Source: Olsenella sp. An293 (GTDB lineage: Bacteria > Actinomycetota > Coriobacteriia > Coriobacteriales > Atopobiaceae). From it: a stretch of DNA of 64,000 nucleotides. The stretch is taken from NCBI RefSeq assembly GCF_002159495.1, contig NZ_NFIT01000001.1, forward strand, positions 124,001 through 188,000. The letters are read 5' to 3'. Positions 1-64,000 of this stretch are shown piece after piece. The notes under the pieces were generated by a model that saw only the letters and a list, made by a program, of their open reading frames with translations, made no database searches and was not told the DNA's origin. Each line of letters starts with the position of its first letter. Positions within the stretch are counted from its first letter, which is position 1. A program made the position numbers and the translations under genes.

Positions 1-387
1 CTCACCGTCTTCCAGTCCCTGCCGGTCGACGGCATCGTGATCGTGAGCTCGCCGCAGGACCTCGTGCAGATGGTCGTGGGCAAGGCCGTGAACATGGCCA
101 ACATGATGCAGGTGCCCGTGCTGGGCATCGTGGAGAACATGGCCTACGTCGAGTGCCCGCAGTGCGGCGAGAAGATCTACCCCTTCGGGCCGAGCCGCCT
201 GCAGCAGACCGCCGAGGCCTTCGAGATCGAGGCGCTGGGCCAGCTGCCCATCGACCCCAAGATCGCCGCGGCGTGCGACGCCGGCACCTTCGAGGACGAG
301 CTGCCCGCGGGCACGCTCTCCGAGGCCGTCGACACGGTGGTCCGCACGGCGGAGTTCGTGGACGCGCTGCGCGGCCAGGACGCGTAG
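1..387 (+). CDS. Mrp/NBP35-family P-loop ATPase (C-terminal part, cut by window edge)
   Basis: The reading frame is open from base 1, so the N-terminus with the Walker A motif lies outside the window. The visible part starts LTVFQSLPVDGIVIVSSPQD and continues through the conserved Mrp segment with GIVENMAY, a CPQCG zinc or iron-sulfur-type Cys pair, and a C-terminal QLPIDPKIAAACD stretch. Mrp/NBP35 proteins are cytoplasmic ATPases that carry or deliver Fe-S clusters; that role is taken from the family, not seen here. It ends one base before the next start, so it is probably co-transcribed with the flavoprotein downstream. Confidence 0.9.
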   Translation, partial: LTVFQSLPVDGIVIVSSPQDLVQMVVGKAVNMANMMQVPVLGIVENMAYVECPQCGEKIYPFGPSRLQQTAEAFEIEALGQLPIDPKIAAACDAGTFEDELPAGTLSEAVDTVVRTAEFVDALRGQDA

Positions 388-388
388 C

Positions 389-1612
389 TTGGCGCGCGGG
401 CAGAGAAGGACCTCGAGGTCGCAGGCGCGCGAGGAGGCGCTCGCCGCAGCGGCGGCGGTGCGCGTCCCCGAGCGCTGCGACGTCGCCGTGGTCGGCGGCG
501 GGGCCGCGGGCCTCGCCGCCGCGATCGCGGCCGCCGAGGCCGGGGCGAGCGTGGTGGTTCTGGAGCGCGCGCTCGCGTGCGGGCGCTCCATTCTGGCCAC
601 GGGCAACGGCCGCTGCAACTTCATGAACGCCGCGCTGTGCGGGCCCGCGCCCGCGTGGGAGCGCTACAACGACCCCTCGTTCGTGGCGACGACCTGCGGC
701 CCGCGCTTTGGCGACGACGTGCTCGCGTTCTTCGAGGAGTGCGGGCTCGCCTGGGCCGAGGAGGAGGGCGGGCGGCTCTACCCGCTCTCGCGGCAGGCGT
801 CCTCCGTGCGCGAGGTGCTGCTCTCGCGGGCCCGCCGGGCCGGCGTGGTGCTGGCGCCGGCGCGCGAGGTCGTGGACGTCTCGATGTCTCGCCGTGAGGT
901 TCGCACGTCGCCCCTTTTTGAGCCCGATTCGAGGTCAAAAACGGGACTTATGCGAACCTCGCTCGTCCTGGCGGCGGGCGGCGGCGAGGGGGTCACGAGC
1001 TCGATCGGTCTTGCGCGCGCGCCGTACGAGCCCGTGCTCTGCTCGCTCGCCTGCTCGGCGCCCGCGGGCGTGGCGCTCGAGGGGCTCGACGGGCGCCGCG
1101 CGCACGTGGTCGCGCGTCTGGTCCGGGACGGCGCCGAGGTGGCCCGCGAGACCGGCGAGGTGCTCTTCCGCAGCTACGGGCTCTCGGGCATCGTGGTGTT
1201 TGACCTCTCGCGAGTCGTGCTTCCCGGGGACGTGGTCGCGCTCGACCTCACCGGCGGGCTCGACCGCGAGCTCGCGCGCGGCCTCGGGCGCGCGGCGGGC
1301 AGCTGCGCGGGCGTGCTCGATCCCGTGATTGCGGCAGCCCTTGGGCCTGATGCGCTCGAGAAGGCCTTTGACCTGCGCTTTGTTGTGCAGGGTCCCGCCG
1401 AGCCAGAGCGTGCGCAGGTGACGCGCGGCGGGCTTTTGTGCTCGCAGTTCCGCCCGGAGACGCTCGAGGCGCGCGAGGCGTCGGGCCTATTCGCCTGCGG
1501 CGAGGCGCTGAACGTCGACGGCGCGTGCGGCGGGTACAACCTCGCCTGGGCGTGGAAGAGCGGCCTCGTCGCCGGGCGCGCCGCCGCGGAGTCCGCCGGG
1601 AGCCGCGCCTGA
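389..1612 (+). CDS. BaiN/HI0933-like FAD-dependent oxidoreductase
   Basis: A 407-residue flavoprotein. An N-terminal dinucleotide fold (VAVVGGGAAGLAAAIAAAEA, about residues 32-51) is followed by the family signature ILATGNGRCNF and a C-terminal FACGEALNVDGACGGYNLAW motif, which together identify the BaiN/HI0933 aminoacetone-oxidase-like family. Substrate is unknown. The start is taken as TTG at 389, one base after the Mrp stop; this is the earliest start that keeps the N-terminus upstream of the Rossmann motif. An unusual feature is a 65-bp palindrome lying in frame at residues 170-191, just before the second dinucleotide-binding strand (LVLAAGGG); see the separate repeat entry. The family is soluble and cytoplasmic, and no signal peptide or membrane segment is visible. 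Confidence 0.88.
   Translation: MARGQRRTSRSQAREEALAAAAAVRVPERCDVAVVGGGAAGLAAAIAAAEAGASVVVLERALACGRSILATGNGRCNFMNAALCGPAPAWERYNDPSFVATTCGPRFGDDVLAFFEECGLAWAEEEGGRLYPLSRQASSVREVLLSRARRAGVVLAPAREVVDVSMSRREVRTSPLFEPDSRSKTGLMRTSLVLAAGGGEGVTSSIGLARAPYEPVLCSLACSAPAGVALEGLDGRRAHVVARLVRDGAEVARETGEVLFRSYGLSGIVVFDLSRVVLPGDVVALDLTGGLDRELARGLGRAAGSCAGVLDPVIAAALGPDALEKAFDLRFVVQGPAEPERAQVTRGGLLCSQFRPETLEAREASGLFACGEALNVDGACGGYNLAWAWKSGLVAGRAAAESAGSRA
896..960. repeat. Intragenic palindrome in frame within the BaiN-like gene
   Basis: The outer arms GAGGTTCGCA (896-905) and TGCGAACCTC (951-960) are perfect inverted repeats. Inside them a second pair, around TTTTTGA and TCAAAAA, continues the pairing. The element starts exactly on a codon boundary (codon 170) and is translated as roughly 22 residues in the variable region between two conserved flavoprotein strands. 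Its T/A runs contrast with the surrounding coding sequence. Confidence 0.8.
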
Positions 1613-1622
1613 CGGGACGTGG

Positions 1623-1628
1623 GACAAT
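1623..1628 (+). promoter_or_regulatory. Putative -10 box for the COG2509-like flavoprotein gene
   Basis: GACAAT lies 33 bp upstream of the ATG at 1661 in the short gap after the preceding gene. No convincing -35 hexamer is visible. It follows the window-wide pattern of a lone -10-like hexamer 23-35 bp before a start codon. Confidence 0.3.
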
Positions 1629-1660
1629 AGGCATGACAACCTACGCGTGAAAGGACGCCC

Positions 1661-3325
1661 ATGCTCGAGGTCTCCGGGATCCGCATACCCCTCTCCACGC
1701 TCGACGGCACCGACGCGCGAGAGCTCGCCGCATGCCGCAGGGCCGTCGCGCGCAAGCTGCGCGTGGGCGAGAAGGACCTCGGGTCCGTCGAGCGCAGGCG
1801 CCGCTCGATCGATGCCCGCAAGCGCGGGGACGTGCACCTCACGTTCACGCTGCGCGTCGAGCTCGCGGGCGGACCGGGCGCCGAGCAGGCCCTTCTCGCC
1901 CGCCTCGCCAAGAAGCGGGCAAACAAGAACGTGCGCGTCGTGGACGAGCGCCCCTTCGGCTTCCCGGAGCGCGTCGAGCGTCGCGACGCACCGCGCCCGG
2001 TCGTCGTTGGCGCCGGGTGCGCGGGCCTGTTCTGCGCGCTCTCGCTCGCACGCGCCGGCCTCGAGCCCCTGCTCGTGGAGCGCGGGGACAACGCCGCCCG
2101 CCGCGGCGAGGTCGTGAACAGGCACAACGAGACGGGCGCGCTCGACCCCGAGAGCAACATCCAGTTTGGCGTCGGCGGCGCGGGGACCTTCTCTGACGGC
2201 AAGCTCCAGACGGGCACCAAGAGCCCGGCCCATCGCCTCATCCTCGAGACCTTCGTCGCCGCAGGCGCGCAGCGCGAGATCCTCTGGGACGCCAAGCCCC
2301 ACGTGGGAAGCGACGTGCTGCCGCGCGTGGTGACCGACATCGTGCGGCAGATCGAGGAGGCGGGCGGCGAGGTCCGCTGTCGCTGCCGCATGACCGACCT
2401 CGACGTGAGCGACGGCGCGGTTCGCGGCGTGACCCTTGCGGCCACGCGCGACGACGGAGGCGTCTTCGAGGAGCGCGTGGCCGCGGACTGCGTGGTCCTG
2501 TGCTGCGGGCACTCCGCGCGCGACGTCTTCGAGCTCCTGCGCGAGCGCGGCGTGCCCATGGAGCGCAAGACCTTTGCGATGGGCGTGCGCATCGAGCACC
2601 TGCAGGCACAGATCGACCGCGCGCTCTACGGGGACGCGGCGGGCCACCCCACGCTCGGCGCCGCGCCCTACAGCCTCTCCTGCCACCTGCCCTCCGGGCG
2701 GAGCGCCTTCTCGTTTTGCATGTGCCCCGGCGGCTACGTGGTCTCCGCCGCGAGCGAGCCGGGCGGCGTCTGCACCAACGGCATGAGCCTCTCGGACCGC
2801 GCGGGCCAAAACGCCAACTCGGGGCTGCTCGCCAACGTCTTCCCCGAGGACCTGCCCGGCGACGACGTGCTCGCGGGCGTGGAGCTGCAGCGGAGCTGCG
2901 AGCGGGCGGCCTTCGCGGCGGGCGGCGGCGCGTACGTGGCGCCGGCCCAGCTCGTGGGAGACTTCCTCACCGGCGCGCCCTCGAGCGCCGGCGGGCGCGT
3001 GGCGCCCACCTACCCGCGCGGCGTGGCGTGGGGCGACGTGGCGCTCTGCCTGCCGGACTACGTGACGGAGACGCTGCGCGCGGCGATTCCCGTGCTCGGC
3101 CGCAAGCTCCGCGGCTTTGACGCTGCGGACGCGGTGCTCACGGGCGTGGAGACGCGCTCGAGCTCGCCGGTGCGCGTGACCCGCGGCGACGACGGGCAGA
3201 GCGTGGGTGTCCGCGGCCTCTGGCCCGTGGGCGAGGGCGCGGGCTACGCGGGCGGCATCATGAGCGCCGCCACCGACGGCATCCTCGCCGCCGAGAAGAT
3301 CGTGGCGGCATACGCGCGGCGGTAG
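1661..3325 (+). CDS. COG2509-like FAD-dependent dehydrogenase
   Basis: A 554-residue protein. A small N-terminal alpha/beta domain (residues about 1-105, rich in Arg/Lys) precedes an FAD-binding fold, RPVVVGAGCAGLFCALSLARAG. Then come the family segments VVNRHNETGALDPESNIQFG and GGAGTFSDGKLQTG, and a C-terminal GLWPVGEGAGYAGGIMSAATDG that closes the FAD site. This architecture matches uncharacterised FAD-dependent dehydrogenases of the COG2509 type; the substrate is not known. The ATG at 1661 follows an AAAGGA ribosome site. The stop codon abuts the left arm of a long hairpin at 3324-3404 that probably ends the transcript. Confidence 0.88.
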   Translation: MLEVSGIRIPLSTLDGTDARELAACRRAVARKLRVGEKDLGSVERRRRSIDARKRGDVHLTFTLRVELAGGPGAEQALLARLAKKRANKNVRVVDERPFGFPERVERRDAPRPVVVGAGCAGLFCALSLARAGLEPLLVERGDNAARRGEVVNRHNETGALDPESNIQFGVGGAGTFSDGKLQTGTKSPAHRLILETFVAAGAQREILWDAKPHVGSDVLPRVVTDIVRQIEEAGGEVRCRCRMTDLDVSDGAVRGVTLAATRDDGGVFEERVAADCVVLCCGHSARDVFELLRERGVPMERKTFAMGVRIEHLQAQIDRALYGDAAGHPTLGAAPYSLSCHLPSGRSAFSFCMCPGGYVVSAASEPGGVCTNGMSLSDRAGQNANSGLLANVFPEDLPGDDVLAGVELQRSCERAAFAAGGGAYVAPAQLVGDFLTGAPSSAGGRVAPTYPRGVAWGDVALCLPDYVTETLRAAIPVLGRKLRGFDAADAVLTGVETRSSSPVRVTRGDDGQSVGVRGLWPVGEGAGYAGGIMSAATDGILAAEKIVAAYARR

Positions 3326-3404
3326 GCCCGCTGGCCCGGGGGTTCTTCTCGCCGCTCACTGCTGCACAGAAATCGCGCGAGAAGAGCCCCGGGCCAGCGG
3401 GCCT
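3324..3404. repeat. Loop-conserved hairpin J, convergent intergenic
   Basis: Perfect 18-bp arms AGGCCCGCTGGCCCGGGG (3324-3341) and CCCCGGGCCAGCGGGCCT (3387-3404) are followed inward by a second pair, TTCTTCTCGC and GCGAGAAGA. The loop holds CGCTCA ... ACAGAAATCGCG, related to the CGCTCAGACAG ... GAACTCGCG loop of the hairpins at 11.2, 11.3 and 15.5 kb. It lies between two convergent genes and could act as a bidirectional terminator, although no T-run follows either arm. Confidence 0.8.
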
Positions 3405-3497
3405 CGCGTAACGGACGGGCCGCCACGGTCTTCTCGAGAGGGGCGTGTCCTTCGGGGGCGGCTTACTCTCTATGTGAAATGGGACAGTTGCTCATAT

Positions 3498-3782
3498 TTA
3501 GCGTTCGCCGAGGAACTCGAGCAGACGGTCGAGCTCCTTGTCCTGGTTCATGCCCGTGAGGAAGGCGACGCCGCTCACGGTGGGGACGTCGTAGTCGCGC
3601 TCGGGCCTCACCACGGGGACGAAGGCCGCGGCGCCCTCGAGGGCATCGTCGACGTGAGCCACGTCAACGGCCACGACCTCGGCCTCGGCGCCCCTCTCGG
3701 AGAGCAGCCTGCGCAGCCTGGCGGCGACCATCTCGGACGTCGCCACGCCGGATCCGCACGCCACCACGATCTTTGCCGCCAT
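3498..3782 (-). CDS. Orphan PTS EIIB-like protein (galactitol/GatB type)
   Basis: A 94-residue protein beginning MAAKIVVACGSGVATSEMVA, the classic EIIB P-loop with the phosphorylatable Cys at position 9 of a VACGxGVATS motif, as in galactitol EIIB. The rest fits a small Rossmann-like EIIB domain. The start at 3782 is chosen because a strong GAGGAGGG ribosome site lies directly upstream and the phospho-loop begins at once; the frame stays open further upstream but overlaps the preceding gene without homology. No EIIA or EIIC gene is adjacent. It starts one base after the stop of the Mbeg1-like hydrolase, implying translational coupling. It may serve a distant permease or act as a regulatory phospho-carrier. 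Confidence 0.82.
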   Translation of the reverse strand: MAAKIVVACGSGVATSEMVAARLRRLLSERGAEAEVVAVDVAHVDDALEGAAAFVPVVRPERDYDVPTVSGVAFLTGMNQDKELDRLLEFLGER

Positions 3783-3783
3783 C

Positions 3784-4980
3784 TCAGCCCTCCTCTGTCC
3801 GGTCAGTGCCCTGCCCACCCATTTTACCCGGCAGAAGCTCCGCCAGGCCGGGGAACTGGGGCAGCTCGAAGTCGGGCATCTGGGGCAGCTCGAAGTCGGG
3901 GACAAACGCCTGGGCGAGAAGGGCGAGCGCCCGCGTGATGTGACCGCGCCGCTCGGGCTCGAGCTCGCCGAGGCGCCTGAGCATCGCCGGCACCGACGCC
4001 TGCCAGTTGCCGCTGAGCTCGGCGAAGGTGTCCTCGCCCGCCGCGTCGAGCACCGAGAAGAGCGCCTCCACGAAGCCCTCGCGCTCCGCGCGCGTCATGC
4101 TGGCGATCCACTCGTTGAGGCCCTTGTCGACGAAGCTCGCCCCGCGGCCGAGTCCCTCCTGGCGCACGAAGTCCGTCCCCTCCACGACCCAGGAGAAGGG
4201 GTCGTGCTGGGTGAGGCCCATCGTGGAGGAGTCGACGACGGCATAGTCCTCCTGGCGCTCGAAGAGCATGCCGATGACCGAGGAGCGCGGTACCGTCTTT
4301 GACACCAGGGCTGAGCGCTCCTGCCAGAGCTCGTCGGCGAGCGCCTCCTCGGTAAAGCCCGGCCCGTCGTGCGAGAAGGCCCGGCCGACGCGCGCGGCGA
4401 CCCCCGCCGAGCAGCGCGCCAGGGCGCAGACGGCGAGGTTTCCGCCCTTGGAGTGCCCGCCCAGGTAGAGGGGCCCCTCGATCGTGGGCGCCACGCGCTC
4501 GAGATAGTCGATCGCGGCGTACTGGGAAGGCACGCCGGTCTCGAAGGCCATGTTGAAGTCTTCCTTCCAGCCCACGAGGGTGTTGTCCGTCCCGCGAAAC
4601 GACACGTACGCCCCGCCGCCCGGCAGGCGCAGCACGCAGGCCGAGAACTGCTTCTCGGCTGCCTCGTCGAAGTCGTCTACGTAGTCGCTCACGCGAAGGT
4701 CGCGAAAGCGCGGGCTCGCCGCCACGAGTGCGAGCAGCCGCGCGAGCCCCTCGGGGTTCCAGAGCCCCCGCGTCATGGCCTCGACCCACTCGGCGCGGAA
4801 GAGCTCCCGCACGGGCGAGCCCTCGCGCGACCGCACGGCGTCGCCCTGATAGCGGAAGTACGACAGACACGCCAGAACGAGGCTGTCCACGTCGGCGAGC
4901 GGCCGCTCGTCAAAGGTGTCGAAGGCGCGGGAGAGGTACCCGAAGAGGCTCTTCTCGGACGGGTCGAACAGTTGCGACAT
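3784..4980 (-). CDS. Mbeg1-like (DUF2974) alpha/beta-hydrolase fold protein
   Basis: A 398-residue protein with a lipase-like nucleophile elbow, LYLGGHSKGGNLAVCAL (GHSKG, Ser near residue 176), after a YVSFRGTDNTLVGWKEDFNM segment typical of DUF2974/Mbeg1-like hydrolases. An acidic N-terminal region and a C-terminal repeat (FELPQMPDFELPQFPGL) are also visible. Other family members are described as putative lipases or esterases, but their substrates are unknown. No signal peptide is visible, so it is probably cytoplasmic. It is the first gene of a two-gene unit with the EIIB-like protein and follows uvrB by 9 bases, so all three may be read from the uvrB promoter. Confidence 0.82.
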   Translation of the reverse strand: MSQLFDPSEKSLFGYLSRAFDTFDERPLADVDSLVLACLSYFRYQGDAVRSREGSPVRELFRAEWVEAMTRGLWNPEGLARLLALVAASPRFRDLRVSDYVDDFDEAAEKQFSACVLRLPGGGAYVSFRGTDNTLVGWKEDFNMAFETGVPSQYAAIDYLERVAPTIEGPLYLGGHSKGGNLAVCALARCSAGVAARVGRAFSHDGPGFTEEALADELWQERSALVSKTVPRSSVIGMLFERQEDYAVVDSSTMGLTQHDPFSWVVEGTDFVRQEGLGRGASFVDKGLNEWIASMTRAEREGFVEALFSVLDAAGEDTFAELSGNWQASVPAMLRRLGELEPERRGHITRALALLAQAFVPDFELPQMPDFELPQFPGLAELLPGKMGGQGTDRTEEG

Positions 4981-4989
4981 GGCAGACCC

Positions 4990-7218
4990 CTACTTCTTGT
5001 GCGGGCGGTAGCGGCGACGGGTGGCGTGGGCCGAGCCCTTGCGCGCTCCGGACTTGAGCCGGGCGATGACGGCGTCGGCGGAGCTGCCCTCCGCGCGCGT
5101 GCGGATGGCGACGATCTGGTCGCGGATGCGGGCGGCCGTCTCGAAGTCCATGGCCTCCGAGGCCACTGCCATCTCCTCCTCCAGGGCGTCGAGGACGTCG
5201 GCGAGCTCGGACTCCGAGAGCCCCGCGAGCTCCTCCGCGAGCGCGTCGGACGTGGCCTCGACGTCGGCCGTCGGCGACGCCTCCCCCGCGAGCGTCTCGA
5301 AGGCGCCGTGGCTGCCGGTGCCGTGACGGTCGCGCGTCTTGCCCTCGAGCGTGGCCTCGGCCTCCGAGATGAACGACGAGACGTCCGTGATCGACTTCTT
5401 GACGGTGCGCGGCACGATGCCGTGCTCGGCGTTGAACGCCTCCTGGATCTGCCGGCGCCGCGCCGTCTCGCCGATGGCCTCGCGCATGGAGTCCGTGATG
5501 GCGTCCGCGTACATGATGACCTCGCCCTGAGCGTTTCTCGCCGCGCGGCCCATGGTCTGGATCAGCGAGCGCCGGTTGCGCAGGAACCCCTCCTTGTCCG
5601 CGTCAAGGATGGCGACCAGCGAGACCTCCGGTATGTCGAGGCCCTCGCGCAAAAGGTTGATGCCCACAAGCACGTCGATCTTGCCCACGCGCAGGTCGCG
5701 GATGATGTCCACGCGATCGAGCGTGGCGGTGTCGGAGTGCATGTAGTTCACCCGCACGCCCTCGTCGAGCAGGTGGTCGGTGAGGTCCTCGGCCATGCGC
5801 TTGGTGAGCGTGGTCACGAGCACGCGCTCCTTGCGCGCCACACGGTCCTTGATCTCGGCGATGAGGTCGTCGATCTGGCCGCGCACGGGGCGCACGTCCA
5901 CCTTGGGGTCGAGCAGGCCCGTGGGACGGATGATCTGCTCGACCTCCTGCTGGGTGACCGACTCCTCGTAGTCTCCGGGCGTGGCCGAGACGTAGATGAA
6001 CTGCGGAACGCGCTCCTCGAACTCATCGAAGCGCAGCGGCCGGTTGTCCAGCGCCGAGGGCAGGCGGAAGCCATGGTCCACGAGCGTGACCTTGCGCGAG
6101 CGGTCCCCCTCGTACATGCCGCGGATCTGAGGCACGGTGACGTGGGACTCGTCGATGATGCAGAGCATGTCCTTGGGGAAGTAGTCGATGAGCGTGTAGG
6201 GCGGCTCGCCGGCCTTGCGGCCGTCCAGGTGGCGCGAGTAGTTCTCGATGCCGTTGCAGTAGCCCATGGTCTCGAGCATCTCGAGGTCATAGCTCGTGCG
6301 CTGCGCGAGGCGCTGGGCCTCGAGGAGCATGTCGGCGGCCTTGAGCTCCGCCACGCGGGCCTCGAGCTCCTCGCTTATGGTCTCGAGGGCGTGGGTGACC
6401 TTGGGGTGCTCGGTCACGTAGTGGGACGCCGGCCAGATGGGGATGGCGTCGAACTCGCGCACGATCTCGCCCGAGAGATTGTCCACCTCGGCGATGAGCT
6501 CCACCTCGTCGCCGAAAAAAGAGATCCTGAGCGGGTTTTCCGCGTAGGGCGGGAAGACGTCCACGGTGTCCCCCCGCACGCGGAACGTGCCGCGCGAGAG
6601 GTCGTAGTCGTTGCGGTCGTACTGGATGTCGATGAGGCTGTGGATGAGCTCGTCGCGCTCGAGCGGCTCGTCCTTGCTCACGTTGGGCGCGAGGCCCGCG
6701 TAGTCCTCCGGGCTGCCGATGCCGTAGATGCAGGAGACCGACGCCACCACGATGACGTCGCGCCTCGAGAGCAGGCTCGAGGTGGCCTGGTGGCGCAGCT
6801 TCTCCACCTCCTCGTTGATGGAGGCGTCCTTCTCGATGTAGGTGTCCGTCTGGGGGACGTAGGCCTCGGGCTGGTAGTAGTCGTAGTAGCTGACGAAGTA
6901 GACCACGGCGTTGTTGGGGAAGAGCTCGCGCATCTCGCTCGCCACCTGGGCGGCGAGCGTCTTGTTGGGCTCCATGATGAGGGTGGGCCGACCAAGCTTC
7001 TCGATGGTCTTGGCCATGGTGAAGGTCTTGCCCGAGCCGGTGACGCCCAGCAGCGTCTGGTAGCGGAGCCCCCGCTCCACGCCGTCGGCCAGCTTCTCGA
7101 TTGCCTGGGGCTGGTCGCCCGCAGGCTCATAGGGGGAGACCACCTTGAGCGGCTCCCCGCCCGACTCGCGCCCAAAGCGCACGAGCTCGCCGCCAAAGCG
7201 CTCGTTCTTCTCTGCCAT
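4990..7218 (-). CDS. uvrB: Excinuclease ABC subunit B
   Basis: A 742-residue UvrB, the damage-verification helicase of nucleotide excision repair. Visible motifs are the N-terminal [15 protein letters not shown], Walker [14 protein letters not shown] (about residues 58-70), the Tyr-rich beta-hairpin [19 protein letters not shown], the helicase II motif DESHVTVPQ, the QTMGRAARN motif VI and a C-terminal UVR domain (about 655-695) that contacts UvrC. The start at 7218 has a good GAGGGGG ribosome site and gives the standard MAEKNERF-like N-terminus; a longer frame upstream runs into the intergenic palindrome and is not used. uvrA and uvrC are not in this window. Confidence 0.97.
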
Positions 7219-7328
7219 CCAAGCCCCCTCTCTCGCGTGGTGATAGTGTACCCCAACCGCCGGACATAGTACAAGTGTTCTGTTTCTGCGCGACGTTCTT
7301 CTCGCCCGTCCCCCGCGCACAGCGTCGC

Positions 7329-7394
7329 CGAGTAAGAGTTATATGCGTAAAGCGGCCCCTTTTGAGGGGGTTTCTCGCAAGAAACTCTTACTCG
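7329..7394. repeat. Intergenic palindrome K between uvrB and the TPR gene
   Basis: Perfect 12-bp arms CGAGTAAGAGTT (7329-7340) and AACTCTTACTCG (7383-7394) enclose an A/T-richer loop with its own small CCCCTTTTGAGGGG hairpin. It lies in the divergent gap between uvrB and the membrane TPR gene, so it is not a simple terminator. Further right, CGGGCG-AGAAGAA-CGCCCG (7443-7461) forms another short hairpin just before the -10 box of the TPR gene. Confidence 0.7.
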
Positions 7395-7473
7395 ACGGAA
7401 AGCCGGCGGAGGCACCGACCGGAAAGGCGGTACGAGAAGAACGGGCGAGAAGAACGCCCGCGCCGGCGCCGGG

Positions 7474-7479
7474 TAGAAT
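7474..7479 (+). promoter_or_regulatory. Putative -10 box of the TPR membrane protein gene
   Basis: TAGAAT, 23 bp upstream of the ATG at 7502, in a GC-rich setting. No -35 hexamer is obvious; the position usually occupied by -35 is filled by the small hairpin at 7443-7461. Confidence 0.5.
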
Positions 7480-7501
7480 GGACTGCGACGAGAGGAGGCA
7501 C

Positions 7502-9847
7502 ATGCGATTCAACGACACCAGGGACGGCAAGGTCCTCACGCGGGCGCTCGCCGTCGCGCTTGTTGCCATCCTCGTCGTGATCACCTGCCTGCTGCTGGCC
7601 GACGAGGGCCCCAACGCAACCAAGATCGCGGGACGTCTGGGCGCGGCTGCCGCGGCCGTGCTCGCGCTCCTGGTCTATCAGGGCATGGAGCGCCGCAGGA
7701 GGCGCACCGAGAAGGACTTTGCGGACAAGCCGTGGATGCGCGCGGCCGAGCCTGCCCGGGGCGCGCCGCCCGCGGAGCCCGCGGCGACGCCGGAGGGGCC
7801 ACAGGCGCAGGCCCGCCCGGGCGGCGGGGCGGACCTCGACGGCATGCTCGCGCACGCCGACGACGCCCTGCTCGCCCTGCACGACCTCGTGCTGCACGGG
7901 GACCCCGCAAGCTACGGCATGCTCCCCTCGCTGCTGCGGCGCGCGGGCCTGCTCGAGTGGGAGAGCCCTGCGCCCGTGAGCGCCACCAAGCTCAGGAGAA
8001 ACGGCCGCTGGTGGCTCACGCTCCGCACGGACGAGGCCCTCTCCGAGGACGCCTACGACCGGCTGACCACCCTCGAGGCGATCCTCAACGTCAATGACGA
8101 CCTCATGAGGAGAAGCTGGCCCCAGAAGGCGACCCCCGTCTGGAGGCTGGCGCAGACCCTCGCGGACGTTGCCGACCTGACCCCCGCATCCTGCGACCGC
8201 CCGCTTGTCACCGACCTTATCGACCGTGCCGAGAAGGACGGCGAGTGGTTCTGTCGCCTGCGCTTCGCGGACTCCGTCGAGAACCTCCCCGCGCCGTTTC
8301 GCATCGAATTCGACTTCCAGGTCAACCTGGCGCGCGGGATCCTCGGCGTCGACGTCGTGGTCCCTCGGCCGGGATGCCTCGCCTTCATCGGGGCTCGCAG
8401 CCAGGCCGCGTGGGCTCGGGCCTACGCCCTCAGGGTCGCCCTGCTGCTCGCGCGGCGGGGGTTTGCCTCGTCGGAGCGCGTCGGGCGCGTCGTCGTCAAC
8501 TGTCGCGAGCACGGGTCGGACGACGTGGTGATGTCGCTCGACCTCACGAAGGACGCCCTCGAGCGCCTGCGCGCGGCCGCGCGCTCCCCCAAGGTGGTGG
8601 ACGAGGGGCTCCCCGAGGACCCGGCGCTGCGCTTCGCGACCGACGCCGCGGGCTGGCTCAAGACGGTCGAGCCCTTCCTCTCCCTCGGGGACGAGGAGCT
8701 GAGCTGCGCCGCGCGCCATCGCCTCCCGGAGCTCGACGACACGCCCTGCGACGAGGCACTCGTGCTCGCCTGCGGGGCGCGGCGCATCCGCGACCTCGGC
8801 ATCATGGAGAAGGCCGGGCGCGCAGACGCGTGGAACGGCCTGGTAGACGAGCTCGGGGACACCACGCAGGGCGCCGTGGCCCACCTCATGGCGCTGCGGG
8901 ATGCCACGGCCGACCTCACCGTCGCCGAGGCGTGCGAACGGGCGAGCAAGGCGCTCGTGGACGGCACGGTCGACGTCACGGACCAGCGCGCGCTAGCGGA
9001 GCTCTTCGTGGACGGAGGAGCGCTCGGCTCGGCGGCGCGCGCCGCGCGCGCGACCCTCGAGGCCAACCCCACGCCCGATCAGCTCGACGTCCTCGTGGGC
9101 TCGCTCGAGGCCGTGCTCTCCCCCATCGCCGAGACCGGCCTCTACCTCGACGACGAGGACAGCGTCTACCGCTACTTCAACTCCGTGCCCGAGCGCGTGG
9201 CCTACAACCTCTCCGCAAACGACGGCGGGCGCCGCGTGCGGCTCGTCCCCGACGAGTACTACGCCGCCCACTCCTACGCGTCGCGCGCGCTCACGATGCT
9301 CGGGCGCCTCCCCGCGGCCATCGCGCACGCCGACGAGCTCATGCGCGTGGCGCCGGCGACGCCCGACGCCGCGCTCGCCAAGGTGCGCTGCCTCGAGGAG
9401 GCGTCGAGGATCTTCGAAGCAGCCGACCTCCTCAAGCGCACGATCGGGACCTGCCCCACCGCACGCGAGATGGCCATCTGCTTCTATCGCCTCGCCTACA
9501 TGGAGTGGAAGCTCGGCAGGAGCGACCTCGCCGTCGCCTGCTACCAGCGCGCCATCGCGCTGCACGAGGACGTCGCGGCACAGGCGCGCAGCGAACTCTC
9601 CGACCTCCTGGAGGTCGGCGGGGAGGGCCTGCGGGCCCTGGACGAGGACGAGGTCCTCCCGACGCTCGAGCTGGGCGAGATCCCGACGGGCGACCTCGGC
9701 GCGCTGCGCCGCCGGACAGGAGAGGCCGTCGGCTCCTGCGTCGACGCCGGGCTCTTCTCGGTCGCGCGCCCGCTCATGGGGGCATACCTGGAGCTCGGCC
9801 GCGACGACGCGCTGCTCGATGTCTATCGCTCGCTCGCGCGGCAGTAA
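7502..9847 (+). CDS. Membrane-anchored TPR-repeat protein of unknown function
   Basis: A 781-residue protein. Two hydrophobic segments near the N-terminus (about residues 14-32 and 42-58) are followed by a charged linker (ERRRRRTEKDF), a low-complexity Ala/Pro-rich stretch and a large soluble domain. The C-terminal third contains helical pairs resembling tetratricopeptide repeats, for example AYMEWKLGRSDLAVACYQRAIALHEDV around residues 660-690. I recognise no enzymatic motif. The start at 7502 follows an excellent GAGAGGAGG site; the frame is open upstream but would translate a palindrome. It is probably an inner-membrane protein with a cytoplasmic scaffold domain. The neighbours do not suggest a pathway. 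Confidence 0.75.
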   Translation: MRFNDTRDGKVLTRALAVALVAILVVITCLLLADEGPNATKIAGRLGAAAAAVLALLVYQGMERRRRRTEKDFADKPWMRAAEPARGAPPAEPAATPEGPQAQARPGGGADLDGMLAHADDALLALHDLVLHGDPASYGMLPSLLRRAGLLEWESPAPVSATKLRRNGRWWLTLRTDEALSEDAYDRLTTLEAILNVNDDLMRRSWPQKATPVWRLAQTLADVADLTPASCDRPLVTDLIDRAEKDGEWFCRLRFADSVENLPAPFRIEFDFQVNLARGILGVDVVVPRPGCLAFIGARSQAAWARAYALRVALLLARRGFASSERVGRVVVNCREHGSDDVVMSLDLTKDALERLRAAARSPKVVDEGLPEDPALRFATDAAGWLKTVEPFLSLGDEELSCAARHRLPELDDTPCDEALVLACGARRIRDLGIMEKAGRADAWNGLVDELGDTTQGAVAHLMALRDATADLTVAEACERASKALVDGTVDVTDQRALAELFVDGGALGSAARAARATLEANPTPDQLDVLVGSLEAVLSPIAETGLYLDDEDSVYRYFNSVPERVAYNLSANDGGRRVRLVPDEYYAAHSYASRALTMLGRLPAAIAHADELMRVAPATPDAALAKVRCLEEASRIFEAADLLKRTIGTCPTAREMAICFYRLAYMEWKLGRSDLAVACYQRAIALHEDVAAQARSELSDLLEVGGEGLRALDEDEVLPTLELGEIPTGDLGALRRRTGEAVGSCVDAGLFSVARPLMGAYLELGRDDALLDVYRSLARQ

Positions 9848-9856
9848 TGACGCCGC

Positions 9857-10459
9857 CTACTCGGCGGAGGTGATTCCTTCCGGGTAGCTTCTCTGATAGC
9901 CCTCGTACGCCTCGCGCACGCGCTCGAGGTAGGCGCGCGTCTCGGCGTACTCGATCTGCTCGGGCAGTGACCCCCCGTCCGCGAGCCAACCCTGCACAGT
10001 GCCGATGCCGGCATTGTAGGCGGCGATCACCTCGTCGAGGCTCGAGAGGTGTGTCTGCAGGTAACCGAGGTAGGCGCAGCCGTACTCGATGTTCACGGTG
10101 GGGTCCACGAGCGCGGCGGGGTCGTATTGGTCCGCGCTCACCAGCCCGAGGCCGTTCAGACTCTCGGCGGTCGCCGGCATGACCTGCATGAGGCCCACGG
10201 CGCCCGCGTGCGAGACGGCGCCCTCGTCCCACCCCGACTCGCACTTGATCACCGCGCACACGAGGTCGGGGTCCACGCCGTGACGCGCGGCCGCGTCCTC
10301 GATCGCCTGCGCATGCTCCACCGGGTAGGCGAGCGTGCGCACCCACTCGAGCGGGACGGCCGCCAGCCCGGCGGAGAAGGCCAGCGTCAGGGCGAGAAGA
10401 ACGAGCGGTATGACGCGATACCAGCGGACAAGCCGCTCGGGCCGGCTATGCCTGGGCAC
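9857..10459 (-). CDS. Membrane-anchored lytic transglycosylase (SLT domain)
   Basis: A 200-residue protein with an N-terminal basic region and one hydrophobic segment (VIPLVLLALTLAFSAGLAAV, about residues 16-35). An SLT goose-lysozyme-like domain follows: VCAVIKCESGWDEGAVSHAGAVGLMQVMPATA, with the catalytic Glu in CESGWD, then YDPAALVDPTVNIEYGCAYL and the AYNAG motif. Such enzymes cleave peptidoglycan glycan strands to anhydromuropeptides at the outer face of the membrane. The segment could be an uncleaved signal anchor. Its start overlaps the end of coaE by 14 bp, so the two genes are translationally linked. Confidence 0.92.
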   Translation of the reverse strand: MPRHSRPERLVRWYRVIPLVLLALTLAFSAGLAAVPLEWVRTLAYPVEHAQAIEDAAARHGVDPDLVCAVIKCESGWDEGAVSHAGAVGLMQVMPATAESLNGLGLVSADQYDPAALVDPTVNIEYGCAYLGYLQTHLSSLDEVIAAYNAGIGTVQGWLADGGSLPEQIEYAETRAYLERVREAYEGYQRSYPEGITSAE

Positions 10460-11120
10460 CCGCGCGCCCCCTCTTGGGCACGTTGTCCCAGCCCTGCTGC
10501 TCGCGCGCGTGCCACCAGTCGCGAATCTCCCGGTCGAAGACGTCGGCGGTGTGGATGTTGTTGAAGACGAAGCTGCTGTGCGCCTTGATGTAGGCCTCGG
10601 TGGGCTGCTGGTGGAGCCTGCGATCGAAGTCGCGGGGGTCCATGCCGCGCTGTGCCGCGCGGGCGCGGCGGGCGGGCGCGGGGCACACGACGCCGATGAT
10701 CTCGTCTGCCATGTCGAACGAGCCGCGCATGCGGTCGAGCAGCGGGACCTCGACGACCACGATCTTCTCGGCAGCCTCCGGGTCCTTCTCCCGCTCCGCG
10801 CGCTCCTGCTCGGCGAGCTCGGCCACGCGGGCGCGCAGCAGCTCGTCGATCAGCGGCAGCTCGATCTCCTCGAGCGTGACCGTGCGCTCGGTGGTGGCGA
10901 AGGCGCGCTCCGCCAGCAGCTCGCGCTTCACGCCGCCCACGGGGTTGATGACGTCGTCGCCAAAGGCCGCCTTGATCTGCGGCAGGATCGGCGATCCCGG
11001 CGCCAACGCCTCGCGCGAGAGGTCGTCGAGGTCGATCCTCACGGCGCCGAGCTCCTCAAAGACGCGCGCGACGGTCGACTTGCCGGACGCGATCCCGCCC
11101 GCCAGATAGATAACATGCAT
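10446..11120 (-). CDS. coaE: Dephospho-CoA kinase
   Basis: A 224-residue kinase that phosphorylates the ribose 3'-OH of dephospho-CoA in the last step of coenzyme A synthesis. The N-terminus MHVIYLAGGIASGKSTVARV carries the P-loop (GGIASGKST), followed by VRIDLDDLSREAL. The family LIDELLR and VVVEVPLLDR segments and the late RRLHQQPTEAYIKAHSSFVFNN region are present. The C-terminal tail is Lys/Arg-rich. It precedes the transglycosylase gene with a 14-bp overlap. A pair of inverted hairpins lies upstream, separating it from the next operon. Confidence 0.95.
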   Translation of the reverse strand: MHVIYLAGGIASGKSTVARVFEELGAVRIDLDDLSREALAPGSPILPQIKAAFGDDVINPVGGVKRELLAERAFATTERTVTLEEIELPLIDELLRARVAELAEQERAEREKDPEAAEKIVVVEVPLLDRMRGSFDMADEIIGVVCPAPARRARAAQRGMDPRDFDRRLHQQPTEAYIKAHSSFVFNNIHTADVFDREIRDWWHAREQQGWDNVPKRGRAGAQA

Positions 11121-11171
11121 GAAGTCTCCTCCCTCTGATGCAGCTTCCTATCATCGCACATGCGGGGGCGG

Positions 11172-11245
11172 GGCGGGTCAACATACCTCATCTGCTCAAA
11201 CAGTTTGCTGCGCAAAAACTCGCATCTGAGGTATGTTGACCCGCC
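11172..11245. repeat. Loop-conserved hairpin C1
   Basis: Perfect 19-bp arms GGCGGGTCAACATACCTCA (11172-11190) and TGAGGTATGTTGACCCGCC (11227-11245). The loop contains GCTCAAACAGTTTGC, a short TTTGC/GCAAA stem and AACTCGC. The loop nearly matches that of C2, which lies in the opposite orientation 11 bp away, while the outermost arm bases differ. Confidence 0.9.
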
Positions 11246-11256
11246 TCGTCACAGTG

Positions 11257-11331
11257 GCGCGCCCGACATACCTTCATCCGCGAGTTCTTGCGAAGCAAGC
11301 TGTCTGAGCGGGGAAGGTATGTCGGGCGCGC
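11257..11331. repeat. Loop-conserved hairpin C2, inverted copy of C1
   Basis: Perfect 19-bp arms GCGCGCCCGACATACCTTC (11257-11275) and GAAGGTATGTCGGGCGCGC (11313-11331). Read on the minus strand, the loop is GCTCAGACAGCTTGCTTCGC then AAGAACTCGC, closely matching C1 (GCTCAAACAGTTTGCTGCGC then AAAAACTCGC). The right arm ends on the last base of the ABC ATPase stop codon, so it sits exactly at the 3' end of that gene. Confidence 0.9.
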
Positions 11332-11954
11332 TACGCGGGGAAGATGAGTCCGTCACGGACCGTCCAGGGGACGGGGTCGGGCAGGAGGTCCTTCTCGCGC
11401 TCGTCGTGGGTGACCCAGAAGACGGTCTTGCCAGAAAACAGCGGCACCACGCAGTCCATCACCCGCGCCACGGTCTTCTCGTCCATACCCTTGAGGGGCT
11501 CGTCGAAGAGCAGGGCGTCAGCGTCTGCGAGCGCGCAGCGCAGGATGGCCACGCGACGGCGCTGGCCGCCGGAGAGCTCGCGCACGGGACGGGCGTCCAC
11601 GGGAAGCCCCACCGCGGCGAGGGCGGCGCGCTCACGGGCGAGAAAGGCCTCTCGCTCCGCCCCGCGCAGACGGGCGTGCGGCAGACGGATGTTGGCCGTG
11701 GCGGTGAGGTTGTCGAGCAGGCGGTCCTCCTGGAAGGTCATGCCCAGGCGGACGCCGGCAGGGCGCACGACCTCGCCCGCGTCCGGACTCTCGAGGCCCG
11801 CCAGCAGGTGCAGCAGCGTGGTCTTGCCCGCACCGGAGGGCCCCATGAGAACGTGGGCGCGGCAGACCTCGAAGCGCGCCGTGGCGCCCGCGAGGACCGC
11901 AAGCGCGCCATAGCGCTTCTCGACCGCGCGCAGCTCGAAGACGGCGGCGCTCAT
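11331..11954 (-). CDS. ABC transporter ATP-binding protein (NitT/TauT type)
   Basis: A 207-residue ATPase with Walker A GPSGAGKTT, signature LSGGQRRRVAI, Walker B ALLFDEPLKG and the H-loop WVTHDERE. It powers import together with the permease and lipoprotein just upstream. It is shorter than most SsuB/TauB proteins (about 240-260) but keeps every catalytic motif. The ATG at 11954 overlaps the permease stop (ATGA), which fixes the start. The ligand of the transporter cannot be told from sequence; nitrate, sulfonate, taurine and thiamine-precursor systems share this layout. Confidence 0.9.
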   Translation of the reverse strand: MSAAVFELRAVEKRYGALAVLAGATARFEVCRAHVLMGPSGAGKTTLLHLLAGLESPDAGEVVRPAGVRLGMTFQEDRLLDNLTATANIRLPHARLRGAEREAFLARERAALAAVGLPVDARPVRELSGGQRRRVAILRCALADADALLFDEPLKGMDEKTVARVMDCVVPLFSGKTVFWVTHDEREKDLLPDPVPWTVRDGLIFPA

Positions 11955-12742
11955 GGCCTCGCCTCCCAACGGCGCAGGGCGGCGTCGAGCCCCTTGCCCA
12001 CCACCGCGGAGAGGGCGACCGACACCACGACGATCGCGACCGTCCACGCGAAGAGGTCGGGGGTGTCGAGATAGACCTTGGCGTCATAGAGGTGCTCGCC
12101 GATCGTGAGGTCGGGAAGGCCGATCACCTCGGCGGCGATGCCCGCCTTCCATGAGAGCCCCAGCGCGAGCGACACGGCGGCGCGAAAGTACGGAAGGACC
12201 TGAGAGAGGTAGACGAGGCGAACCCGGTCGAGCCCGCGCAGGCCAAAGACCTCGGCCATCTCGAGCAGGGCGGGGTCGGTCTGGGAGATACCCTCACAGA
12301 CGTTGGTGTAGACGATCGGCAGCGCCATGATCCAGGCGATGACCACGGAGAGGTCGCGGGAGGACACCCACAGCAGCACCAAGATCACAAACGACGCCAC
12401 CGGCACCGCCTTGAGCGCCCCCATTACCGGGGCGAGCAGCTCTCGCACGGCCGCGAGTCGGCTCGCTGCGGCCGCGAGGACCACGCCGCTCACGGCGCCG
12501 CCGAGAAAGCCCGCGCCGATGCGGGCGAGCGAGGTCGCGACGGACGCCCAGAACTCGCCGGTCCCCGCGAGCTCGACGAGGCGCGCGAGCACCTCGAGCG
12601 GTCCCACGAGGATGATGCGCGAGTCGACGGCGCACGCCACGAGCTGCCAGACCGCGAGCCAAAACGCCGCGACGAGCAGGCGGACGCCCCAGGTCCTCAG
12701 GCGCCCGCCCTCCCGCATGCCGTTGTCGAGGCCGCCCCGCAA
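11951..12742 (-). CDS. ABC transporter permease (SsuC/TauC type)
   Basis: A 263-residue inner-membrane protein with about six hydrophobic segments and the binding-protein-dependent permease EAA-type loop, VCEGISQTDPALLEMAEVFGLRG. The C-terminal GLSWKAGIAAEVIGLPDLTIGEHLYDAKVY is typical of SsuC/TauC-like permeases. The start is uncertain: TTG at 12742, three bases after the lipoprotein stop, or ATG at 12718; neither has a clear ribosome site, and coupling to the upstream gene is likely. It overlaps the ATPase gene by 4 bp. Confidence 0.9.
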   Translation of the reverse strand: MRGGLDNGMREGGRLRTWGVRLLVAAFWLAVWQLVACAVDSRIILVGPLEVLARLVELAGTGEFWASVATSLARIGAGFLGGAVSGVVLAAAASRLAAVRELLAPVMGALKAVPVASFVILVLLWVSSRDLSVVIAWIMALPIVYTNVCEGISQTDPALLEMAEVFGLRGLDRVRLVYLSQVLPYFRAAVSLALGLSWKAGIAAEVIGLPDLTIGEHLYDAKVYLDTPDLFAWTVAIVVVSVALSAVVGKGLDAALRRWEARP

Positions 12743-12745
12743 GGG

Positions 12746-13783
12746 CTACGCGCCGTAGTAGAAGTCGTCGCCCGGAACGGAGCCGCCCACGGCCTTGGGG
12801 TTCTGCTCGGCCAGGACGTCGAGGTAGCCCGCGAGCTTCTCGGCCATCTCGTCGCCGGTGATGCAGACGATGTTGCACTCGGGGATGGCCTTTTGCGCCA
12901 CCTGCGCGGGAACGATGTCGTAGTCGCCCACGAGCTTGGCCGCGGCCTCGACGTCGTCGTTCACGAAGTCGACGGAGTCGGCATAGTGGTCGAGGAAGGC
13001 GTCGACGGCCGCGGGGCTCTCGTCGGCGAAGGCGGAGCGCACGATGGCGACGCCGGTGATCATGGAGCTCTGCTCGTCGCCGGTCTGGACGGCGTCCCAC
13101 TCCTCGGTGAGGTCGAGCGCCACGCGGATCTGGTCGTTTTGGGCCTGCGCGGTGGTCACGAAGGGCTGGGGCAGCATGGCCACGGCAGGGCCCGACGACG
13201 CGGCGAGCGCCTGGACGCACTCGGCGTGCTCGCTCTTCCACTCTATCTGCACGTCGGTGCCCACGACGAGGCCGTTCTTCTCGAGGACGTAGGCCAGGCC
13301 GTACTCGGGCGTGGAGCCCTTGCCGGAGGCGTAGATCGTCTTGCCCTTGAGGTCGGAGACGGAGTGGACGGCGTCGCCGAGCTCGCAGATGTAGAGGACG
13401 CCGAGGGTGTTGATTGCGATGGCGCGCACGCCCTTCTCGGTCTTGTTGTAGAGGACCGAGGCGAGGTTTGCGGGAACCGCGGCAATGTCCACCTCGCCCT
13501 TGGCGATGAGCGGCGTGACCTCGTCCGGGGAGGCCACGATCTGGAAGGAGTAGTCGTTGTCGGCGAGGTTGCCGTTGTCGACCTCGCTCATGAAGCGCAC
13601 GAGGCCCATGGCGGTGGGGCCCTTGAGGGCGACGGCGCGCAGGGCGACGGGCTCTGCGGGCTGCTCGTCCTCGGCGGGCTGCTCGCCCTCGGCGGCGGGC
13701 TCGGTCGCGCCGTTGCAGGCGGCGAGCGCAAACGTCGCGGTTCCGGCACTTGCGACCTGCAGGAACTTCCTTCTATCAAGCAT
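12746..13783 (-). CDS. Substrate-binding lipoprotein (NMT1/SsuA-like), Tat-type signal
   Basis: A 345-residue lipoprotein. MLDRRKFLQVASAGTATFAL followed by AAC is a twin-Arg-like signal with a lipobox cleaved before Cys (about residue 23), and a Glu/Pro/Ala-rich linker follows. The mature part contains MGLVRFMSEVDNG, a DIAAVPANLASVLYNKTEKG segment and SVSDLKGKTIYASGKGSTPE, typical of NMT1/SsuA periplasmic binding proteins. Located on the cell surface, it captures the ligand for the downstream permease and ATPase. The start at 13783 has a GGGAGG ribosome site; that site lies inside a stable leader hairpin (13784-13844) that may control translation. Confidence 0.92.
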   Translation of the reverse strand: MLDRRKFLQVASAGTATFALAACNGATEPAAEGEQPAEDEQPAEPVALRAVALKGPTAMGLVRFMSEVDNGNLADNDYSFQIVASPDEVTPLIAKGEVDIAAVPANLASVLYNKTEKGVRAIAINTLGVLYICELGDAVHSVSDLKGKTIYASGKGSTPEYGLAYVLEKNGLVVGTDVQIEWKSEHAECVQALAASSGPAVAMLPQPFVTTAQAQNDQIRVALDLTEEWDAVQTGDEQSSMITGVAIVRSAFADESPAAVDAFLDHYADSVDFVNDDVEAAAKLVGDYDIVPAQVAQKAIPECNIVCITGDEMAEKLAGYLDVLAEQNPKAVGGSVPGDDFYYGA

Positions 13784-13844
13784 GAGAAAACCTCCCGGGC
13801 ACGTTGTCATAACGCAACAACGGTAGCACTGGGAGGTTCTTCTC
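13784..13844 (-). promoter_or_regulatory. Leader hairpin masking the ribosome site of the binding-protein gene
   Basis: Read on the minus strand, GAGAAGAACCTCCC upstream pairs with GGGAGGTTTTCTC immediately before the ATG at 13783, with one bulged base. The downstream arm contains the Shine-Dalgarno GGGAGG. Inside the loop a second pair GTTGT/ACAAC is visible (13803-13821). This is the expected layout of an RNA element that hides the ribosome site. I recognise no known riboswitch core; it might instead be one of the many palindromes of this genome. Confidence 0.6.
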
Positions 13845-13882
13845 TGGCCGGTCATTCTGTGAGCGGTCCCAAAGGCGCGCGG

Positions 13883-14293
13883 CTACGACCTGACCTCGAA
13901 CTTGGCCTTGCATCGCGGGCAGGTGACCCGGAGCTTGCCCTTGCCGCGTGGCACGCGCACCCGCTGCTTGCAGGAGGAGCACTTCACGTGCTTGTAGGTG
14001 CGCAGCTCCGTCCAGGCGGCACGGGGGTTCTGGACCCACGGGCGCGCCGGGCCGAGCGCCTTGAGGAAGGCCTCGTTCTCGCGGGCGCGGCGGCCGAGGT
14101 TCTTGGACTGGATGCGGAACATCGAGTAGGCGATGAGCACGAGCGCGACCCAGCCGAGCCAGCTCACGCGCGCAAAGAGGTTCACGATCACGATGACGAT
14201 CGCGAGGTTCGTCGAGAAGACCGCGAGGTCGTCCGGCCCCTGTCGCCCCTGAAGCCACTCCCCCAGCCTGCGCTGCCAATCACCCGATGCCAT
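13883..14293 (-). CDS. Small membrane protein with C-terminal zinc ribbon
   Basis: A 136-residue protein. A hydrophilic N-terminus is followed by a paired hydrophobic region (VFSTNLAIVIVIVNLFARVS and LGWVALVLIAYSMF, about residues 25-60). A basic linker then leads to a C-terminal CxxC...CxxC zinc ribbon (KCSSCKQRVRVP ... RVTCPRCKAKFEVRS). The ribbon resembles those of MJ0042-type zinc-finger domains. Function is unknown; nucleic acid or protein contact at the membrane is a guess. An AAGGGGAG site precedes the ATG at 14293. It is convergent with nothing and lies between the ABC operon and the M42 peptidase on the same strand. Confidence 0.78.
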   Translation of the reverse strand: MASGDWQRRLGEWLQGRQGPDDLAVFSTNLAIVIVIVNLFARVSWLGWVALVLIAYSMFRIQSKNLGRRARENEAFLKALGPARPWVQNPRAAWTELRTYKHVKCSSCKQRVRVPRGKGKLRVTCPRCKAKFEVRS

Positions 14294-14391
14294 GCTCTCC
14301 CCTTCTTGCCTTTCTCAGCTCGTTGAACTCTGAAGTCATACCCGTTTGCCTCGTCACGTATGCACGCGGGCGAGAAGGACGCGCCCTCTTC

Positions 14392-15447
14392 CTAGCGACC
14401 CTCGCCCATGACGTAGGCGCGCGCGAGGCGCTCGGTCTCCACGAGCGCGTCGACGTGGCAGCGCTCGCGGCCGTGCGTGTTCAGACAGGCCATGCCAAAG
14501 GCGCCGGCGGCGAGGTCGTTGCCGTGCAGGGCGGCGGCGTTGGCGTCGGTGGAGTAGTGGAAGCACACCTGCGTGTTCCAGCGGCCCGGCGTGCACGCGC
14601 CCTCGGCGCAGGCGATCAGCGTGTTGGTGAGCGCCCAGTCGTAGGGGCCCTTGGCGTCGGAGCAGATCACGCCCACGGAGTGCTCGTCGGAGCGCTCGTA
14701 GTCCGGGCCGATGAGCGTGATGTCCACCGCCACGTACTCGCTGACCTCGTCGGGAACCCAGGAGCCGCCGCGGCCGATCTCCTCGTAGATCGGGAAGGCG
14801 AAGAGCGTGTCGTACGCGGGGCGCTCCCCCGTCTGCGCCAGCCAGCGAAGCACGTCGAGAAGGACGGCGACGGCCGCCTTGTCGTCGATGTGGCGGCTGA
14901 TCACGTAACCGTTGTCGAAGCGCTCGAAGTGCGGGTCGATCCCCACGACGGCGCCCTCGGTGACGCCGAGCGCCCGGGCGTCCTCGGGGCAGCTCACGTC
15001 GGCCACGAGACTCACGGACATGGTGTCCTCGGTGCGCTCGTCGGTCTTTGCCTCTCCCCACACGTGGACGGAGTGATGGTCGCAGATGACCTGGCCGGCC
15101 ACCGTGCGCCCGTCGCGGCAGTGCACCAGGCACGTCTCGCCCTCGATGCTGTGATAGTTGATGCCGCCGAGCTGGCGGACGCGCAGGGTGCCGTCGGCGT
15201 TGAGGCCGCGCACGACGAGGCCGATCGTGTCGAGGTGAGCCCCCAGGCACACGACCTTCTCGGCGCTTCTGCCCGGAACGCGCACGTAGGCCGTGGCGTT
15301 GTTGTCCACGGTCATCTCGTAGCCCATCTCGGCGAGCTCCGCGCGAAGCCACTCGTGGATCTCGGGATAGTAGCCGACGGGGCTCTCCACCTCCACGCAC
15401 GCGCGCAGCGTGTCGAGCAGATAGTCCTTGTCGATGTCGTAGATCAT
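14392..15447 (-). CDS. M42-family metallopeptidase (deblocking aminopeptidase-like)
   Basis: A 351-residue cytoplasmic metallopeptidase. The M42 motifs are visible: GAHLDTIGLVV (first metal-binding His/Asp), VISRHIDDKAAVAVLLDVL (bridging Asp), FAFPIYEEIGRGG (catalytic Glu pair) and a late CFHYSTDANAAALHG His. These enzymes use two metal ions to trim N-terminal residues from peptides. Length agrees with the family (about 340-360). The start at 15447 has a GAGAGGGG site. It follows S1 on the same strand, but hairpin D separates the two genes. Confidence 0.93.
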   Translation of the reverse strand: MIYDIDKDYLLDTLRACVEVESPVGYYPEIHEWLRAELAEMGYEMTVDNNATAYVRVPGRSAEKVVCLGAHLDTIGLVVRGLNADGTLRVRQLGGINYHSIEGETCLVHCRDGRTVAGQVICDHHSVHVWGEAKTDERTEDTMSVSLVADVSCPEDARALGVTEGAVVGIDPHFERFDNGYVISRHIDDKAAVAVLLDVLRWLAQTGERPAYDTLFAFPIYEEIGRGGSWVPDEVSEYVAVDITLIGPDYERSDEHSVGVICSDAKGPYDWALTNTLIACAEGACTPGRWNTQVCFHYSTDANAAALHGNDLAAGAFGMACLNTHGRERCHVDALVETERLARAYVMGEGR

Positions 15448-15469
15448 GGGAACCCCTCTCAGGCTCGAG

Positions 15470-15555
15470 GGGAGGCCGAGAAGGTCCGGCGCTCAGACAG
15501 TCCTCGCCGCGCGTTGCGCGGCTGCGGAACTCGCGGCGGACCTTCTCGGCCTCCC
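15470..15555. repeat. Loop-conserved hairpin D after rpsA
   Basis: Perfect 19-bp arms GGGAGGCCGAGAAGGTCCG (15470-15488) and CGGACCTTCTCGGCCTCCC (15537-15555). The loop begins CGCTCAGACAG and ends GAACTCGCGG, the same boundary sequences as the C1/C2 hairpins, but holds a longer middle part with a GCCGCGC/GCGCGGC stem. It is 66 bp past the rpsA stop codon and 22 bp upstream of the M42 start. Confidence 0.88.
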
Positions 15556-15621
15556 TGCCGGGTACAAGAAGGGGCCGCCCCGAAGGACGACCCCCTCAGA
15601 AGATCGGATGAGGCGGAGGAT

Positions 15622-16833
15622 TTACTCCTCGGTGGCCTCAGCCTCGGTCTCGACCTCGGCCTCAGCCTCGACCTCGGGCTCCTCGGCCGGCTTCTCGCTC
15701 TCGGGGAGCGGCTTGACCTCGACCTCGGTGCCGAGGGTCTCGGCGGCGGCCTTCATGGACAGGGAGATGCGACGACGGTCGAGGTCGATCTCCATGACCT
15801 TCACCTGGACGGTGTCGCCCACGGCGCAGACCTGAGACGGCTGGTCGACGTGCTGCTTGGCCATCTCGGAGATGTGCACGAGGCCCTCCACGCCGTCGCC
15901 GAGGTCGACGAAGGCACCAAAGGTGACGAGCTTGGTGACGGTGCCCTCGACGATGGCGTCGACGGGATACTTCTTGACGAGGGAGCGCCAGGGATCCTCG
16001 GTGGTCTGCTTGAGACCGAGGGAGATGCGCTCGCGGTTGAGGTCGACGTCGAGCACCTGGACCTCGACCTCCTGGCCGACCTTGACGACCTCGGAGGGGT
16101 GGTTGACGTGGTTCCAGGAGAGCTCGGAGATGTGCACGAGGCCGTCGATGCCGCCGAGGTCGACGAAGGCGCCGAAGTCGACGATCGAGGAGACGGTGCC
16201 CTTGAGGCGCATGCCGACCTGCAGCTTGGAGAGGATCTCCTGGCGCTCGGCCTTGCGGGCCTCCTCGAGGACGACGCGGCGGGAGAGGACGACGTTGTTG
16301 CGGTTGCGGTCCATCTCGATGACGCGGGCCTCGATGCGGGTGCCGAGGTAGGCGTTGAGGTCCTTGACGCGACGGAGGTCGACGAGGGAGGCGGGCAGGA
16401 AGCCGCGCAGGCCGATGTCGAGGATCAGGCCGCCCTTGACGACCTCGATGACCTCGCCCTCGACGGTCTCGCCGGAGTTGAACTTCTCCTCGACGGCGTT
16501 CCAGGCACGCTCGTACTCGGCGCGCTTCTTGGAGAGGACGAGACGGCCCTCCTTGTCCTCCTTCTGAAGGACGAGCGCCTCGATCTCGTCGCCCAGGGCG
16601 ACGACGTCGGCCGGGTTGACGTCCTTGCGGATGGAGAGCTCGCGGGACGGGATGACGCCCTCGGACTTGTAGCCGATGTCAAGCAGGACCTCGTCGCGCT
16701 CGAGCTTCACGACGGTGCCGGTGACGAGATCGCCCTCGTCGAAGTCGGTCACGGTGCCGTCGATGAGGTTGTTCATCTCCTCGTCGGAGATGTCATCCAG
16801 CGCAAAGATGGACGAGTTCTGAATCTCACTCAA
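15622..16833 (-). CDS. rpsA: 30S ribosomal protein S1
   Basis: A 403-residue S1 with four S1/OB-fold RNA-binding repeats at about residues 26-95, 110-175, 197-265 and 282-350. The best conserved are GTVSSIVDFGAFVDLGGIDG and GTVTKLVTFGAFVDLGDGVE, each followed by GLVHISE. An acidic tail ends the protein. S1 helps unfold and load mRNAs on the ribosome; four repeats are usual in Actinobacteria and Firmicutes, against six in E. coli. I chose TTG at 16833 (MSEIQNSS...) because AAAGGGG lies the right distance upstream; an ATG at 16872 would place that ribosome site inside the coding sequence. Confidence 0.94.
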   Translation of the reverse strand: MSEIQNSSIFALDDISDEEMNNLIDGTVTDFDEGDLVTGTVVKLERDEVLLDIGYKSEGVIPSRELSIRKDVNPADVVALGDEIEALVLQKEDKEGRLVLSKKRAEYERAWNAVEEKFNSGETVEGEVIEVVKGGLILDIGLRGFLPASLVDLRRVKDLNAYLGTRIEARVIEMDRNRNNVVLSRRVVLEEARKAERQEILSKLQVGMRLKGTVSSIVDFGAFVDLGGIDGLVHISELSWNHVNHPSEVVKVGQEVEVQVLDVDLNRERISLGLKQTTEDPWRSLVKKYPVDAIVEGTVTKLVTFGAFVDLGDGVEGLVHISEMAKQHVDQPSQVCAVGDTVQVKVMEIDLDRRRISLSMKAAAETLGTEVEVKPLPESEKPAEEPEVEAEAEVETEAEATEE

Positions 16834-16977
16834 AGGTGGACCCCTTTCGAACAACGGGGCCCCGGTCGTCATGGTCGCTGCCTGCAGTGCCTAGAATCGT
16901 GGCGTCTACGTGGAAACTTACATGCTCTCGGGGGCCGACAGATACGGTTGTGCGGGCCCTGTGCCCACACGGAGGAT

Positions 16978-17007
16978 AGAGTAGCGTTTTTCGCGTGTGT
17001 ATTTCAA
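16978..17007 (-). promoter_or_regulatory. Promoter of rpsA
   Basis: On the minus strand TTGAAA (17007-17002) and TACTCT (16983-16978) are separated by 18 bp. This is one of the few two-box sigma-70-type promoters in the window and gives an untranslated leader of roughly 135-140 nt before the TTG start, long enough for autoregulation by S1. Confidence 0.55.
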
Positions 17008-17073
17008 GCGCCGCGGCTGGGTATTTATTATTTCTTCGGAAGGAACGTTTTCGCCGCGCGAAGGGAGTGGCCC

Positions 17074-17811
17074 GTGATCAAGGCGGTCCTCTTTGACCTG
17101 GACGACACGCTGCTGCGCCTGAACCTCACGGCGTTCATCGCCCGCTACGTCTCGGGCGCCGCGCGGCTGCTCGGCCAGGCCGCCCGCACGAGCCCCGCCG
17201 CGCTCGCGGTCCCCTTCATGCGCGGGTTTCTCGCCATGGACGCACAGGACCGCGCCGACTCGCTCACCAACGAGCAGGTCTACGTCCAGACCTTCCTCGA
17301 CGCCTGCGGCATCCCGCTCGACGACCCCGCGATCGCCGACCTGATCGACTTCTACGAGCGGGAGGTCGTGCCCGGCTTTGCCGGCGGCATCGTCTCCGCG
17401 CGTCCCGTGGCGGGCGCGCGCGAGGCCGTGGACGCCGTGCATGCGACCGGCCTCACCTGCGCGCTCGCGACCAACCCCACGTTCTCGCTCGCCTGCGACC
17501 GCGCCCGCATGGGCTGGGCGGGCGTGAGCGAGGACGACTTCGCGCTCATCTCGACCTACTCCAACTCCACGCGCTGCAAGCCGAGCGTCCGCTACTACCA
17601 GGAGTTCGCCAACCAGCTGGGCGTGCACCTCGAGGAGTGCCTGATGGTGGGCAACGACGCCCGTCGCGACATCGTCCGGCCCGACTGCGGCCTGCGCACC
17701 GCCTACGTGGGCCACGGGCGGCCGCGGGGCGCCGTGTGGCGCGGGCCGATGGAGCGCTTCGCCCGAGAGCTTCCCCAGGTCGTGGCGCGCCTCAACGAGC
17801 AGGACGCGTAG
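17074..17811 (+). CDS. HAD-superfamily hydrolase
   Basis: A 245-residue phosphatase-like protein. HAD motif I is AVLFDLDDTLLRLN (nucleophile Asp near residue 8), motif II is LATNPTF, motif III a Lys in NSTRCKPSVRYYQE, and motif IV GNDARRDI. A long helical cap lies between motifs I and II, as in subfamily I. The substrate cannot be inferred. The GTG start at 17074 follows AAGGGAG; the frame is open far upstream but there runs antisense through rpsA. The gene is divergent from rpsA and convergent with glutamine synthetase; the 61-bp hairpin array lies after its stop. Confidence 0.88.
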   Translation: MIKAVLFDLDDTLLRLNLTAFIARYVSGAARLLGQAARTSPAALAVPFMRGFLAMDAQDRADSLTNEQVYVQTFLDACGIPLDDPAIADLIDFYEREVVPGFAGGIVSARPVAGAREAVDAVHATGLTCALATNPTFSLACDRARMGWAGVSEDDFALISTYSNSTRCKPSVRYYQEFANQLGVHLEECLMVGNDARRDIVRPDCGLRTAYVGHGRPRGAVWRGPMERFARELPQVVARLNEQDA

Positions 17812-17841
17812 GGCGAGAAGAACGCGCCAGCCGATAAGAAC

Positions 17842-18011
17842 GTGCGGCTCCCGGACGGTTCTTCTCGCCAAGGCGTCCGGAATCCGCACCTCCCACGGAA
17901 ACGTGCGGCCCCCGGACGGTTCTTCTCGCCAAGGCGTCCGGAATCCGCACCTCCCACGGAAACGTGCGGCCCCCGGACGTTCTCAGCTTAAGAACCGTCC
18001 GGAAGCCGCAC
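17842..18011. repeat. Array of three 48-bp hairpins with 61-bp period (A1-A3)
   Basis: Three units start at 17842, 17903 and 17964, each GTGCGGC-nn-CCGGACG, a 16-18-nt loop, then CGTCCGGAAnCCGCAC. Units 1 and 2 share the loop GTTCTTCTCGCCAAG and are nearly identical, including the 13-bp linker; unit 3 has a different loop (TTCTCAGCTTAAGAAC). The array is preceded by AGCCGATAAGAAC, as at the other two loci. It fills the convergent gap between the HAD and glutamine synthetase genes. Confidence 0.92.
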
Positions 18012-18039
18012 GTGTCTCACACGGGGTCGCGCGCGGGCG

Positions 18040-20130
18040 CTATACCCAGAACAGCATCTCGTTATAGGTGGGAACGGGCCAGTAATCGGCGCCGCAGACC
18101 TTCTCCATCGCGTCGACGCAGGCACGCAGGTGCTCCATCGAGGGCAGAACCGTGTCGCGATACGCGTCGCACTGCTCCTGCGGGTCCTCGACCGCGTGCG
18201 CGGCGGCGTTGTTGGCCTCGAGGTCGATGGCCGCCTCGTGGATGGCCGAGATGCCGTCGGTCAGCGTGCGCACGAGCTCCTTCTCCACCGGGCTCTCGAT
18301 GCCGATCTCGGCCTTGGTCGCCACCGTGGAGGCCAGGTCGCCCGAGAACTCGGAGAGCGCTGGCAGGTAGAGGTTGGTAGCCATGTAGACCATGGTGTTG
18401 GCCTCGATGTTGAGGAGCTTGGCGTACTGCTCGGCCTTGGAGACGTAGCGCGCGTGGATCTCGGCCTCGTTGAGAACGTGGTACTTGCCGTAGAACGCCA
18501 CATTCTCGGGCTTGACCATGCACGGCAGCGCGTCCGGCGTGGTCTTGAGGTTGGGCAGGCCGCGCCGAGCGGCCTCGGCCTCCCACTCCTCGGAGTAGCC
18601 GTTGCCCTCGAAGAGCACGCGCTGGTGGTCGCGCAGGGTGTGGCGCACCCAGCGCAGGGCGAGGTTGGTGAACTCGTCGCCCGTCTTGCCCTCGAGCTTG
18701 GTGGCAAAGCGGTCGCACTGCTCGGCCACCGCGGTGTTGAGGACCACGTTGGGGTCGGCAAGGTTCTGCTGGCTGCCGCACATGCGGAACTCGAACTTGT
18801 TGCCCGTGAAGGCGAAGGGCGAGGTGCGGTTTCTGTCCGTGGAGTCGCGCAGGAGGTCGGGCAGGGCGGGCACGCCCAGGTCCATGCGCTCGGCCTCGTG
18901 GACCTCGGGCTCCTCCTTGTTGATGAGGGCCTCGACGATGGCGTGGAGCTGGTCGCCCAGGAAGACCGAGATGATCGCCGGGGGCGCCTCGTTGGCGCCG
19001 AGGCGGTGGTCGTTGCCCGCGGAGGCCACGGAGGCGCGCAGCAGGTCGGCATGCTCGTCGACGGCGGCGACGAGCGCGGCCAGGAACACGAGGAACTGCA
19101 GGTTCTCGGAGGGCACCGCGCCCGGCTCCAGCAGGTTCTTGCCGTCGGCGCAGATGGACCAGTTGTTGTGCTTACCGGAGCCGTTCACGTACTCGAAAGG
19201 CTTCTCGTGCTCGAGGCAGGCCAGGCCGTGATGGGTGGCCATGAGCTTGAGCTTCTCCATCGTGAGGAGGTTGTCGTCGATGGCAAGGGAGCCCTGCTCG
19301 AAGATCGGCGCGAGCTCGTGCTGGGCGGGCGCGACCTCGTTGTGCTTGGTCTTGACGGGGATGCCAAGCTTCCAGAGCTCGTCGTCGACCTCCTTCATGA
19401 ACTCGTTGACCGTCGGGCGGATGGCGCCGAAGTAGTGCTCCTCGAGCTCCTGGCCCTTGACCGGCTCGCAGCCAAAAAGGGTGCGGCCGCAGTAGATGAG
19501 GTCGGGACGCTTCTCGTAGTCCTCCTCGCGCACGAGGAAGTACTCCTGCTCGGGGCCGATGGTGGTGAAGACGCGCTTGGGCTCGCGGCCAAAGAGCGCG
19601 AGCACGCGCTTTGCCTGCGTCTCGAGCGCCACCTGCGAGCGCAGCAGCGGCGTCTTCTTGTCGAGCGCCTCGCCGGTGTAGGAGACGAAGGCCGTGGGGA
19701 TGCAGAGGACCTCGTCCTTGATGAAGGCCGGGCTCGTGGGGTCCCAGGCGGTGTAGCCGCGGGCCTCGAAGGTGGCGCGCAGGCCGCCGCTCGGGAAGCT
19801 CGAGGCGTCGGGCTCGCCCTGGACGAGCTCCTTGCCCGAGAAGGACATGAGCACCGTGCCGTCGTCGATCGGCGTGAGGAAGCTGTCGTGCTTCTCGGAC
19901 GTGATGCCCGTGAGCGGCTGGAACCAGTGCGCGAAGTGCGTGGCGCCCTTCTCGAGCGCCCACTCCTTCATCGCGTGCGCGACCTCGTTGGCGATGTCGA
20001 GGTCGAGCGGCGCGCCGTCGTCGATGACCTGGCGAAGCTCCTTGTACGTAGGCTTGGGCAGCCGCTCCTGCATCACGGCGTCCGTGAACAGCAGGCTGCC
20101 GTACTCCTGCGAGACCTTGTCCTTGCCCAT
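18040..20130 (-). CDS. glnN: Type III glutamine synthetase
   Basis: A 696-residue GSIII, which makes glutamine from glutamate, ammonia and ATP in the cytoplasm. The N-terminal [19 protein letters not shown], the GPEQEYFLV catalytic segment, [18 protein letters not shown], the ammonia/ATP-site GSGKHNNWS and the C-terminal [14 protein letters not shown] region are characteristic of GSIII, which is much longer than type I (about 450-470). The start at 20130 has GAAGGGGCG upstream. It is monocistronic. Together with GOGAT (30.6-35.3 kb) and AmtB/P-II (45-46.6 kb) it completes ammonia assimilation. Confidence 0.96.
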
Positions 20131-20256
20131 GTGCGCCCCTTCTCGTCGTTGGCGTGTGGCTTACGGCGGAATACTCTAAGAGGCCATTATTTCACGTCCG
20201 TTGCCCCCGCGTGAAGCTCGTGGTGCGTTTGCGTTGCCGTCGTGGAGCCGTTTTGT

Positions 20257-20311
20257 GGCGAGAAGGACCTCGCGCCGCGGGCGGCCCCGCGCCCCGCAGG
20301 TCCTTCTCGCC
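20257..20311. repeat. Hairpin overlapping the polA promoter region
   Basis: Perfect 14-bp arms GGCGAGAAGGACCT (20257-20270) and AGGTCCTTCTCGCC (20298-20311) enclose a very GC-rich loop. The right arm ends one base before the TACAAT -10 box of polA, where a -35 element would normally lie. The gap is divergent (glnN/polA), so this is not a 3'-end hairpin. Confidence 0.8.
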
Positions 20312-20317
20312 TACAAT
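20312..20317 (+). promoter_or_regulatory. Putative -10 box of polA
   Basis: TACAAT, 30 bp before the polA ATG, directly after the hairpin arm ending at 20311. No -35 hexamer is visible within the hairpin. Confidence 0.5.
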
Positions 20318-20346
20318 GGGGCGAGCACACAGACGAGAGGAACCCC

Positions 20347-23034
20347 ATGGACGAGACCACGCGCACCATCGCCGTCATCGACGGAAACTCCCTCATGCAC
20401 CGTGCGTTCCACGCGATCCGCCAGCCCATGAACGCTCCGGACGGCCGCTCCACCAACGCGCTCTTCGGCTTCTTCAACATGTTCATCAAGCTCGTGGACA
20501 CCTTCCGCCCCGACGGCGTGATCTGCGCCTTTGACAAGGGCAAGCCGCGGGTGCGCATGGAGATGCTTCCCTCCTACAAGGCCCAGCGCCCGCCGATGGA
20601 CCCGGCCCTGCACGAGCAGTTCCCCATGGTCAAGGAGCTGCTCGCCGCCCTCGACGTGCCCGTGGCCGAGCTCGAGGGCTGGGAGGGCGACGACATCCTG
20701 GGAACGCTGGCGCGCCGCGGCGAGGCGGCGGGCTACACGATGCTGCTCTTCACCGGCGACCGCGACATGTACCAGCTCACGACCGACCGCGTGAAGATCG
20801 TCTCCACCAAGAAGGGCGTCACGGACGTCGAGATCATGGACCCCGCCACCGTGGAGGACCTCTATCACGGCATCACGCCCGAGCTCGTGCCGGACTTCTA
20901 CGGCCTCAAGGGCGACACCTCCGACAACATCCCCGGCGTTCCCGGCATCGGCCCCAAGAAGGCGGCCGCGCTCATCGTGGAGTACGGCAGCCTCGACGAG
21001 GTCATCGCCCACGCCGACGAGGTCAAGGGCAAGATGGGCGAGAACCTGCGCGCCCACATCGACGACGCGCTCGTGAGCCGCCGCGTGGCCACGATCCGCA
21101 CGGACGCCCCCATAGAGCTGGACCTCTCCGACGCGCGCTTCCCCACCTTCGACCCCGCCGAGGTCGCGCGCGCCTTCTCGGCGCTCGGCTTCACGGGTAT
21201 GACCTCGCGCCTCGTGCGGCTCGCCGGAGACGACGCCGTGGCCGTCGCGCGCGCCGTGCTGGGCGAGAAGAGCGGGGCGCCCGCAGCTCCCGCGATCGAG
21301 CTTCCCGCCCCGCTCGCCGGCGACGAGGCGGCGACGGCGCTCGACGAGGCCATCGCCGCCGGCGGCTGGATCGGCGCGGCGCTCGACGACGACCGCGCAG
21401 AGGGCGCACTCTTTGGCCTCTCCCACGTGCTCTGGGCCGCCACGGACGACAAGATCTGCCGGCTCGAGGGCGACGAGGCCGACGCGGCGCTCGCGCGCCT
21501 CTTCCGAGAGGGGCGCCTGGCCGCGGGCGACGTCAAGGCGCTGCTGCACGTCCTCTCCCCCGCCGACTCCTCCCGCCCCGAGGCGCTCGCCCCGCGCGAG
21601 GCGGACCCCGCGCGCATCTTTGACGTGGGCGTGGCCGCCTACCTGCTCGACTCCGAGCGCGGCGGCTTTGCGGTGCCCGAGCTCGCCGAGGCCTACCTCG
21701 AGGGCGGCCTGCCCGAGCCCACCGAGGCGCTCCCCGCCGCGGCGCTCGAGGCGGCAGGCGCCCAGCGCCTGGTCGCCGTCCTGCGCGATCGTCTTGAGAA
21801 GGACGGCTCCGCGCGCCTGTTCGACGAGATGGAGATGCCGCTGCTGCCGGTGCTCGCCGAGATGGAGCGCCTGGGCCTTGGCGTGGACACCGAGGTCCTG
21901 GCCGCCCAGTCCGCCGAGCTCGGCGCCGAGATCGACGACATGGTCGACAAGATCCACGCCGAGGCGGGCGAGAGCTTCAACATCGACTCCCCGCAGCAGC
22001 TCAGCCACGTCCTCTTTGACGTGCTGGGGCTTCCCACCTACGGACTCAAGCGCACCAAGCGCGGCTTCTACTCCACCAACGCCAAGGTGCTGGGCGACCT
22101 CGCCGCGCACCACGCGATCGTGGCCGAGGTCCTCGAGTACCGCGAGCGCGCCAAGATCAAGAGCACCTATCTCGACGCCCTGCCCGCGCTCGTTGCCGGC
22201 GACGGGCGTATCCACACCACCCTCAACCAGACGGTGACGGCTACGGGTCGCCTCTCGAGCTCCGACCCCAACCTGCAGAACATCCCCACCCGCTCGGAGC
22301 TTGGCCACCGCGTGCGCCAGGCCTTCACCGTGCCCGAGGGGTCCGTCTTTCTCGCCTGCGACTACTCCCAGATCGAGCTGCGCCTGCTCGCCCACCTCTC
22401 CGGGGACGAGCACCTGATCGCGGCCTTCTGCGAGGGCGCGGACTTCCACGCCGCCACCGCCGCGCGCGTCTTTGGCGTGCCCGTGGAGGAGGTCACGCCG
22501 CAGCTGCGCAGCCGCGCCAAGGCCGTGAACTTTGGCATCGTCTACGGCCAGCAGGCCTTTGGCCTCGCGAGCTCGCTCAAGATCGGCCGCGCCGAGGCGC
22601 AGGAGATGATCGACCGCTACTTCGAGGCCTACCCCGGCGTGCGCGCCTTCCTCGACGACGCGGTGCGCCGCGCCCACGAGCTCGGCTACGCCGAGACGCT
22701 CTACGGGCGCAAGCGCCACATCAAGGAGTTCAGGCAGAAGAACCGCCAGCTCGTCGCCTTTGGCGAGCGCACGGCGATGAACCACCCGATGCAGGGCACC
22801 GCCGCCGACATCATCAAGATCGCGATGGTTCGCGTGGCCGATCGCCTGCACGAGGAGGGCCTGGCGGCCAAGCTCGTGCTGCAGATCCACGACGAGCTGG
22901 ACCTCGAGGTCCCCGAGGCGGAGGTCGAGGCCGTGAGCGAACTCGTGCGCAAGACCATGGAGGGCGTGGTCACGCTGCGCGTGCCGCTTCTGGCCGAGGT
23001 CTCCTACGGCCGCAACTGGGCGGAGGCCAAGTAG
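20347..23034 (+). CDS. polA: DNA polymerase I with degenerate proofreading domain
   Basis: An 895-residue family A polymerase for repair and Okazaki fragment processing. The 5' nuclease domain covers about residues 1-305 ([45 protein letters not shown]). The middle region (about 320-510) lacks the DxE and other metal-binding acidic motifs of an active 3'-5' exonuclease. The polymerase domain carries motif [17 protein letters not shown] (near 672), motif [13 protein letters not shown] (near 724) and motif [13 protein letters not shown] (near 847). Replacement of the exonuclease motifs is also known from Bacillus and Thermus Pol I. ATG at 20347 has an AGAGGA site. The rnhA start overlaps the stop codon. 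Confidence 0.97.
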
Positions 23035-23570
23035 TGGCGAGCTGGAACGAGTTCTGCGAGACCCGCGGGACAGTTACCCCGGAGGTTTCTGTCCCGCGGG
23101 TTGAGGCGTGGTCGGACGGCTCCTCGCGCGGCAACCCGGGCCCGGGCGGCTTTGGGACGGTCCTGCGCTACACCGGTCCGGACGGCGTCACGCACGAGCG
23201 CGAGCTCTCCGGCGGCTACCGGCGCACGACCAACAACCGCATGGAGCTCATGGGCGCGATCGCCGCGCTCGAGGCGCTGCGCCGCCCCTGCGCGGTCACG
23301 ATGACGACGGACTCGCAGTACGTCTGCAACGCCTTCAACCTGCGCTGGATCGCGGGGTGGCAGAAGCGCGGCTGGAAGACTGCGAGCAAGCAGCCCGTGA
23401 AAAACGTCGACCTCTGGCAGCGCCTGATCGCCGCCGCCGCGCCGCACGACGTCACGTGGGTCTGGGTCAAGGGACACGCGGGGCATCCCGAGAACGAGCG
23501 CTGCGACGCCCTGGCCACGGCCGCCGCGGACGGGCATGACCTACAGGAGGACGTCGGCTTCGAGGGCTAA
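23034..23570 (+). CDS. rnhA: Ribonuclease HI with a hairpin-coded N-terminal extension
   Basis: A 178-residue RNase HI, which degrades RNA in RNA-DNA hybrids. The core starts at [19 protein letters not shown] with the first catalytic Asp, then [13 protein letters not shown] (Glu), [11 protein letters not shown] (Asp) and [19 protein letters not shown] (His and last Asp). About 24 residues precede the core; half of them are encoded by a perfect hairpin (23061-23101). The only in-frame start is GTG at 23034, overlapping the polA TAG (TAGTG), so translation is coupled to polA. Pairing with Pol I fits a role in removing Okazaki RNA primers. Confidence 0.93.
23061..23101. repeat. Intragenic hairpin in the 5' part of rnhA
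   Basis: Perfect 13-bp arms ACCCGCGGGACAG (23061-23073) and CTGTCCCGCGGGT (23089-23101), with a further ACC/GGT pair in the loop. It begins on codon 10 and is translated. A GGAGG lies in the loop (23081-23085) but no in-frame start codon follows it. Confidence 0.85.
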
Positions 23571-23619
23571 GGTGCGGGCCAAGGTCCTTCTCGCCTGCGC
23601 CCCCGCCCAGCCGAACTCC

Positions 23620-23735
23620 GACTTTTGTACGGCCACTTCCTCGCGCGCTATCGTTTTGTTTCATATATGGGCAGCTAGATAGGCCATCCCGCCCTTCTCG
23701 ACTAACGAGCGGGGCGGGATGGCCGTACAAAAGTC
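23620..23735. repeat. Overlapping inverted repeats E between rnhA and the iron-type ABC operon
   Basis: The right-hand block 23712-23735 takes part in two perfect pairings. GGGCGGGATGGCC (23712-23724) pairs with GGCCATCCCGCCC (23682-23694), and TGGCCGTACAAAAGTC (23720-23735) pairs with GACTTTTGTACGGCCA (23620-23635). The two share TGGCC, so they are nested or partly exclusive. The loop between the outer arms includes an A/T-rich stretch (TTTTGTTTCATATATGG). The gap is convergent. Confidence 0.82.
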
Positions 23736-23773
23736 CAAACTCCAAGGACACGAGCGGACGAGAAGGACGCGCG

Positions 23774-24850
<1,077 letters not shown>

Positions 24851-24853
24851 ACG

Positions 24854-26563
24854 TTATGCCTCCTCGGTGTACTTGCTGGTGCCAAAGTGCTTGATGGCGA
24901 GGTTCATGAGCAGAACCGAGCCGTAGGTGATGGCGATAAGAATCGTGGCGAACGCGCACGCGATGCCGTAGGAGCCCTTCTCGGCGAACTCGTTGATCTG
25001 CACCGTGATGAGGAAGAACTGCGGGGTCACGAGCAGGATGATCGCGGAGATGGCCGTGATGGAGCGGACGAACGCCGTCACGAGGCCAGAGAGGAACGAG
25101 TCCTTGATGAGCGGCAGCGTCACCGTGCGGAAGACCGTGAAGCTGTCCGCGCCCATGTCGTAGGCGCTCTCCTCGATGGACTTGTCGATCTGGCGCAGCG
25201 CCGAGATGCCCGAGCGCGTGCCGGTGGGCAGCGAGCGCACGATGAAGACGATGACCAGGATGGCCGCCGAGCCGTAGAGCCCCTGGAGAAAGCCGGTGCG
25301 GAAGACGCCCGCGGAGAAGCCGCGGATGAAGCCGACGCCGAGGACCGTGCCGGGAACGGCCATGGCGAGCATCGAGACGAACTCGATGAAGCCCTTGGTG
25401 CGGAAGTTCCGCTTGACCACGAGGTAGGAGATGATCATCGAGAGCAGAGCCGTGAGCGGCGCGGCTATGAGCGAGAGCACGAAGGAGTCACGGAACGCCT
25501 CGAAGCCGTGGTAGCGCTCGAAGACCTGGATGAACCACTTGGGCGTGAGCGAGAAGTCGTAGCCCCAGGTCTTGAACAGGGCGCCAAAGGGCACGCAGAT
25601 GTACATGATCACGACGAAGAGGGCCACCGCGCCGCACAGGATGGTGAGCGGCAGCGTCACGGAGCGGTCGGTGATGAGCATGCGGGCGCGGGAGGCCTTG
25701 CCGGTGAGCGTGGCCGTGCTCTTGGCCTCGAGCACGTACTTCTGCACGATGAACATGAGCAGCGTGATGCACAGCAGCACCACGGCCATCGCGGCGGCGC
25801 CCTCCTTGTCGTAGGCGCCCGTGATCTGCAGGTAGATCGTGGTGGCCAGCGTGTCGTAGGAGCCGCCGATGATCATGGGGTTGGCAAAGTCGGCGATCGA
25901 CTCGATGAAGGTGACGAGAAACGCGTTGCCGAGTCCCGGAAGGACGAGCGGCAGCGTGACGGACGTGAAGACCTTCCAGCGGGAGGCGCCCATGTCGCGG
26001 GCCGCCTCCTCGAGCGACGGGTCGATGTTCTTGAGCAGGCCGCGCAGCATCATGTAGCACACGGGGAAGAACGTGAGCGTCTGGACCACGAAGATGCCCC
26101 AGAAGCCGTAGACCGAGTTGTCGTAGATACCGAGCAGGTAGCGAGTGATGATGCCAGCCTTGCCAAAGAGCATGATCACCGAGAGCGAGAGCACAAACGG
26201 CGGCGAGACCACCGGCAGCATCGAGACCACCTTGAAGAGGCCCGAGAGGAAGCGCGTGCGCAGCTTCACGTAGACCTCGACGTAGGCGAAGAGCAGTCCC
26301 ACGAGCGCCGACGCCACGCTCACGAGCAGGCCGACGGCGAGCGTGTTGGTGATGGCCGTCGTGAAGGTGTGCATCTCGAAGATGCGCTGGAAGACCTCCA
26401 GACTCGGCCCGCGCTCGGTGATGAAGCTGTCCACCAGCAAGATCGCGAGCGGGTACAGGATGAACAGCGTCAGAAACGCGATGAGCACCACGATCGTGGT
26501 GATCATGATGGGATCGGCCAGGAGCTTCTTGCGGTCAAGCTCAGCGCTCTGGGTTCTAGCCAT
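24854..26563 (-). CDS. ABC transporter permease, fused double domain (FbpB type)
   Basis: A 569-residue inner-membrane protein with about twelve hydrophobic segments forming two tandem permease domains. Each has an EAA loop: SLEEAARDMGASRWKVFTSV in the first half and SIEESAYDMGADSFTVFRTV in the second. The fused arrangement is typical of FbpB/AfuB ferric-iron permeases. I prefer ATG at 26563, five bases after GAGAAGGGG, to GTG at 26569, which overlaps the ribosome site. It sits between the binding protein and ATPase genes. Confidence 0.92.
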   Translation of the reverse strand: MARTQSAELDRKKLLADPIMITTIVVLIAFLTLFILYPLAILLVDSFITERGPSLEVFQRIFEMHTFTTAITNTLAVGLLVSVASALVGLLFAYVEVYVKLRTRFLSGLFKVVSMLPVVSPPFVLSLSVIMLFGKAGIITRYLLGIYDNSVYGFWGIFVVQTLTFFPVCYMMLRGLLKNIDPSLEEAARDMGASRWKVFTSVTLPLVLPGLGNAFLVTFIESIADFANPMIIGGSYDTLATTIYLQITGAYDKEGAAAMAVVLLCITLLMFIVQKYVLEAKSTATLTGKASRARMLITDRSVTLPLTILCGAVALFVVIMYICVPFGALFKTWGYDFSLTPKWFIQVFERYHGFEAFRDSFVLSLIAAPLTALLSMIISYLVVKRNFRTKGFIEFVSMLAMAVPGTVLGVGFIRGFSAGVFRTGFLQGLYGSAAILVIVFIVRSLPTGTRSGISALRQIDKSIEESAYDMGADSFTVFRTVTLPLIKDSFLSGLVTAFVRSITAISAIILLVTPQFFLITVQINEFAEKGSYGIACAFATILIAITYGSVLLMNLAIKHFGTSKYTEEA

Positions 26564-26599
26564 AGCCACCCCTTCTCATAGGTCGTCTTACATGGAGGG

Positions 26600-26629
26600 G
26601 CGCCGGGCGGATGAAGATCCGCCCGGCGC
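26600..26629 (-). terminator. Strong GC hairpin between binding protein and permease genes
   Basis: A perfect 13-bp stem, GCGCCGGGCGGAT (26600-26612) and ATCCGCCCGGCGC (26617-26629), with a 4-base loop. No T-run follows on the minus strand, so it probably protects the 3' end of the binding-protein mRNA or partly terminates, giving more binding protein than permease, a known pattern in ABC operons. Confidence 0.7.
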
Positions 26630-26685
26630 GGCTCAGATCACGCGTGTCCCGCCGTGGCGGGCGATAAGAAAGCAGGTCCGGGGCT

Positions 26686-27825
26686 TTATGCGTCCTCGGT
26701 CTCGAAGCGGTCGTCGCCACCGCCGAGGGCCTCCATGACCTCAGCGACGTAGGTGTCGGTGTTGGCCTTGGCGTCCTCGAAGTCGTAGTCCATCGTGTTG
26801 TTCGGGTCGAGGCCGAACTCGGTGGCAATCGCGGGCTGCTCGGCGTTGTCGATGACCAGGAACTGGTAGGAGCCGTTCTGGGCAGCGAGCTCGACGCACT
26901 CGGGCGAGAGGGCGTACTCGATCCAGAGCTTGGCGGCATTGGGGTGCTTGGCTCCCTTGAAGATGGCCGTGGCGCCGACCTCGCAGGAGGTGCCGGAGGA
27001 CGGAACGACGAGCTCGATGTTCTCGTAGCCGTTGTCAACGATCTGGAAGATGCCGTCGTGCAGGAAGCCCAGGCCAATCGTGCACTCGCCGGTGCCGATG
27101 TTCTTGGACGGACCGGAGCCGGACTTGGTGTAGACCTGGACGTTCTTGTCGAGGTCGACGAGGAACTGGATGCCCTCGTCGTGGCCGTACTTCTGGATCA
27201 TCGTGTTGATGATGAGCTTGGCGGTGCCGGCCGTGTTGTAGTTGGAGGACCAGATGAGGCCCTGGTACTGCGGGTCGATGAGGTCGGCGAAGTCGGCCGG
27301 CGGGGTGACGCCGAGGCGCTCGACCTCGTCCTTGTTGTACATGATGCCGAGAAGGCCGGTGTAGATGCCGTACCAGTTCCCGTCGGCGTCCTGGTACTTG
27401 GGGTCGGTGATGTGGGAGGCGTTGGCAGCCTCGTAGGGCTCGAGCAGGCCCTCGGCGGTCACGACGTTGTACGGGTCGGTGGTGCCGCCGAACCAGACGT
27501 CGCCGGTGGGGTTGCCGTTCTCCTCCTCGACCTTGGCCTGAACCTCGCCCGTGGAGAGGCGCTGGTACTGGACGTCGATGCCAAAGACCTCCTCGAAGTG
27601 GGTGCAGGCGGCGGCGAGGTAGTCCTCCTCGCAGGAGCCGTAGACCACGAGCTTGCCCTCCTCCTGGGCGGCCTTGATGAGGTCCTCGGAGGCGCCGACG
27701 CTGTTCTCGGCGACCTGGCCCTCGGCGGGCTGGTCGCCGCCGTCGCTGCCGTTGCAGGCGGCGAGGCCGAGGACGGTGGCGCCGGCGGCGCCGGCCAGGA
27801 AGTTCCTGCGCGAGATGTTGGTCAT
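26686..27825 (-). CDS. Extracellular solute-binding lipoprotein, iron-type (family 1), Tat-like signal
   Basis: A 379-residue lipoprotein. MTNISRRNFLAGAAGATVLG followed by LAAC shows a twin-arginine signal with a lipobox (Cys near residue 24). The mature protein has the FbpA/AfuA-like order: DLIKAAQEEGKLVVYGSC, the FEEVFGIDVQYQRLSTGEVQAK segment, GDVWFGGTTDPYNVV, and IYTGLLGIMYNKDEV. These features are found in ferric-iron and related (for example phosphonate) binding proteins. It is the first gene of the three-gene operon, and a hairpin after it may set its higher expression. Confidence 0.92.
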   Translation of the reverse strand: MTNISRRNFLAGAAGATVLGLAACNGSDGGDQPAEGQVAENSVGASEDLIKAAQEEGKLVVYGSCEEDYLAAACTHFEEVFGIDVQYQRLSTGEVQAKVEEENGNPTGDVWFGGTTDPYNVVTAEGLLEPYEAANASHITDPKYQDADGNWYGIYTGLLGIMYNKDEVERLGVTPPADFADLIDPQYQGLIWSSNYNTAGTAKLIINTMIQKYGHDEGIQFLVDLDKNVQVYTKSGSGPSKNIGTGECTIGLGFLHDGIFQIVDNGYENIELVVPSSGTSCEVGATAIFKGAKHPNAAKLWIEYALSPECVELAAQNGSYQFLVIDNAEQPAIATEFGLDPNNTMDYDFEDAKANTDTYVAEVMEALGGGDDRFETEDA

Positions 27826-27884
27826 GGCTGGTCCTTTCCCTTTATTCTTCCCTTATGTGCCTGAAGGGGTAACACCCGTTACTT

Positions 27885-27890
27885 TTTATA
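27885..27890 (-). promoter_or_regulatory. Putative -10 box of the iron-type ABC operon
   Basis: TATAAA on the minus strand, about 60 bp upstream of the ATG at 27825. GTAAC and GTTAC half-sites flank the expected transcription start (27870-27883) and could be an operator. No good -35 was found. Confidence 0.4.
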
Positions 27891-27995
27891 GCCACCTTAC
27901 GGTTTGCTTACACAGGGCTTTCCGCCGAGCGGCGCTTAACGGTACGGCAGCGTTTAAGCGAGCCGACGCCGAGCCGCACGACGCCCGCGATGCGG

Positions 27996-28001
27996 TACTC
28001 T
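27996..28001 (+). promoter_or_regulatory. Putative -10 box of the phospholipase-like gene
   Basis: TACTCT 26 bp upstream of the ATG at 28027, with an AGAAAGGAG ribosome site between them. Confidence 0.35.
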
Positions 28002-28026
28002 AGACGGATGCGAGAAAGGAGCGAGC

Positions 28027-28959
28027 ATGCCCGCGATCATCACGCACCATATCTTCGGCGAGGACATCGCGCCGTCCCTGCCGGAGGGGCTGCTCGCCGG
28101 CGAGGAGGAGCTGCTCGCCTTCCTGCTGGGCAACCAGGGGCCCGACCCGCTCTTCGCGCGCTTCTCGACGCTCCCCTCTCACGCCTCGCGCTGCCATGAG
28201 CTCGGCCGCAAGATCCAGGGCGGCAGCGTCACGCGCGCCTTCATGGCGCTGCGCGACGGAGTGGGGCACCTGCCGCAGGCCGACATGCGCGCCGGCCGCG
28301 CCTTCGCGCTGGGCCTTCTTGGCCACTACGCCCTCGACCGCGCGGCGCACCCCTTCGTGGTCTCGCAGCAGCGGGCGCTCTGCGCGGCCGACCATGACCT
28401 CGAGGCCCGCTCCGGCGCGGTGCACGCCCTGATCGAGTCGGACATCGACACCTGGATCCTCTGGGAGAAGCGCGACGCCACCGTCGAGGAGCGCCCCGCC
28501 GCCGCCAACCTCATGCGCACCGAGCGCATCGAGCGGGTGGGGGGCGCGCTGCTCTCCCAGCTTGCCCTCTCCGTCTTTGACGTGACGCTGGGACCGCGCG
28601 AGTACGCCTCCTGCGTGCGCGACTACGAGCGCCTCTATCGTCTGATCGACCCGGCGGGCTCCCTCGGGGCACGCCTCGCCGGCGCCGCCGAGCGCGCCCT
28701 GTTTGGCAGTGCGCGCGTTCGGGCCTGCGCCCACCTCGTGCTCCGCGACAACGAGTGCCCCGCCGCCAACCTCGACTGCCGGCCCTGGCGCGACCCCTTC
28801 GACGGCCGCGTGCGCCACGAGAGCTTCGCCGACCTCTTCGACGAGGCGCGCCTCGCCTACCCGGCGCTCGCCGAGGCCTTCGTGCGCGGGGACGAGGCCG
28901 AGCTGCGCCGCCTCGTGGCGGGCAGGGACTACGCCGGGCGCCCGGGCGCGGACGCATAG
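28027..28959 (+). CDS. Zinc-dependent phospholipase C-like protein
   Basis: A 310-residue protein. The N-terminal MPAIITHHIFGEDI, the helix with NQGPDPLF, and the LLGHYALDRAAHPFV His-rich helix match the zinc-dependent phospholipase C family (Pfam zn_dep_PLPC), where such His/Asp residues bind zinc. A further IESDIDTWILWEK segment contributes acidic ligands. Unlike clostridial alpha-toxin it has no signal peptide, so it is probably cytoplasmic; proteins of this short unsecreted type are common in Firmicutes and Coriobacteriia and have no proven substrate. It is monocistronic and ends close to the convergent small ORF after gltD. Confidence 0.85.
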   Translation: MPAIITHHIFGEDIAPSLPEGLLAGEEELLAFLLGNQGPDPLFARFSTLPSHASRCHELGRKIQGGSVTRAFMALRDGVGHLPQADMRAGRAFALGLLGHYALDRAAHPFVVSQQRALCAADHDLEARSGAVHALIESDIDTWILWEKRDATVEERPAAANLMRTERIERVGGALLSQLALSVFDVTLGPREYASCVRDYERLYRLIDPAGSLGARLAGAAERALFGSARVRACAHLVLRDNECPAANLDCRPWRDPFDGRVRHESFADLFDEARLAYPALAEAFVRGDEAELRRLVAGRDYAGRPGADA

Positions 28960-28990
28960 GCCGCCGGCGGGAGCTCGGCGCGCCCGGAGC

Positions 28991-29185
28991 TCACAGCCAC
29001 ACGAGGGTCGGGGCCTCGTCGCTCTCGTCGTCCTCGTCGCCCTTGTCGCCCTTGTCGCGCTCGGCGCCCTCCGGCGCGCCCCAGCTCACCGACTCCTCGA
29101 GCCAGGGGCGCCGCACGTCCTCAAGCGGCTCGAAGGGTCGCTCCTCGCCCTTGACCATCCAGACGATGCCCCCCTCGCAGCACAT
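28991..29185 (-). CDS. Small acidic-tailed protein downstream of gltD
   Basis: A 64-residue ORF starting two bases after the gltD stop codon. The N-terminal half, MCCEGGIVWMVKGEERPFEP followed by LEDVRRPWLEESVSW, looks like a folded segment with two Cys. The C-terminus is a run of Asp/Glu/Lys (DKGDKGDEDDESDE). The ribosome site is weak, so expression would rely on coupling to gltD. I recognise no family. Placement at the end of the GOGAT operon suggests an accessory role, but this is only positional evidence. Confidence 0.5.
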   Translation of the reverse strand: MCCEGGIVWMVKGEERPFEPLEDVRRPWLEESVSWGAPEGAERDKGDKGDEDDESDEAPTLVWL

Positions 29186-29187
29186 GG

Positions 29188-30654
29188 CTAGAGCCCCAGC
29201 CCGGCGGCGACCTCGCCCGCGCACGCCATCGCGTCGGCGATCGCGCTCACCACGAGCGACGACCCCGTGCGCGCGTCGCCCGCCACATAGACGGCGTCCG
29301 TCCCCGCCGCGCGGTGAGACCCGGGCTCGCACGCCGGAAGCCCGCGCGCGCCCGCAGCCACGCCGAGCGCCTCCAGCACCGCCCGCTCCGGGCCCGTGAA
29401 TCCGCACGCCACGAGCACGAGCTGCGCCGGCAGCTCCCGCACGCTCCCCGCGACCGGCTCCGGCCTGCCGCCGGACCAGTCGAGGTCCGCCACCGCAAGG
29501 CCCCGCACCGCCCCGTCCGCGCCGAGAAGGACCTCGCGCGTGTCGACCGCCCAGGAGCGGCACTCCCCGCCCATGAGCGCGATGGCCTCTGCCTGGCCGT
29601 AGTCGGTCTTGAGCGTGGAGGGCCACTCCGGCCAGCGCACGGCGCCCGGCTCGCCCGGGTCCGCCGGGCGCGGCAGGAACTCGAGCTGCGCCACGGACCG
29701 CGCTCCCTGGCGCACCGCGGTGCCCAGGCAGTCGTTGCCCGTGTCTCCCCCGCCGATCACCACCACGTCCAGGCCCGCCGCGCTCACGGCGGGCTCGCCG
29801 CCGTCGAGCAGCGCGCGCGTGGACGCCTCGAGGTAGTCCACGGCAAAGACCACCCCGCCCGCCGCGAGCCCCTCCTCAAAGCCGGCCGCGGAGAGGCCGC
29901 GCGGCACGCGCGCCCCCACGGCCACGACCACGGCGTCGAAGCCCGCCAGCAGCCCCGACGCCACGTCCCTCTCGGCCGCGTCCGTGCCGAGAACAAACTC
30001 CACGCCCAGCTCCTCCATGAGGCGCACGCGTCGGGCGACCACGTCCTTGGGAAGCTTCATGTTGGGGATGCCGTACGTGAGCAGGCCCCCCGCGCGGTCG
30101 GCGCGCTCCACGACGCTCACGTGCGCGCCGCGGCGGGCGAGCTCCCAGGCCGCCGCGAGCCCCGCCGGGCCCGAGCCCACCACGGCAACGCGGGGCGCGC
30201 CCTCGGCCGCCGGGGCGAACCGTCGCGGACCGCCGTGGGCCCACTCCCAGTCCGAGATCGCCCGCTCGTTGTCGTGGATGGTCTCGGGCTCGTCATGGCA
30301 GCCCAGGTTGCAGGCAGCCTCGCACAGCGCCGGGCACACGCGGCTCGTGAACTCGGGCAGCGGCGAGGTGAGCGCGAGCCGCTCCGCCGCCTCGCGCCAG
30401 AGGCCCCGCCAGACGAGGTCGTTCCATTCGGGGATGAGGTTGTGCAGCGGGCACCCGCTCGGCCGCGCCCCGCCAAAGCCCGTTCCGGCCTGGCAGAAGG
30501 CCACGCCGCACATCATGCAGCGGCTCGCCTGCTCCCGCTGCAGCTCAGGCGAGAGCTGCTCGTAGAGCTCGTCGTAGTCGCGGGTGCGCTCTAAAACCGG
30601 TCGCAGCTCGTGGGCGCGACGCCCCACGCTCAGATATGCCCCGGGCCTTCCCAT
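29188..30654 (-). CDS. gltD: Glutamate synthase small (beta) subunit
   Basis: A 488-residue NADPH-oxidising subunit that passes electrons through Fe-S clusters to GltB. The N-terminal ferredoxin-like region has CMMCGVAFC and CPLHNLIPEWND, with further Cys in RVCPALCEAACNLGC. The FAD site is VAVVGSGPAGLAAAWELARRG and the NADPH site DVVVIGGGDTGNDCLGTA. The C-terminal VYVAGDARTGSSLVVSAIADA closes the FAD domain. It starts one base after the gltB stop codon, so translation is coupled. Confidence 0.95.
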   Translation of the reverse strand: MGRPGAYLSVGRRAHELRPVLERTRDYDELYEQLSPELQREQASRCMMCGVAFCQAGTGFGGARPSGCPLHNLIPEWNDLVWRGLWREAAERLALTSPLPEFTSRVCPALCEAACNLGCHDEPETIHDNERAISDWEWAHGGPRRFAPAAEGAPRVAVVGSGPAGLAAAWELARRGAHVSVVERADRAGGLLTYGIPNMKLPKDVVARRVRLMEELGVEFVLGTDAAERDVASGLLAGFDAVVVAVGARVPRGLSAAGFEEGLAAGGVVFAVDYLEASTRALLDGGEPAVSAAGLDVVVIGGGDTGNDCLGTAVRQGARSVAQLEFLPRPADPGEPGAVRWPEWPSTLKTDYGQAEAIALMGGECRSWAVDTREVLLGADGAVRGLAVADLDWSGGRPEPVAGSVRELPAQLVLVACGFTGPERAVLEALGVAAGARGLPACEPGSHRAAGTDAVYVAGDARTGSSLVVSAIADAMACAGEVAAGLGL

Positions 30655-30655
30655 A

Positions 30656-33600
30656 CTATGCCTCCCTCATCTTGTCGAACGCGTACGTCAGCGCCTCGCC
30701 GCGGTCGCGCCCGGCAGCCTCGGCCTGCGCCACGTAGGCCAGGACGCGCTCGTAGTCGCGCGGCGCCACCTTCACGAAGCGCGCGCTCGCGTCCGCCCAC
30801 TGGTAGAGCATCTTGATGCCGCGCGGGCTCTGGGTGCGTCGCACGTGCTCCTCCACGAGGGTGCGCACGGCGGCGAGCTCGTCTGCGGACGGGGCGAGAA
30901 GGTCCACGAGCTCCGTGTTGCAGCGCGTGGCGAGCGTCCCCAGGCGGTCGTAGACAAAGGCCAGCCCGCCCGACATGCCGGCCGCGAAGTTGGGGCCCAC
31001 CTCGCCGAGGACCACCACACGCCCGCCGGTCATGTACTCGCAGCCGTGCGCGCCCACGCCCTCCACGACCACCGTCGCGCCGGAGTTGCGCACGCAGAAG
31101 CGCTGGCCGGCGCGACCGTTCACAAAGCCGCGGCCGCCCGTGGCGCCGTAGAAGGCCACGTTGCCCACGATGACGTTCTCGTCGAACTTGTACGTCGCCT
31201 TCTCGGGGGGCCGCACCGAGAGCACGCCTCCCGAGAGCCCCTTGCCAAAGTAGTCGTTGGCGTCGCCGGAGACGTTGAGCGTGACGCCCGCGGGCAGAAA
31301 CGCCCCGAAGCTCTGGCCCGCCGAGCCCTCGCAGTCCACCGTGACCGAGCCCTCGGGCAGGCCCTCGGGGTGCGCCGCCGTCACGCGGCTTCCCAGCAGC
31401 GTGCCCACGCAGCGGTTGACGTTGTCGATGTCCGCGCGCAGGCGCACCGGCTCGAGGTGCTCGCGGGCCGAGGCGGTGTAGGGCACGAGCAGCGTGGCGT
31501 CGAGCGTGCGCCCGATCCTCAGGTCGGCGGCCATCTCGGGCAGGAAGCGCGGGCTCGCGGCGCCGGGGATGCCCTGCCCGAACTCGGGCCTCGCGCAGGC
31601 GAAGAGGTCGGAGAGGTCCAGGAGGTTGGCCTTCCAGTTCTTCTCGCCCTCCACGGGGACCTGGCGCAGGCAGTCCGCGCGCCCCACCATCTCGTCCACG
31701 GTGCGAAAGCCGAGCCCGGCCATGATCTCGCGCAGCTCCTCTGCCACGAACGTCATGTAGTTGACCACGTGCTCGGGCCTGCCCGAGAAGCGAGCGCGCA
31801 GGCGGCAGTCCTGGGTGGCGATGCCCGCCGGGCAGGTGTCGCGCTGACAGTCGCGCTGCATCAGGCAGCCGCAGGCGATGAGCGGCATCGTGGCGAAGCC
31901 AAACTCCTCGGCGCCCAGAAGCGCCGCCATGGCCACGTCGCGCCCGCTCATGAGCTTGCCGTCGGTCTCCAGGACCACGCGCGAGCGCAGGCCGTTTCGA
32001 AGCAGCGTCTGCTGGGTCTCGGCCAGGCCGATCTCGAAGGGGATGCCGGCGTGGTAGATGGAGTCGCGCGGGGCGGCCCCCGTCCCGCCGTTGTGCCCGG
32101 AGATCAAGATCTTGTCGGCCCCGCCCTTGGCGACGCCCGTGGCGATGGTGCCCACCCCGGCGAGCGCGCAGAGCTTCACCGAGACGCGCGCCTCGGGGTT
32201 GGCGTTCTTGAGGTCAAAGATGAGCTCCGCGAGGTCCTCGATCGAGTAAATGTCGTGGTGCGGCGGCGGCGAGATCAGCCCCACGCCCGGCGTGGACTGG
32301 CGCACCTCCGCGATCCAGGGGTAGACCTTGCGGCCGGGCAGGTGGCCGCCCTCGCCGGGCTTGGCCCCCTGCGCCATCTTGATCTGGATCTCGTCGGCCG
32401 AGACCAGGTAGCGGCTCGTGACGCCAAAGCGACCCGAGGCCACCTGCTTGATGGCCGAGCGGGCGGAGTCGCCGTTTGGGAGCGCCATCTCGCGCGCCGG
32501 GTCCTCGCCGCCCTCGCCGGTGTTGGAGCGCCCGTGCAGGCGGTTCATCGCGATGGCCAGGCACTCGTGCTGCTCGCGGGATATGGAGCCGTAGCTCATG
32601 GCCCCGGTGTTGAAGCGCCGCACGATCTGCTCGACGGGCTCGACCTCCTCGAGCGGCACGGGCTGCCCGGCGGGCGAGAAGTCCATGAGGTCGCGCAGGG
32701 TGACGGCGCGACCGGACCGGTGCACCCACGCGGAGAACTCCTTGAAGAGGTCGTAGTCCCCCTCGCGGCAGGCACGCTGCAACAGGTAGATGGCTTGGGG
32801 GTCGATGAGGTGCTCCTCGCCGTCGTGGGCGCGCCACTTGGTGAGGCCGAGCGTAGGGAGCTGCTCGGGCGCGGGGCTTGCCTCCAGGGCCGCCGCGGCG
32901 TCGTAGCGCGCGTCGAGCTCGCGCTGGAGGTCGGCGACCGTGAGGCCGCCCACGCGCGTGGCCGTAAACGTGAGGTACTTCTCGACCAGCTCCTCGGAGA
33001 GGCCCAGGGCCTCAAAGATCTGCGCGGAGTGGTAGCCCTGCATCGTGGAGATGCCCATCTTGGACATGATCGAGACGATGCCCGCCGTGACCGCGCGGTC
33101 GTAGTTGGCGAGCGCCTCCTTCGCGGGCAGGGCGAGCTCGCCGCGGGCGCAGAGGTCCCGGACGCAGTCGTGGGCCAGGTAGGGGTGGACCGCGGAGGCC
33201 GAGAAGGACACGAGGCACGCGAAGTCGTGCGCGCTGAGCGCGTCGCCGGTCTCCACCACGAGGTCGGCGCGGGTGCGCAGGCCGCAGCGGATGAGGTGGT
33301 TGTGCACGCACCCGAGCGCGAGCAGCGACGGCACGCTGACCTCGCCGTCTCTCGCGCGGTCCGAGACGATGAGGATGTTGGCGCCGGAGCGCACGCTCTT
33401 CTCGGCCTCCTCGGCAAGCTCGTCGAGAGCGCGCTCGAGGGCGCCGTCGCCGCCGGAGCGCGGGTAGGCGGCGCGGACGCGCGCGACCTTAAAGCCCACG
33501 AGGTCGATGGCGCACACGCGCTCGAAGTCCTCGTCCGAGAGGATGGGGCCGGGCAGGCGCACGAGACGGCAGACGTCGCGACAGTCCTCGAGGAGGTTGC

Positions 33601-35317
33601 CGTGGTTGCCGAGGTAGAGCGTGGTGCTCGTGACCATGCTCTCGCGCAGCGCGTCGATCGGCGGGTTGGTCACCTGGGCGAAGAGCTGGTTGAAGTAGTC
33701 GAAGAACGAGCGCGCCTTGGTCGAGAGGCACGCGAGGGGCGCGTCCACGCCCATCGAGGCCAGCGGCACCGAGGCCTTCTCGGCCATGGGGCGCACGACC
33801 TCGTCGACGTCGTCGTAGTGCCAGCCGAGACGGGCCATGCGCTGCGTGAGGGGGAGCTCGTCACCGGAGCGCCCGGCCTCGCCAAGGTCCGCCGCGAGTT
33901 CTGCAGCCGAGTTGACAACAGCGTCAGGATCTATTGTCAACCGCGCCGGCGCGGGCAGATCGGCGAGGTCAACGGTCTCCTGGTCGAGCCAGGAGCGGTA
34001 GGGCTTCTCGGCGGCCAGGCGGTCGCGGATCTCGTCGTTGCCGATCACGCGACCCTGGACGGGGTCGACCTCGAGCATCTCGCCCGGGCCGAGGCATCCC
34101 GTGGAGAGGACGTTTACGGGGTCGATGTCGATCGTGCCCACCTCGGAGGCAAGGATCAGGCGATCGTCGCGCGTCACGTAGTAGCGCGCCGGGCGCAGGC
34201 CGTTGCGGTCGAGCGCGGCGCCCACCGTGCGCCCGTCGGTGAAGACGATCGCCGCTGGCCCGTCCCAGGGTTCCATGAGCATGGACTGGTAGGCGTCGTA
34301 GGCGCGACGGCGGTCGGAGAGCGCGGGGTTGTTGTCCCAGGGCTCCGGCATCATGAGCGTCACGGCGCGGTCGAGCGCGCGCCCGTTCATGACGAGAAAC
34401 TCCAGAACGTTGTCGAGGATCGCGGAGTCCGATCCCTCGCGGTTGATGATGGGCAGCACGCGCTCGAGGTCGGCGCCCAGCACCGGCGAGTAGAGCTCGG
34501 GCTCGCGAGCGCGGACCCAGCTCACGTTGCCGCGCAAGGTGTTGATCTCGCCGTTGTGGATGAGGTAGCGGTTGGGGTGGGCGCGCTCCCAGGAGGGCGT
34601 GGTGTTGGTGGAGTAGCGCGAGTGCACGAGGGCGAGCGCCGTCTCGACCGCGGCGTCGCCCAGGTCCAGGTAGAAGCGGCGCATCTGGGTGGCCACGAGC
34701 ATGCCCTTGTAGACGATCGTGCGGCTGGACATGCTGCACACGTAGAAGATCTTGCCGGCGAGCGCGGGGCTTGCGTCGGCGGCGCGCTCGATGGCGCGGC
34801 GGGTCACGTAGAGGCGCCGCTCGAAGTCCTGACCGCGGGGGACGTCCTCGGGGCGGCGAAGGAACGCCTGGTAGATCGTGGGCATGCAGGCGCGCGCCGT
34901 GGAGCCCAGGTCGTGCGGGTCCACCGGCACCGCGCGCCAGAACATGAGCGGCACGCCGCACTCGGCGCACCCGCGCTCAAAGACCTGACGCGCCGCGGCC
35001 ACGCCCTCCGGGTCGTCGTGCGGGAGGAAGAGCATGGCCACGCCGTAGTCCCCCTCGTCGGGCAGGAGCTGGCCCTCCTTCTGCGCCTCCTTGCGGAAGA
35101 AGCGGTGCGGAACCTGAAAGAGCACGCCCGCGCCGTCGCCGGTGTTGCGCTCCAGGCCCGTGCCGCCGCGGTGCTCGAGGTTCACGAGAACCGAGAGCGC
35201 GTCGTCGAGCGTCTGGTGGCTGCGGACGCCGCGCAGGTGCGCGATCGCGCCGATGCCGCAGGCGTCGTGCTCGTACTCCGGGCGATAGAGGCCGGGCTCG
35301 TGGTTCTTCTCGCTCAT
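30656..35317 (-). CDS. gltB: Glutamate synthase large (alpha) subunit
   Basis: A 1553-residue GOGAT large subunit, which makes two glutamates from glutamine and 2-oxoglutarate. The N-terminal glutamine amidotransferase begins after a propeptide at the catalytic Cys of [14 protein letters not shown] (Cys20). The FMN barrel contains [19 protein letters not shown] and [16 protein letters not shown], and the 3Fe-4S Cys lie in [20 protein letters not shown]. The C-terminal beta-helix includes [25 protein letters not shown]. A 31-bp palindrome lies in frame at residues 459-469, in the linker after the amidotransferase domain. It is the first gene of gltB-gltD. Confidence 0.96.
   Translation of the reverse strand: [1553 protein letters not shown]
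33911..33941. repeat. 31-bp palindrome inside gltB
   Basis: Arms GTTGACAA (33911-33918) and TTGTCAAC (33934-33941) surround a 15-base centre containing CGTCAGG. A second copy lies at 62718-62748 with the same TTGACAA/TTGTCAA arms and the same CGTCAGG; 24 of 29 bases match between the arms' outer limits. On the minus strand both are read in the same frame, [10 protein letters not shown] here and LTI-stop at the other site. Confidence 0.85.
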
Positions 35318-35621
35318 GGGGCTCCCCTCTTCTGGCTTCCATGGCGAGTCTAGGGCGCCGCCGCGGCCGGGGAGAAAACCGAGACGAACTCGCTACGAGC
35401 TCGCCACCTGCGCGTCGTTTGTTTGCCATCCGCGGGACGCGGACCGGAAACGGGCGAGAAACCTTGGGGCGAGAAGAGCGCGGCGGCCGATAAGAACGTG
35501 CGGCGTCCGGACGGTTCTTCTCGCCAAAGCGTCCGGAAGCCGCACCTCCTGCGGGAACGTGCGGCAACCGGACGGTTCCGGCCCGAGAAGCGTCCGGAAG
35601 CCGCACCTGCCGCGGGGCCGC
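35318..35621. other. 304-bp gap between gltB and the hydrolase: repeat units, no gene
   Basis: This gap holds two complete hairpins of the 61-bp family and their GCGAGAAGAGCG ... GCCGATAAGAAC preface. Its left part carries the gltB ribosome site and a TAGACT hexamer (minus strand, 35352-35347) as a weak -10 candidate. I see no credible coding sequence. Confidence 0.6.
35498..35606. repeat. Pair of 48-bp hairpins with 61-bp period (A4-A5)
   Basis: Two units start at 35498 and 35559, exactly 61 bp apart, each GTGCGGC-nn-CCGGACG ... CGTCCGGAAGCCGCAC. Unit A4 has the loop GTTCTTCTCGCCAAAG; unit A5 has GTTCCGGCCCGAGAAG. The preface GGCGGCCGATAAGAAC is the same as at 41.9 kb. The array lies after the hydrolase stop (minus strand). 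Confidence 0.92.
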
Positions 35622-36374
35622 CTAGTCCCTGAGCCGCGAGACGGCACGGGTGACCGCGGCGGCGAGATCCTCGAATAGCTCGGGGGCGTCGTAGGCGTGA
35701 TCTGCCCCGTCGACCCACACGAGGCGCGATCCGGGCAGCGCGTCGTGGTAGCGACCGGCCGTCTCGGGCGGCACGGCCGCGTCCGACGTCCCCTGCACGA
35801 TGAGCGCGGGGCCGCCATAGAAGGCCGCCGAGGCGATCGGGTCGAGCGCATGTCCGTCGCGCACGAAGGCCTCCCCCACCTCGAGCGCGCCGCGCCGGGC
35901 GTGCCCCGTCTCCTTGAGCAGCCGTTCCATCTTGAGGTGCGTGCCCGTCGCGGCAGAGACGAGCACCAGCAGAGAGAGGCGCGCCGTCTCACGTGCGGCG
36001 ACGCAAGCCGCCACGAAGCCGCCGAGCGAGAAGCCGAGAAGACCCACGCGCTCGGGGTCGACCTCGGGAAGGCCGCACCCAAACTCGACGATGGCCTGGC
36101 CGTCCAGGACCTCCGTGAGCGGCGTGACGTCGAAGAAGTCCCCGTCGCTCTCCCCCGACCCGCCAAAGTCGAGGCGAAGCGTCGCAACACCCGCCTCGAC
36201 CACGCGGCGGGAGAGGCGCGAGAGGAGAAAGTGCTTCTCGCTCAGGGTTCCGCCAAACCCGTGGAACATGACGAGCAGGGGGACGGGGGCCTCGGGGCTC
36301 GCCCCCTCGGGAAGCTCGAGATAGCCACGCAGCACCAGGCCGCGGCTCTCGAGCTCAACGTAACGTTTGTGCAT
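35622..36374 (-). CDS. Alpha/beta hydrolase (acylesterase-like) at the end of the PTS operon
   Basis: A 250-residue serine hydrolase. It shows the oxyanion-site HGFGGTLSEKH, the FGGSGESDGDF segment, the nucleophile elbow VGLLGFSLGGFVAA (Ser near 115), a late Asp in VQGTSDAAVPPE and the catalytic His in DGADHAYDA. This layout resembles the feruloyl/cinnamoyl esterase-like and peptidase S9-like hydrolases of gut bacteria. The ATG at 36374 has a strong GGAGGT site. It follows the PTS genes after an 86-bp gap with a hairpin; it might de-esterify a sugar conjugate imported by the PTS, which is inference. Confidence 0.87.
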   Translation of the reverse strand: MHKRYVELESRGLVLRGYLELPEGASPEAPVPLLVMFHGFGGTLSEKHFLLSRLSRRVVEAGVATLRLDFGGSGESDGDFFDVTPLTEVLDGQAIVEFGCGLPEVDPERVGLLGFSLGGFVAACVAARETARLSLLVLVSAATGTHLKMERLLKETGHARRGALEVGEAFVRDGHALDPIASAAFYGGPALIVQGTSDAAVPPETAGRYHDALPGSRLVWVDGADHAYDAPELFEDLAAAVTRAVSRLRD

Positions 36375-36398
36375 AGAGACCTCCAGGTCGCAGGAACG

Positions 36399-36436
36399 CT
36401 CTCGGGCGGCGGGACCCGAGGCCCGCCGCCCGAGAG
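36399..36436 (-). terminator. Hairpin between PTS IID and the hydrolase gene
   Basis: A perfect 15-bp stem, CTCTCGGGCGGCGGG (36399-36413) and CCCGCCGCCCGAGAG (36422-36436), with an 8-base loop. There is no T-run, so it may be an attenuator or mRNA-processing structure that separates PTS and hydrolase expression. Confidence 0.65.
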
Positions 36437-36460
36437 GGGGGAGATGCTTGCAGCGATTGC

Positions 36461-37288
36461 CTACAGAATGCCGACGAAGCAACAGGCGATGCTCACGACC
36501 ACGATGCCCAGTAGCAGCGTGTTGACCTTCCAGCCCTTGCGAATGAGCTTGTAGAGCAGCAGCGTCACGAGCAGCGGGAGCAGCTTGGGCATGATGCCGT
36601 TGATGACGTCGTTGAGCAGAATGGCGGAGTCGCCCTCGCCGATGGAAAGCGCCAGGTTGACCGAGACCATGGAGGCCGTCATGGCGCCGATGACCAGCAT
36701 GCCGATGATGGAGGCGCCGAGGAACACCTTCTGCATGATGCCCGAGGCGGCCATCTTGCTCAGGAAGGAGGTGCCGAGCTCATAGCCCTTGAACAGGCCG
36801 AAGTAGCGGCAGGCGACGTTGAAGACGTTGAAGAGCACATAGAACAGGATCGGCGCCACGGCATTGCCGGCCAGGGCGAGCGAGCAGGCGATGCCGGCGG
36901 CGAGCGGGCGCAGCGTGCCCCAGAAGACGGAGTCGCCGATGCCCGAGAGCGGGCCCATGAGGGCGGACTTGACCGCGCTGATCGACTTGGCGTCGAACTG
37001 CTCGTCGTTGGCGTTCTCCTCCTCCATCGCGGCGGTGATGCCCATGACGAACGGAGAGACCATCGGGGTGACGTTGAAGAACTCGCTGTGGCGCTGGAGC
37101 GCCTCGACGCGGTCCTCCTTCTTGTCGTAGAGCTTGTTGATGACCGGGGTCAGGGAGTACACGAAACCCTGGTTCATCTGGCGCTCGTACTGGTAGGAGG
37201 CGTTGATCGTGAAGGAGCGCCAGAAGACGCTCATGAGCTCCTTGCGGCCGACCTTCTTCTCGGCCGAAATCTCGTTAGAAGTCTTCAT
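36461..37288 (-). CDS. PTS mannose/fructose/sorbose-family IID component
   Basis: A 275-residue membrane protein of the mannose-family permease. The N-terminal LMSVFWRSFTINASYQYERQMNQGF and the segment GPLSGIGDSVFWGTLRPLAAGIA are family signatures of EIID. Several hydrophobic helices follow in the C-terminal half. With IIC it forms the translocation channel. Its start overlaps the end of IIC by 14 bp, and its ribosome site GAGGAGAT lies within IIC. Confidence 0.95.
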   Translation of the reverse strand: MKTSNEISAEKKVGRKELMSVFWRSFTINASYQYERQMNQGFVYSLTPVINKLYDKKEDRVEALQRHSEFFNVTPMVSPFVMGITAAMEEENANDEQFDAKSISAVKSALMGPLSGIGDSVFWGTLRPLAAGIACSLALAGNAVAPILFYVLFNVFNVACRYFGLFKGYELGTSFLSKMAASGIMQKVFLGASIIGMLVIGAMTASMVSVNLALSIGEGDSAILLNDVINGIMPKLLPLLVTLLLYKLIRKGWKVNTLLLGIVVVSIACCFVGIL

Positions 37289-38039
37289 CTTCCATCTCCT
37301 CAGAGGTCGCGGTGGCAGGGGCGAGCTTGTTACCGCCCAGCATCAGAATCACGAGCAGGACGCCGAGAAGGGCGATGCCCAGAACGGGGACCCCGAGATA
37401 GGCGACCAGCAGGAAACCGATAAGGAAGTACGGGGCGACGTCCTTGTTGACGAGCATGCTGGCGAGAAGCGCAAAGCCGAGGGCGGGCAGGATGCCGGAG
37501 GCCACGGTGAGGCCGTCCTGGACGAACTGCGGGATGATGGCGAGGAAGGCCTCGACCGCCGGGCCGCCCACATAGAAGGCGCCTCCGCAGAGCACGGCCA
37601 TGACGAGCGCATAGGAGAGGAAGCTCACCCAGTGCCAGGTCGCAACGCCCTTGTCGTCACCGGCTGCCGCGCACTTGTCGGACATGTGGAGCATCCAGCC
37701 GCGCACGACGACGTAGTAGAGGTTCTTGACGATCAGGGCGAGCGAGGCGATGGGCAGGCAGAGCGCGATGGCCGCCTCGACGCCCGAGCCGGACGTGATG
37801 GCGAAGGCGGCGCCCAGCACGCCGCCAGCCGTGATCTCGGGCGGCAGGGCGGAGCCGATGGCCTGCGTGCCCATGAAGGCCAGCTCGAGCGTGGCGCCGA
37901 CCTGAAGGCCCATGGTGAGGTCACCGAGCACGAGGCCGATGAGCGGTCCCATGACGATGGGCCTCTGGATCATCGAGTTGCCGATACCGCACTCGAGAAA
38001 TCCGATGAACGCGACGATTCCGACGAGTAGTGCTTGCAT
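37275..38039 (-). CDS. PTS mannose/fructose/sorbose-family IIC component
   Basis: A 254-residue membrane protein starting MQALLVGIVAFIGFLECGIG. The family segment VMGPLIGLVLGDLTMGLQVGATLELAFMG is clear, followed by hydrophobic helices. IIC proteins bind and translocate the sugar with IID. The exact sugar (mannose, fructose, sorbose, GalNAc, gluco- or galactosamine) cannot be told. The gene starts 29 bp after IIB with AAAGAGAGG as ribosome site. Confidence 0.95.
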   Translation of the reverse strand: MQALLVGIVAFIGFLECGIGNSMIQRPIVMGPLIGLVLGDLTMGLQVGATLELAFMGTQAIGSALPPEITAGGVLGAAFAITSGSGVEAAIALCLPIASLALIVKNLYYVVVRGWMLHMSDKCAAAGDDKGVATWHWVSFLSYALVMAVLCGGAFYVGGPAVEAFLAIIPQFVQDGLTVASGILPALGFALLASMLVNKDVAPYFLIGFLLVAYLGVPVLGIALLGVLLVILMLGGNKLAPATATSEEMEDEDF

Positions 38040-38068
38040 GACGTACCTCTCTTTCCTTTCTCGAACCC

Positions 38069-38542
38069 TTATCCGAGCTGGGGCTTGAACGTCGCTCGCG
38101 CGTCGCTCGGAACTGCCTGGACGTACACGTCGACGCCCTTCCCCTGGGCCTCGGCGAGAAGTGCCTCCTCCTCCGGCGTGAGATAGACCATGCGGCTCAC
38201 CTGTCGCTTGCCCTCGCCGGACTTCGTTCCGCCGAGGTCAATCGAGGTGATCTGGTCGCAGGCAAGCGCCATGCGCACGGCATCCTCCACGTTGGAGACA
38301 ACGGCGAACAGGCGGTACTTGTCGGTCTTCCCGTCGTTGATGGCCGCGATGGAGTCGTCGATCGACTTGATCACCAGCTTGGTGCCAGACGGCTTTCCCA
38401 GCTTGAGCGTAGTCTTGCGCAGCTCGTCGTTCACGACGTCGTCGTTGGCGACGAGGAGGCAGTCGGGGTTGAGTGCGCTGCACCACGAGAAGACGACCTG
38501 CCCGTGCAGCAGGCGGTGGTCGACGCGAAATACGAGAATCAC
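38069..38542 (-). CDS. PTS mannose/fructose/sorbose-family IIB component
   Basis: A 157-residue cytoplasmic phosphocarrier. The N-terminal MILVFRVDHRLLHGQVVFSW contains the active His of the RxDxRLxHGQV motif (near residue 13). It accepts phosphate from IIA and passes it to the incoming sugar. The GTG start at 38542 follows GGGAGG. The usual RVDDRLIHGQV is here RVDHRLLHGQV, a minor change near the active site. Confidence 0.95.
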   Translation of the reverse strand: MILVFRVDHRLLHGQVVFSWCSALNPDCLLVANDDVVNDELRKTTLKLGKPSGTKLVIKSIDDSIAAINDGKTDKYRLFAVVSNVEDAVRMALACDQITSIDLGGTKSGEGKRQVSRMVYLTPEEEALLAEAQGKGVDVYVQAVPSDARATFKPQLG

Positions 38543-38589
38543 AGCAAACCTCCCTTGATAGGATCACGAACGGACGGCAGAAAGCGGCT

Positions 38590-38997
38590 CTAGAAGTCGT
38601 CCTCCTCCTCGTCCTCGGACGGGGCAACACGCATGAGCTGCGATCGCGCCGTCACGAGGCACTCCTCGATCAGCTGTGCCGTGGTAGGGGCGTCACCAAG
38701 CACGAGCGAGAGCACAAAACCCAGGTTCATCCCGGTCACGACGTAGACCCCGGGGACATCGCGAAACTGCGACGCCTCGTTGTTGACGGACCCGCCCAGC
38801 ACGTCGGTCACGATGACGAGCTCGTCGCCCTCGGCGAGCCCGCCCACAAGCTCGCCCAGCGCCGCCTTGAGGTCAGGGACATCGTCGGTATAGGCACACA
38901 GGGCTTGAACACCCTCCTGGCATCCCGCTATCATGCCCAGGGAGTCGAGCATTCCCTCGGCGAGCCTCCCGTGCGACGCAAGCACGATCCTCCTCAC
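38590..38997 (-). CDS. PTS mannose/fructose-family IIA component
   Basis: A 135-residue protein starting MRRIVLASHGRLAEGMLDSL, with the phospho-accepting His9 in the SHG motif, then DVLGGSVNNEASQF and GMNLGFVLSL, typical of EIIA-Man. HPr phosphorylates it and it donates to IIB. The C-terminus is very acidic. The GTG start overlaps the stop codon of the LevR-like gene (GTGA), so regulator and transporter are translated from one mRNA. Confidence 0.95.
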   Translation of the reverse strand: MRRIVLASHGRLAEGMLDSLGMIAGCQEGVQALCAYTDDVPDLKAALGELVGGLAEGDELVIVTDVLGGSVNNEASQFRDVPGVYVVTGMNLGFVLSLVLGDAPTTAQLIEECLVTARSQLMRVAPSEDEEEDDF

Positions 38998-41696
38998 TTC
39001 TCCTCACCTCCTCGCTGAGTCCTTCTCGTTGACTGACGGACGTAGTCAAAGGCATAGGCGATCTCGGTCACGGGGACCTCGACGCCATAGCGTCGGGATA
39101 TGTCGGAGAAGCTGCGACGGAAGAGCTCGATGAAGTCAGCGTGCCCTGCCGTGAACGCGTCCACGTCCGCATATGTCTCGATGGGGCTGCGCGTGACGAG
39201 ACGCTCCACCAGGCAGCACAGGTGGACGCTGAGCCCCACGAGGATGTTCGGGGCAAAACGCTCGCCCATGAGCTGCTGGAGCTGCGCAACGGCGGCCCCA
39301 ACCTCATCGAGGACCTTCTCCGGGTTGAGGATCGTGATGGACTCGATGACGTTTCTCAGCGTGAGGTTCTTCACGAGGCTCTGGTGGAAGCGCTCGAGCT
39401 CGGTCTCGTCCAGATAGCGGGCGAAGACCTCGTCGATGCCCAACCCGCCCTCGCCCGAGATGATGTCCTCCAGCGCGATGAAGGGCACCCCCTCGACGCA
39501 GGGATCGTCGGTTCCAATGACGGCAAGGACGTCGTAGCGCTCGGTAATCCCCTCGTGGCGAAGCTGCTCGGGCGAGCACGCGAGGAAGCGCAGCGGGCAC
39601 TCGACCTCCAGGCTCCTCTCGATGAGGCTCCGTATGCGGTCCGCCGCCTGCGGCCCTCCCTCCGAGCAGAAGACGACCGCCTGGTCGAGCACGCGACCCT
39701 CCATGATGCGGAAGCGGCTCGTGCATGCCTCCGCGGCATGGGGCAGCAGGCTCTCGATCGGCTCGCCGGACGCAAGGCCCGACCCGACCTCGAGGGCCAT
39801 GCCGGTCGAGGCGTTGTTGACGATGCCGAGCGTCACGTTGCTCATCTCGCCCACCCCCTCGAGCACGTTCTCGAGGGAGCCCATGTCCACGAGAAGGACG
39901 ATCTCGCGGCAGAAGGCGTAGGTGTCCAGGAGGTTGCGCAGGGGTCCCATGATGTCGGAGACGTCCTGCTCGTACGACATGTCGATGGCCTCGAAGACGC
40001 GCTGGCGCAGGATCCTGTTGGCAGCGTCGGCGATGCTGGTGGCGGTCGAGTAGCCATGCGAGAGGATGATGCCGACGCTCTGACGCCTATCGGCCCGGCG
40101 GTCGGCTCCCTGCACCACGGCAAAGACGAAGATGCGGGAGAGCACGTCCAGCCTGAGACCGAGCGCCGCCTCCGTCTGCGCGGTCAGGCGGTCCGCCGCC
40201 CGGCGGCAGAAGTCGGAGGTGTCGACCAAGAGGGCGAGAAGGGCGGCGAGCTCGGCGCGGTTCTCGATGCGCCACTTGGAGAGCCTCGACCCCGGATGGA
40301 CCTGCGCGTGGATGCAGCGCGCGATCACGCGCGCCGACTTCTTCGACAGGTCAATGCCATACGTAGCCCCCACGTCGTCGACGATGCCCGTGATGATTCG
40401 CTCGTACGCCATCGCCCGAGACGAGGCGGCGTCGGCATCGAAAACGAGGTAGTCCTCGTAGTCCTTGACCTGAGCCTGCACCTCGCCCATGAGGGCGGGC
40501 AGCTTGACGTCGCCCGCCTCGTAGGCGCGATATGACTCCAGCATCGCCGAGAAGGCGCGGACGGAGCGGCTGTCCCCCTTATGCTCGAGGGCGCGCGTCG
40601 TGTCGATGAGCTCGACATCCCCGTTCGCCGGCATGCGCGACGGGGCCGCGTCGAGCACGAACCCGGGAAGGAGGAAGGCCTGCACCTCCAGGCGGTCGGA
40701 CGAGCGGTTTAGGTACGCCGAGGCGCAGCAGCTCGTTATGCAGGAGCGCAGTCCACGCACGTTGTCCTTGAAGTCGGCCTCCACGAGGCAGGAGAAGGCC
40801 GTGCGGCTCACGAATACGTCCGCCCCGAGCTTGCGCCCCTCTTCCTTGAAGAGCCCGAGCACGAGTTCCTCGCGCTCCTCGATCGTGCGCTCGCGAAGCG
40901 CAGGGACGCGTACGACGACGGGCACCTCCTGCACGAAGGGGGCGATCTCGAGGTCGTCTTCCTGGCAGGTCGTGAGCAGCACGAGGCGTGCCGGCACGGC
41001 CGCCGCCCGGTCGCGCGGCTCGCCCGCCGCCCGGCGCAGCAGCAGGGAGGCGGACGCGGGCGAGAGGCGCTCGACGTCACGGAAGACGACCACGCCTCCT
41101 GCGCAGGCCGCGAGCCACCCGTCCTTCTCGTCATTGAGGTCGTGGACAAAGGAGGCGTGGCTGCCCGTGTAGTCCGAGCAGTTGACGACCACCGTCCGCG
41201 CGCCCTCGGAAAGCGCGCCTATGCGCACGCCGTACTCGCACATCAGCGTGGAGAGCAGCGTCTTGCCCGTTCCCTTGTCTCCGCTGATGAGCACGGGAAG
41301 CCCCTGGGGCGGGTACTTCACGGCGGCCTTGAGCTTCTCGACGGCAGAGCCCAGGGACAGGTCGTAGCCCACCGCGCGCTCGAAGTCACGGAGCTCGACG
41401 TGCGCTCGGTTCGAGAGAAGCTCGTCCACGCTCGACCAGCTCAAGCGGTCGATGCCCGTTTGAAGAACCCGCTCGAGGTCGCGCCTACTGAAGTAGTAGA
41501 CGGGACGCGTGCCGGCCTTCACCACCAGCCCGCCCCGAACGAGGTCGTTGAGGTAGTGGCTCGCGAGGTTGCGGGAGATGGTGAGCGCCTGCGAGATGCC
41601 CTGGGTGGTAAAGTGCTCGCGCTCGGTGTGCGCGAGCTCGCGCGTCATCGAGCACAGATACGAGAACAGCTCCCGCTCCGTCTCCGGCACGTTCAT
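38994..41696 (-). CDS. LevR-like PRD regulator with degenerate AAA+ domain
   Basis: A 900-residue regulator in the LevR/MtlR style: N-terminal helix-turn-helix (ISQALTISRNLASHYLNDLV, about 34-53), AAA+ domain (about 110-345), PRD1 (about 425-535, His463), an EIIA-Man-like domain (541-670, VGIILSHGYSTATSIADAAN with His547) and PRD2 (about 790-890, GLSVHLCCLVERL). Walker A is intact (GDKGTGKT, 139-146). However, the GAFTGA loop that contacts sigma-54 is missing: NCSDYTGSHASFVHDLNDEK runs directly into GWLAACAGG, and Walker B reads VVVFRDVERL instead of the usual hydrophobic-DE. It therefore probably acts without sigma-54. PTS phosphorylation of its His residues should link activity to sugar flux. 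It heads the PTS operon. Confidence 0.9.
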   Translation of the reverse strand: MNVPETERELFSYLCSMTRELAHTEREHFTTQGISQALTISRNLASHYLNDLVRGGLVVKAGTRPVYYFSRRDLERVLQTGIDRLSWSSVDELLSNRAHVELRDFERAVGYDLSLGSAVEKLKAAVKYPPQGLPVLISGDKGTGKTLLSTLMCEYGVRIGALSEGARTVVVNCSDYTGSHASFVHDLNDEKDGWLAACAGGVVVFRDVERLSPASASLLLRRAAGEPRDRAAAVPARLVLLTTCQEDDLEIAPFVQEVPVVVRVPALRERTIEEREELVLGLFKEEGRKLGADVFVSRTAFSCLVEADFKDNVRGLRSCITSCCASAYLNRSSDRLEVQAFLLPGFVLDAAPSRMPANGDVELIDTTRALEHKGDSRSVRAFSAMLESYRAYEAGDVKLPALMGEVQAQVKDYEDYLVFDADAASSRAMAYERIITGIVDDVGATYGIDLSKKSARVIARCIHAQVHPGSRLSKWRIENRAELAALLALLVDTSDFCRRAADRLTAQTEAALGLRLDVLSRIFVFAVVQGADRRADRRQSVGIILSHGYSTATSIADAANRILRQRVFEAIDMSYEQDVSDIMGPLRNLLDTYAFCREIVLLVDMGSLENVLEGVGEMSNVTLGIVNNASTGMALEVGSGLASGEPIESLLPHAAEACTSRFRIMEGRVLDQAVVFCSEGGPQAADRIRSLIERSLEVECPLRFLACSPEQLRHEGITERYDVLAVIGTDDPCVEGVPFIALEDIISGEGGLGIDEVFARYLDETELERFHQSLVKNLTLRNVIESITILNPEKVLDEVGAAVAQLQQLMGERFAPNILVGLSVHLCCLVERLVTRSPIETYADVDAFTAGHADFIELFRRSFSDISRRYGVEVPVTEIAYAFDYVRQSTRRTQRGGEEK

Positions 41697-42076
41697 CGAA
41701 TCGCCCCCTCCCCGCTGGCTTGGTCTGTCCCAACCCTATGCGGCGGCACCTCTCCCGCTCTTCTCGGCACGTCGTTTGGGCACGACTCATCACGTTTTGT
41801 CATTCGGACTCCTCTCTGCGCGCTTCTCCGCGCGCATTTTGACACACGCCTTGACACTATGGGGGCCTGGACAGGCGGCCGATAAGAACGTGCGGCGTCC
41901 GGTCGCTTCCGGCCCGAGAAGCGTCCGGAAGCCGCACCTGCCGCGGGGACGTGCGGCAACCGGACGGTTCTTCTCGCCCGGCGAGCGGATTTCTTGCGCA
42001 CGGGCATGTTTCGCCCCGTCTCCCCGCGCGATTCGCTACCATGTATGGGAACGGTCTCGCGCAGGAGGGAGCCCGC
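41697..42076. other. 380-bp divergent gap between the LevR-like and BMP-type genes
   Basis: It contains the GGGGAGGGGG ribosome site of the regulator, a TTGACAC direct repeat (41841-41847 and 41853-41859), the third 61-bp hairpin array and, close to the BMP gene, a TACCAT -10-like box (42037-42042). No coding sequence is credible here. Unlike the other two arrays, this one is between divergent genes. Confidence 0.6.
41890..41978. repeat. 61-bp family hairpins A6 and truncated A7
   Basis: A6 (41890-41937) is complete: GTGCGGC-GT-CCGGTCG, a loop with CTTCCGGCCCGAGAAG, then CGTCCGGAAGCCGCAC. A7 starts exactly 61 bp later (41951) with GTGCGGCAACCGGACG and TTCTTCTCGCC, but the closing arm is absent. 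The preface GGCGGCCGATAAGAAC is present. Loop variants CGCTTCCGGCCCGAGAAG and GTTCTTCTCGCC are mixed at all loci. Confidence 0.9.
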
Positions 42077-44038
42077 ATGCTCGAGGACTACGCCAAGGCC
42101 CGCAAGCTCGGCCTCAAGCAGGTCGAGCGAGACGTCTCGGACGGCCGCTACCCCTATCCGCCCGCCCTCGACGACATCCTCAAGAACCAGGGCTATCAGG
42201 GCGAGGTGCCCGTGGGCCTCGCCGAGATCGACCTCGCGCTGATCGCCGGGACCAAGACTCGCGGCCGCCAGAACATGTTCTCGAGCGGGTTTTACCCCAT
42301 CGCCGAGCCGGGCTCGGAGTTTGCCTCCAAGTGGAGCGACCTCATCGACTCCCAGCGCGCCGAGGGCCTGCGCGACCCGATCGTGGTCTACGAGTACCTC
42401 CAGCGCTTCTACGTCCAGGAGGGCAACAAGCGCGTCTCGGTCTCGCGCTATCTGGGCATGCCCACGATCCTGGCAAACATCACCCGCGTGACGCCCATGC
42501 CCTCCGACGAGAAGGGCCTGCGCGTCTACCACGAGTTCACGCGCTTCTACCGCGTGTGCCCCATCTACGGCATCACCTCGTCCGAGGAGGGCTTCTACGC
42601 GCACCTGGCGGCCCTGCTCGGCCAGGACCTCGAGACCCCCTGGCCCGATGACGTGGTGCGCGACCTGAGGGCGCTTTTCGACGGCTTTGCCGCCTCCTTC
42701 CACGCCCACGGCGGCGACGCGCTCGACCTGCAGGTGGGCGACGCCCTCGCCTACTACGTGAGCATCTTTGGCTTCGAGCATGTGCGCGGCCTGTCCCCGC
42801 GCGACGTCGACGCCCAGGTGAGCAAGATCTGGGACGAGTTCGTGGTGGCCCAGGGCGAGGGCGCCCGCGCCTACCTCGAGGACCCGAGCGCGGACCGCAC
42901 CGCGCCGCTTCCCAAGCTCAAGAACCTCGCCAAGAAGGCCGTGCTCGCCAAGCCCTTCCGCGTGGCATTCATCTACGACCGCAACCCGCTCTCCTCGGGC
43001 TGGATCAGCCTGCACGAGCGCGGGCGCATCAAGCTCGAGGAGCGCCTCGGCGGGACCGTCGCCACCCACGCCTTCACCGACCGCAGCTCCGACGCCGCCT
43101 TCGACCAGGCCGTCGAGGAGGCGATCGAGCACAAGGCGGACCTCATCGTCTCCTGCGCCCCCACGCAGATGCGCCAGGCGCTGCGCGCCGCCGCCGAGCA
43201 CCCGGGCCCGGCCTACCTCAACTGCTCCGTGAGCCTCTCGCACAGCGCCGTGCGCGGCTTCTACGGCCGCATGTACGAGGCCAAATTCCTGCTCGGCGCG
43301 CTCGCCGCGAGCCTGGCGGGCCACCACAAGGTGGGATACGTGGCGGAGTCCCCGGTCTTCTCGACCGTGGCGGAGATCAACGCCTTCGCCATCGGCGCCC
43401 AGATGGTGGACCCCTACGCGACCGTCTACCTCAAGTGGTTCTCGGCCAAGGACTACGACTGGCGCCGCGAGCTGCGCGAGGAGGGGGTCCACATCATCTC
43501 CGGGCGCGACTACGCCAACCCGCTCGCGCCCAAGGAGTCCTGGGGCCTCTACCGCGTGGAGGAGAACGGCGCCGAGACCCACCTCGCAGAGCCCGTCTGG
43601 AAGTGGGGCCGCTACTACGAGATGCTCGTCCGCTCCATCAGAAACGACACGTGGAAGAAGGAGGGCGAGAAGATCCAGGGGCAGTCGCTCAACTACTGGT
43701 GGGGCATGTCCGCCGGCGTGCTCGACGTGCGGCTCGCAGACGAGCTGCCGCGCGGCCAGCGCATGCTCGTGGACGTGCTGCGCCAGTCGGTGCTCTCCGG
43801 GCGCGTGCACCCCTTCACCGGGGAGCTCCGCGCGCAGGGCGGCGACGTGGTGCAGGGCCCGGAGGCGGGACGTCTCACGAGCGAGCAGATCGTTCGCATG
43901 CGCTGGCTCAACGAGAACGTGGCGGGACGGCTGCCCGAGCAGCGCGAGCTCGACCGCGACGGCCTCGTCGAGGTGGAGGTCGCGGGCGTGATCCCCGTGG
44001 ACCCCTCGACGGTGCTGCTCAAGGACACGGCGCGCTAG
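42077..44038 (+). CDS. Cytoplasmic ParB-like/BMP (PBP1-like) fusion protein
   Basis: A 653-residue protein. Residues about 70-150 carry a ParB/sulfiredoxin-like segment (LRDPIVVYEYLQRFYVQEGN then KRVSVSRYLGM), followed by a helical domain. From about 295 a BMP-family periplasmic-binding-protein fold begins (FRVAFIYDRNPLSSGWISLH, AAEHPGPAYLNCSVSLSH, YVAESPVFSTVAEINAFAIG). There is no signal peptide, so this binding domain is inside the cell. BMP domains bind nucleosides or autoinducer-like small molecules; here it may sense a cytoplasmic ligand and act through the ParB-like domain. ATG at 42077 has GGAGGG. It forms a unit with the phosphoesterase 12 bp downstream. Confidence 0.82.
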   Translation: MLEDYAKARKLGLKQVERDVSDGRYPYPPALDDILKNQGYQGEVPVGLAEIDLALIAGTKTRGRQNMFSSGFYPIAEPGSEFASKWSDLIDSQRAEGLRDPIVVYEYLQRFYVQEGNKRVSVSRYLGMPTILANITRVTPMPSDEKGLRVYHEFTRFYRVCPIYGITSSEEGFYAHLAALLGQDLETPWPDDVVRDLRALFDGFAASFHAHGGDALDLQVGDALAYYVSIFGFEHVRGLSPRDVDAQVSKIWDEFVVAQGEGARAYLEDPSADRTAPLPKLKNLAKKAVLAKPFRVAFIYDRNPLSSGWISLHERGRIKLEERLGGTVATHAFTDRSSDAAFDQAVEEAIEHKADLIVSCAPTQMRQALRAAAEHPGPAYLNCSVSLSHSAVRGFYGRMYEAKFLLGALAASLAGHHKVGYVAESPVFSTVAEINAFAIGAQMVDPYATVYLKWFSAKDYDWRRELREEGVHIISGRDYANPLAPKESWGLYRVEENGAETHLAEPVWKWGRYYEMLVRSIRNDTWKKEGEKIQGQSLNYWWGMSAGVLDVRLADELPRGQRMLVDVLRQSVLSGRVHPFTGELRAQGGDVVQGPEAGRLTSEQIVRMRWLNENVAGRLPEQRELDRDGLVEVEVAGVIPVDPSTVLLKDTAR

Positions 44039-44050
44039 GGGGCGGCGGGC

Positions 44051-44692
44051 ATGAGGATCCTCGCCATCGCGGACGTGGAGGAGGGCTGGCTCTACGAGCG
44101 CTGGGACGCCGAGCGCGTGGCCGGCGTCGACCTCGTCGTGTCCTGCGGCGACCTGCCGGCGGTCTACCTCGAGCACATCGTGACGCTCGCCAACGTGCCG
44201 CTGCTCTACGTGCCGGGCAACCACGACACTGCCTACGACGCCCACGCGCCCGAGGGCTGCGTGTCCGTGGACGGGCGCGTGGTCGACGTCGGCGGGCTGC
44301 GCGTCATGGGGCTCGGCGGCTCGATCCGCTACAACCCCGAGGTGCACGGCTACACCGAGGCCGAGATGGCGCGGCGCGCGGCGCGGATGGCGCTTCTCGC
44401 CAGCGCGACGGGGGGCGTGGACCTGCTGGTGACCCACGCCCCGGCGCGCGGCTACGGCGACCTCGACGACCTGCCGCACCGCGGCTTCGAGGCGTTTGGG
44501 ACCCTGCTCGAGCGCACGCGCCCGCGCTACCTGCTGCACGGTCACGTCCACATGGAGTACGGCCGCATCGAGCGCGTCCGCGAGCACCCCTGCGGCACCA
44601 CGATCGTCAACTGCTGCGGCTCCTACGTGCTCGACGTCCCGGATGGCGTCATCGGCGGCCACGGCGGCCTCTTCCCCGTGGAGAGCGTCTAG
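44051..44692 (+). CDS. Metallophosphoesterase
   Basis: A 213-residue calcineurin-like phosphoesterase. Visible metal-site motifs are ADVEEG (Asp8), VSCGDLPAVY (Asp), VPGNHDTAYD, LVTHAPARGYGDLDD and LHGHVHMEYG. The usual first motif DxH is DVE here, as in a Firmicutes/Coriobacteriia subfamily I recall starting MKILxVSDxE. Cyclic nucleotides, nucleoside phosphates or phosphoproteins are possible substrates. It is co-directional with the ParB-BMP fusion, which suggests a joint function in nucleotide or nucleoside signalling; this is inference from the pairing. Confidence 0.87.
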   Translation: MRILAIADVEEGWLYERWDAERVAGVDLVVSCGDLPAVYLEHIVTLANVPLLYVPGNHDTAYDAHAPEGCVSVDGRVVDVGGLRVMGLGGSIRYNPEVHGYTEAEMARRAARMALLASATGGVDLLVTHAPARGYGDLDDLPHRGFEAFGTLLERTRPRYLLHGHVHMEYGRIERVREHPCGTTIVNCCGSYVLDVPDGVIGGHGGLFPVESV

Positions 44693-44707
44693 CGGCAGGC
44701 GCCCCGT

Positions 44708-44848
44708 GAGGGTATGTACACCCAGCCATGAGGGTATGTACACCACCCAGGCGGCGCGTTCTTCTCGGCAGTGCTTTGAACTGCGGTTTTGCGGCCTGCA
44801 CTCGACGGCTGGGTGTACATACCCTCGGGGGCGGGCGTATATACCCTC
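44708..44848. repeat. 98-bp family element B1, next to the P-II gene
   Basis: Left side: two direct copies of GAGGGTATGTACACC (44708-44722 and 44730-44744). Right side: GGTGTACATACCCTC (44812-44826) and a decayed copy at 44836-44848. The outer left copy extends to a perfect 20-bp inverted repeat with 44807-44826. Read on the minus strand from 44826 to 44730 (97 bp) the element matches B2 along its whole length, including the core AAAACCGCAGTTCAAAGC and TGCCGAGAAGAACG. The gap is convergent. Confidence 0.9.
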
Positions 44849-44920
44849 GGGGGCCAGGCGAGAAGGCGGGCGAGAAGGGCGGCCCCTCCCTGGCCGCCCG
44901 ACGCCCAGGGCCCGACGCCG

Positions 44921-45259
44921 TCACACGGCCTTGACGCCGCGCTCGCCGGTGCGAATGCGCACGCACTCCTCCACGGGGTAGACGAAGATCTTGCCATCTC
45001 CCACCTCGCCGGTGCGCGCGACCTCGCAGAGCAGGTCGATCAACCCGTCAACCTGCGCGTTGTTGACGACGAGCTCAATTTTGACCTTGGGGATCATGTT
45101 GAGCATGACGGGCTTTCCGCGGTAGTACTCGGTCCAGCCGTGCTGGCTGCCGCACCCCATGCACTCGTAGACGGTCATGCCGTGGACGCCCTTCTCGTTG
45201 AGCGCGTCCTTGAGCTCCTCGAGCTTCTCGGGCCGAACGATCGCGGTGATCTTTTTCAT
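44921..45259 (-). CDS. P-II nitrogen regulatory protein lacking Tyr51
   Basis: A 112-residue P-II trimer subunit. MKKITAIVRPEKLEELKDAL, the T-loop GSQHGWTEYYRGKPVMLNMI and the C-terminal GDGKIFVYPVEECVRIRTGE match GlnB/GlnK, and no gaps are needed against E. coli GlnB. Gln39 and Lys58 are kept, but the position of Tyr51, the site of uridylylation or adenylylation, is Val. Control must then come from ATP/ADP and 2-oxoglutarate binding alone. It is read after amtB (35-bp gap, GAGGAGG site), so it most likely gates AmtB. Confidence 0.95.
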   Translation of the reverse strand: MKKITAIVRPEKLEELKDALNEKGVHGMTVYECMGCGSQHGWTEYYRGKPVMLNMIPKVKIELVVNNAQVDGLIDLLCEVARTGEVGDGKIFVYPVEECVRIRTGERGVKAV

Positions 45260-45294
45260 GGTGCCTCCTCGGGCGGTTGACGTGGTCGGGTCGA

Positions 45295-46569
45295 TCAGGA
45301 GTCGAGGCCGGTGAAGGCCGGATAGGCGCTCTCGCCGTGGGCCGAGACGTCCAGGCCCAGCGCCTCGTCGCGCTCGCTCACGCGCAGACCGCCAAACGCG
45401 GCGCGCACCGCGGCGACGAGCAGCAGGTCAAGCACCACGACGATCGCGAGCGTAACCAGGATGCCGAGCACCTGGCTCACGAGAAGGTCGGGGCTGCCGG
45501 TGTAGAGCAGACCTCCCACGCCGGTCCAGGAGAGCTCCGGAACGCAGAAGAGACCGGTCAGCACGCCGCCGAGCAGGCCGCCCACGCCGTGGCAGCCAAA
45601 CGCGTCGAGCGCGTCGTCATAGCCAAAGCGCGCCTTGAGCCTGGAGATCGCGAGGTAACAGACGGGCGAGACGAGAAGGCCCATGAGCACCGCGGCCCAC
45701 GGCTCCACAAAGCCCGCCGCCGGCGTCACCACGACGAGGCCCGCGACCAGGCCCGTGCAGGCCCCCACGAGCGAGGGCGTGCCGGAGGCGACGCGCTCCA
45801 CCACGAGCCAGGACGCCAAGCCGGCCGCGCTGGAGACCACCGTGTTGAGGACGGCCAGGGCCGCCACCTCGTCGGCGGCGAACTCCGATCCGCCGTTGAA
45901 GCCAAACCAGCCGAGCCACAGAAGCCCCGCGCCCAGCGCGACGAAGGGCACGTTGTGCGGGCGATAGCTCTTGAGGCCAAAGCCCTTGCGGCCGCCGAGG
46001 GCGACGCACAAGATCAGGCCCGTGACGCCGGAGCTGATGTGGACCACGTCGCCACCGGCAAAGTCGAGCGCGCCGATGACGTCGCCGATCAGCGACCCCT
46101 CGCCGCCCCAGACCATGTGCGCGAGCGGCGCGTACACCACGAGCGACCACGCGCCGACGAAGGCGAGCACCGCGCCAAAGCGCATGCGGCCGGCGACCGA
46201 GCCGGTGACGATGGCGGCGGTGATCATGGCGAAGGCCATCTGGAAGCACACGTCGACGAGGCTCGGATAGACGGCGTCGGCGGGCACGCTCGCGGCCTCG
46301 GACAGCATGCCGGAGACCAGGCCGACAAGCCCCAGCTGGTCGAAGCCGCCAAACCACGAGAGCGAGCCGTCGCCGCCGTAGGCAAACGACCAGCCGGCGA
46401 CGACCCACGTGAGCCCCACGATGCCGATGACGGCAAAGCACATGAGCATCGTGTTGACGACGTTCTTGCGCCGGGCCAGGCCGCCGTAGAAAAACGCGAG
46501 CCCCGGCGTCATGAACAGTACGAGCATGGTGCAGACGAGCATGAAGGCGGTAGATCCGCTGTCGTACAT
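45295..46569 (-). CDS. amtB: Ammonium transporter
   Basis: A 424-residue membrane channel with about eleven hydrophobic helices. The conserved PGLAFFYGGLARRKNVVNTM signature, ALDFAGGDVVHISSG (Asp for structure and first twin His) and DALDAFGCHGVGGLLGG (second twin His) are intact. There is no obvious cleavable signal. It imports ammonium and is blocked by P-II under nitrogen excess in known systems. The start at 46569 follows GGGGGAGGG. It is the first gene of the amtB-P-II pair, which is bracketed by inverted copies of a 97-98-bp element. Confidence 0.96.
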   Translation of the reverse strand: MYDSGSTAFMLVCTMLVLFMTPGLAFFYGGLARRKNVVNTMLMCFAVIGIVGLTWVVAGWSFAYGGDGSLSWFGGFDQLGLVGLVSGMLSEAASVPADAVYPSLVDVCFQMAFAMITAAIVTGSVAGRMRFGAVLAFVGAWSLVVYAPLAHMVWGGEGSLIGDVIGALDFAGGDVVHISSGVTGLILCVALGGRKGFGLKSYRPHNVPFVALGAGLLWLGWFGFNGGSEFAADEVAALAVLNTVVSSAAGLASWLVVERVASGTPSLVGACTGLVAGLVVVTPAAGFVEPWAAVLMGLLVSPVCYLAISRLKARFGYDDALDAFGCHGVGGLLGGVLTGLFCVPELSWTGVGGLLYTGSPDLLVSQVLGILVTLAIVVVLDLLLVAAVRAAFGGLRVSERDEALGLDVSAHGESAYPAFTGLDS

Positions 46570-46766
46570 GGTTCCCTCCCCCTGTCGTGCGGACGTGACG
46601 GGGCGATGGTGGCAGGCTTCAGGTTGCTGGAGACGGGCGGCGAACGGGAGTTAACGAGCCGGCGCATGGACCGTAACGTTGGACGCAGGCCCGCAACGCG
46701 CCGCCACGCGGCGGAAACCCGCGGGCAACAGACGGGCTTGTCGCCAGGGTGTGCACACCAGCCCTT

Positions 46767-46864
46767 GAGGGTATGTACACCTCACCGTCGAATGCGGGCT
46801 GTAAAATCGCAGGTCAGAGCGTTGCCGAGAAGAACGGCCGGGCCAGGAAGGTGTACATACCCTC
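46767..46864. repeat. 98-bp family element B2, upstream of amtB
   Basis: Bounded by GAGGGTATGTACACC (46767-46781) and its inverted copy GGTGTACATACCCTC (46850-46864). The core includes CCGTCGAATGCGGGCTG, AAAATCGCAGGTCAGAGC and TGCCGAGAAGAACGG. It aligns base for base with B1 (opposite strand) with few differences, mostly transitions. A decayed third terminus (GGGTGTGCACACCAGCC, 46747-46763) lies just left, mirroring the doubled ends of B1. Confidence 0.9.
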
Positions 46865-46874
46865 ACGGCAGGGT

Positions 46875-46978
46875 GCGTCTGTCAATTGGGGACGTGTCAA
46901 TTGGGGACGTGTTATTTCGTGCACATAACCTGTCCCAAATCGTCTGCACGAAATAACACGTCCCCAATTGACAGACGC
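46875..46978. repeat. Long palindrome H with an internal 15-bp duplication
   Basis: A 29-bp perfect arm (46895-46923, beginning TGTCAATTGGGGACG and ending TTATTTCGTGCA) pairs with 46945-46973. TGTCAATTGGGGACG is duplicated in tandem on the left only (46880-46894 and 46895-46909). The outer GCGTC/GACGC (46875, 46978) also pair using the first copy, so two alternative registers exist. The loop is about 21 bases. Confidence 0.9.
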
Positions 46979-47047
46979 GGCGAGCGGTCGGATTGTGGCG
47001 GCGGGCGGCAATTCGTACTTCTCGCCCCCGCGCGCCCCATGCCGTGG

Positions 47048-47053
47048 TATAAG
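47048..47053 (+). promoter_or_regulatory. Putative -10 box of the LacI gene
   Basis: TATAAG, 52 bp upstream of the ATG at 47105 and 15 bp before a LacI-type operator. No clear -35 hexamer is seen. Confidence 0.45.
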
Positions 47054-47068
47054 TCTGCCAACAGAAAT

Positions 47069-47082
47069 TGGAAACGTTTCCA
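47069..47082. promoter_or_regulatory. LacI/CcpA-type operator, perfect palindrome
   Basis: TGGAAACGTTTCCA is a perfect 14-bp palindrome with the central CG of LacI-GalR family operators. It lies just downstream of the TATAAG box and upstream of the LacI gene, so autoregulation by blocking early transcription is likely. A 13/14 match, TGGAAACGTTCCCA, occurs inside glgP at 51314-51327. Confidence 0.75.
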
Positions 47083-47104
47083 TGAAGGCGAGAAGGACGA
47101 GGCC

Positions 47105-48109
47105 ATGGACATCCGCGACATCGCAGCGAAGTCGGGATACGGCGTGGGCACGGTCTCGCGCGTCATCAACGACCAGCCCAACGTGAGCGACCGCGCCCGC
47201 GAGCGCATCCTCGCCGTCATGGCCGAGCTCGGCTACGAGCCCAACTCCAACGCGCGCTACCTCAAGATGCGCTCCCAGACGCCCGTGGCCGTCTTTGTGA
47301 TGGGCGTCGGAAACCGCATGTTCGACGACATCCTCGGGCCCCTGCAGGCCGCGCTCGCGCGCGAGGACGAGGAGCTCGTCGTCACCTACCTCAACGGGGA
47401 CGTCGACGAGGTCCGCGCCGCCGTCGACTACCAGCAGGCGCGCCACCCCAAGGGGATGGTCTTCCTCGGCGGCGAGCTCGAGAGCTTCCGCGCGTCCTTC
47501 CACGAGATCGAGACTCCGGCCGTCCTGGTGACCGCGGACGCGAGCCAGCTCGGCTTTGCCAACCTCTCGAGCGTCACCATCGACAACGTCGCCGCAGCGA
47601 GAAGCGCCGTGGGGCACCTGCTGGAGCGCGGGCACCGGCGCATCGGCATCGTCGGCGGCAACCGTGCGAGCGGGCAGATCGGCGAGCTGCGCCTGCGCGG
47701 CGCCGAGCAGGCTCTGCGCGAGCACGGCATCGAGCTCGACTACGAGCGCGACTACGAGCCCTGCGACTTCATCGAGATCGGCGGCTACGAGGCCACACGC
47801 AGGCTCCTCGAGCGCACGGGCGACCTCACCGCCGTCTTCGCGCTCGGAGACGTCGTCGCCTTCGGCGCGCTGCGCGCCATCGTCGACCGGGGGCTCAGCG
47901 CGCCCGGCGACGTCTCGCTCGTCGGCTTTGACGACACCGCCTTCTCCCAGTACGCCGTCCCCCGCATCACGACGATCCGCCAGGACGCCGCACGCCTCGC
48001 CGAGCGTGCCGCGAAGCTCCTCCTGGGCGCCCTGCGCGACGGCTCCCCGGCAACCCACGAGCTCGTGGACTTCGAGCTCGTCGAGCGAGAGAGCGTCCGC
48101 TCCCTCTGA
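47105..48109 (+). CDS. LacI-family regulator of the maltodextrin/glycogen operon
   Basis: A 334-residue repressor. The N-terminal MDIRDIAAKSGYGVGTVSRV helix-turn-helix and hinge are followed by a periplasmic-binding-protein-like sensor domain (HPKGMVFLGG, GHRRIGIVGGNRASG, AVFALGDVVAFGALRAI, VSLVGFDDTAFSQY, TTIRQDAARLAERAAKLLL). It should bind the operator 23-36 bp upstream of its own start and control malQ-glgP-glucosidase. The ATG at 47105 is preceded by AAGGACG; the upstream open frame would translate palindrome H. It heads a four-gene unit. Confidence 0.93.
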   Translation: MDIRDIAAKSGYGVGTVSRVINDQPNVSDRARERILAVMAELGYEPNSNARYLKMRSQTPVAVFVMGVGNRMFDDILGPLQAALAREDEELVVTYLNGDVDEVRAAVDYQQARHPKGMVFLGGELESFRASFHEIETPAVLVTADASQLGFANLSSVTIDNVAAARSAVGHLLERGHRRIGIVGGNRASGQIGELRLRGAEQALREHGIELDYERDYEPCDFIEIGGYEATRRLLERTGDLTAVFALGDVVAFGALRAIVDRGLSAPGDVSLVGFDDTAFSQYAVPRITTIRQDAARLAERAAKLLLGALRDGSPATHELVDFELVERESVRSL

Positions 48110-48120
48110 CCCGCGATGGC

Positions 48121-48140
48121 GGCGGGACGTCCCGCCGCGA
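48121..48140. terminator. 20-bp palindrome between the LacI gene and malQ
   Basis: GCGGCGGGAC directly abuts its complement GTCCCGCCGC just before the malQ ribosome site AAAGGAGG. As RNA it could form a short hairpin between the regulator and the enzyme genes. No T-run follows; coordinates are good to within a base or two. Confidence 0.45.
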
Positions 48141-48151
48141 AAGGAGGACGC

Positions 48152-49732
48152 ATGAGAACCTCGGGCATCCTCATGCCCATCACCTCGCTCCCCTCCCCCT
48201 GGGGGGTGGGCACGCTCGGAGGCGAGGCGCGCGCGTTCGTCGACTTCCTGGCACGCGCCGGCGTGTCGATCTGGCAGGTGCTCCCCATCGTGCCCACCGG
48301 CTACGGGGACTCTCCCTACCAGTCCTTCTCGACCTACGCCGGCAACCCCTACCTCATCGACCTTGACGACCTCGCGGCCGAGGGCCTGCTCGAGCGCGGC
48401 GAGTACGCGGGCGTGGACTGGGGGTCAGATCCCGAGCGCGTCGACTACGGAGCCCTCTACCGCGGTCGCTTCGACGTGCTGCGCCGCACCGTGGAGCGCC
48501 TCCAGAAGACGCGCCCGGACGAACTCGCCCGCTTCTGCGAGCGCGAGGCGACCTGGCTCGACGACTATGCCCTCTTCATGGCCCTCAAGGACCTCCACCA
48601 CGGCACGCCCTGGCACACCTGGCCGGACGGGGTGCGCCTGTGCCGCGCCGACGCGCTCTCCCGGGCGCACGAGAAGCTCGCCGAGGACGTCGCCTTCTGG
48701 CAGGGCGTCCAGTGCCTGTTCTTCTCGCAATGGGAGCGCCTGCACGACTACGCGCGGGCCGCGGGCGTGCGCATCATGGGCGACCTCCCCTTCTACGTGG
48801 CTCTGGACAGCGCGGACGTCTGGAGCCATCCCGAGCAGTTCCAGCTCGACGCCGACCTCAGGCCCCGCGAGATCGCCGGCGTGCCGCCCGACGGCTTCTC
48901 CGACATCGGCCAGATCTGGGGCAACCCGCTTTTTGCCTGGGACCGCATGAAGGCGGACGGCTACGAGTGGTGGTGTCAGCGCGTCGCCTTCCAGCTGCGG
49001 CTCTACGACGTCCTGCGCATCGACCACTTCCGCGGCTTCGACTCCTACTTCGCCATCCCCGCGGGCGCCGTGACGGCGGCGGGCGGCCGGTGGCGCAACG
49101 GCCCCGGCATCGACCTCTTCCGCGTGCTGGAGCAGCGGCTCGGCCGCTGCGACATCGTGGCGGAGGACCTCGGCTACCTCACCGACTCGGTGCGCCGCCT
49201 GCTCGAGGAATCGGGTTTTCCCGGAATGAAGGTCCTCGAGTTCGCCTTCGACACGCGTGATGGCACGGGCGCCGCGTACCTGCCCTTCTCATATCCCGCC
49301 AACTGCATCGCCTACGTGGGCACGCACGACAACGACACCGCGCTCGGCTGGCTCGAGACGGCGCCGGAGGGTGACGTCGCCCTCGCCCGCGAGTACCTGC
49401 ACCTCGACCCGGCCGAGGGCGAGGGCTGGGGCATGATGCGCGCCATCTGGGCGAGCCCCGCCGACACCGCCGTGGTGCAGATGCAGGACCTGCTGGGACT
49501 GGGCAGCGACGCGCGCGTCAACACGCCGTCCACGCTCGGGGGCAACTGGGTCTGGCGGGCGCGCCCGGGATTTGCGAGCCGCGAGCTCGCCGACCGCGTG
49601 CGCCGGCAGATGGAGCTCTACCACCGACTGCCGCCGATCAAGGTCGTCCCCGACGACTACGCGCGCAGGGACGCCGCCCCCGTCGGCGGTGCCGGGATCA
49701 TGAGAACTGGACAGTTCCGTTTCCGCATATAG
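48152..49732 (+). CDS. malQ: 4-alpha-glucanotransferase
   Basis: A 526-residue amylomaltase (GH77) that transfers alpha-1,4-glucan segments between maltodextrins. MRTSGILMPITSLPSPWGVG, then SIWQVLPIVPTGYGDSPYQS are GH77 signatures. YDVLRIDHFRGFDSYFAIP carries the nucleophile Asp, CDIVAEDLGYLTDSVR the acid/base Glu, and YVGTHDNDTALGW the third carboxylate. Length agrees with bacterial MalQ of about 500 residues. It has a strong AAAGGAGG site and is followed after 31 bp by glgP. Confidence 0.96.
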   Translation: MRTSGILMPITSLPSPWGVGTLGGEARAFVDFLARAGVSIWQVLPIVPTGYGDSPYQSFSTYAGNPYLIDLDDLAAEGLLERGEYAGVDWGSDPERVDYGALYRGRFDVLRRTVERLQKTRPDELARFCEREATWLDDYALFMALKDLHHGTPWHTWPDGVRLCRADALSRAHEKLAEDVAFWQGVQCLFFSQWERLHDYARAAGVRIMGDLPFYVALDSADVWSHPEQFQLDADLRPREIAGVPPDGFSDIGQIWGNPLFAWDRMKADGYEWWCQRVAFQLRLYDVLRIDHFRGFDSYFAIPAGAVTAAGGRWRNGPGIDLFRVLEQRLGRCDIVAEDLGYLTDSVRRLLEESGFPGMKVLEFAFDTRDGTGAAYLPFSYPANCIAYVGTHDNDTALGWLETAPEGDVALAREYLHLDPAEGEGWGMMRAIWASPADTAVVQMQDLLGLGSDARVNTPSTLGGNWVWRARPGFASRELADRVRRQMELYHRLPPIKVVPDDYARRDAAPVGGAGIMRTGQFRFRI

Positions 49733-49763
49733 AGACGACGCGAGAACGGGAAGGAGAATACCG

Positions 49764-52028
49764 ATGGACATCGAGAGGAACCTGGGCCGGGCACTCGCCG
49801 AGATGGGCGCCACGCTCGACGACGCCACGAACGCGCAGATCTTCTGCGCCCTGCTGCGCACGGTGCGCGACCTCCAGACGGGGATGCCCCCCGCTACGGG
49901 CGACCGCAAGCTCTACTACTTCTCCGCCGAGTTCCTGGTGGGGCGCCTGCTGCGCGCCAACCTGGTGAACCTCGGCCTGGCGGATGAGGTCGAGCGTATC
50001 CTCTCCGCCCACGGCACCACGCTTTCCGCCGTGGAGGACTGCGAGCCCGAGCCCTCGCTCGGCAACGGCGGCCTCGGGAGGCTCGCCGCGTGCTTCCTTG
50101 ACTCCATCGCCTCGCTCGGGCTGCCCGGCGACGGCGTGGGCCTCAACTACCACTACGGCCTCTTTCGGCAGGACCTCTCCGAGGGCGTTCAGCGCGAGGA
50201 GCCCAACCCCTGGATCGAGCCCGAGTCCTGGCTGATCGACACGGGCACGTCCTTCTCGGTCCCCTTTGGCTTTGGCCCACTCACGGCACGGATGTACGAC
50301 ATCGAGGTGCCGGGCTACGAGAACGGCGTGGTCAACCGGCTGCACCTCTTTGACGTGGAGGAGCCCTCGCCGGCCCCCGAGAGCGGCATCGCCTTTGACA
50401 AGGGCGACGTCCAACATGGCCTCACGAGCTTCCTCTACCCTGACGACTCCGACGAGGCCGGCCGCCTCCTGCGCGTCTACCAGCAGTACTTCATGGTCTC
50501 CGCCGGGGCGCAGCTCATCCTCGCTGAGCTCGAGGGTCGCGGATACGCGCCCGAGGAGCTCGACCGCCACGTTGCCGTACACATCAACGACACCCATCCC
50601 TCGATGGTCATCCCCGAGCTGGTGCGCCTGCTCGTGGAGCGCGGCATCGCGTTCGAGGACGCCGCCGCCATCGTGGAGCGCACCTGCGGCTACACCAACC
50701 ACACCATCCTCGCCGAGGCGCTCGAGACCTGGCCGATGGGCTACATCGAGCAGGTGGCGCCCGGCATCGTGCCCGTCATTCGCAAGCTCGACGCGCTCGC
50801 CCGCACGCGCTCCGAGGACCCGGCCGTCGCGGTAATCGACAGTGACGACGTCGTGCACATGGCCGCCATAGACGTACACTTCAGCCACGCCGTGAACGGG
50901 GTGGCCGCGCTCCACACGCAGATCCTCGTGGAGTCCGAGATGCGCCCCTTCGCCGAGCTCTACCCCGATAAGTTCTCAAACAAGACCAACGGCATCACCT
51001 TCCGCCGCTGGCTCATGGATTGCAACCCGGCGCTGGCCGCCCTGGTGACCGACGCCATCGGCGACGGGTGGGTCCGCGACGCCTCCAAGCTGGAGGACCT
51101 TCTCGCCCTGAGCGGTGACGCCGGCTTCGTCCAGCGGCTCCTGGGGGTCAAGGAGGGCAACAAGGGGCGCCTGGCGGCGTGGCTGCGCGCCGAGAAGAAC
51201 ATCGAGGTGGACCCGCACTCGATCTTCGACATCCAGGTCAAGCGCATGCACCAGTACAAGCGCCAGCAGATGAACGCCCTCTACGCCATCTGGAAGTATC
51301 TTCAGATCAAGCGTGGAAACGTTCCCAACAGGCCGCTCACCATGGTCTTCGGCGCCAAGGCGGCGCCGGCATACACCCTGGCCAAGGACACGATCGCCCT
51401 GCTCCTGGCCCTTGGGCGTCTCATCGCGGAGGACCCTGAGGTCGCGCCGTGGCTGCGTCTCGTCTTCGTGGAGAACTACAACGTAACGGCGGCCGAGCAC
51501 CTCATCCCCGCCGCTGACGTCTCCGAGCAGATCTCGCTCGCGTCCAAGGAGGCGAGCGGCACCTCCAACATGAAGTTCATGGCAAACGGCGCGGTGACGC
51601 TGGGGACCCTCGACGGCGCCAACGTGGAGATCGCGGAGCTCGTGGGCAGGGAGAACATCTATCTCTTCGGCCGCTCCTCCGACGAGGTCATCGGCCTCTA
51701 CGACCGCGGCGACTACCGGCCGTGGGATCTCTGGGGCTCTGACGGCGAGCTTGCGGAGGTGCTCGACTTCATCTGCTCGCCCGAGCTGCTCGCGCGCGGC
51801 GACGCAGGCTGCATCACCCGCGTCTACCGGGACTTTATTGCCAAGGACTACTTCATGGCGCTGCTCGACGCGCGCGACTACGTTGCGGTGAAGGAGCGCT
51901 GCCTCGCCGACTACGAGGACCGCGCCGCGTGGGGCGAGAAGACCCTCGTGAACGTGGCCAAGTCCGGGTTCTTCTCGTCCGACCGCACCATCCGCGAGTA
52001 CGACCGCGACATCTGGCACCTCTCGTAA
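49764..52028 (+). CDS. glgP: Glycogen/maltodextrin phosphorylase
   Basis: A 754-residue PLP enzyme (GT35) that releases glucose-1-phosphate from alpha-1,4-glucans. Visible are YYFSAEFLVGRLLRANLVNL, PEPSLGNGGLGRLAACFLDS, the YHYGLFRQ active-site region, HINDTHPSMVIPELVRLL, and the PLP-lysine motif SKEASGTSNMKFMANGAVTL (Lys near 604). The family N-terminal regulatory extensions of eukaryotic enzymes are absent. A near-match to the LacI operator lies inside the gene (51314-51327). It works with MalQ to degrade maltodextrin or glycogen. Confidence 0.96.
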   Translation: MDIERNLGRALAEMGATLDDATNAQIFCALLRTVRDLQTGMPPATGDRKLYYFSAEFLVGRLLRANLVNLGLADEVERILSAHGTTLSAVEDCEPEPSLGNGGLGRLAACFLDSIASLGLPGDGVGLNYHYGLFRQDLSEGVQREEPNPWIEPESWLIDTGTSFSVPFGFGPLTARMYDIEVPGYENGVVNRLHLFDVEEPSPAPESGIAFDKGDVQHGLTSFLYPDDSDEAGRLLRVYQQYFMVSAGAQLILAELEGRGYAPEELDRHVAVHINDTHPSMVIPELVRLLVERGIAFEDAAAIVERTCGYTNHTILAEALETWPMGYIEQVAPGIVPVIRKLDALARTRSEDPAVAVIDSDDVVHMAAIDVHFSHAVNGVAALHTQILVESEMRPFAELYPDKFSNKTNGITFRRWLMDCNPALAALVTDAIGDGWVRDASKLEDLLALSGDAGFVQRLLGVKEGNKGRLAAWLRAEKNIEVDPHSIFDIQVKRMHQYKRQQMNALYAIWKYLQIKRGNVPNRPLTMVFGAKAAPAYTLAKDTIALLLALGRLIAEDPEVAPWLRLVFVENYNVTAAEHLIPAADVSEQISLASKEASGTSNMKFMANGAVTLGTLDGANVEIAELVGRENIYLFGRSSDEVIGLYDRGDYRPWDLWGSDGELAEVLDFICSPELLARGDAGCITRVYRDFIAKDYFMALLDARDYVAVKERCLADYEDRAAWGEKTLVNVAKSGFFSSDRTIREYDRDIWHLS

Positions 52029-52031
52029 ACA

Positions 52032-52064
52032 TGATCCAAAAGGAGACTGTCCCCTTTTAGATCA
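52032..52064. repeat. Palindrome between glgP and the glucosidase
   Basis: TGATC-c-AAAAGG-a-GAC-t-GTC-c-CCTTTT-a-GATCA is an imperfect 33-bp palindrome around the centre GACtGTC. The GGGGAC/GTCCCC core resembles those at 46.9 kb and 61.7 kb. It starts 3 bp after the glgP stop and precedes the AGGAAAGGAG ribosome site of the next gene. Confidence 0.7.
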
Positions 52065-52088
52065 CTTTGAACCAGGAAAGGAGAACGC

Positions 52089-53780
52089 ATGACGCTCATC
52101 AACGGTAACGAGGAGTGGTGGAAGCAGGCGGTGGTGTACCAGGTGTACCCGCGCAGCTTCTATGACGCAAACGGCGACGGCCTCGGCGACATCCGAGGCA
52201 TCACCGCCCACATGGACTACCTGCGCGCCCTGGGCATCGACGCGATCTGGCTCTCCCCGTTCTACCCCTCCCCGCTCGTCGACGGCGGCTACGACGTGGC
52301 GGACTATCGCAACGTCGACCCGCGCCTGGGCACGCTCGAGGACTTCGACGAGATGGCCGCCGCCGCACACGCCGCGGGCATCAAGGTGATCGTGGACATC
52401 GTCCCCAATCACACCTCCACCGAGCACGAGTGGTTCAAGGCCGCGCTCGCCGCCGGCCCCGGCTCCCCGGAGCGCGACCGCTACATCTTCCGCCCCGGCC
52501 GCGGCGAGAACGGCGAGCTGCCCCCCAACGGCTGGAAGTCAACCTTCGGCGGCCCCGGCTGGGAGCCGGTGGGCGACGGCGAGTGGTACCTGCACCTGTT
52601 TGCCGTGGAGCAGGCCGACCTCAACTGGAAGAACCCCGAGGTGCGCGAGGACTTCAAGAAGACCCTGCGCTTCTGGAGCGACCGCGGCGCGGACGGCTTC
52701 CGCATCGACGTGGCGCACGCCCTGGCCAAGGACCTCGACAGCCGGCCGCTCGACGAGTGGCCCGACAACCTCGACGAGGGCGAGCCCGGCGACGAGAACC
52801 CCCTGTGGGACCGCCCCGAGGTCCACGAGATCTACCGCGAGTGGCGCCAGGTCTTCAACGAGTACGAGCCCGCGCGCTTTGCCGTGGCGGAGGCTTGGGT
52901 CGTGCCGGAGCACCAGTGGATGTACGCCTCCACCGACGAGCTGGGCCAGGTCTTCAACTTCGAGCTCTCCAAGGCGGGGTGGTTCGCCGACGAGCTGCGC
53001 CGCGCCATCGAGGAGGGCCTCGACGCCGCCGAGCGCTCCGGCTCCACCACCACCTGGGTCCTCTCCAACCACGACATGGCGCGCCACCCCACGCGCTACG
53101 GCCTGCCGCAGGTCCGCTCCGCGACGCACCACCAGCTCGTGAACGACTGGCTGCTCCGCGACGGCACGACCTACTACGAGGACCGCGAGCTCGGCACCCG
53201 ACGCGCCCGCGCCGCGCTGCTCATGGAGCTGGGCCTGCCCGGCTCGGTCTACCTCTACCAGGGCGAGGAGCTGGGCCTCTTTGAGGTGGCCGACATCCCC
53301 TGGGACGCGCTCGAGGACCCCGAGGCCGCCATGACGAGCCACGGCGACGCCATCAAGGGCCGCGACGGCTGCCGCGTGCCGCTGCCCTGGAAGGCCGTCG
53401 ACGAGACCGGCGACTTCGGCTTCTCCGCGCCCGCCGATCATAAGCCCGCGCACCTGCCGCAGCCCGCGTGGTTCGCCCAGCACGCGGTAGACGTCGAGGA
53501 GACCGAGAAGGACTCCATGCTCAAGTTCTACCGCCGCGCCCTCTCCGCGCGCGCCGAGCTCCTCACGGCCACCGGCGACACGTCGCTTTCGTGGGCGGAC
53601 GGCTACGACGACCAGGTCATCGCCTACACCCGCCCCACCGCCGACGGCCGCGCCCTCACGAGCGTGACCAACTTCGGCCAGACCCCCGTGGAGCCCCCCG
53701 CCGGCGAGGTCCTTCTCGCAAGCGCACCACTCATTGACGGCAAGCTCCCCACCGACGCCACCGCCTGGGTAATCCGCTAA
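52089..53780 (+). CDS. GH13 alpha-glucosidase (oligo-1,6-glucosidase/MalL type)
   Basis: A 563-residue glycoside hydrolase. GH13 conserved regions are visible: VYQVYPRSFYDANGDGLGDI, VDIVPNHTSTEHEWF (region I), GFRIDVAHALAKDL (nucleophile Asp near 207), FAVAEAWVVPEHQW (acid/base Glu near 268) and WVLSNHDMARH (third Asp). The region after the nucleophile is Val-Ala, as in alpha-1,4-glucosidases rather than strict isomaltases (usually Val-Ile), so maltose/maltodextrin specificity is likely. It lacks a signal peptide and is intracellular. It ends the LacI-controlled unit. Confidence 0.93.
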   Translation: MTLINGNEEWWKQAVVYQVYPRSFYDANGDGLGDIRGITAHMDYLRALGIDAIWLSPFYPSPLVDGGYDVADYRNVDPRLGTLEDFDEMAAAAHAAGIKVIVDIVPNHTSTEHEWFKAALAAGPGSPERDRYIFRPGRGENGELPPNGWKSTFGGPGWEPVGDGEWYLHLFAVEQADLNWKNPEVREDFKKTLRFWSDRGADGFRIDVAHALAKDLDSRPLDEWPDNLDEGEPGDENPLWDRPEVHEIYREWRQVFNEYEPARFAVAEAWVVPEHQWMYASTDELGQVFNFELSKAGWFADELRRAIEEGLDAAERSGSTTTWVLSNHDMARHPTRYGLPQVRSATHHQLVNDWLLRDGTTYYEDRELGTRRARAALLMELGLPGSVYLYQGEELGLFEVADIPWDALEDPEAAMTSHGDAIKGRDGCRVPLPWKAVDETGDFGFSAPADHKPAHLPQPAWFAQHAVDVEETEKDSMLKFYRRALSARAELLTATGDTSLSWADGYDDQVIAYTRPTADGRALTSVTNFGQTPVEPPAGEVLLASAPLIDGKLPTDATAWVIR

Positions 53781-53823
53781 CCCCTCAACCAGAACCTGGT
53801 CACCCGACAACGGGCAAAGACGC

Positions 53824-53891
53824 GCCGCCCCGAGGTTTCTCGGAGAGAAGTTCCGCGAAGCGCTCTTCTCGCAGAGAAACCTCGGGGCGGC
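53824..53891. repeat. Loop-conserved hairpin F, convergent intergenic
   Basis: Perfect 18-bp arms GCCGCCCCGAGGTTTCTC (53824-53841) and GAGAAACCTCGGGGCGGC (53874-53891). Read on the minus strand the loop contains GCGCTTCGCGGAACTTC, related to TTGCTTCGCAAGAACTCGC in the C2 loop. It separates the glucosidase from the convergent alpha-galactosidase gene. Confidence 0.82.
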
Positions 53892-53908
53892 AACACGCGT
53901 ATGCGCGC

Positions 53909-56101
53909 CTAGTCCACCCGCTCGAGGCGGTACATGAAGTTCTCGTACGGGCCGGCGGGCACCGTGAGCGGCAGGCCCATGTCCATCAGGGCGTCCGCGG
54001 AGTACACGGTCCCGTTGCTCACCATGCGGTAGCGCGCGCCGGGCGTGAGGCCGCGCGGCACGACGTAGTTGGCCTTGCCGTAGCCGTCCACGCGCGTCAC
54101 GACGGCGCACACGAGCGCCTCGCGGCCGTCCTCGGAGACGAACTCCCAGGCCGAGACGTCGGCGTCCTTGGGGTCGGAGAGGCGGTAGAGCAGGCCCTCG
54201 CGCACGAGGTGCTCGATCTGGCGATAGGTCTTGACCTGCGTGCGGATGATCTCGCAGGCGCGGTCGCCCAGCTCCATGAGGTCGAGCTCGTAGCCAAAGG
54301 CGCCGCCGGCCATGGCCACGGTGCCGCGCGCGCCCAGCGGGATGGTGCGGCCCGTGATCTCGTTGGGGCAGGCGGAGACGTGGGCGCCCACCGCGGAGCA
54401 GGGATAGCCGAAGGAGGTGCCGTACTGGATCTCCATGCGGTTGCGCGCGTCGGTGTTGTCCGAGGTCCAGATCTGCGGCGTGTAGTAGAGCATGCCCGCG
54501 TCAAAGCGGCCGCCGCCGGCGGAGCAGCCCTCGATCAGCAGGTCTGGGTAGCGGCTCACGATGCGCTCGAGCAGGTCGTAGAGGCCGAGCATGTAGTCGT
54601 AGAGGACCTTGCCCTGGTCGCTCGCCGCGCGGGAGTGCACGTCCACGATCGAGCGGTTGTAGTCCCACTTGACGTAGTCGATCCCGCCCTGGTCGAGCAC
54701 GGCGCAGAGCTGCTCGAAGAGGTTGTCGCGCACCTCGGGCCGCGAGAGGTCGAGCACCAGCTGGTCGCGGCCGAGCACCGGGTCCTTGCCGGGGACGGAG
54801 AGCGCCCAGTCGGGGTGCGCGCGGAACAGGTCGGAGTCCTCGTTGACCATCTCGGGCTCGACCCAGATGCCAAACCCCAGGCCCACCTCGTTCACGCGGC
54901 GCGCGAGGTCCGCCACGGTGCCGCCGAGCTTGGCCATGTTGGGGTGCCAGTCGCCCAGGCCGCGGTGGTCGTCGTTGCGCGCGCCGAACCAGCCGTCGTC
55001 CATGACGAGCATGTCGAGGCCCAGCTCGGCCGCCTTCTTGGCGAGCTCCACGAGCTTGTCGCCCGTGAAGTCGAAGTAGCAGGCCTCCCAGGAGTTGATG
55101 AGCACGGGGCGCGGGCTGTCGCGCCAGGGCCCGCGGCACACGTGACGGCGGATGCAGCGATGCAGGTTGTGGGAGATTCTCTCGAGGCCCGCGCCGGAGT
55201 AGGTCATGAGAACCTCCGGCGCCACGATCTTCTCGCCCGGCTCGAGCGGGTAGGAGAAGAGGTCGGAGGCCAGGCCCATCTGCATGCGGGTCTGCTCGTA
55301 CTGGTCGCGCTCGACCTCGGCGAGGAAGCTGCCGCTGTAGACGAAGCTCATGGACCAGCAGCGGCCCGCGGTCTCGGTGGCGTCGTGGTCGCAGAGGATC
55401 ATGACGGGGTTGTACTGGTTGGAGGACATGCCACGGCGGCTGCCCACGCTAAAGGAGCCGTTGGTCACCGGGCGGCGAGAAGGACGGCGCTCCATGGCGT
55501 GGCGCCCGTCGAAGGTGATGACGTCGAAGTCGCCGGAGACGAAGTCGAGGCAGGCGGTCTGGGCCTTCTCCACGGTGACGCGGCCCGTGCCGTTGTTGCG
55601 GATCACCGCCGCGCGCGTGATGACGTCGATCTGGGGCAGCACGCCGTAGAGCAGCTCGACCTCGAGGCCCAGGCGCTGGTCCGCGAGGGTGATCGAGAGG
55701 GTCTCGGCGCCGTCGGCCTCGCCATCTGCGTAGGCGGCGGGAAGGCCCGGCAGGCCGTACTTGCCGGGGCGGATCTCGTGGCAGACGTAGCGCAGGTCGC
55801 AGCCGAAGGTGCCGTCGGCGCCACGGACCATGAGCAGGGGGCTTCGCATGTCGCCGGTGCCCTGGAAGGCGTACTCCTGGGGCAGGACGTCGAGCGAGTA
55901 GGTGCGGTCCGCGACGTCGTGCGGGCAGCCGCACATGCCGCTGCGGTCGGCGTAGGTGACGAGGTAGGAGAGGTCGCCCTCGGCGCGTGCGCCGTAGTAG
56001 AGGTGAAGAAGGTAGCCGTGTTCGTCGACCTTCATCTGATAGGTGGAGCCCACGGTGTGGATGGAGAAGGTGCGTGCAGAGGCGTCGAACTTCAGTGACA
56101 T
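53909..56101 (-). CDS. Alpha-galactosidase (GH36)
   Basis: A 730-residue enzyme that removes terminal alpha-1,6-galactose from raffinose, stachyose or melibiose. The N-terminal beta-sandwich (about 1-320) is followed by the barrel: MLVMDDGWFGARNDDHRGLG, YVKWDYNRSIVDVHS with the nucleophile Asp near 480, and LIEGCSAGGGRFDAGMLYY with the acid/base Asp. Length matches the 720-750 of GH36 in lactic acid bacteria. There is no signal peptide, so cleavage is intracellular after import. ATG at 56101 has GAGGAGCC. It is the last gene of the importer operon. Confidence 0.95.
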   Translation of the reverse strand: MSLKFDASARTFSIHTVGSTYQMKVDEHGYLLHLYYGARAEGDLSYLVTYADRSGMCGCPHDVADRTYSLDVLPQEYAFQGTGDMRSPLLMVRGADGTFGCDLRYVCHEIRPGKYGLPGLPAAYADGEADGAETLSITLADQRLGLEVELLYGVLPQIDVITRAAVIRNNGTGRVTVEKAQTACLDFVSGDFDVITFDGRHAMERRPSRRPVTNGSFSVGSRRGMSSNQYNPVMILCDHDATETAGRCWSMSFVYSGSFLAEVERDQYEQTRMQMGLASDLFSYPLEPGEKIVAPEVLMTYSGAGLERISHNLHRCIRRHVCRGPWRDSPRPVLINSWEACYFDFTGDKLVELAKKAAELGLDMLVMDDGWFGARNDDHRGLGDWHPNMAKLGGTVADLARRVNEVGLGFGIWVEPEMVNEDSDLFRAHPDWALSVPGKDPVLGRDQLVLDLSRPEVRDNLFEQLCAVLDQGGIDYVKWDYNRSIVDVHSRAASDQGKVLYDYMLGLYDLLERIVSRYPDLLIEGCSAGGGRFDAGMLYYTPQIWTSDNTDARNRMEIQYGTSFGYPCSAVGAHVSACPNEITGRTIPLGARGTVAMAGGAFGYELDLMELGDRACEIIRTQVKTYRQIEHLVREGLLYRLSDPKDADVSAWEFVSEDGREALVCAVVTRVDGYGKANYVVPRGLTPGARYRMVSNGTVYSADALMDMGLPLTVPAGPYENFMYRLERVD

Positions 56102-56170
56102 GGCTCCTCGATTTCTCTTTGCGCGGTGATGGCCGGGCAGAGTGTAGCGCATCTGTGACCTGCGGGGGGA

Positions 56171-56208
56171 CGCCCGGAACCCACCACAAAATGGATGGAT
56201 TCCGGGCG
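56171..56208 (-). terminator. Hairpin between MsmG-like permease and alpha-galactosidase genes
   Basis: CGCCCGGAA (56171-56179) pairs with TTCCGGGCG (56200-56208), with partial CCACC/GGATGG pairing inside the loop. There is no T-run. It probably tunes expression between the transporter genes and the enzyme. Confidence 0.5.
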
Positions 56209-56246
56209 CCAGGGGGAAAGCGTGTGGGCGTGCGGTGCGCTCGGAA

Positions 56247-57104
56247 CTACTTCACGGCACCGTTGGTGACGCCGCCGATGATCTGCTTCTGCGCCACGAT
56301 GTAGAAGATGATCATCGGGAGCATGGCGAGCAGGTAGGAGGCGAAGGCGAGGTTGTAGTTCGTGGCAAAGGCGGTCTGGAAGTTCATCTGCGCGAGCGGC
56401 AGGGTGTTGACGCCGGAGCCGCCCATGATGACCAGCGGGGTCATGACGTCGTTCCACACGGCCAGACCGGTGATGACGGCGACGGTGGCGTGCATGGGCT
56501 TCATGAGCGGGAAGATGACCTTCCAGTAGGTGGTCCAGGTGCTGGCGCCGTCGACGCGGGCCGCCTCCTCGAGGGCGGTGGGGATGTTCCTCAGGTAGCC
56601 GGTGTAGAGCATCATGTTCATGGGCATGTAGAACACGACGTAGAGGACCATGACGCCGACCATGTTGTCCAGGTGCAGGATGGCGGTCTGCTTGACGAGC
56701 GGCATCATCAGGATGGCGAAGGGCACGTACATGCCGGCCACGATGAAGTAGTAGGACGCCTTGAAGAGCTTCTTGCGGTCCATGTTGCGCCCGATCGCAT
56801 AGGCGGCGAGGCTGTGGACCAGGACCGAGATCACGACGGCCGCCACGGTGATGATGAGCGAGTTCATGAACGAGTTGAAGAAATCCGTGACCTGGATGGC
56901 CTCGATGAAGTTGTCGAGCGACCACGAGGACGGCAGCGACAGGATGCCCGCGATGTCGTTGGTCATCTCGGAGGGGTCCTTGAAGGCGATGACCACGGCC
57001 ATGTAGAGCGGGAAGATGATGGTGATGAGGCCGACGATGAGCAGGATGGTGATGGGCCAGTTGACCCGCTCCTTGACCTTGGCAGGAACAGTGTTGTTAG
57101 CCAT
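56247..57104 (-). CDS. Sugar ABC transporter permease (MsmG type)
   Basis: A 285-residue membrane protein with six hydrophobic helices. The EAA-loop TALEEAARVDGASTWTTYWK is characteristic of the carbohydrate uptake family 1 permeases, and the C-terminal NYNLAFASYLLAMLPMIIFY fits MsmG/RafG. It pairs with the next upstream permease to make the membrane channel. Its ATG shares one base with the upstream stop codon (TAATG), so translation is coupled. Confidence 0.94.
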   Translation of the reverse strand: MANNTVPAKVKERVNWPITILLIVGLITIIFPLYMAVVIAFKDPSEMTNDIAGILSLPSSWSLDNFIEAIQVTDFFNSFMNSLIITVAAVVISVLVHSLAAYAIGRNMDRKKLFKASYYFIVAGMYVPFAILMMPLVKQTAILHLDNMVGVMVLYVVFYMPMNMMLYTGYLRNIPTALEEAARVDGASTWTTYWKVIFPLMKPMHATVAVITGLAVWNDVMTPLVIMGGSGVNTLPLAQMNFQTAFATNYNLAFASYLLAMLPMIIFYIVAQKQIIGGVTNGAVK

Positions 57105-57973
57105 TAGAGCTGCTCCTCCTTACTGTTCAGGAACTTGGTCTGGGCGATTGAGATCACGGCGATGACGATGAAGAAGATCACGGCGTTGGCGCACTGGAAG
57201 CCAAACTGGCTGTTGTTGAGGCCGTTCTGGTAGATGAGGTACGAGATGGACTCGGTGGACTGCGCCGGGCCGCCGGAGGTCATGGCCACGATCTGGTCGA
57301 AGGTCATGAGCATGTCCTTCATCACGAGGACCATGTTCGTGGTGATGGACGGCATGATGAGCGGGAACGTGAGGTAGCGGAACTTGTCCCAGCCCGTGGC
57401 GCCGTCGAGGGCGCCCGCCTCGTAGACGTCCTCGGGAACCGAGGAGAGGCCGGTGATGTAGATGATCGTGGTCTGCGCGCAGGCCTGCCACACCAGGACC
57501 ACGACGATGGCCACCCACGCCCACTCCTTGCTCGCGAGCATCGAGGTCGTGCCCGTGATGGCCGGGACGATGTAGGTGAAGAAGTAGGAGAACACGTAGC
57601 CGACGACGAGGCCGCCGAGGATGCGGGGCACGAAGTAGATGCCGCGCAGGGCGCTCTTGAACTTGATCTTGCTCGACAGGCCGATGGCCAGCGTGAGCGA
57701 GATCACGTTGACGAGGATCGTCGAGACGACGGAGATCTTGAACGTGAACAGGTACGAGTTGCCCACGCGCGCATCTTGGAACAGGTCGATGTAGTTCTGC
57801 AGGCCCACGATCTCGAAGGCGCCGTAGCCCTTGGAGTCCGTGAAGCTGTAGAAGAAGCCCGTGAGCAGCGGGATGGTGTTGAACGCGATGAACAGGATCA
57901 GAACCGGGATCAGGATTGCGAGGAAGGTGCGGTTCCTGTCAGATCCCGCCTTTGATGCGGCGATGCTTGCCAT
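57104..57973 (-). CDS. Sugar ABC transporter permease (MsmF type)
   Basis: A 289-residue membrane protein with six hydrophobic helices and the EAA-type loop VPEDVYEAGALDGATGWDKF. The N-terminal TFLAILIPVLILFIAFNTIP helix and the later FGFQCANAVIFFIVIAVISI helix are clear. This is the first-type permease (MsmF/RafF, UgpA-like). It begins 12 bp after the binding protein gene. Confidence 0.94.
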   Translation of the reverse strand: MASIAASKAGSDRNRTFLAILIPVLILFIAFNTIPLLTGFFYSFTDSKGYGAFEIVGLQNYIDLFQDARVGNSYLFTFKISVVSTILVNVISLTLAIGLSSKIKFKSALRGIYFVPRILGGLVVGYVFSYFFTYIVPAITGTTSMLASKEWAWVAIVVVLVWQACAQTTIIYITGLSSVPEDVYEAGALDGATGWDKFRYLTFPLIMPSITTNMVLVMKDMLMTFDQIVAMTSGGPAQSTESISYLIYQNGLNNSQFGFQCANAVIFFIVIAVISIAQTKFLNSKEEQL

Positions 57974-57985
57974 GTGCTTCCCTCC

Positions 57986-59272
57986 TTATCCCTGGTTGGC
58001 CATGTACTCGGCGTACTTGCGGATGACGGTCTTGTTGTAGCGCTGCCAGAGGTTGTCCCAGTTGGCGAGGAACGCGTCGACGTCCTTGTCGAGAAGGAAG
58101 GCCTGGAGCTGGGCGTCGCACGCCATGCCCGAGGGGTAGGAGTGGTCGGGGTAGTCGATGACCTTGCCCTCGTCCAGGAAGTCCTGGATGTCGTCGAACA
58201 GCGGGTCGAGCGTGAAGTCGCCCTCGATGCAGGGGATGGCCTTCTGATCGTCGCAGTAGGTCTGGAGGTTCTCGGGCTCGTTGAGGAAGTCGATGACCTC
58301 GTAGATCTGCTCGCGATGGTCCTCGTTGGCCACGGTCATGTTCCAGCAGAGGTCGACGCCGGAGACGATGATGCGGTCGTCGGGGTTGTCGCAGGCGGGC
58401 ATCGCAAACAGGCCGATGTTCATCTCCGGGTTGGCGGAGAGGATCTGCGGGACGGCGAACGAGCCGCAGGGGAACATCGCGGACTGGCCGCGCGCGAAGG
58501 CGGTGCAGGCGTCCTCGTAGCTGTAGGCCATCGGGCCGTCCTCGGCGAAGTCGAGGAGCTTGAGGAGCTTCTCGGCCGGCTCGCGGTAGTAGTCGGCGAA
58601 CTTGGCCTCGCCGGCGTTGACCTTGCGGATGTGGTCGGAGGGCACGAGCTCCACGAGCATGGAGTTCCACGGCGAGAGGATCGTCCAGGTGTCGAGGAAG
58701 CCCAGGTAAAGCGGTAGGACCTCTCCCTCGGCCTTGATCTTTTCGCAGAGGTCGATGAACTCGTCCCAGGTCTCCGGGAGGTCCCAGCCCTTCTCGGCGA
58801 ACATGTCCTTGTTGTAGAGCATGCCCGCGGCGTTGGCGATGTAGGGGACGCCGTAGATGCCGTCCATCGGGACGTAGGTGACGCTCTTCATGATCTCCTG
58901 GTAGGCCGGCTGGACCTTCTCCATGCCGGGATAGCCGGAGACGTCGGCGAGGATGTCGGAGTCGACGAAGTCGGCGTAGGAGGCGTCGCCGCCGATGGCC
59001 ACGACGTCAGGGTAGTCCTCGCGGACGAAGCGCGTCTTCATGATGGTGACGGCGTCGTTGGGGCTCGTGAAGTTGAGGTAGATGTGGTCGTTGGTCTCGT
59101 TGAACTCGGCCATGAGCGCCTCGAAGATGCTCACCGCCTCGCGCTTGTACGAGACGAACTCGACCTCGGTCCTTCCGTCGGAGCGCTCGCCCTCGCAGCC
59201 CGCGAGCGCGAGCCCCGCGGCAACGGCGCCCGCGGCGCCCAGGAAGGAGCGGCGTGTCAGTGTTCCTCTCAT
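57986..59272 (-). CDS. Sugar-binding lipoprotein (MsmE-like), twin-Arg signal
   Basis: A 428-residue extracellular binding protein. MRGTLTRRSFLGAAGAVAAG then LALAGC shows a twin-Arg-type lipoprotein signal, Cys near residue 25. The mature chain has the family 1 solute-binding pattern (FEALMAEFNETNDHIYLNF, ANAAGMLYNKDMFAEKGWDL, FARGQSAMFPCGSFAVPQIL, NMTVANEDHREQIYEVIDFL). Binding of alpha-galactosides is inferred from the adjacent alpha-galactosidase. It sits between the ATPase and permease genes. Confidence 0.93.
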   Translation of the reverse strand: MRGTLTRRSFLGAAGAVAAGLALAGCEGERSDGRTEVEFVSYKREAVSIFEALMAEFNETNDHIYLNFTSPNDAVTIMKTRFVREDYPDVVAIGGDASYADFVDSDILADVSGYPGMEKVQPAYQEIMKSVTYVPMDGIYGVPYIANAAGMLYNKDMFAEKGWDLPETWDEFIDLCEKIKAEGEVLPLYLGFLDTWTILSPWNSMLVELVPSDHIRKVNAGEAKFADYYREPAEKLLKLLDFAEDGPMAYSYEDACTAFARGQSAMFPCGSFAVPQILSANPEMNIGLFAMPACDNPDDRIIVSGVDLCWNMTVANEDHREQIYEVIDFLNEPENLQTYCDDQKAIPCIEGDFTLDPLFDDIQDFLDEGKVIDYPDHSYPSGMACDAQLQAFLLDKDVDAFLANWDNLWQRYNKTVIRKYAEYMANQG

Positions 59273-59291
59273 TTGCTCTGCTCCTCCTTCC

Positions 59292-60407
59292 CTAGTGGGC
59301 GATGGCGAGCTCGGACTGCTTGTCGAAGAGGTGGATCTTGTCCACGTCGACGGCGCACTTGATCTGGGAGCCGGTGCGCACGGTGCTGGCGGCGGAGAGG
59401 TGCGCGGAGATCTGGCCGCCGTCGACGTCGGCGTAGATCATGGCCTCGGAGCCCAGCAGCTCATAGACCGTGACGCTGGCGGGGAAGGTCTCGGAGAGGG
59501 TGCGGCCTTCGGCGTACTCGTGCTCCTCGACGACGTCCTCCGGGCGGATGCCCATGACGACGACCTTGCCCACGTAGCCGCCGTCCTTGAGGGCCTGGGC
59601 CTTGGGGCCGGTGAGGGTGATGGTGTTGGCGCCGAAGGTAAGCGCCACGCCCGCGCCCTTCTCGCTCACCTGGACGTCGATGAAGTTCATCTGCGGGGAG
59701 CCGATGAAGCCGGCGACGAAGAGGTTGCAGGGCTCGTTGTAGAGCTTGGTGGGGGTGTCCACCTGCTGCATGACGCCGTCCTTCATGACGACGATGCGGG
59801 TGCCGAGCGTCATGGCCTCGGTCTGGTCGTGCGTGACGTAGATGATCGTGGCTCCGAGGCGATCGTGGAGCTTGGAGATCTCGGCGCGCATCTGGACGCG
59901 GAGCTTGGCGTCGAGGTTGGAGAGGGGCTCGTCCATCAGGTAGACCTTGGGCGCGCGGACGATGGCGCGGCCCATGGCGACGCGCTGGCGCTGACCGCCG
60001 GAGAGGGCGGACGGCTTGCGGTCGAGGAGCTTCTCGAGGTCGAGGATGCGGGCGGCCTCGCGGACGGCCTTGTCGATCGTGTCGGCGTCGACCTTGCGGA
60101 GCTTGAGCGGGAAGGCCATGTTCTCGTACACGGTCATGTGCGGGTACAGCGCGTAGGTCTGGAAGACCATGGCGATGTCGCGGTCCTTGGGCTCGACGTC
60201 GTTGACCACGCGACCGTCGATCTTGAGGGTGCCGGAGGTGATGTCCTCGAGGCCGGCGATCATGCGCAGCGTCGTGGACTTGCCGCAGCCGGACGGGCCG
60301 ACGAAGATGATGAACTCCTTGTCGGCGATCTCGAGGTTGAAGTCCTTCACCCCCTCATAGCCGTTGGGGTACTTCTTCCCTACGTGTTCCAGTGAGAGAC
60401 TCGCCAT
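59292..60407 (-). CDS. Sugar ABC transporter ATPase (MsmX/UgpC type)
   Basis: A 371-residue ATPase. Walker A VGPSGCGKSTTLRM, Q-loop MVFQTYALYPHMTVYENMAF, signature LSGGQRQRVAMGRAI, Walker B VYLMDEPLSNLDAKLR and switch VTHDQTEAMTLG are all present. A C-terminal regulatory TOBE region (about 240-371) follows, as in MsmX/UgpC/MalK. In many relatives this ATPase is shared among several sugar importers; here it is the first gene of the operon. The start has AGAAAGG. Confidence 0.95.
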   Translation of the reverse strand: MASLSLEHVGKKYPNGYEGVKDFNLEIADKEFIIFVGPSGCGKSTTLRMIAGLEDITSGTLKIDGRVVNDVEPKDRDIAMVFQTYALYPHMTVYENMAFPLKLRKVDADTIDKAVREAARILDLEKLLDRKPSALSGGQRQRVAMGRAIVRAPKVYLMDEPLSNLDAKLRVQMRAEISKLHDRLGATIIYVTHDQTEAMTLGTRIVVMKDGVMQQVDTPTKLYNEPCNLFVAGFIGSPQMNFIDVQVSEKGAGVALTFGANTITLTGPKAQALKDGGYVGKVVVMGIRPEDVVEEHEYAEGRTLSETFPASVTVYELLGSEAMIYADVDGGQISAHLSAASTVRTGSQIKCAVDVDKIHLFDKQSELAIAH

Positions 60408-60474
60408 TGCGAAACCTTTCTCCCTGCCCGACGCCGCGGCGCGGCACTTCCGGGCCCCACCTTACGTTGGCTTA

Positions 60475-60480
60475 ATTCTA
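60475..60480 (-). promoter_or_regulatory. Putative -10 box of the alpha-galactoside operon
   Basis: TAGAAT on the minus strand, about 68 bp upstream of the ATPase start at 60407. Upstream at 18 bp is only a weak TAAAAG, which fits a promoter needing an activator such as the divergent AraC protein. Confidence 0.45.
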
Positions 60481-60598
60481 GGCTGACACTTTTGCGCGCT
60501 TTTATATGTATTTTGGTATGTTTTCTATCTATCTACGTGTTTGCGCTGGTAATCGTCTTGTCTTTTTCTTACGCGAGAAGTTCACCATTTCGCCCAGC

Positions 60599-60610
60599 GG
60601 AATCGATTCC
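60599..60610. promoter_or_regulatory. GGAATCGATTCC palindrome, possible operator
   Basis: A perfect 12-bp palindrome. An 11/12 copy, GAAATCGATTCC, lies 79 bp away at 60678-60689. Both are between the two divergent promoters, and the spacing is near eight helical turns, suitable for looping. Confidence 0.4.
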
Positions 60611-60746
60611 CGGGCAAGCGGTTTTGATGGTTTTTGTTTCCGCAGGTCAACGAGTTGTCCAGGTCTCCCGTGAAACAGAAATCGATTCCATATTTGCTCA
60701 GATTGATTTGCCTTTATGCGTCTTCTTATCAAAACATGTATAGCTG

Positions 60747-60778
60747 AAATGCGTTATACTATGCAAAATGCGTCATAC
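60747..60778. promoter_or_regulatory. Direct repeat AAATGCGTnATAC, probable AraC-type binding site
   Basis: AAATGCGTTATAC (60747-60759) and AAATGCGTCATAC (60766-60778) differ at one of 13 positions and are 19 bp apart, one face of the helix. AraC-family proteins typically bind such direct half-sites. The first copy contains the TATACT -10 box (60755-60760) of the AraC gene itself, so binding there would repress its own promoter. Confidence 0.6.
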
Positions 60779-60832
60779 GTCTGAGCGCACCCTCGGCCGC
60801 TCGGCACGGCCGACGCGAGGAAGGGGCGGGAG

Positions 60833-61690
60833 ATGCCCGCGCACGAGCTTGAGTTCTCGACGTTTCCCAGCGGTCACTACGTCGACCTGATGCCGTACCA
60901 GTACGGCCGGGAGACCTGCACGCCCGGCCACGCCTTCGGGCCCGCACGGCGCAGCCACTTTCTCTTCCACTACATCATCTCCGGCCGCGGCCTGCTCATG
61001 TCCACGGACGACAAGGGCGCCAAGGCCGACCACCGCCTCGGCGAGGGCGAGGGGTTTCTCATCTTCCCCGACCAGGTCAACACCTACGTGGCGGATCTCG
61101 ACGACCCCTGGGAGTACGTCTGGGTGGAGTTCGACGGCATCCACGTGAGAGACGACCTCGAGGCCGTCGGGCTCACGCCCTCCTCCCCCGTCTACCGCTC
61201 GCGCTCCAGCGAGCTGCGCGACCTCATGGTCGACGAGATGCGCCACCTCGTGAGCAACCGGGACGCCTCGCCGCTGCACCTGATCGGCCACACCTACCTC
61301 TTCCTTGACTATCTGCTGCGCTCCGCCGACCACCCGGCGGAGCAGGTGACGGGCAAGCTTCAGGGCTTCTACATCCGCGAGGCAGTGGACTTTGTCAAGG
61401 AGCACTACCAAGACGACATCACCGTCGAGGACATCGCCAGGCGCACCGGCCTCAACCGCAGCTACTTTGGCAAGGTCTTCAAGGCGGCCACGGGCAAGTC
61501 GCCGCAGCAGTACCTCATCGGGTACCGCATGTCCAAGGCCTCCGAGCTGCTCAAGCTCACGTCGCTGCCGGTGGCCGAGGTGGGGCGCGCCGTGGGCTAC
61601 CCCAACCAGCTGCACTTCTCGCGCGCGTTCAAGGGGGCGTACGGCGTGTCGCCGCGCGAGTGGCGCCGCCGCAACGCCCTGACCCTGTGA
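60833..61690 (+). CDS. AraC-family regulator of the alpha-galactoside operon (MsmR-like)
   Basis: A 285-residue transcription factor. An N-terminal cupin sensor (about 20-130, RRSHFLFHYIISGRGLLMS, GEGFLIFPDQVNTYVADLDD) is followed by two helix-turn-helix units (VDFVKEHYQDDITVEDIARR, LNRSYFGKVFKAATGKSPQQ, YLIGYRMSKASELLKLTSLP, VAEVGRAVGYPNQLHFSRAF). The arrangement beside msm/raf-type genes matches MsmR/RafR, which respond to the imported sugar. The start at 60833 has GGGGCGGGAG. It is divergent from the operon it likely controls. Confidence 0.93.
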   Translation: MPAHELEFSTFPSGHYVDLMPYQYGRETCTPGHAFGPARRSHFLFHYIISGRGLLMSTDDKGAKADHRLGEGEGFLIFPDQVNTYVADLDDPWEYVWVEFDGIHVRDDLEAVGLTPSSPVYRSRSSELRDLMVDEMRHLVSNRDASPLHLIGHTYLFLDYLLRSADHPAEQVTGKLQGFYIREAVDFVKEHYQDDITVEDIARRTGLNRSYFGKVFKAATGKSPQQYLIGYRMSKASELLKLTSLPVAEVGRAVGYPNQLHFSRAFKGAYGVSPREWRRRNALTL

Positions 61691-61702
61691 GCCGGCCACC
61701 TG

Positions 61703-61754
61703 CACGTTGGGGACAGTCCCCAACGTGCTGCTAATTGGGGACTGTCCCCAACGT
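61703..61754. repeat. Pair of GGGGAC palindromes G after the AraC gene
   Basis: CACGTTGGGGAC-a-GTCCCCAACGTG (61703-61727) is a perfect 25-bp palindrome. Five bases on, AATTGGGGACTGTCCCCAAC (61732-61751) followed by GTT is a second, inverted partial copy. The AATTGGGGAC core also occurs in palindrome H at 46.9 kb. It lies between the AraC gene and the co-directional phosphatase gene. Confidence 0.85.
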
Positions 61755-61847
61755 TCAGGTCCGAGCCGAACGTCCCGGCGCGCGGGCCTGCGCGGGGCCC
61801 GTGCCGAGAAAAACGTCCGATTGCTGCCGCTACGGGCGGGCGGCCGA

Positions 61848-61853
61848 TATACT
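61848..61853 (+). promoter_or_regulatory. Putative -10 box of the PHP phosphatase gene
   Basis: TATACT, 23 bp upstream of the ATG at 61876; AGAAAGGA is the ribosome site in between. No -35 hexamer is visible. Confidence 0.5.
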
Positions 61854-61875
61854 GGCGGCGAGAGAAAGGACCCCC

Positions 61876-62712
61876 ATGCTCGCCGACTACCACGTTCACA
61901 CAGGCTTCTCCGACGACTCCGTCTACCCGCTCGAGCAGGTCGCGCGCGACGCGCTGCGCCTGAACCTCGACGAGGTCTGCTTCACCGAGCACGTGGACTA
62001 CGGCGTCAAGCCCGAGTGGGACCAGCCGACCGGCGCGCGCTTCGAGGACGGGCACCCGGTCACCAACTGCGCCTACGACGCCTACCTGGCCGAGCTCGAC
62101 CGCGTGCGCGACGAGCTGGGGGACCGCATCTGCCTGCGGGCGGGCCTGGAGCTGGGCGTGCAGCGACACACGCTGGGCGAGAACCGCGCGCTGCTCGAGC
62201 GGCTGACGGGACGGCTCGACTTCGTGATTCTCTCCATCCACCAGGTGGGCGACCTCGAGTTCTGGAACGGCGACTACCAGCGCAGGCGCACGCACGAGCA
62301 GATCCACACCGCCTACTACGAGGAGATGCTCGCCGTGGCGGAGGCCTTCGACGGCTACTCCGTGCTCGGGCACCTCGACCTCATCCGCCGCTACGACCCC
62401 TTCGGCGACTACCCCTTCGAGCAGGTGCGCGACGTCGTGGCCGAGATTTTGCGCCACGTGATCGCGGACGGCAAGGGCATCGAGGTCAACACGTCCGGCA
62501 TCCGCTACGGCCTGGGGGACTTCCAGCCCAGCCGCGAGATCCTCGAGCTCTACCGCGACCTCGGTGGGCGCATCGTGACCGTGGGCTCTGACTCTCACAC
62601 GCCCGAGCACCTAGGCTCCTACCTGCGCCTCGCGTACCGCGAGCTCGCCGAGCTCGGCTTTGAGGGCGTGTGCACGTACGAGAAGGGCGAGCCGCGCCTC
62701 GTGCGCCTCTGA
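61876..62712 (+). CDS. PHP-family histidinol phosphatase (HisJ-like)
   Basis: A 278-residue metal-dependent phosphatase. PHP metal-site motifs are MLADYHVHTGFSDDS (motif I), VCFTEHVDYG (motif II), LRAGLELGVQRH (Glu), FVILSIHQVGD (His), VLGHLDLIRRYD and TVGSDSHTPEHLG (motif IV). This order and length match HisK/HisJ enzymes, which dephosphorylate histidinol phosphate in histidine synthesis, though other phosphoesters are possible because no his genes are next to it. ATG at 61876 has AGAAAGGA. It converges on the RpiR gene; the 31-bp palindrome lies between. Confidence 0.88.
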   Translation: MLADYHVHTGFSDDSVYPLEQVARDALRLNLDEVCFTEHVDYGVKPEWDQPTGARFEDGHPVTNCAYDAYLAELDRVRDELGDRICLRAGLELGVQRHTLGENRALLERLTGRLDFVILSIHQVGDLEFWNGDYQRRRTHEQIHTAYYEEMLAVAEAFDGYSVLGHLDLIRRYDPFGDYPFEQVRDVVAEILRHVIADGKGIEVNTSGIRYGLGDFQPSREILELYRDLGGRIVTVGSDSHTPEHLGSYLRLAYRELAELGFEGVCTYEKGEPRLVRL

Positions 62713-62717
62713 CGGCA

Positions 62718-62748
62718 CTTGACAATGACGTCAGGTTATATTGTCAAG
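62718..62748. repeat. 31-bp palindrome at the 3' end of the RpiR gene
   Basis: CTTGACAAT (62718-62726) pairs with ATTGTCAAG (62740-62748). The centre contains CGTCAGG as in the gltB copy. On the minus strand it supplies the last codons (LTI) and the TAA stop of the RpiR gene; the gltB copy is read in the same frame but has GAT instead of the stop. Confidence 0.88.
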
Positions 62749-63611
62749 CCGCCGGGGCAGCCGCCCATCGCGACGATGCGGTCGTAATAGCCCAGACGGC
62801 GGGCGAGGCTGGCGTCGAAGTCCTCCACGAAGCAGCGCGCGAAGAGTGCGTCCAGCACGAAGAGCAGCGAGAGCCCCGTGCCGAAGGGCGAGACCTTGCG
62901 CGCGTGATCCTCGTCCGGGGAGAGCGCGAGCTTGACCGTCGCGAACTCGTCGAGGGGCGTGGGCGCGGCCGACGCCACCAGCACGACGGGCACCCCGCGC
63001 CCCGCGAGCTCCCGCGCCGCCGGGCGCGACACGAACCCGCGGCCGCCAAAGGAGACCAGGACCACCACGTCCTTCTCGCCCGCAGAGGCCGCCGCGAGAC
63101 GCTGCTCGTACTCGTCCACCGGCACGCTCACCGCACGCCCCACCTCGGCCATCTGAAAGCGGAAGTTCTGGGCGAAGGCGACGTTTCCGGCCGTGGCGAG
63201 CACCGTCACATGCTCCGCACCCCGCACGAGCGCCGCCGCGCGGTCGAGCGCGGAGGGGTCCAGCACGTTTGCCGTGGAGGCGAGCGTCTGCGCCAGGTCC
63301 TTCTCGATCGCCTCGATGACCTGGGCCCCGTCTTGGCCGGCACGCACCGGGAAGTTGACGTCCACGCCGGCGCTCTCGCGCCTGAAGTCCGCGAGCGCGC
63401 TCGCCACGCGCACGCGGAGGTCCGCCAGGCCCGGGCAGCCGAGTTTCTCGCAGAGCCGGTACACCGTCGACTTTGAGACGTGCGCCCTCGAAACGAGCTG
63501 CTTGGAGCCATCGGCGAGAAACGCCTCGGGGTCGGCGAGGATGACGTCGACCAGGGCGCGCTCGCCGTCCGAGAACCCCTCCCCCATCCGCAGGCGAGTG
63601 AGGACGTTCAT
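62736..63611 (-). CDS. RpiR/MurR-family transcriptional regulator with SIS domain
   Basis: A 291-residue regulator. The N-terminal RpiR helix-turn-helix is visible in DGERALVDVILADPEAFLAD and SRAHVSKSTVYRLCEKLGCP; the C-terminal SIS sugar-phosphate-binding domain (about 115-255) has VTVLATAGNVAFAQNFRFQM and DVVVLVSFGGRGFVSRPAAR, though some Ser/Thr positions of the typical GxGxS loop differ. It is read directly after a tyrosine phosphatase gene (ATGA overlap). Its last three residues and stop come from a mobile-looking palindrome, so the C-terminus may have been altered. Confidence 0.88.
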   Translation of the reverse strand: MNVLTRLRMGEGFSDGERALVDVILADPEAFLADGSKQLVSRAHVSKSTVYRLCEKLGCPGLADLRVRVASALADFRRESAGVDVNFPVRAGQDGAQVIEAIEKDLAQTLASTANVLDPSALDRAAALVRGAEHVTVLATAGNVAFAQNFRFQMAEVGRAVSVPVDEYEQRLAAASAGEKDVVVLVSFGGRGFVSRPAARELAGRGVPVVLVASAAPTPLDEFATVKLALSPDEDHARKVSPFGTGLSLLFVLDALFARCFVEDFDASLARRLGYYDRIVAMGGCPGGLTI

Positions 63612-64000
63612 CGCGGCGCCCCCTCGAGGCAGCGGCCGCGCAGCTCGGCGACGTCGGCGTCGCTCACGCCCAGCGCGTCATGCACGTAGCCCATCACGCC
63701 GCCGAACTCGCGCGTCACCGCGGCCACCGCCGCGCGAATGAAGCGCAGGTTGGCGTCGGTGCGCTCGTCGGCCGGGTCGGGGTTGAAGCGGTTGGTGGCG
63801 AGATAGTCCTCCTCGACCGCCTCCCAGGGCACGCCGAGGGCCGCCTCCACGAGCATGCTGCCCATGCCGCAGCGGTCGCGCCCGAAGTGGCAGTGCCACA
63901 GGACCGAGCCGTCCGTGGTCTCCAGCACACAGCGCAGCAGCGCGCGATAGGCCTCGATGCCGGACTCCCCCAGCAGGATGTGCGGGTAGACCATCTCCAT
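63608..64000 (-). CDS. Tyrosine/serine protein phosphatase-like protein (N-terminus outside window)
   Basis: The last 130 codons of a larger gene whose start lies beyond base 64000. The P-loop WHCHFGRDRCGMGSML matches the Cx5R signature (HCxxGxxRxG) of the bacterial Y_phosphatase3 family with Cys and Arg intact, in place of the more usual HCTAGKDRTG. A helical part with AALGVPWEAVEEDYLATNRF follows, as in that family, which acts on phosphotyrosine or phosphoinositides. The stop codon overlaps the RpiR start by 4 bp, so both are one operon. Confidence 0.85.
   Translation of the reverse strand: MEMVYPHILLGESGIEAYRALLRCVLETTDGSVLWHCHFGRDRCGMGSMLVEAALGVPWEAVEEDYLATNRFNPDPADERTDANLRFIRAAVAAVTREFGGVMGYVHDALGVSDADVAELRGRCLEGAPR

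Follow-up and report, generated by a model that had tools for sequence, protein, structure and literature searches.

A repeat family of palindromes in Coriobacteriia with a conserved tip and private, co-evolving arms

Two hairpins beside coaE and the build of their family

The window analysed here is a stretch of 64,000 nucleotides from Olsenella sp. An293 (contig NZ_NFIT01000001.1, positions 124,001 to 188,000). It carries two adjacent hairpins, C1 and C2, which are flanked by the gene of an ABC transporter ATPase and by coaE (identified by Pfam), and the stop codon of the ATPase gene is the start of the outer arm of C2 (Table 1). The arms paired at 19/19 positions in both hairpins, around loops of 36 nt (C1) and 37 nt (C2), and the fold of positions 11150-11350 had a z score of -10.9, with 0 of 200 shuffles equally stable, thereby confirming the perfect 19-bp arms described in an earlier note on this DNA. 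The same note had seen nearly the same loop on opposite strands, and indeed the loop reads GCTCAAACAGTTTGCTGCGCAAAAACTCGC on the plus strand in C1 and GCTCAGACAGCTTGCTTCGCAAGAACTCGC on the minus strand in C2. The arms had further been called unrelated. This holds for the outer 8-10 bp, which are private to each hairpin, but not for the inner part, where the word ACATACC is common to C1 and C2.

Table 1. Positions of the hairpins, genes and other palindromes in the window
Feature	Position	Strand	Remarks
coaE	10446-11120	-	
Hairpin C1, type A member of the coaE pair	11172-11245	+	19-bp perfect arms, tip GCTCAAACAG..AACTCGC
Conserved tip of C1	11194-11223	+	
Hairpin C2, type B member of the coaE pair	11257-11331	-	19-bp perfect arms, tip GCTCAGACAG..GAACTCGC
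Conserved tip of C2	11280-11309	-	
ABC transporter ATPase gene	11331-11954	-	
Third full member	15470-15555	+	19-bp arms, T-type tip GCTCAGACAGTCCTCG..CTGCGGAACTCGC, E 1.7e-16 with a model whose training set included it
Distant possible member	3328-3400	+	hairpin 3324-3404, loop GCTCACTGCTGCACAG.., E 0.0023
gltB	30656-35317		glutamate synthase large subunit
Half family hairpin inside gltB, in frame	33875-33906	-	complete in G016, G021 and other species
Unrelated short hairpin replacing the other half of the gltB element	33911-33941	.	GTTGACAA..TTGTCAAC
Long palindrome	46875-46978		TGTCAATTGGGGACGTGTTATTTCGTGCA, 29-bp arms
Long palindrome	61704-61754		GTTGGGGACAGTCCCCAAC

From the outside inwards, a member of the family consists of a private arm, a partly conserved proximal arm (often CGAGAAGGTCCG/CGGACCTTCTCG), GCTCARACAG, an apical stem and GAACTCGC. 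The elements are about 85-105 nt long, with arms of 17-31 bp. Among the 16 well-formed copies of this genome (G000), identity between copies was 0.96 in the tip, 0.54 in the proximal arm and 0.426 in the outer arm, the last value being equal to the 0.426 predicted by composition. Of the arm pairs, 96% were Watson-Crick; covariation was found in 19 of the 21 consensus pairs, and the apical stem of the tip covaries as well. Conserved terminal inverted repeats of the MITE type were not found, the outermost arms being private to each copy. At pair 5, counted from the base of the outer helix, about one quarter of the copies have a C.A or A.C mismatch, far more than at other positions; this pair is a possible recognition feature. 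The word CGCTCARACAG may resemble phage boxA. Two tip types occur in the genus, S (CTTGCC..GGCAAG) and T (TCCTCG..CTGCGGA or CTTCG..CTGCAG). Close pairs were head to head in 34 of 34 cases, 26 of them combining a T with a non-T tip and 8, the coaE type included, two non-T tips; there was no T-T pair.

Occurrence and genomic position

The pattern GCTCANACAG-N(4,34)-AACTCGC occurs 18 times in the genome and its reversed control 0 times. A covariance model built from family copies gave 38 matches at E<=0.1, in about 34 distinct places of the 2.3-Mb genome. Thus the search that the earlier note had proposed recovered dozens of further copies, with conserved tips and variable arms. Three kin hairpins had been named beforehand: that at 15.5 kb is a full member, that at 3.3 kb at most a distant member, and that at 53.8 kb was ruled out by the covariance-model search. 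Positive genomes numbered 30 of 31 in the genus scan, 58 of 140 in the family scan and 80 of 398 in the class scan, the last representing 28 of 153 sampled genera. The compared DNA comprised stretches round the matches and one syntenic region, with genes called by an in-house script. Named relatives belong to Olsenella and Thermophilibacter (Atopobiaceae), and across the class this multi-copy family is patchily present. Other families of the class carry the same tip, mostly TCCTCG..CTGCGGA, on other arms, which in some genomes are again unrelated between copies; G369 and G103 have several copies with still-similar arms, as would fit younger copies of a mobile repeat. The description of a conserved loop on a custom but perfect stem is therefore borne out in the genome, the genus and the class. 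A possible copy inside a gene of another genus (L292) could not be confirmed.

No Rfam family reached the gathering threshold within the window, and at the five element loci compared with Rfam the matches were weak, of a generic hairpin kind and far below it, apart from a tRNA elsewhere in L005. No paper describing such a repeat family of Coriobacteriia was found in the open-licence literature. C1 and C2 thus belong to a widespread repeat family that is apparently undescribed in this class.

Relative to genes, the 158 distinct elements comprised 64 that were co-directional and sense, 49 co-directional and antisense, 21 convergent, 1 divergent, 5 within a gene and 18 unclassified. Between a stop codon and the beginning of a sense helix there are mostly 5-12 nt, and stop-adjacent copies are strongly sense-oriented. 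An antisense copy is in most cases the second of a pair, and its helix usually ends 18-50 nt ahead of the following start codon. Other families of the class have single copies, and the majority of these are in the sense orientation relative to the gene upstream. No T-run was present downstream of the 158 elements, and a scan of 10-13 kb showed no intrinsic terminator (GC-rich hairpin with U-tract).

The clearest sign of mobility is a site within a protein-coding gene, gltB, between the Pfam domains GATase_2 (residues 20-443) and Glu_syn_central (residues 493-774). The hairpin is in frame in 11 species, in 8 of them with the loop on the coding strand (one tip being decayed) and in 3 with the loop on the other strand; it is absent in 12 species and replaced by other hairpins in 3. 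In G000 half of the hairpin is kept and the remainder has been overwritten by another hairpin. Since the hairpin is translated through in 11 species, it cannot be only a terminator. G016 and G021 differ in two compensated pairs, by which, on either side of the hairpin, Ala is exchanged for Val and Gly for Asp, and in G025 the arms still pair although the tip has decayed.

Turnover at orthologous sites and paired changes in the arms

The ABC/coaE site holds a pair, in either orientation, in some species; in others there is one hairpin alone, there are different hairpins, or the two genes are separated by only 23-34 nt. At the 15.5-kb site, four species with 90-93% identical proteins differ: G000 has the element in one orientation, G021 in the opposite one, and G016 and G017 have two unrelated hairpins. 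Between G000 and G021 the loop is inverted with the arms kept. Whole pairs also flip, both at the coaE site and between L077 and L347. Tip types differ over unchanged arms in L121 as compared to L122 and L126, and between L348 (G017) and L074 (G000) the S and T tips are exchanged within the pair while both sets of arms are unchanged, for which no simple single event accounts. No recent transposition was observed directly in the genus, and the empty orthologous sites may be due to loss; the filled and empty coaE and gltB sites are too diverged to show a target-site duplication or its lack. The idea that the outer arms are native flank and the inner arms copies of it, hinted at by the presence of GCGCGCCC also in empty coaE sites, was not adopted, because whole units invert along with their arms.

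Several other structures were observed in these gaps. Upstream of coaE in G024, G030 and G013, at the site occupied elsewhere by C1/C2-like pairs, there are arrays of GACAAGGGCGGC and TTCTAAGAA-like units (L220, L221 and L227), which fold as very long hairpins (up to -268 kcal/mol, in the G013 region). The same intergenic slot in G029 (L217) contains a near-perfect palindrome with 28-bp arms, GACAAGGGTGACAGGGTCGTTTGTCATG. Just before coaE, most species have a near-invariant ATGTGCGATGATAG / ATGTGAGATGATAG block, possibly the coaE promoter, which is the right edge of the insertions there. In the regions syntenic with the window in G017 (contig C12, L234-L237) and G016 (contig C8, L230-L233), orthologous gaps often hold different, unrelated long hairpins; the sites on contig C1 of G000 with differing hairpins in these two species include 118125, 121542, 127326 and 138294. 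The proteins of these species are 90-93% identical. Turnover of hairpins is thus general in these genomes.

Comparison of orthologous arms revealed 197 double compensated, 120 single and 10 other double changes in 102 comparisons, which are non-independent as they share lineages. Among the four closest species, flank identity was mostly 88-96% (4-12% divergence). After exclusion of 2 doubtful comparisons, which held another 9 doubles, both bases had changed and still paired in 30 of 402 pairs, and one base had changed in 8. Chance placement of the same number of changes gave 5.8 expected coincidences and a maximum of 14 in 20000 trials. The double changes were also clustered, 12 being adjacent against 4.3 expected (p = 0.0002). 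The arms changed at about the rate of the flanks, with few intermediates.

Template switching between the arms of inverted repeats is reported to homogenise these arms, to invert spacers and to leave clustered, often nonsynonymous changes, also in coding DNA (PMC8604942), and to yield multibase compensatory changes in stems (PMC8794818). It is a mechanism of mutation and not a repeat family, and here would act on a whole multi-copy family. Both of its marks, clustered paired changes in the arms and an inverted spacer between kept arms (at 15.5 kb), are present. Thus, with arm matching, loop inversion and clustered changes seen together, copying between arms is the most likely cause of the custom but perfect stems. 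The earlier note had suggested, as one of two explanations, that one arm is made by copying its partner; this is well supported by the 30 doubles against 8 singles and their clustering, by pairing in gltB despite amino-acid changes, by the loop inversions and by the lack of a wobble bias (see below).

A proposed mobile palindrome and its alternatives

We propose, with a probability of roughly 60%, that C1 and C2 are head-to-head members of a non-autonomous family of mobile palindromes whose identity lies in the tip and whose arms are matched by copying at the DNA level. The tip, that is GCTCARACAG, the covarying apical stem and GAACTCGC, would define the element in place of its ends, and would presumably be read in the folded strand by a mobilising enzyme or other factor. 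The arms would need complementarity only, so that their sequence could drift, and would be re-matched repeatedly by template switching between them during replication, which might also flip the loop in place. This reading is supported by filled, empty and replaced orthologous sites, by the in-frame copies in gltB and by private arms with conserved tips. The tip is either under strong constraint or repeatedly re-supplied, and its conservation throughout the class suggests a factor that recognises the loop; as both orientations occur, such a factor probably acts on folded DNA. Several points weigh against the proposal. The sense orientation of stop-adjacent copies is not predicted for a purely neutral DNA element, and the tip swaps under constant arms are not simply explained. 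No enzyme moving the palindromes was found, the RAYT genes being unlinked to them, and the numbers of the wobble test (see below) are modest.

A mobile palindrome could also owe its paired arms to selection for folding alone, one mutation at a time and with no copying between arms. Compensated changes are expected from such selection too, and single changes do occur (120 against 197 doubles in all orthologous comparisons). However, at 4-12% flank divergence doubles already outnumber singles, and in clusters, the arms change about as fast as their flanks with few intermediate states, and the arms in gltB of G025 stayed paired after the tip had decayed; we therefore consider this explanation unlikely.

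If the family were instead a host RNA element of 3' ends, acting as a terminator or mRNA stabiliser and with an RNA-binding protein reading its tip, ordinary compensatory selection would pair the arms. The start of sense helices shortly past stop codons, with a single divergent element, the sense orientation of single copies in other families of the class, the very stable stems and the covariation at nearly all consensus pairs are in its favour. Against it, gltB holds in-frame copies in both orientations, T-runs are missing, antisense copies make up about one third of those classified, and close species have the slot empty or filled with unrelated hairpins. Moreover, G.U pairs are not preferred. 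Overall, A.C mismatches outnumbered G.T ones (65 vs 28), but this difference was due to pair 5 alone and vanished without it; outside pair 5, G.T and A.C mismatches numbered 25 vs 21 on the transcript strand and 26 vs 25 on the loop strand, so that the G.U tolerance which marks selection at the RNA level was not visible in these modest numbers. Termination as the sole function is ruled out by the gltB copies, the missing U-tracts and the antisense partners. The RNA element as a whole appears rather improbable, and it is the strong sense orientation of stop-adjacent copies for which a 3'-end role is kept in consideration. The earlier note had offered, as its other explanation, selection for RNA or DNA structure with a loop-recognising factor. 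The gltB copies and the wobble test weaken the RNA part of it, and the conserved tip suggests the factor.

It is very unlikely that the tip is a tiny insertion which landed in the loops of pre-existing terminator hairpins, with arms that differ as terminators differ. Private arms, the position past stop codons and the change of tip type over unchanged arms (L121 vs L122/L126; L348 vs L074) would agree with it, but the proximal arm shares to some extent in the conservation of the tip (54% identity), the orthologous sites examined showed no hairpin that had the same arms and lacked the tip, and gltB offers no terminator to land in. Least probable of all is a REP/REPIN family with a RAYT (Y1) transposase as its mover: RAYT genes do occur in 28 of 31 genomes and the palindromes do lie near stop codons and in inverted pairs, but the element was found at 0 of 30 RAYT loci, the RAYTs with visible flanking hairpins have other ones (several of the GGGGACAG type), copy numbers were uncorrelated (rho 0.06, p 0.74), G013 has 9 element copies and no RAYT, of 139 elements only 14 had GTAG and 18 had CGTC at a distance of up to 12 nt from the 5' foot, and the stem is not conserved between copies, outer-arm identity being that of composition.

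The mobile palindrome with arm copying, extended further, would make a new class of mobile DNA in Coriobacteriia, with the folded tip as its sole sequence signature, in which an enzyme reads this tip, template switching continually rewrites the arms, and the S and T tips mark the left and the right end of a composite unit able to invert and to exchange its tips in place. This extension is tentative and somewhat doubtful. It is usual to regard compensatory changes in a stem as proof that an RNA is functional, and the family offers a natural multi-copy test of how far covariation arises from DNA template switching alone, since its strong stem covariation is found both in and between genes, without wobble preference and at an amino-acid cost. 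With it, a class that is frequent in animal guts gains a widespread and apparently undescribed repeat family, and glutamate synthase becomes an example of an enzyme within which a palindrome is translated.

In its mode of working the family resembles Rickettsia palindromic elements and REPs, and in the evolution of its arms the coding palindromes of nematomorphs. Among these known systems, the Rickettsia palindromic elements (RPE; Ogata et al. 2000, 2002) are described in the review PMC10969869 as small genome-repeated palindromes, both intergenic and in frame in protein genes, non-autonomous and with an unknown mover, and a statement in PMC6649704 has them losing arm identity over time. The Coriobacteriia palindromes are likewise both intergenic (most of the 158) and in frame in a gene (gltB, 11 species). 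They differ in being about 85-105 nt long, in belonging to a high-GC actinobacterial class, in conserving only the tip and in the co-evolution of their arms; homology to the described RPE families is unlikely, as these belong to a different phylum. Coding palindromes of nematomorph mitochondria are near-perfect inverted repeats in genes, with concerted arms and nonsynonymous paired changes for which copying has been proposed (PMC6649704). These have no conserved repeat sequence, whereas the Coriobacteriia copies are all linked by the conserved tip.

The attC sites of integrons are recognised by structure as folded single strands and vary in stem sequence, with terminal core sites kept and variation towards the tip. 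This is the reverse of the present family, in which the tip is kept and the ends vary. REP, BIME and REPIN sequences with RAYT are extragenic palindromes near stop codons and in inverted pairs, and their recognition is believed to take place in the folded, single-stranded state (PMC3116915, PMC8266576). The Coriobacteriia palindromes share this position and pairing, but have neither a foot tag nor RAYT linkage, combine a conserved tip with private arms, and occur also inside a gene. Since the tag and linkage tests failed, the family cannot be filed under REP. RAYT genes at L252, L258, L259, L261 and L273 adjoin hairpins of the GGGGACAG, GGGGACGG or TGACAGAGGGGAC type and are likely to form REP systems of their own with them, and the two other long palindromes of the window (Table 1) are likely REP-type elements.
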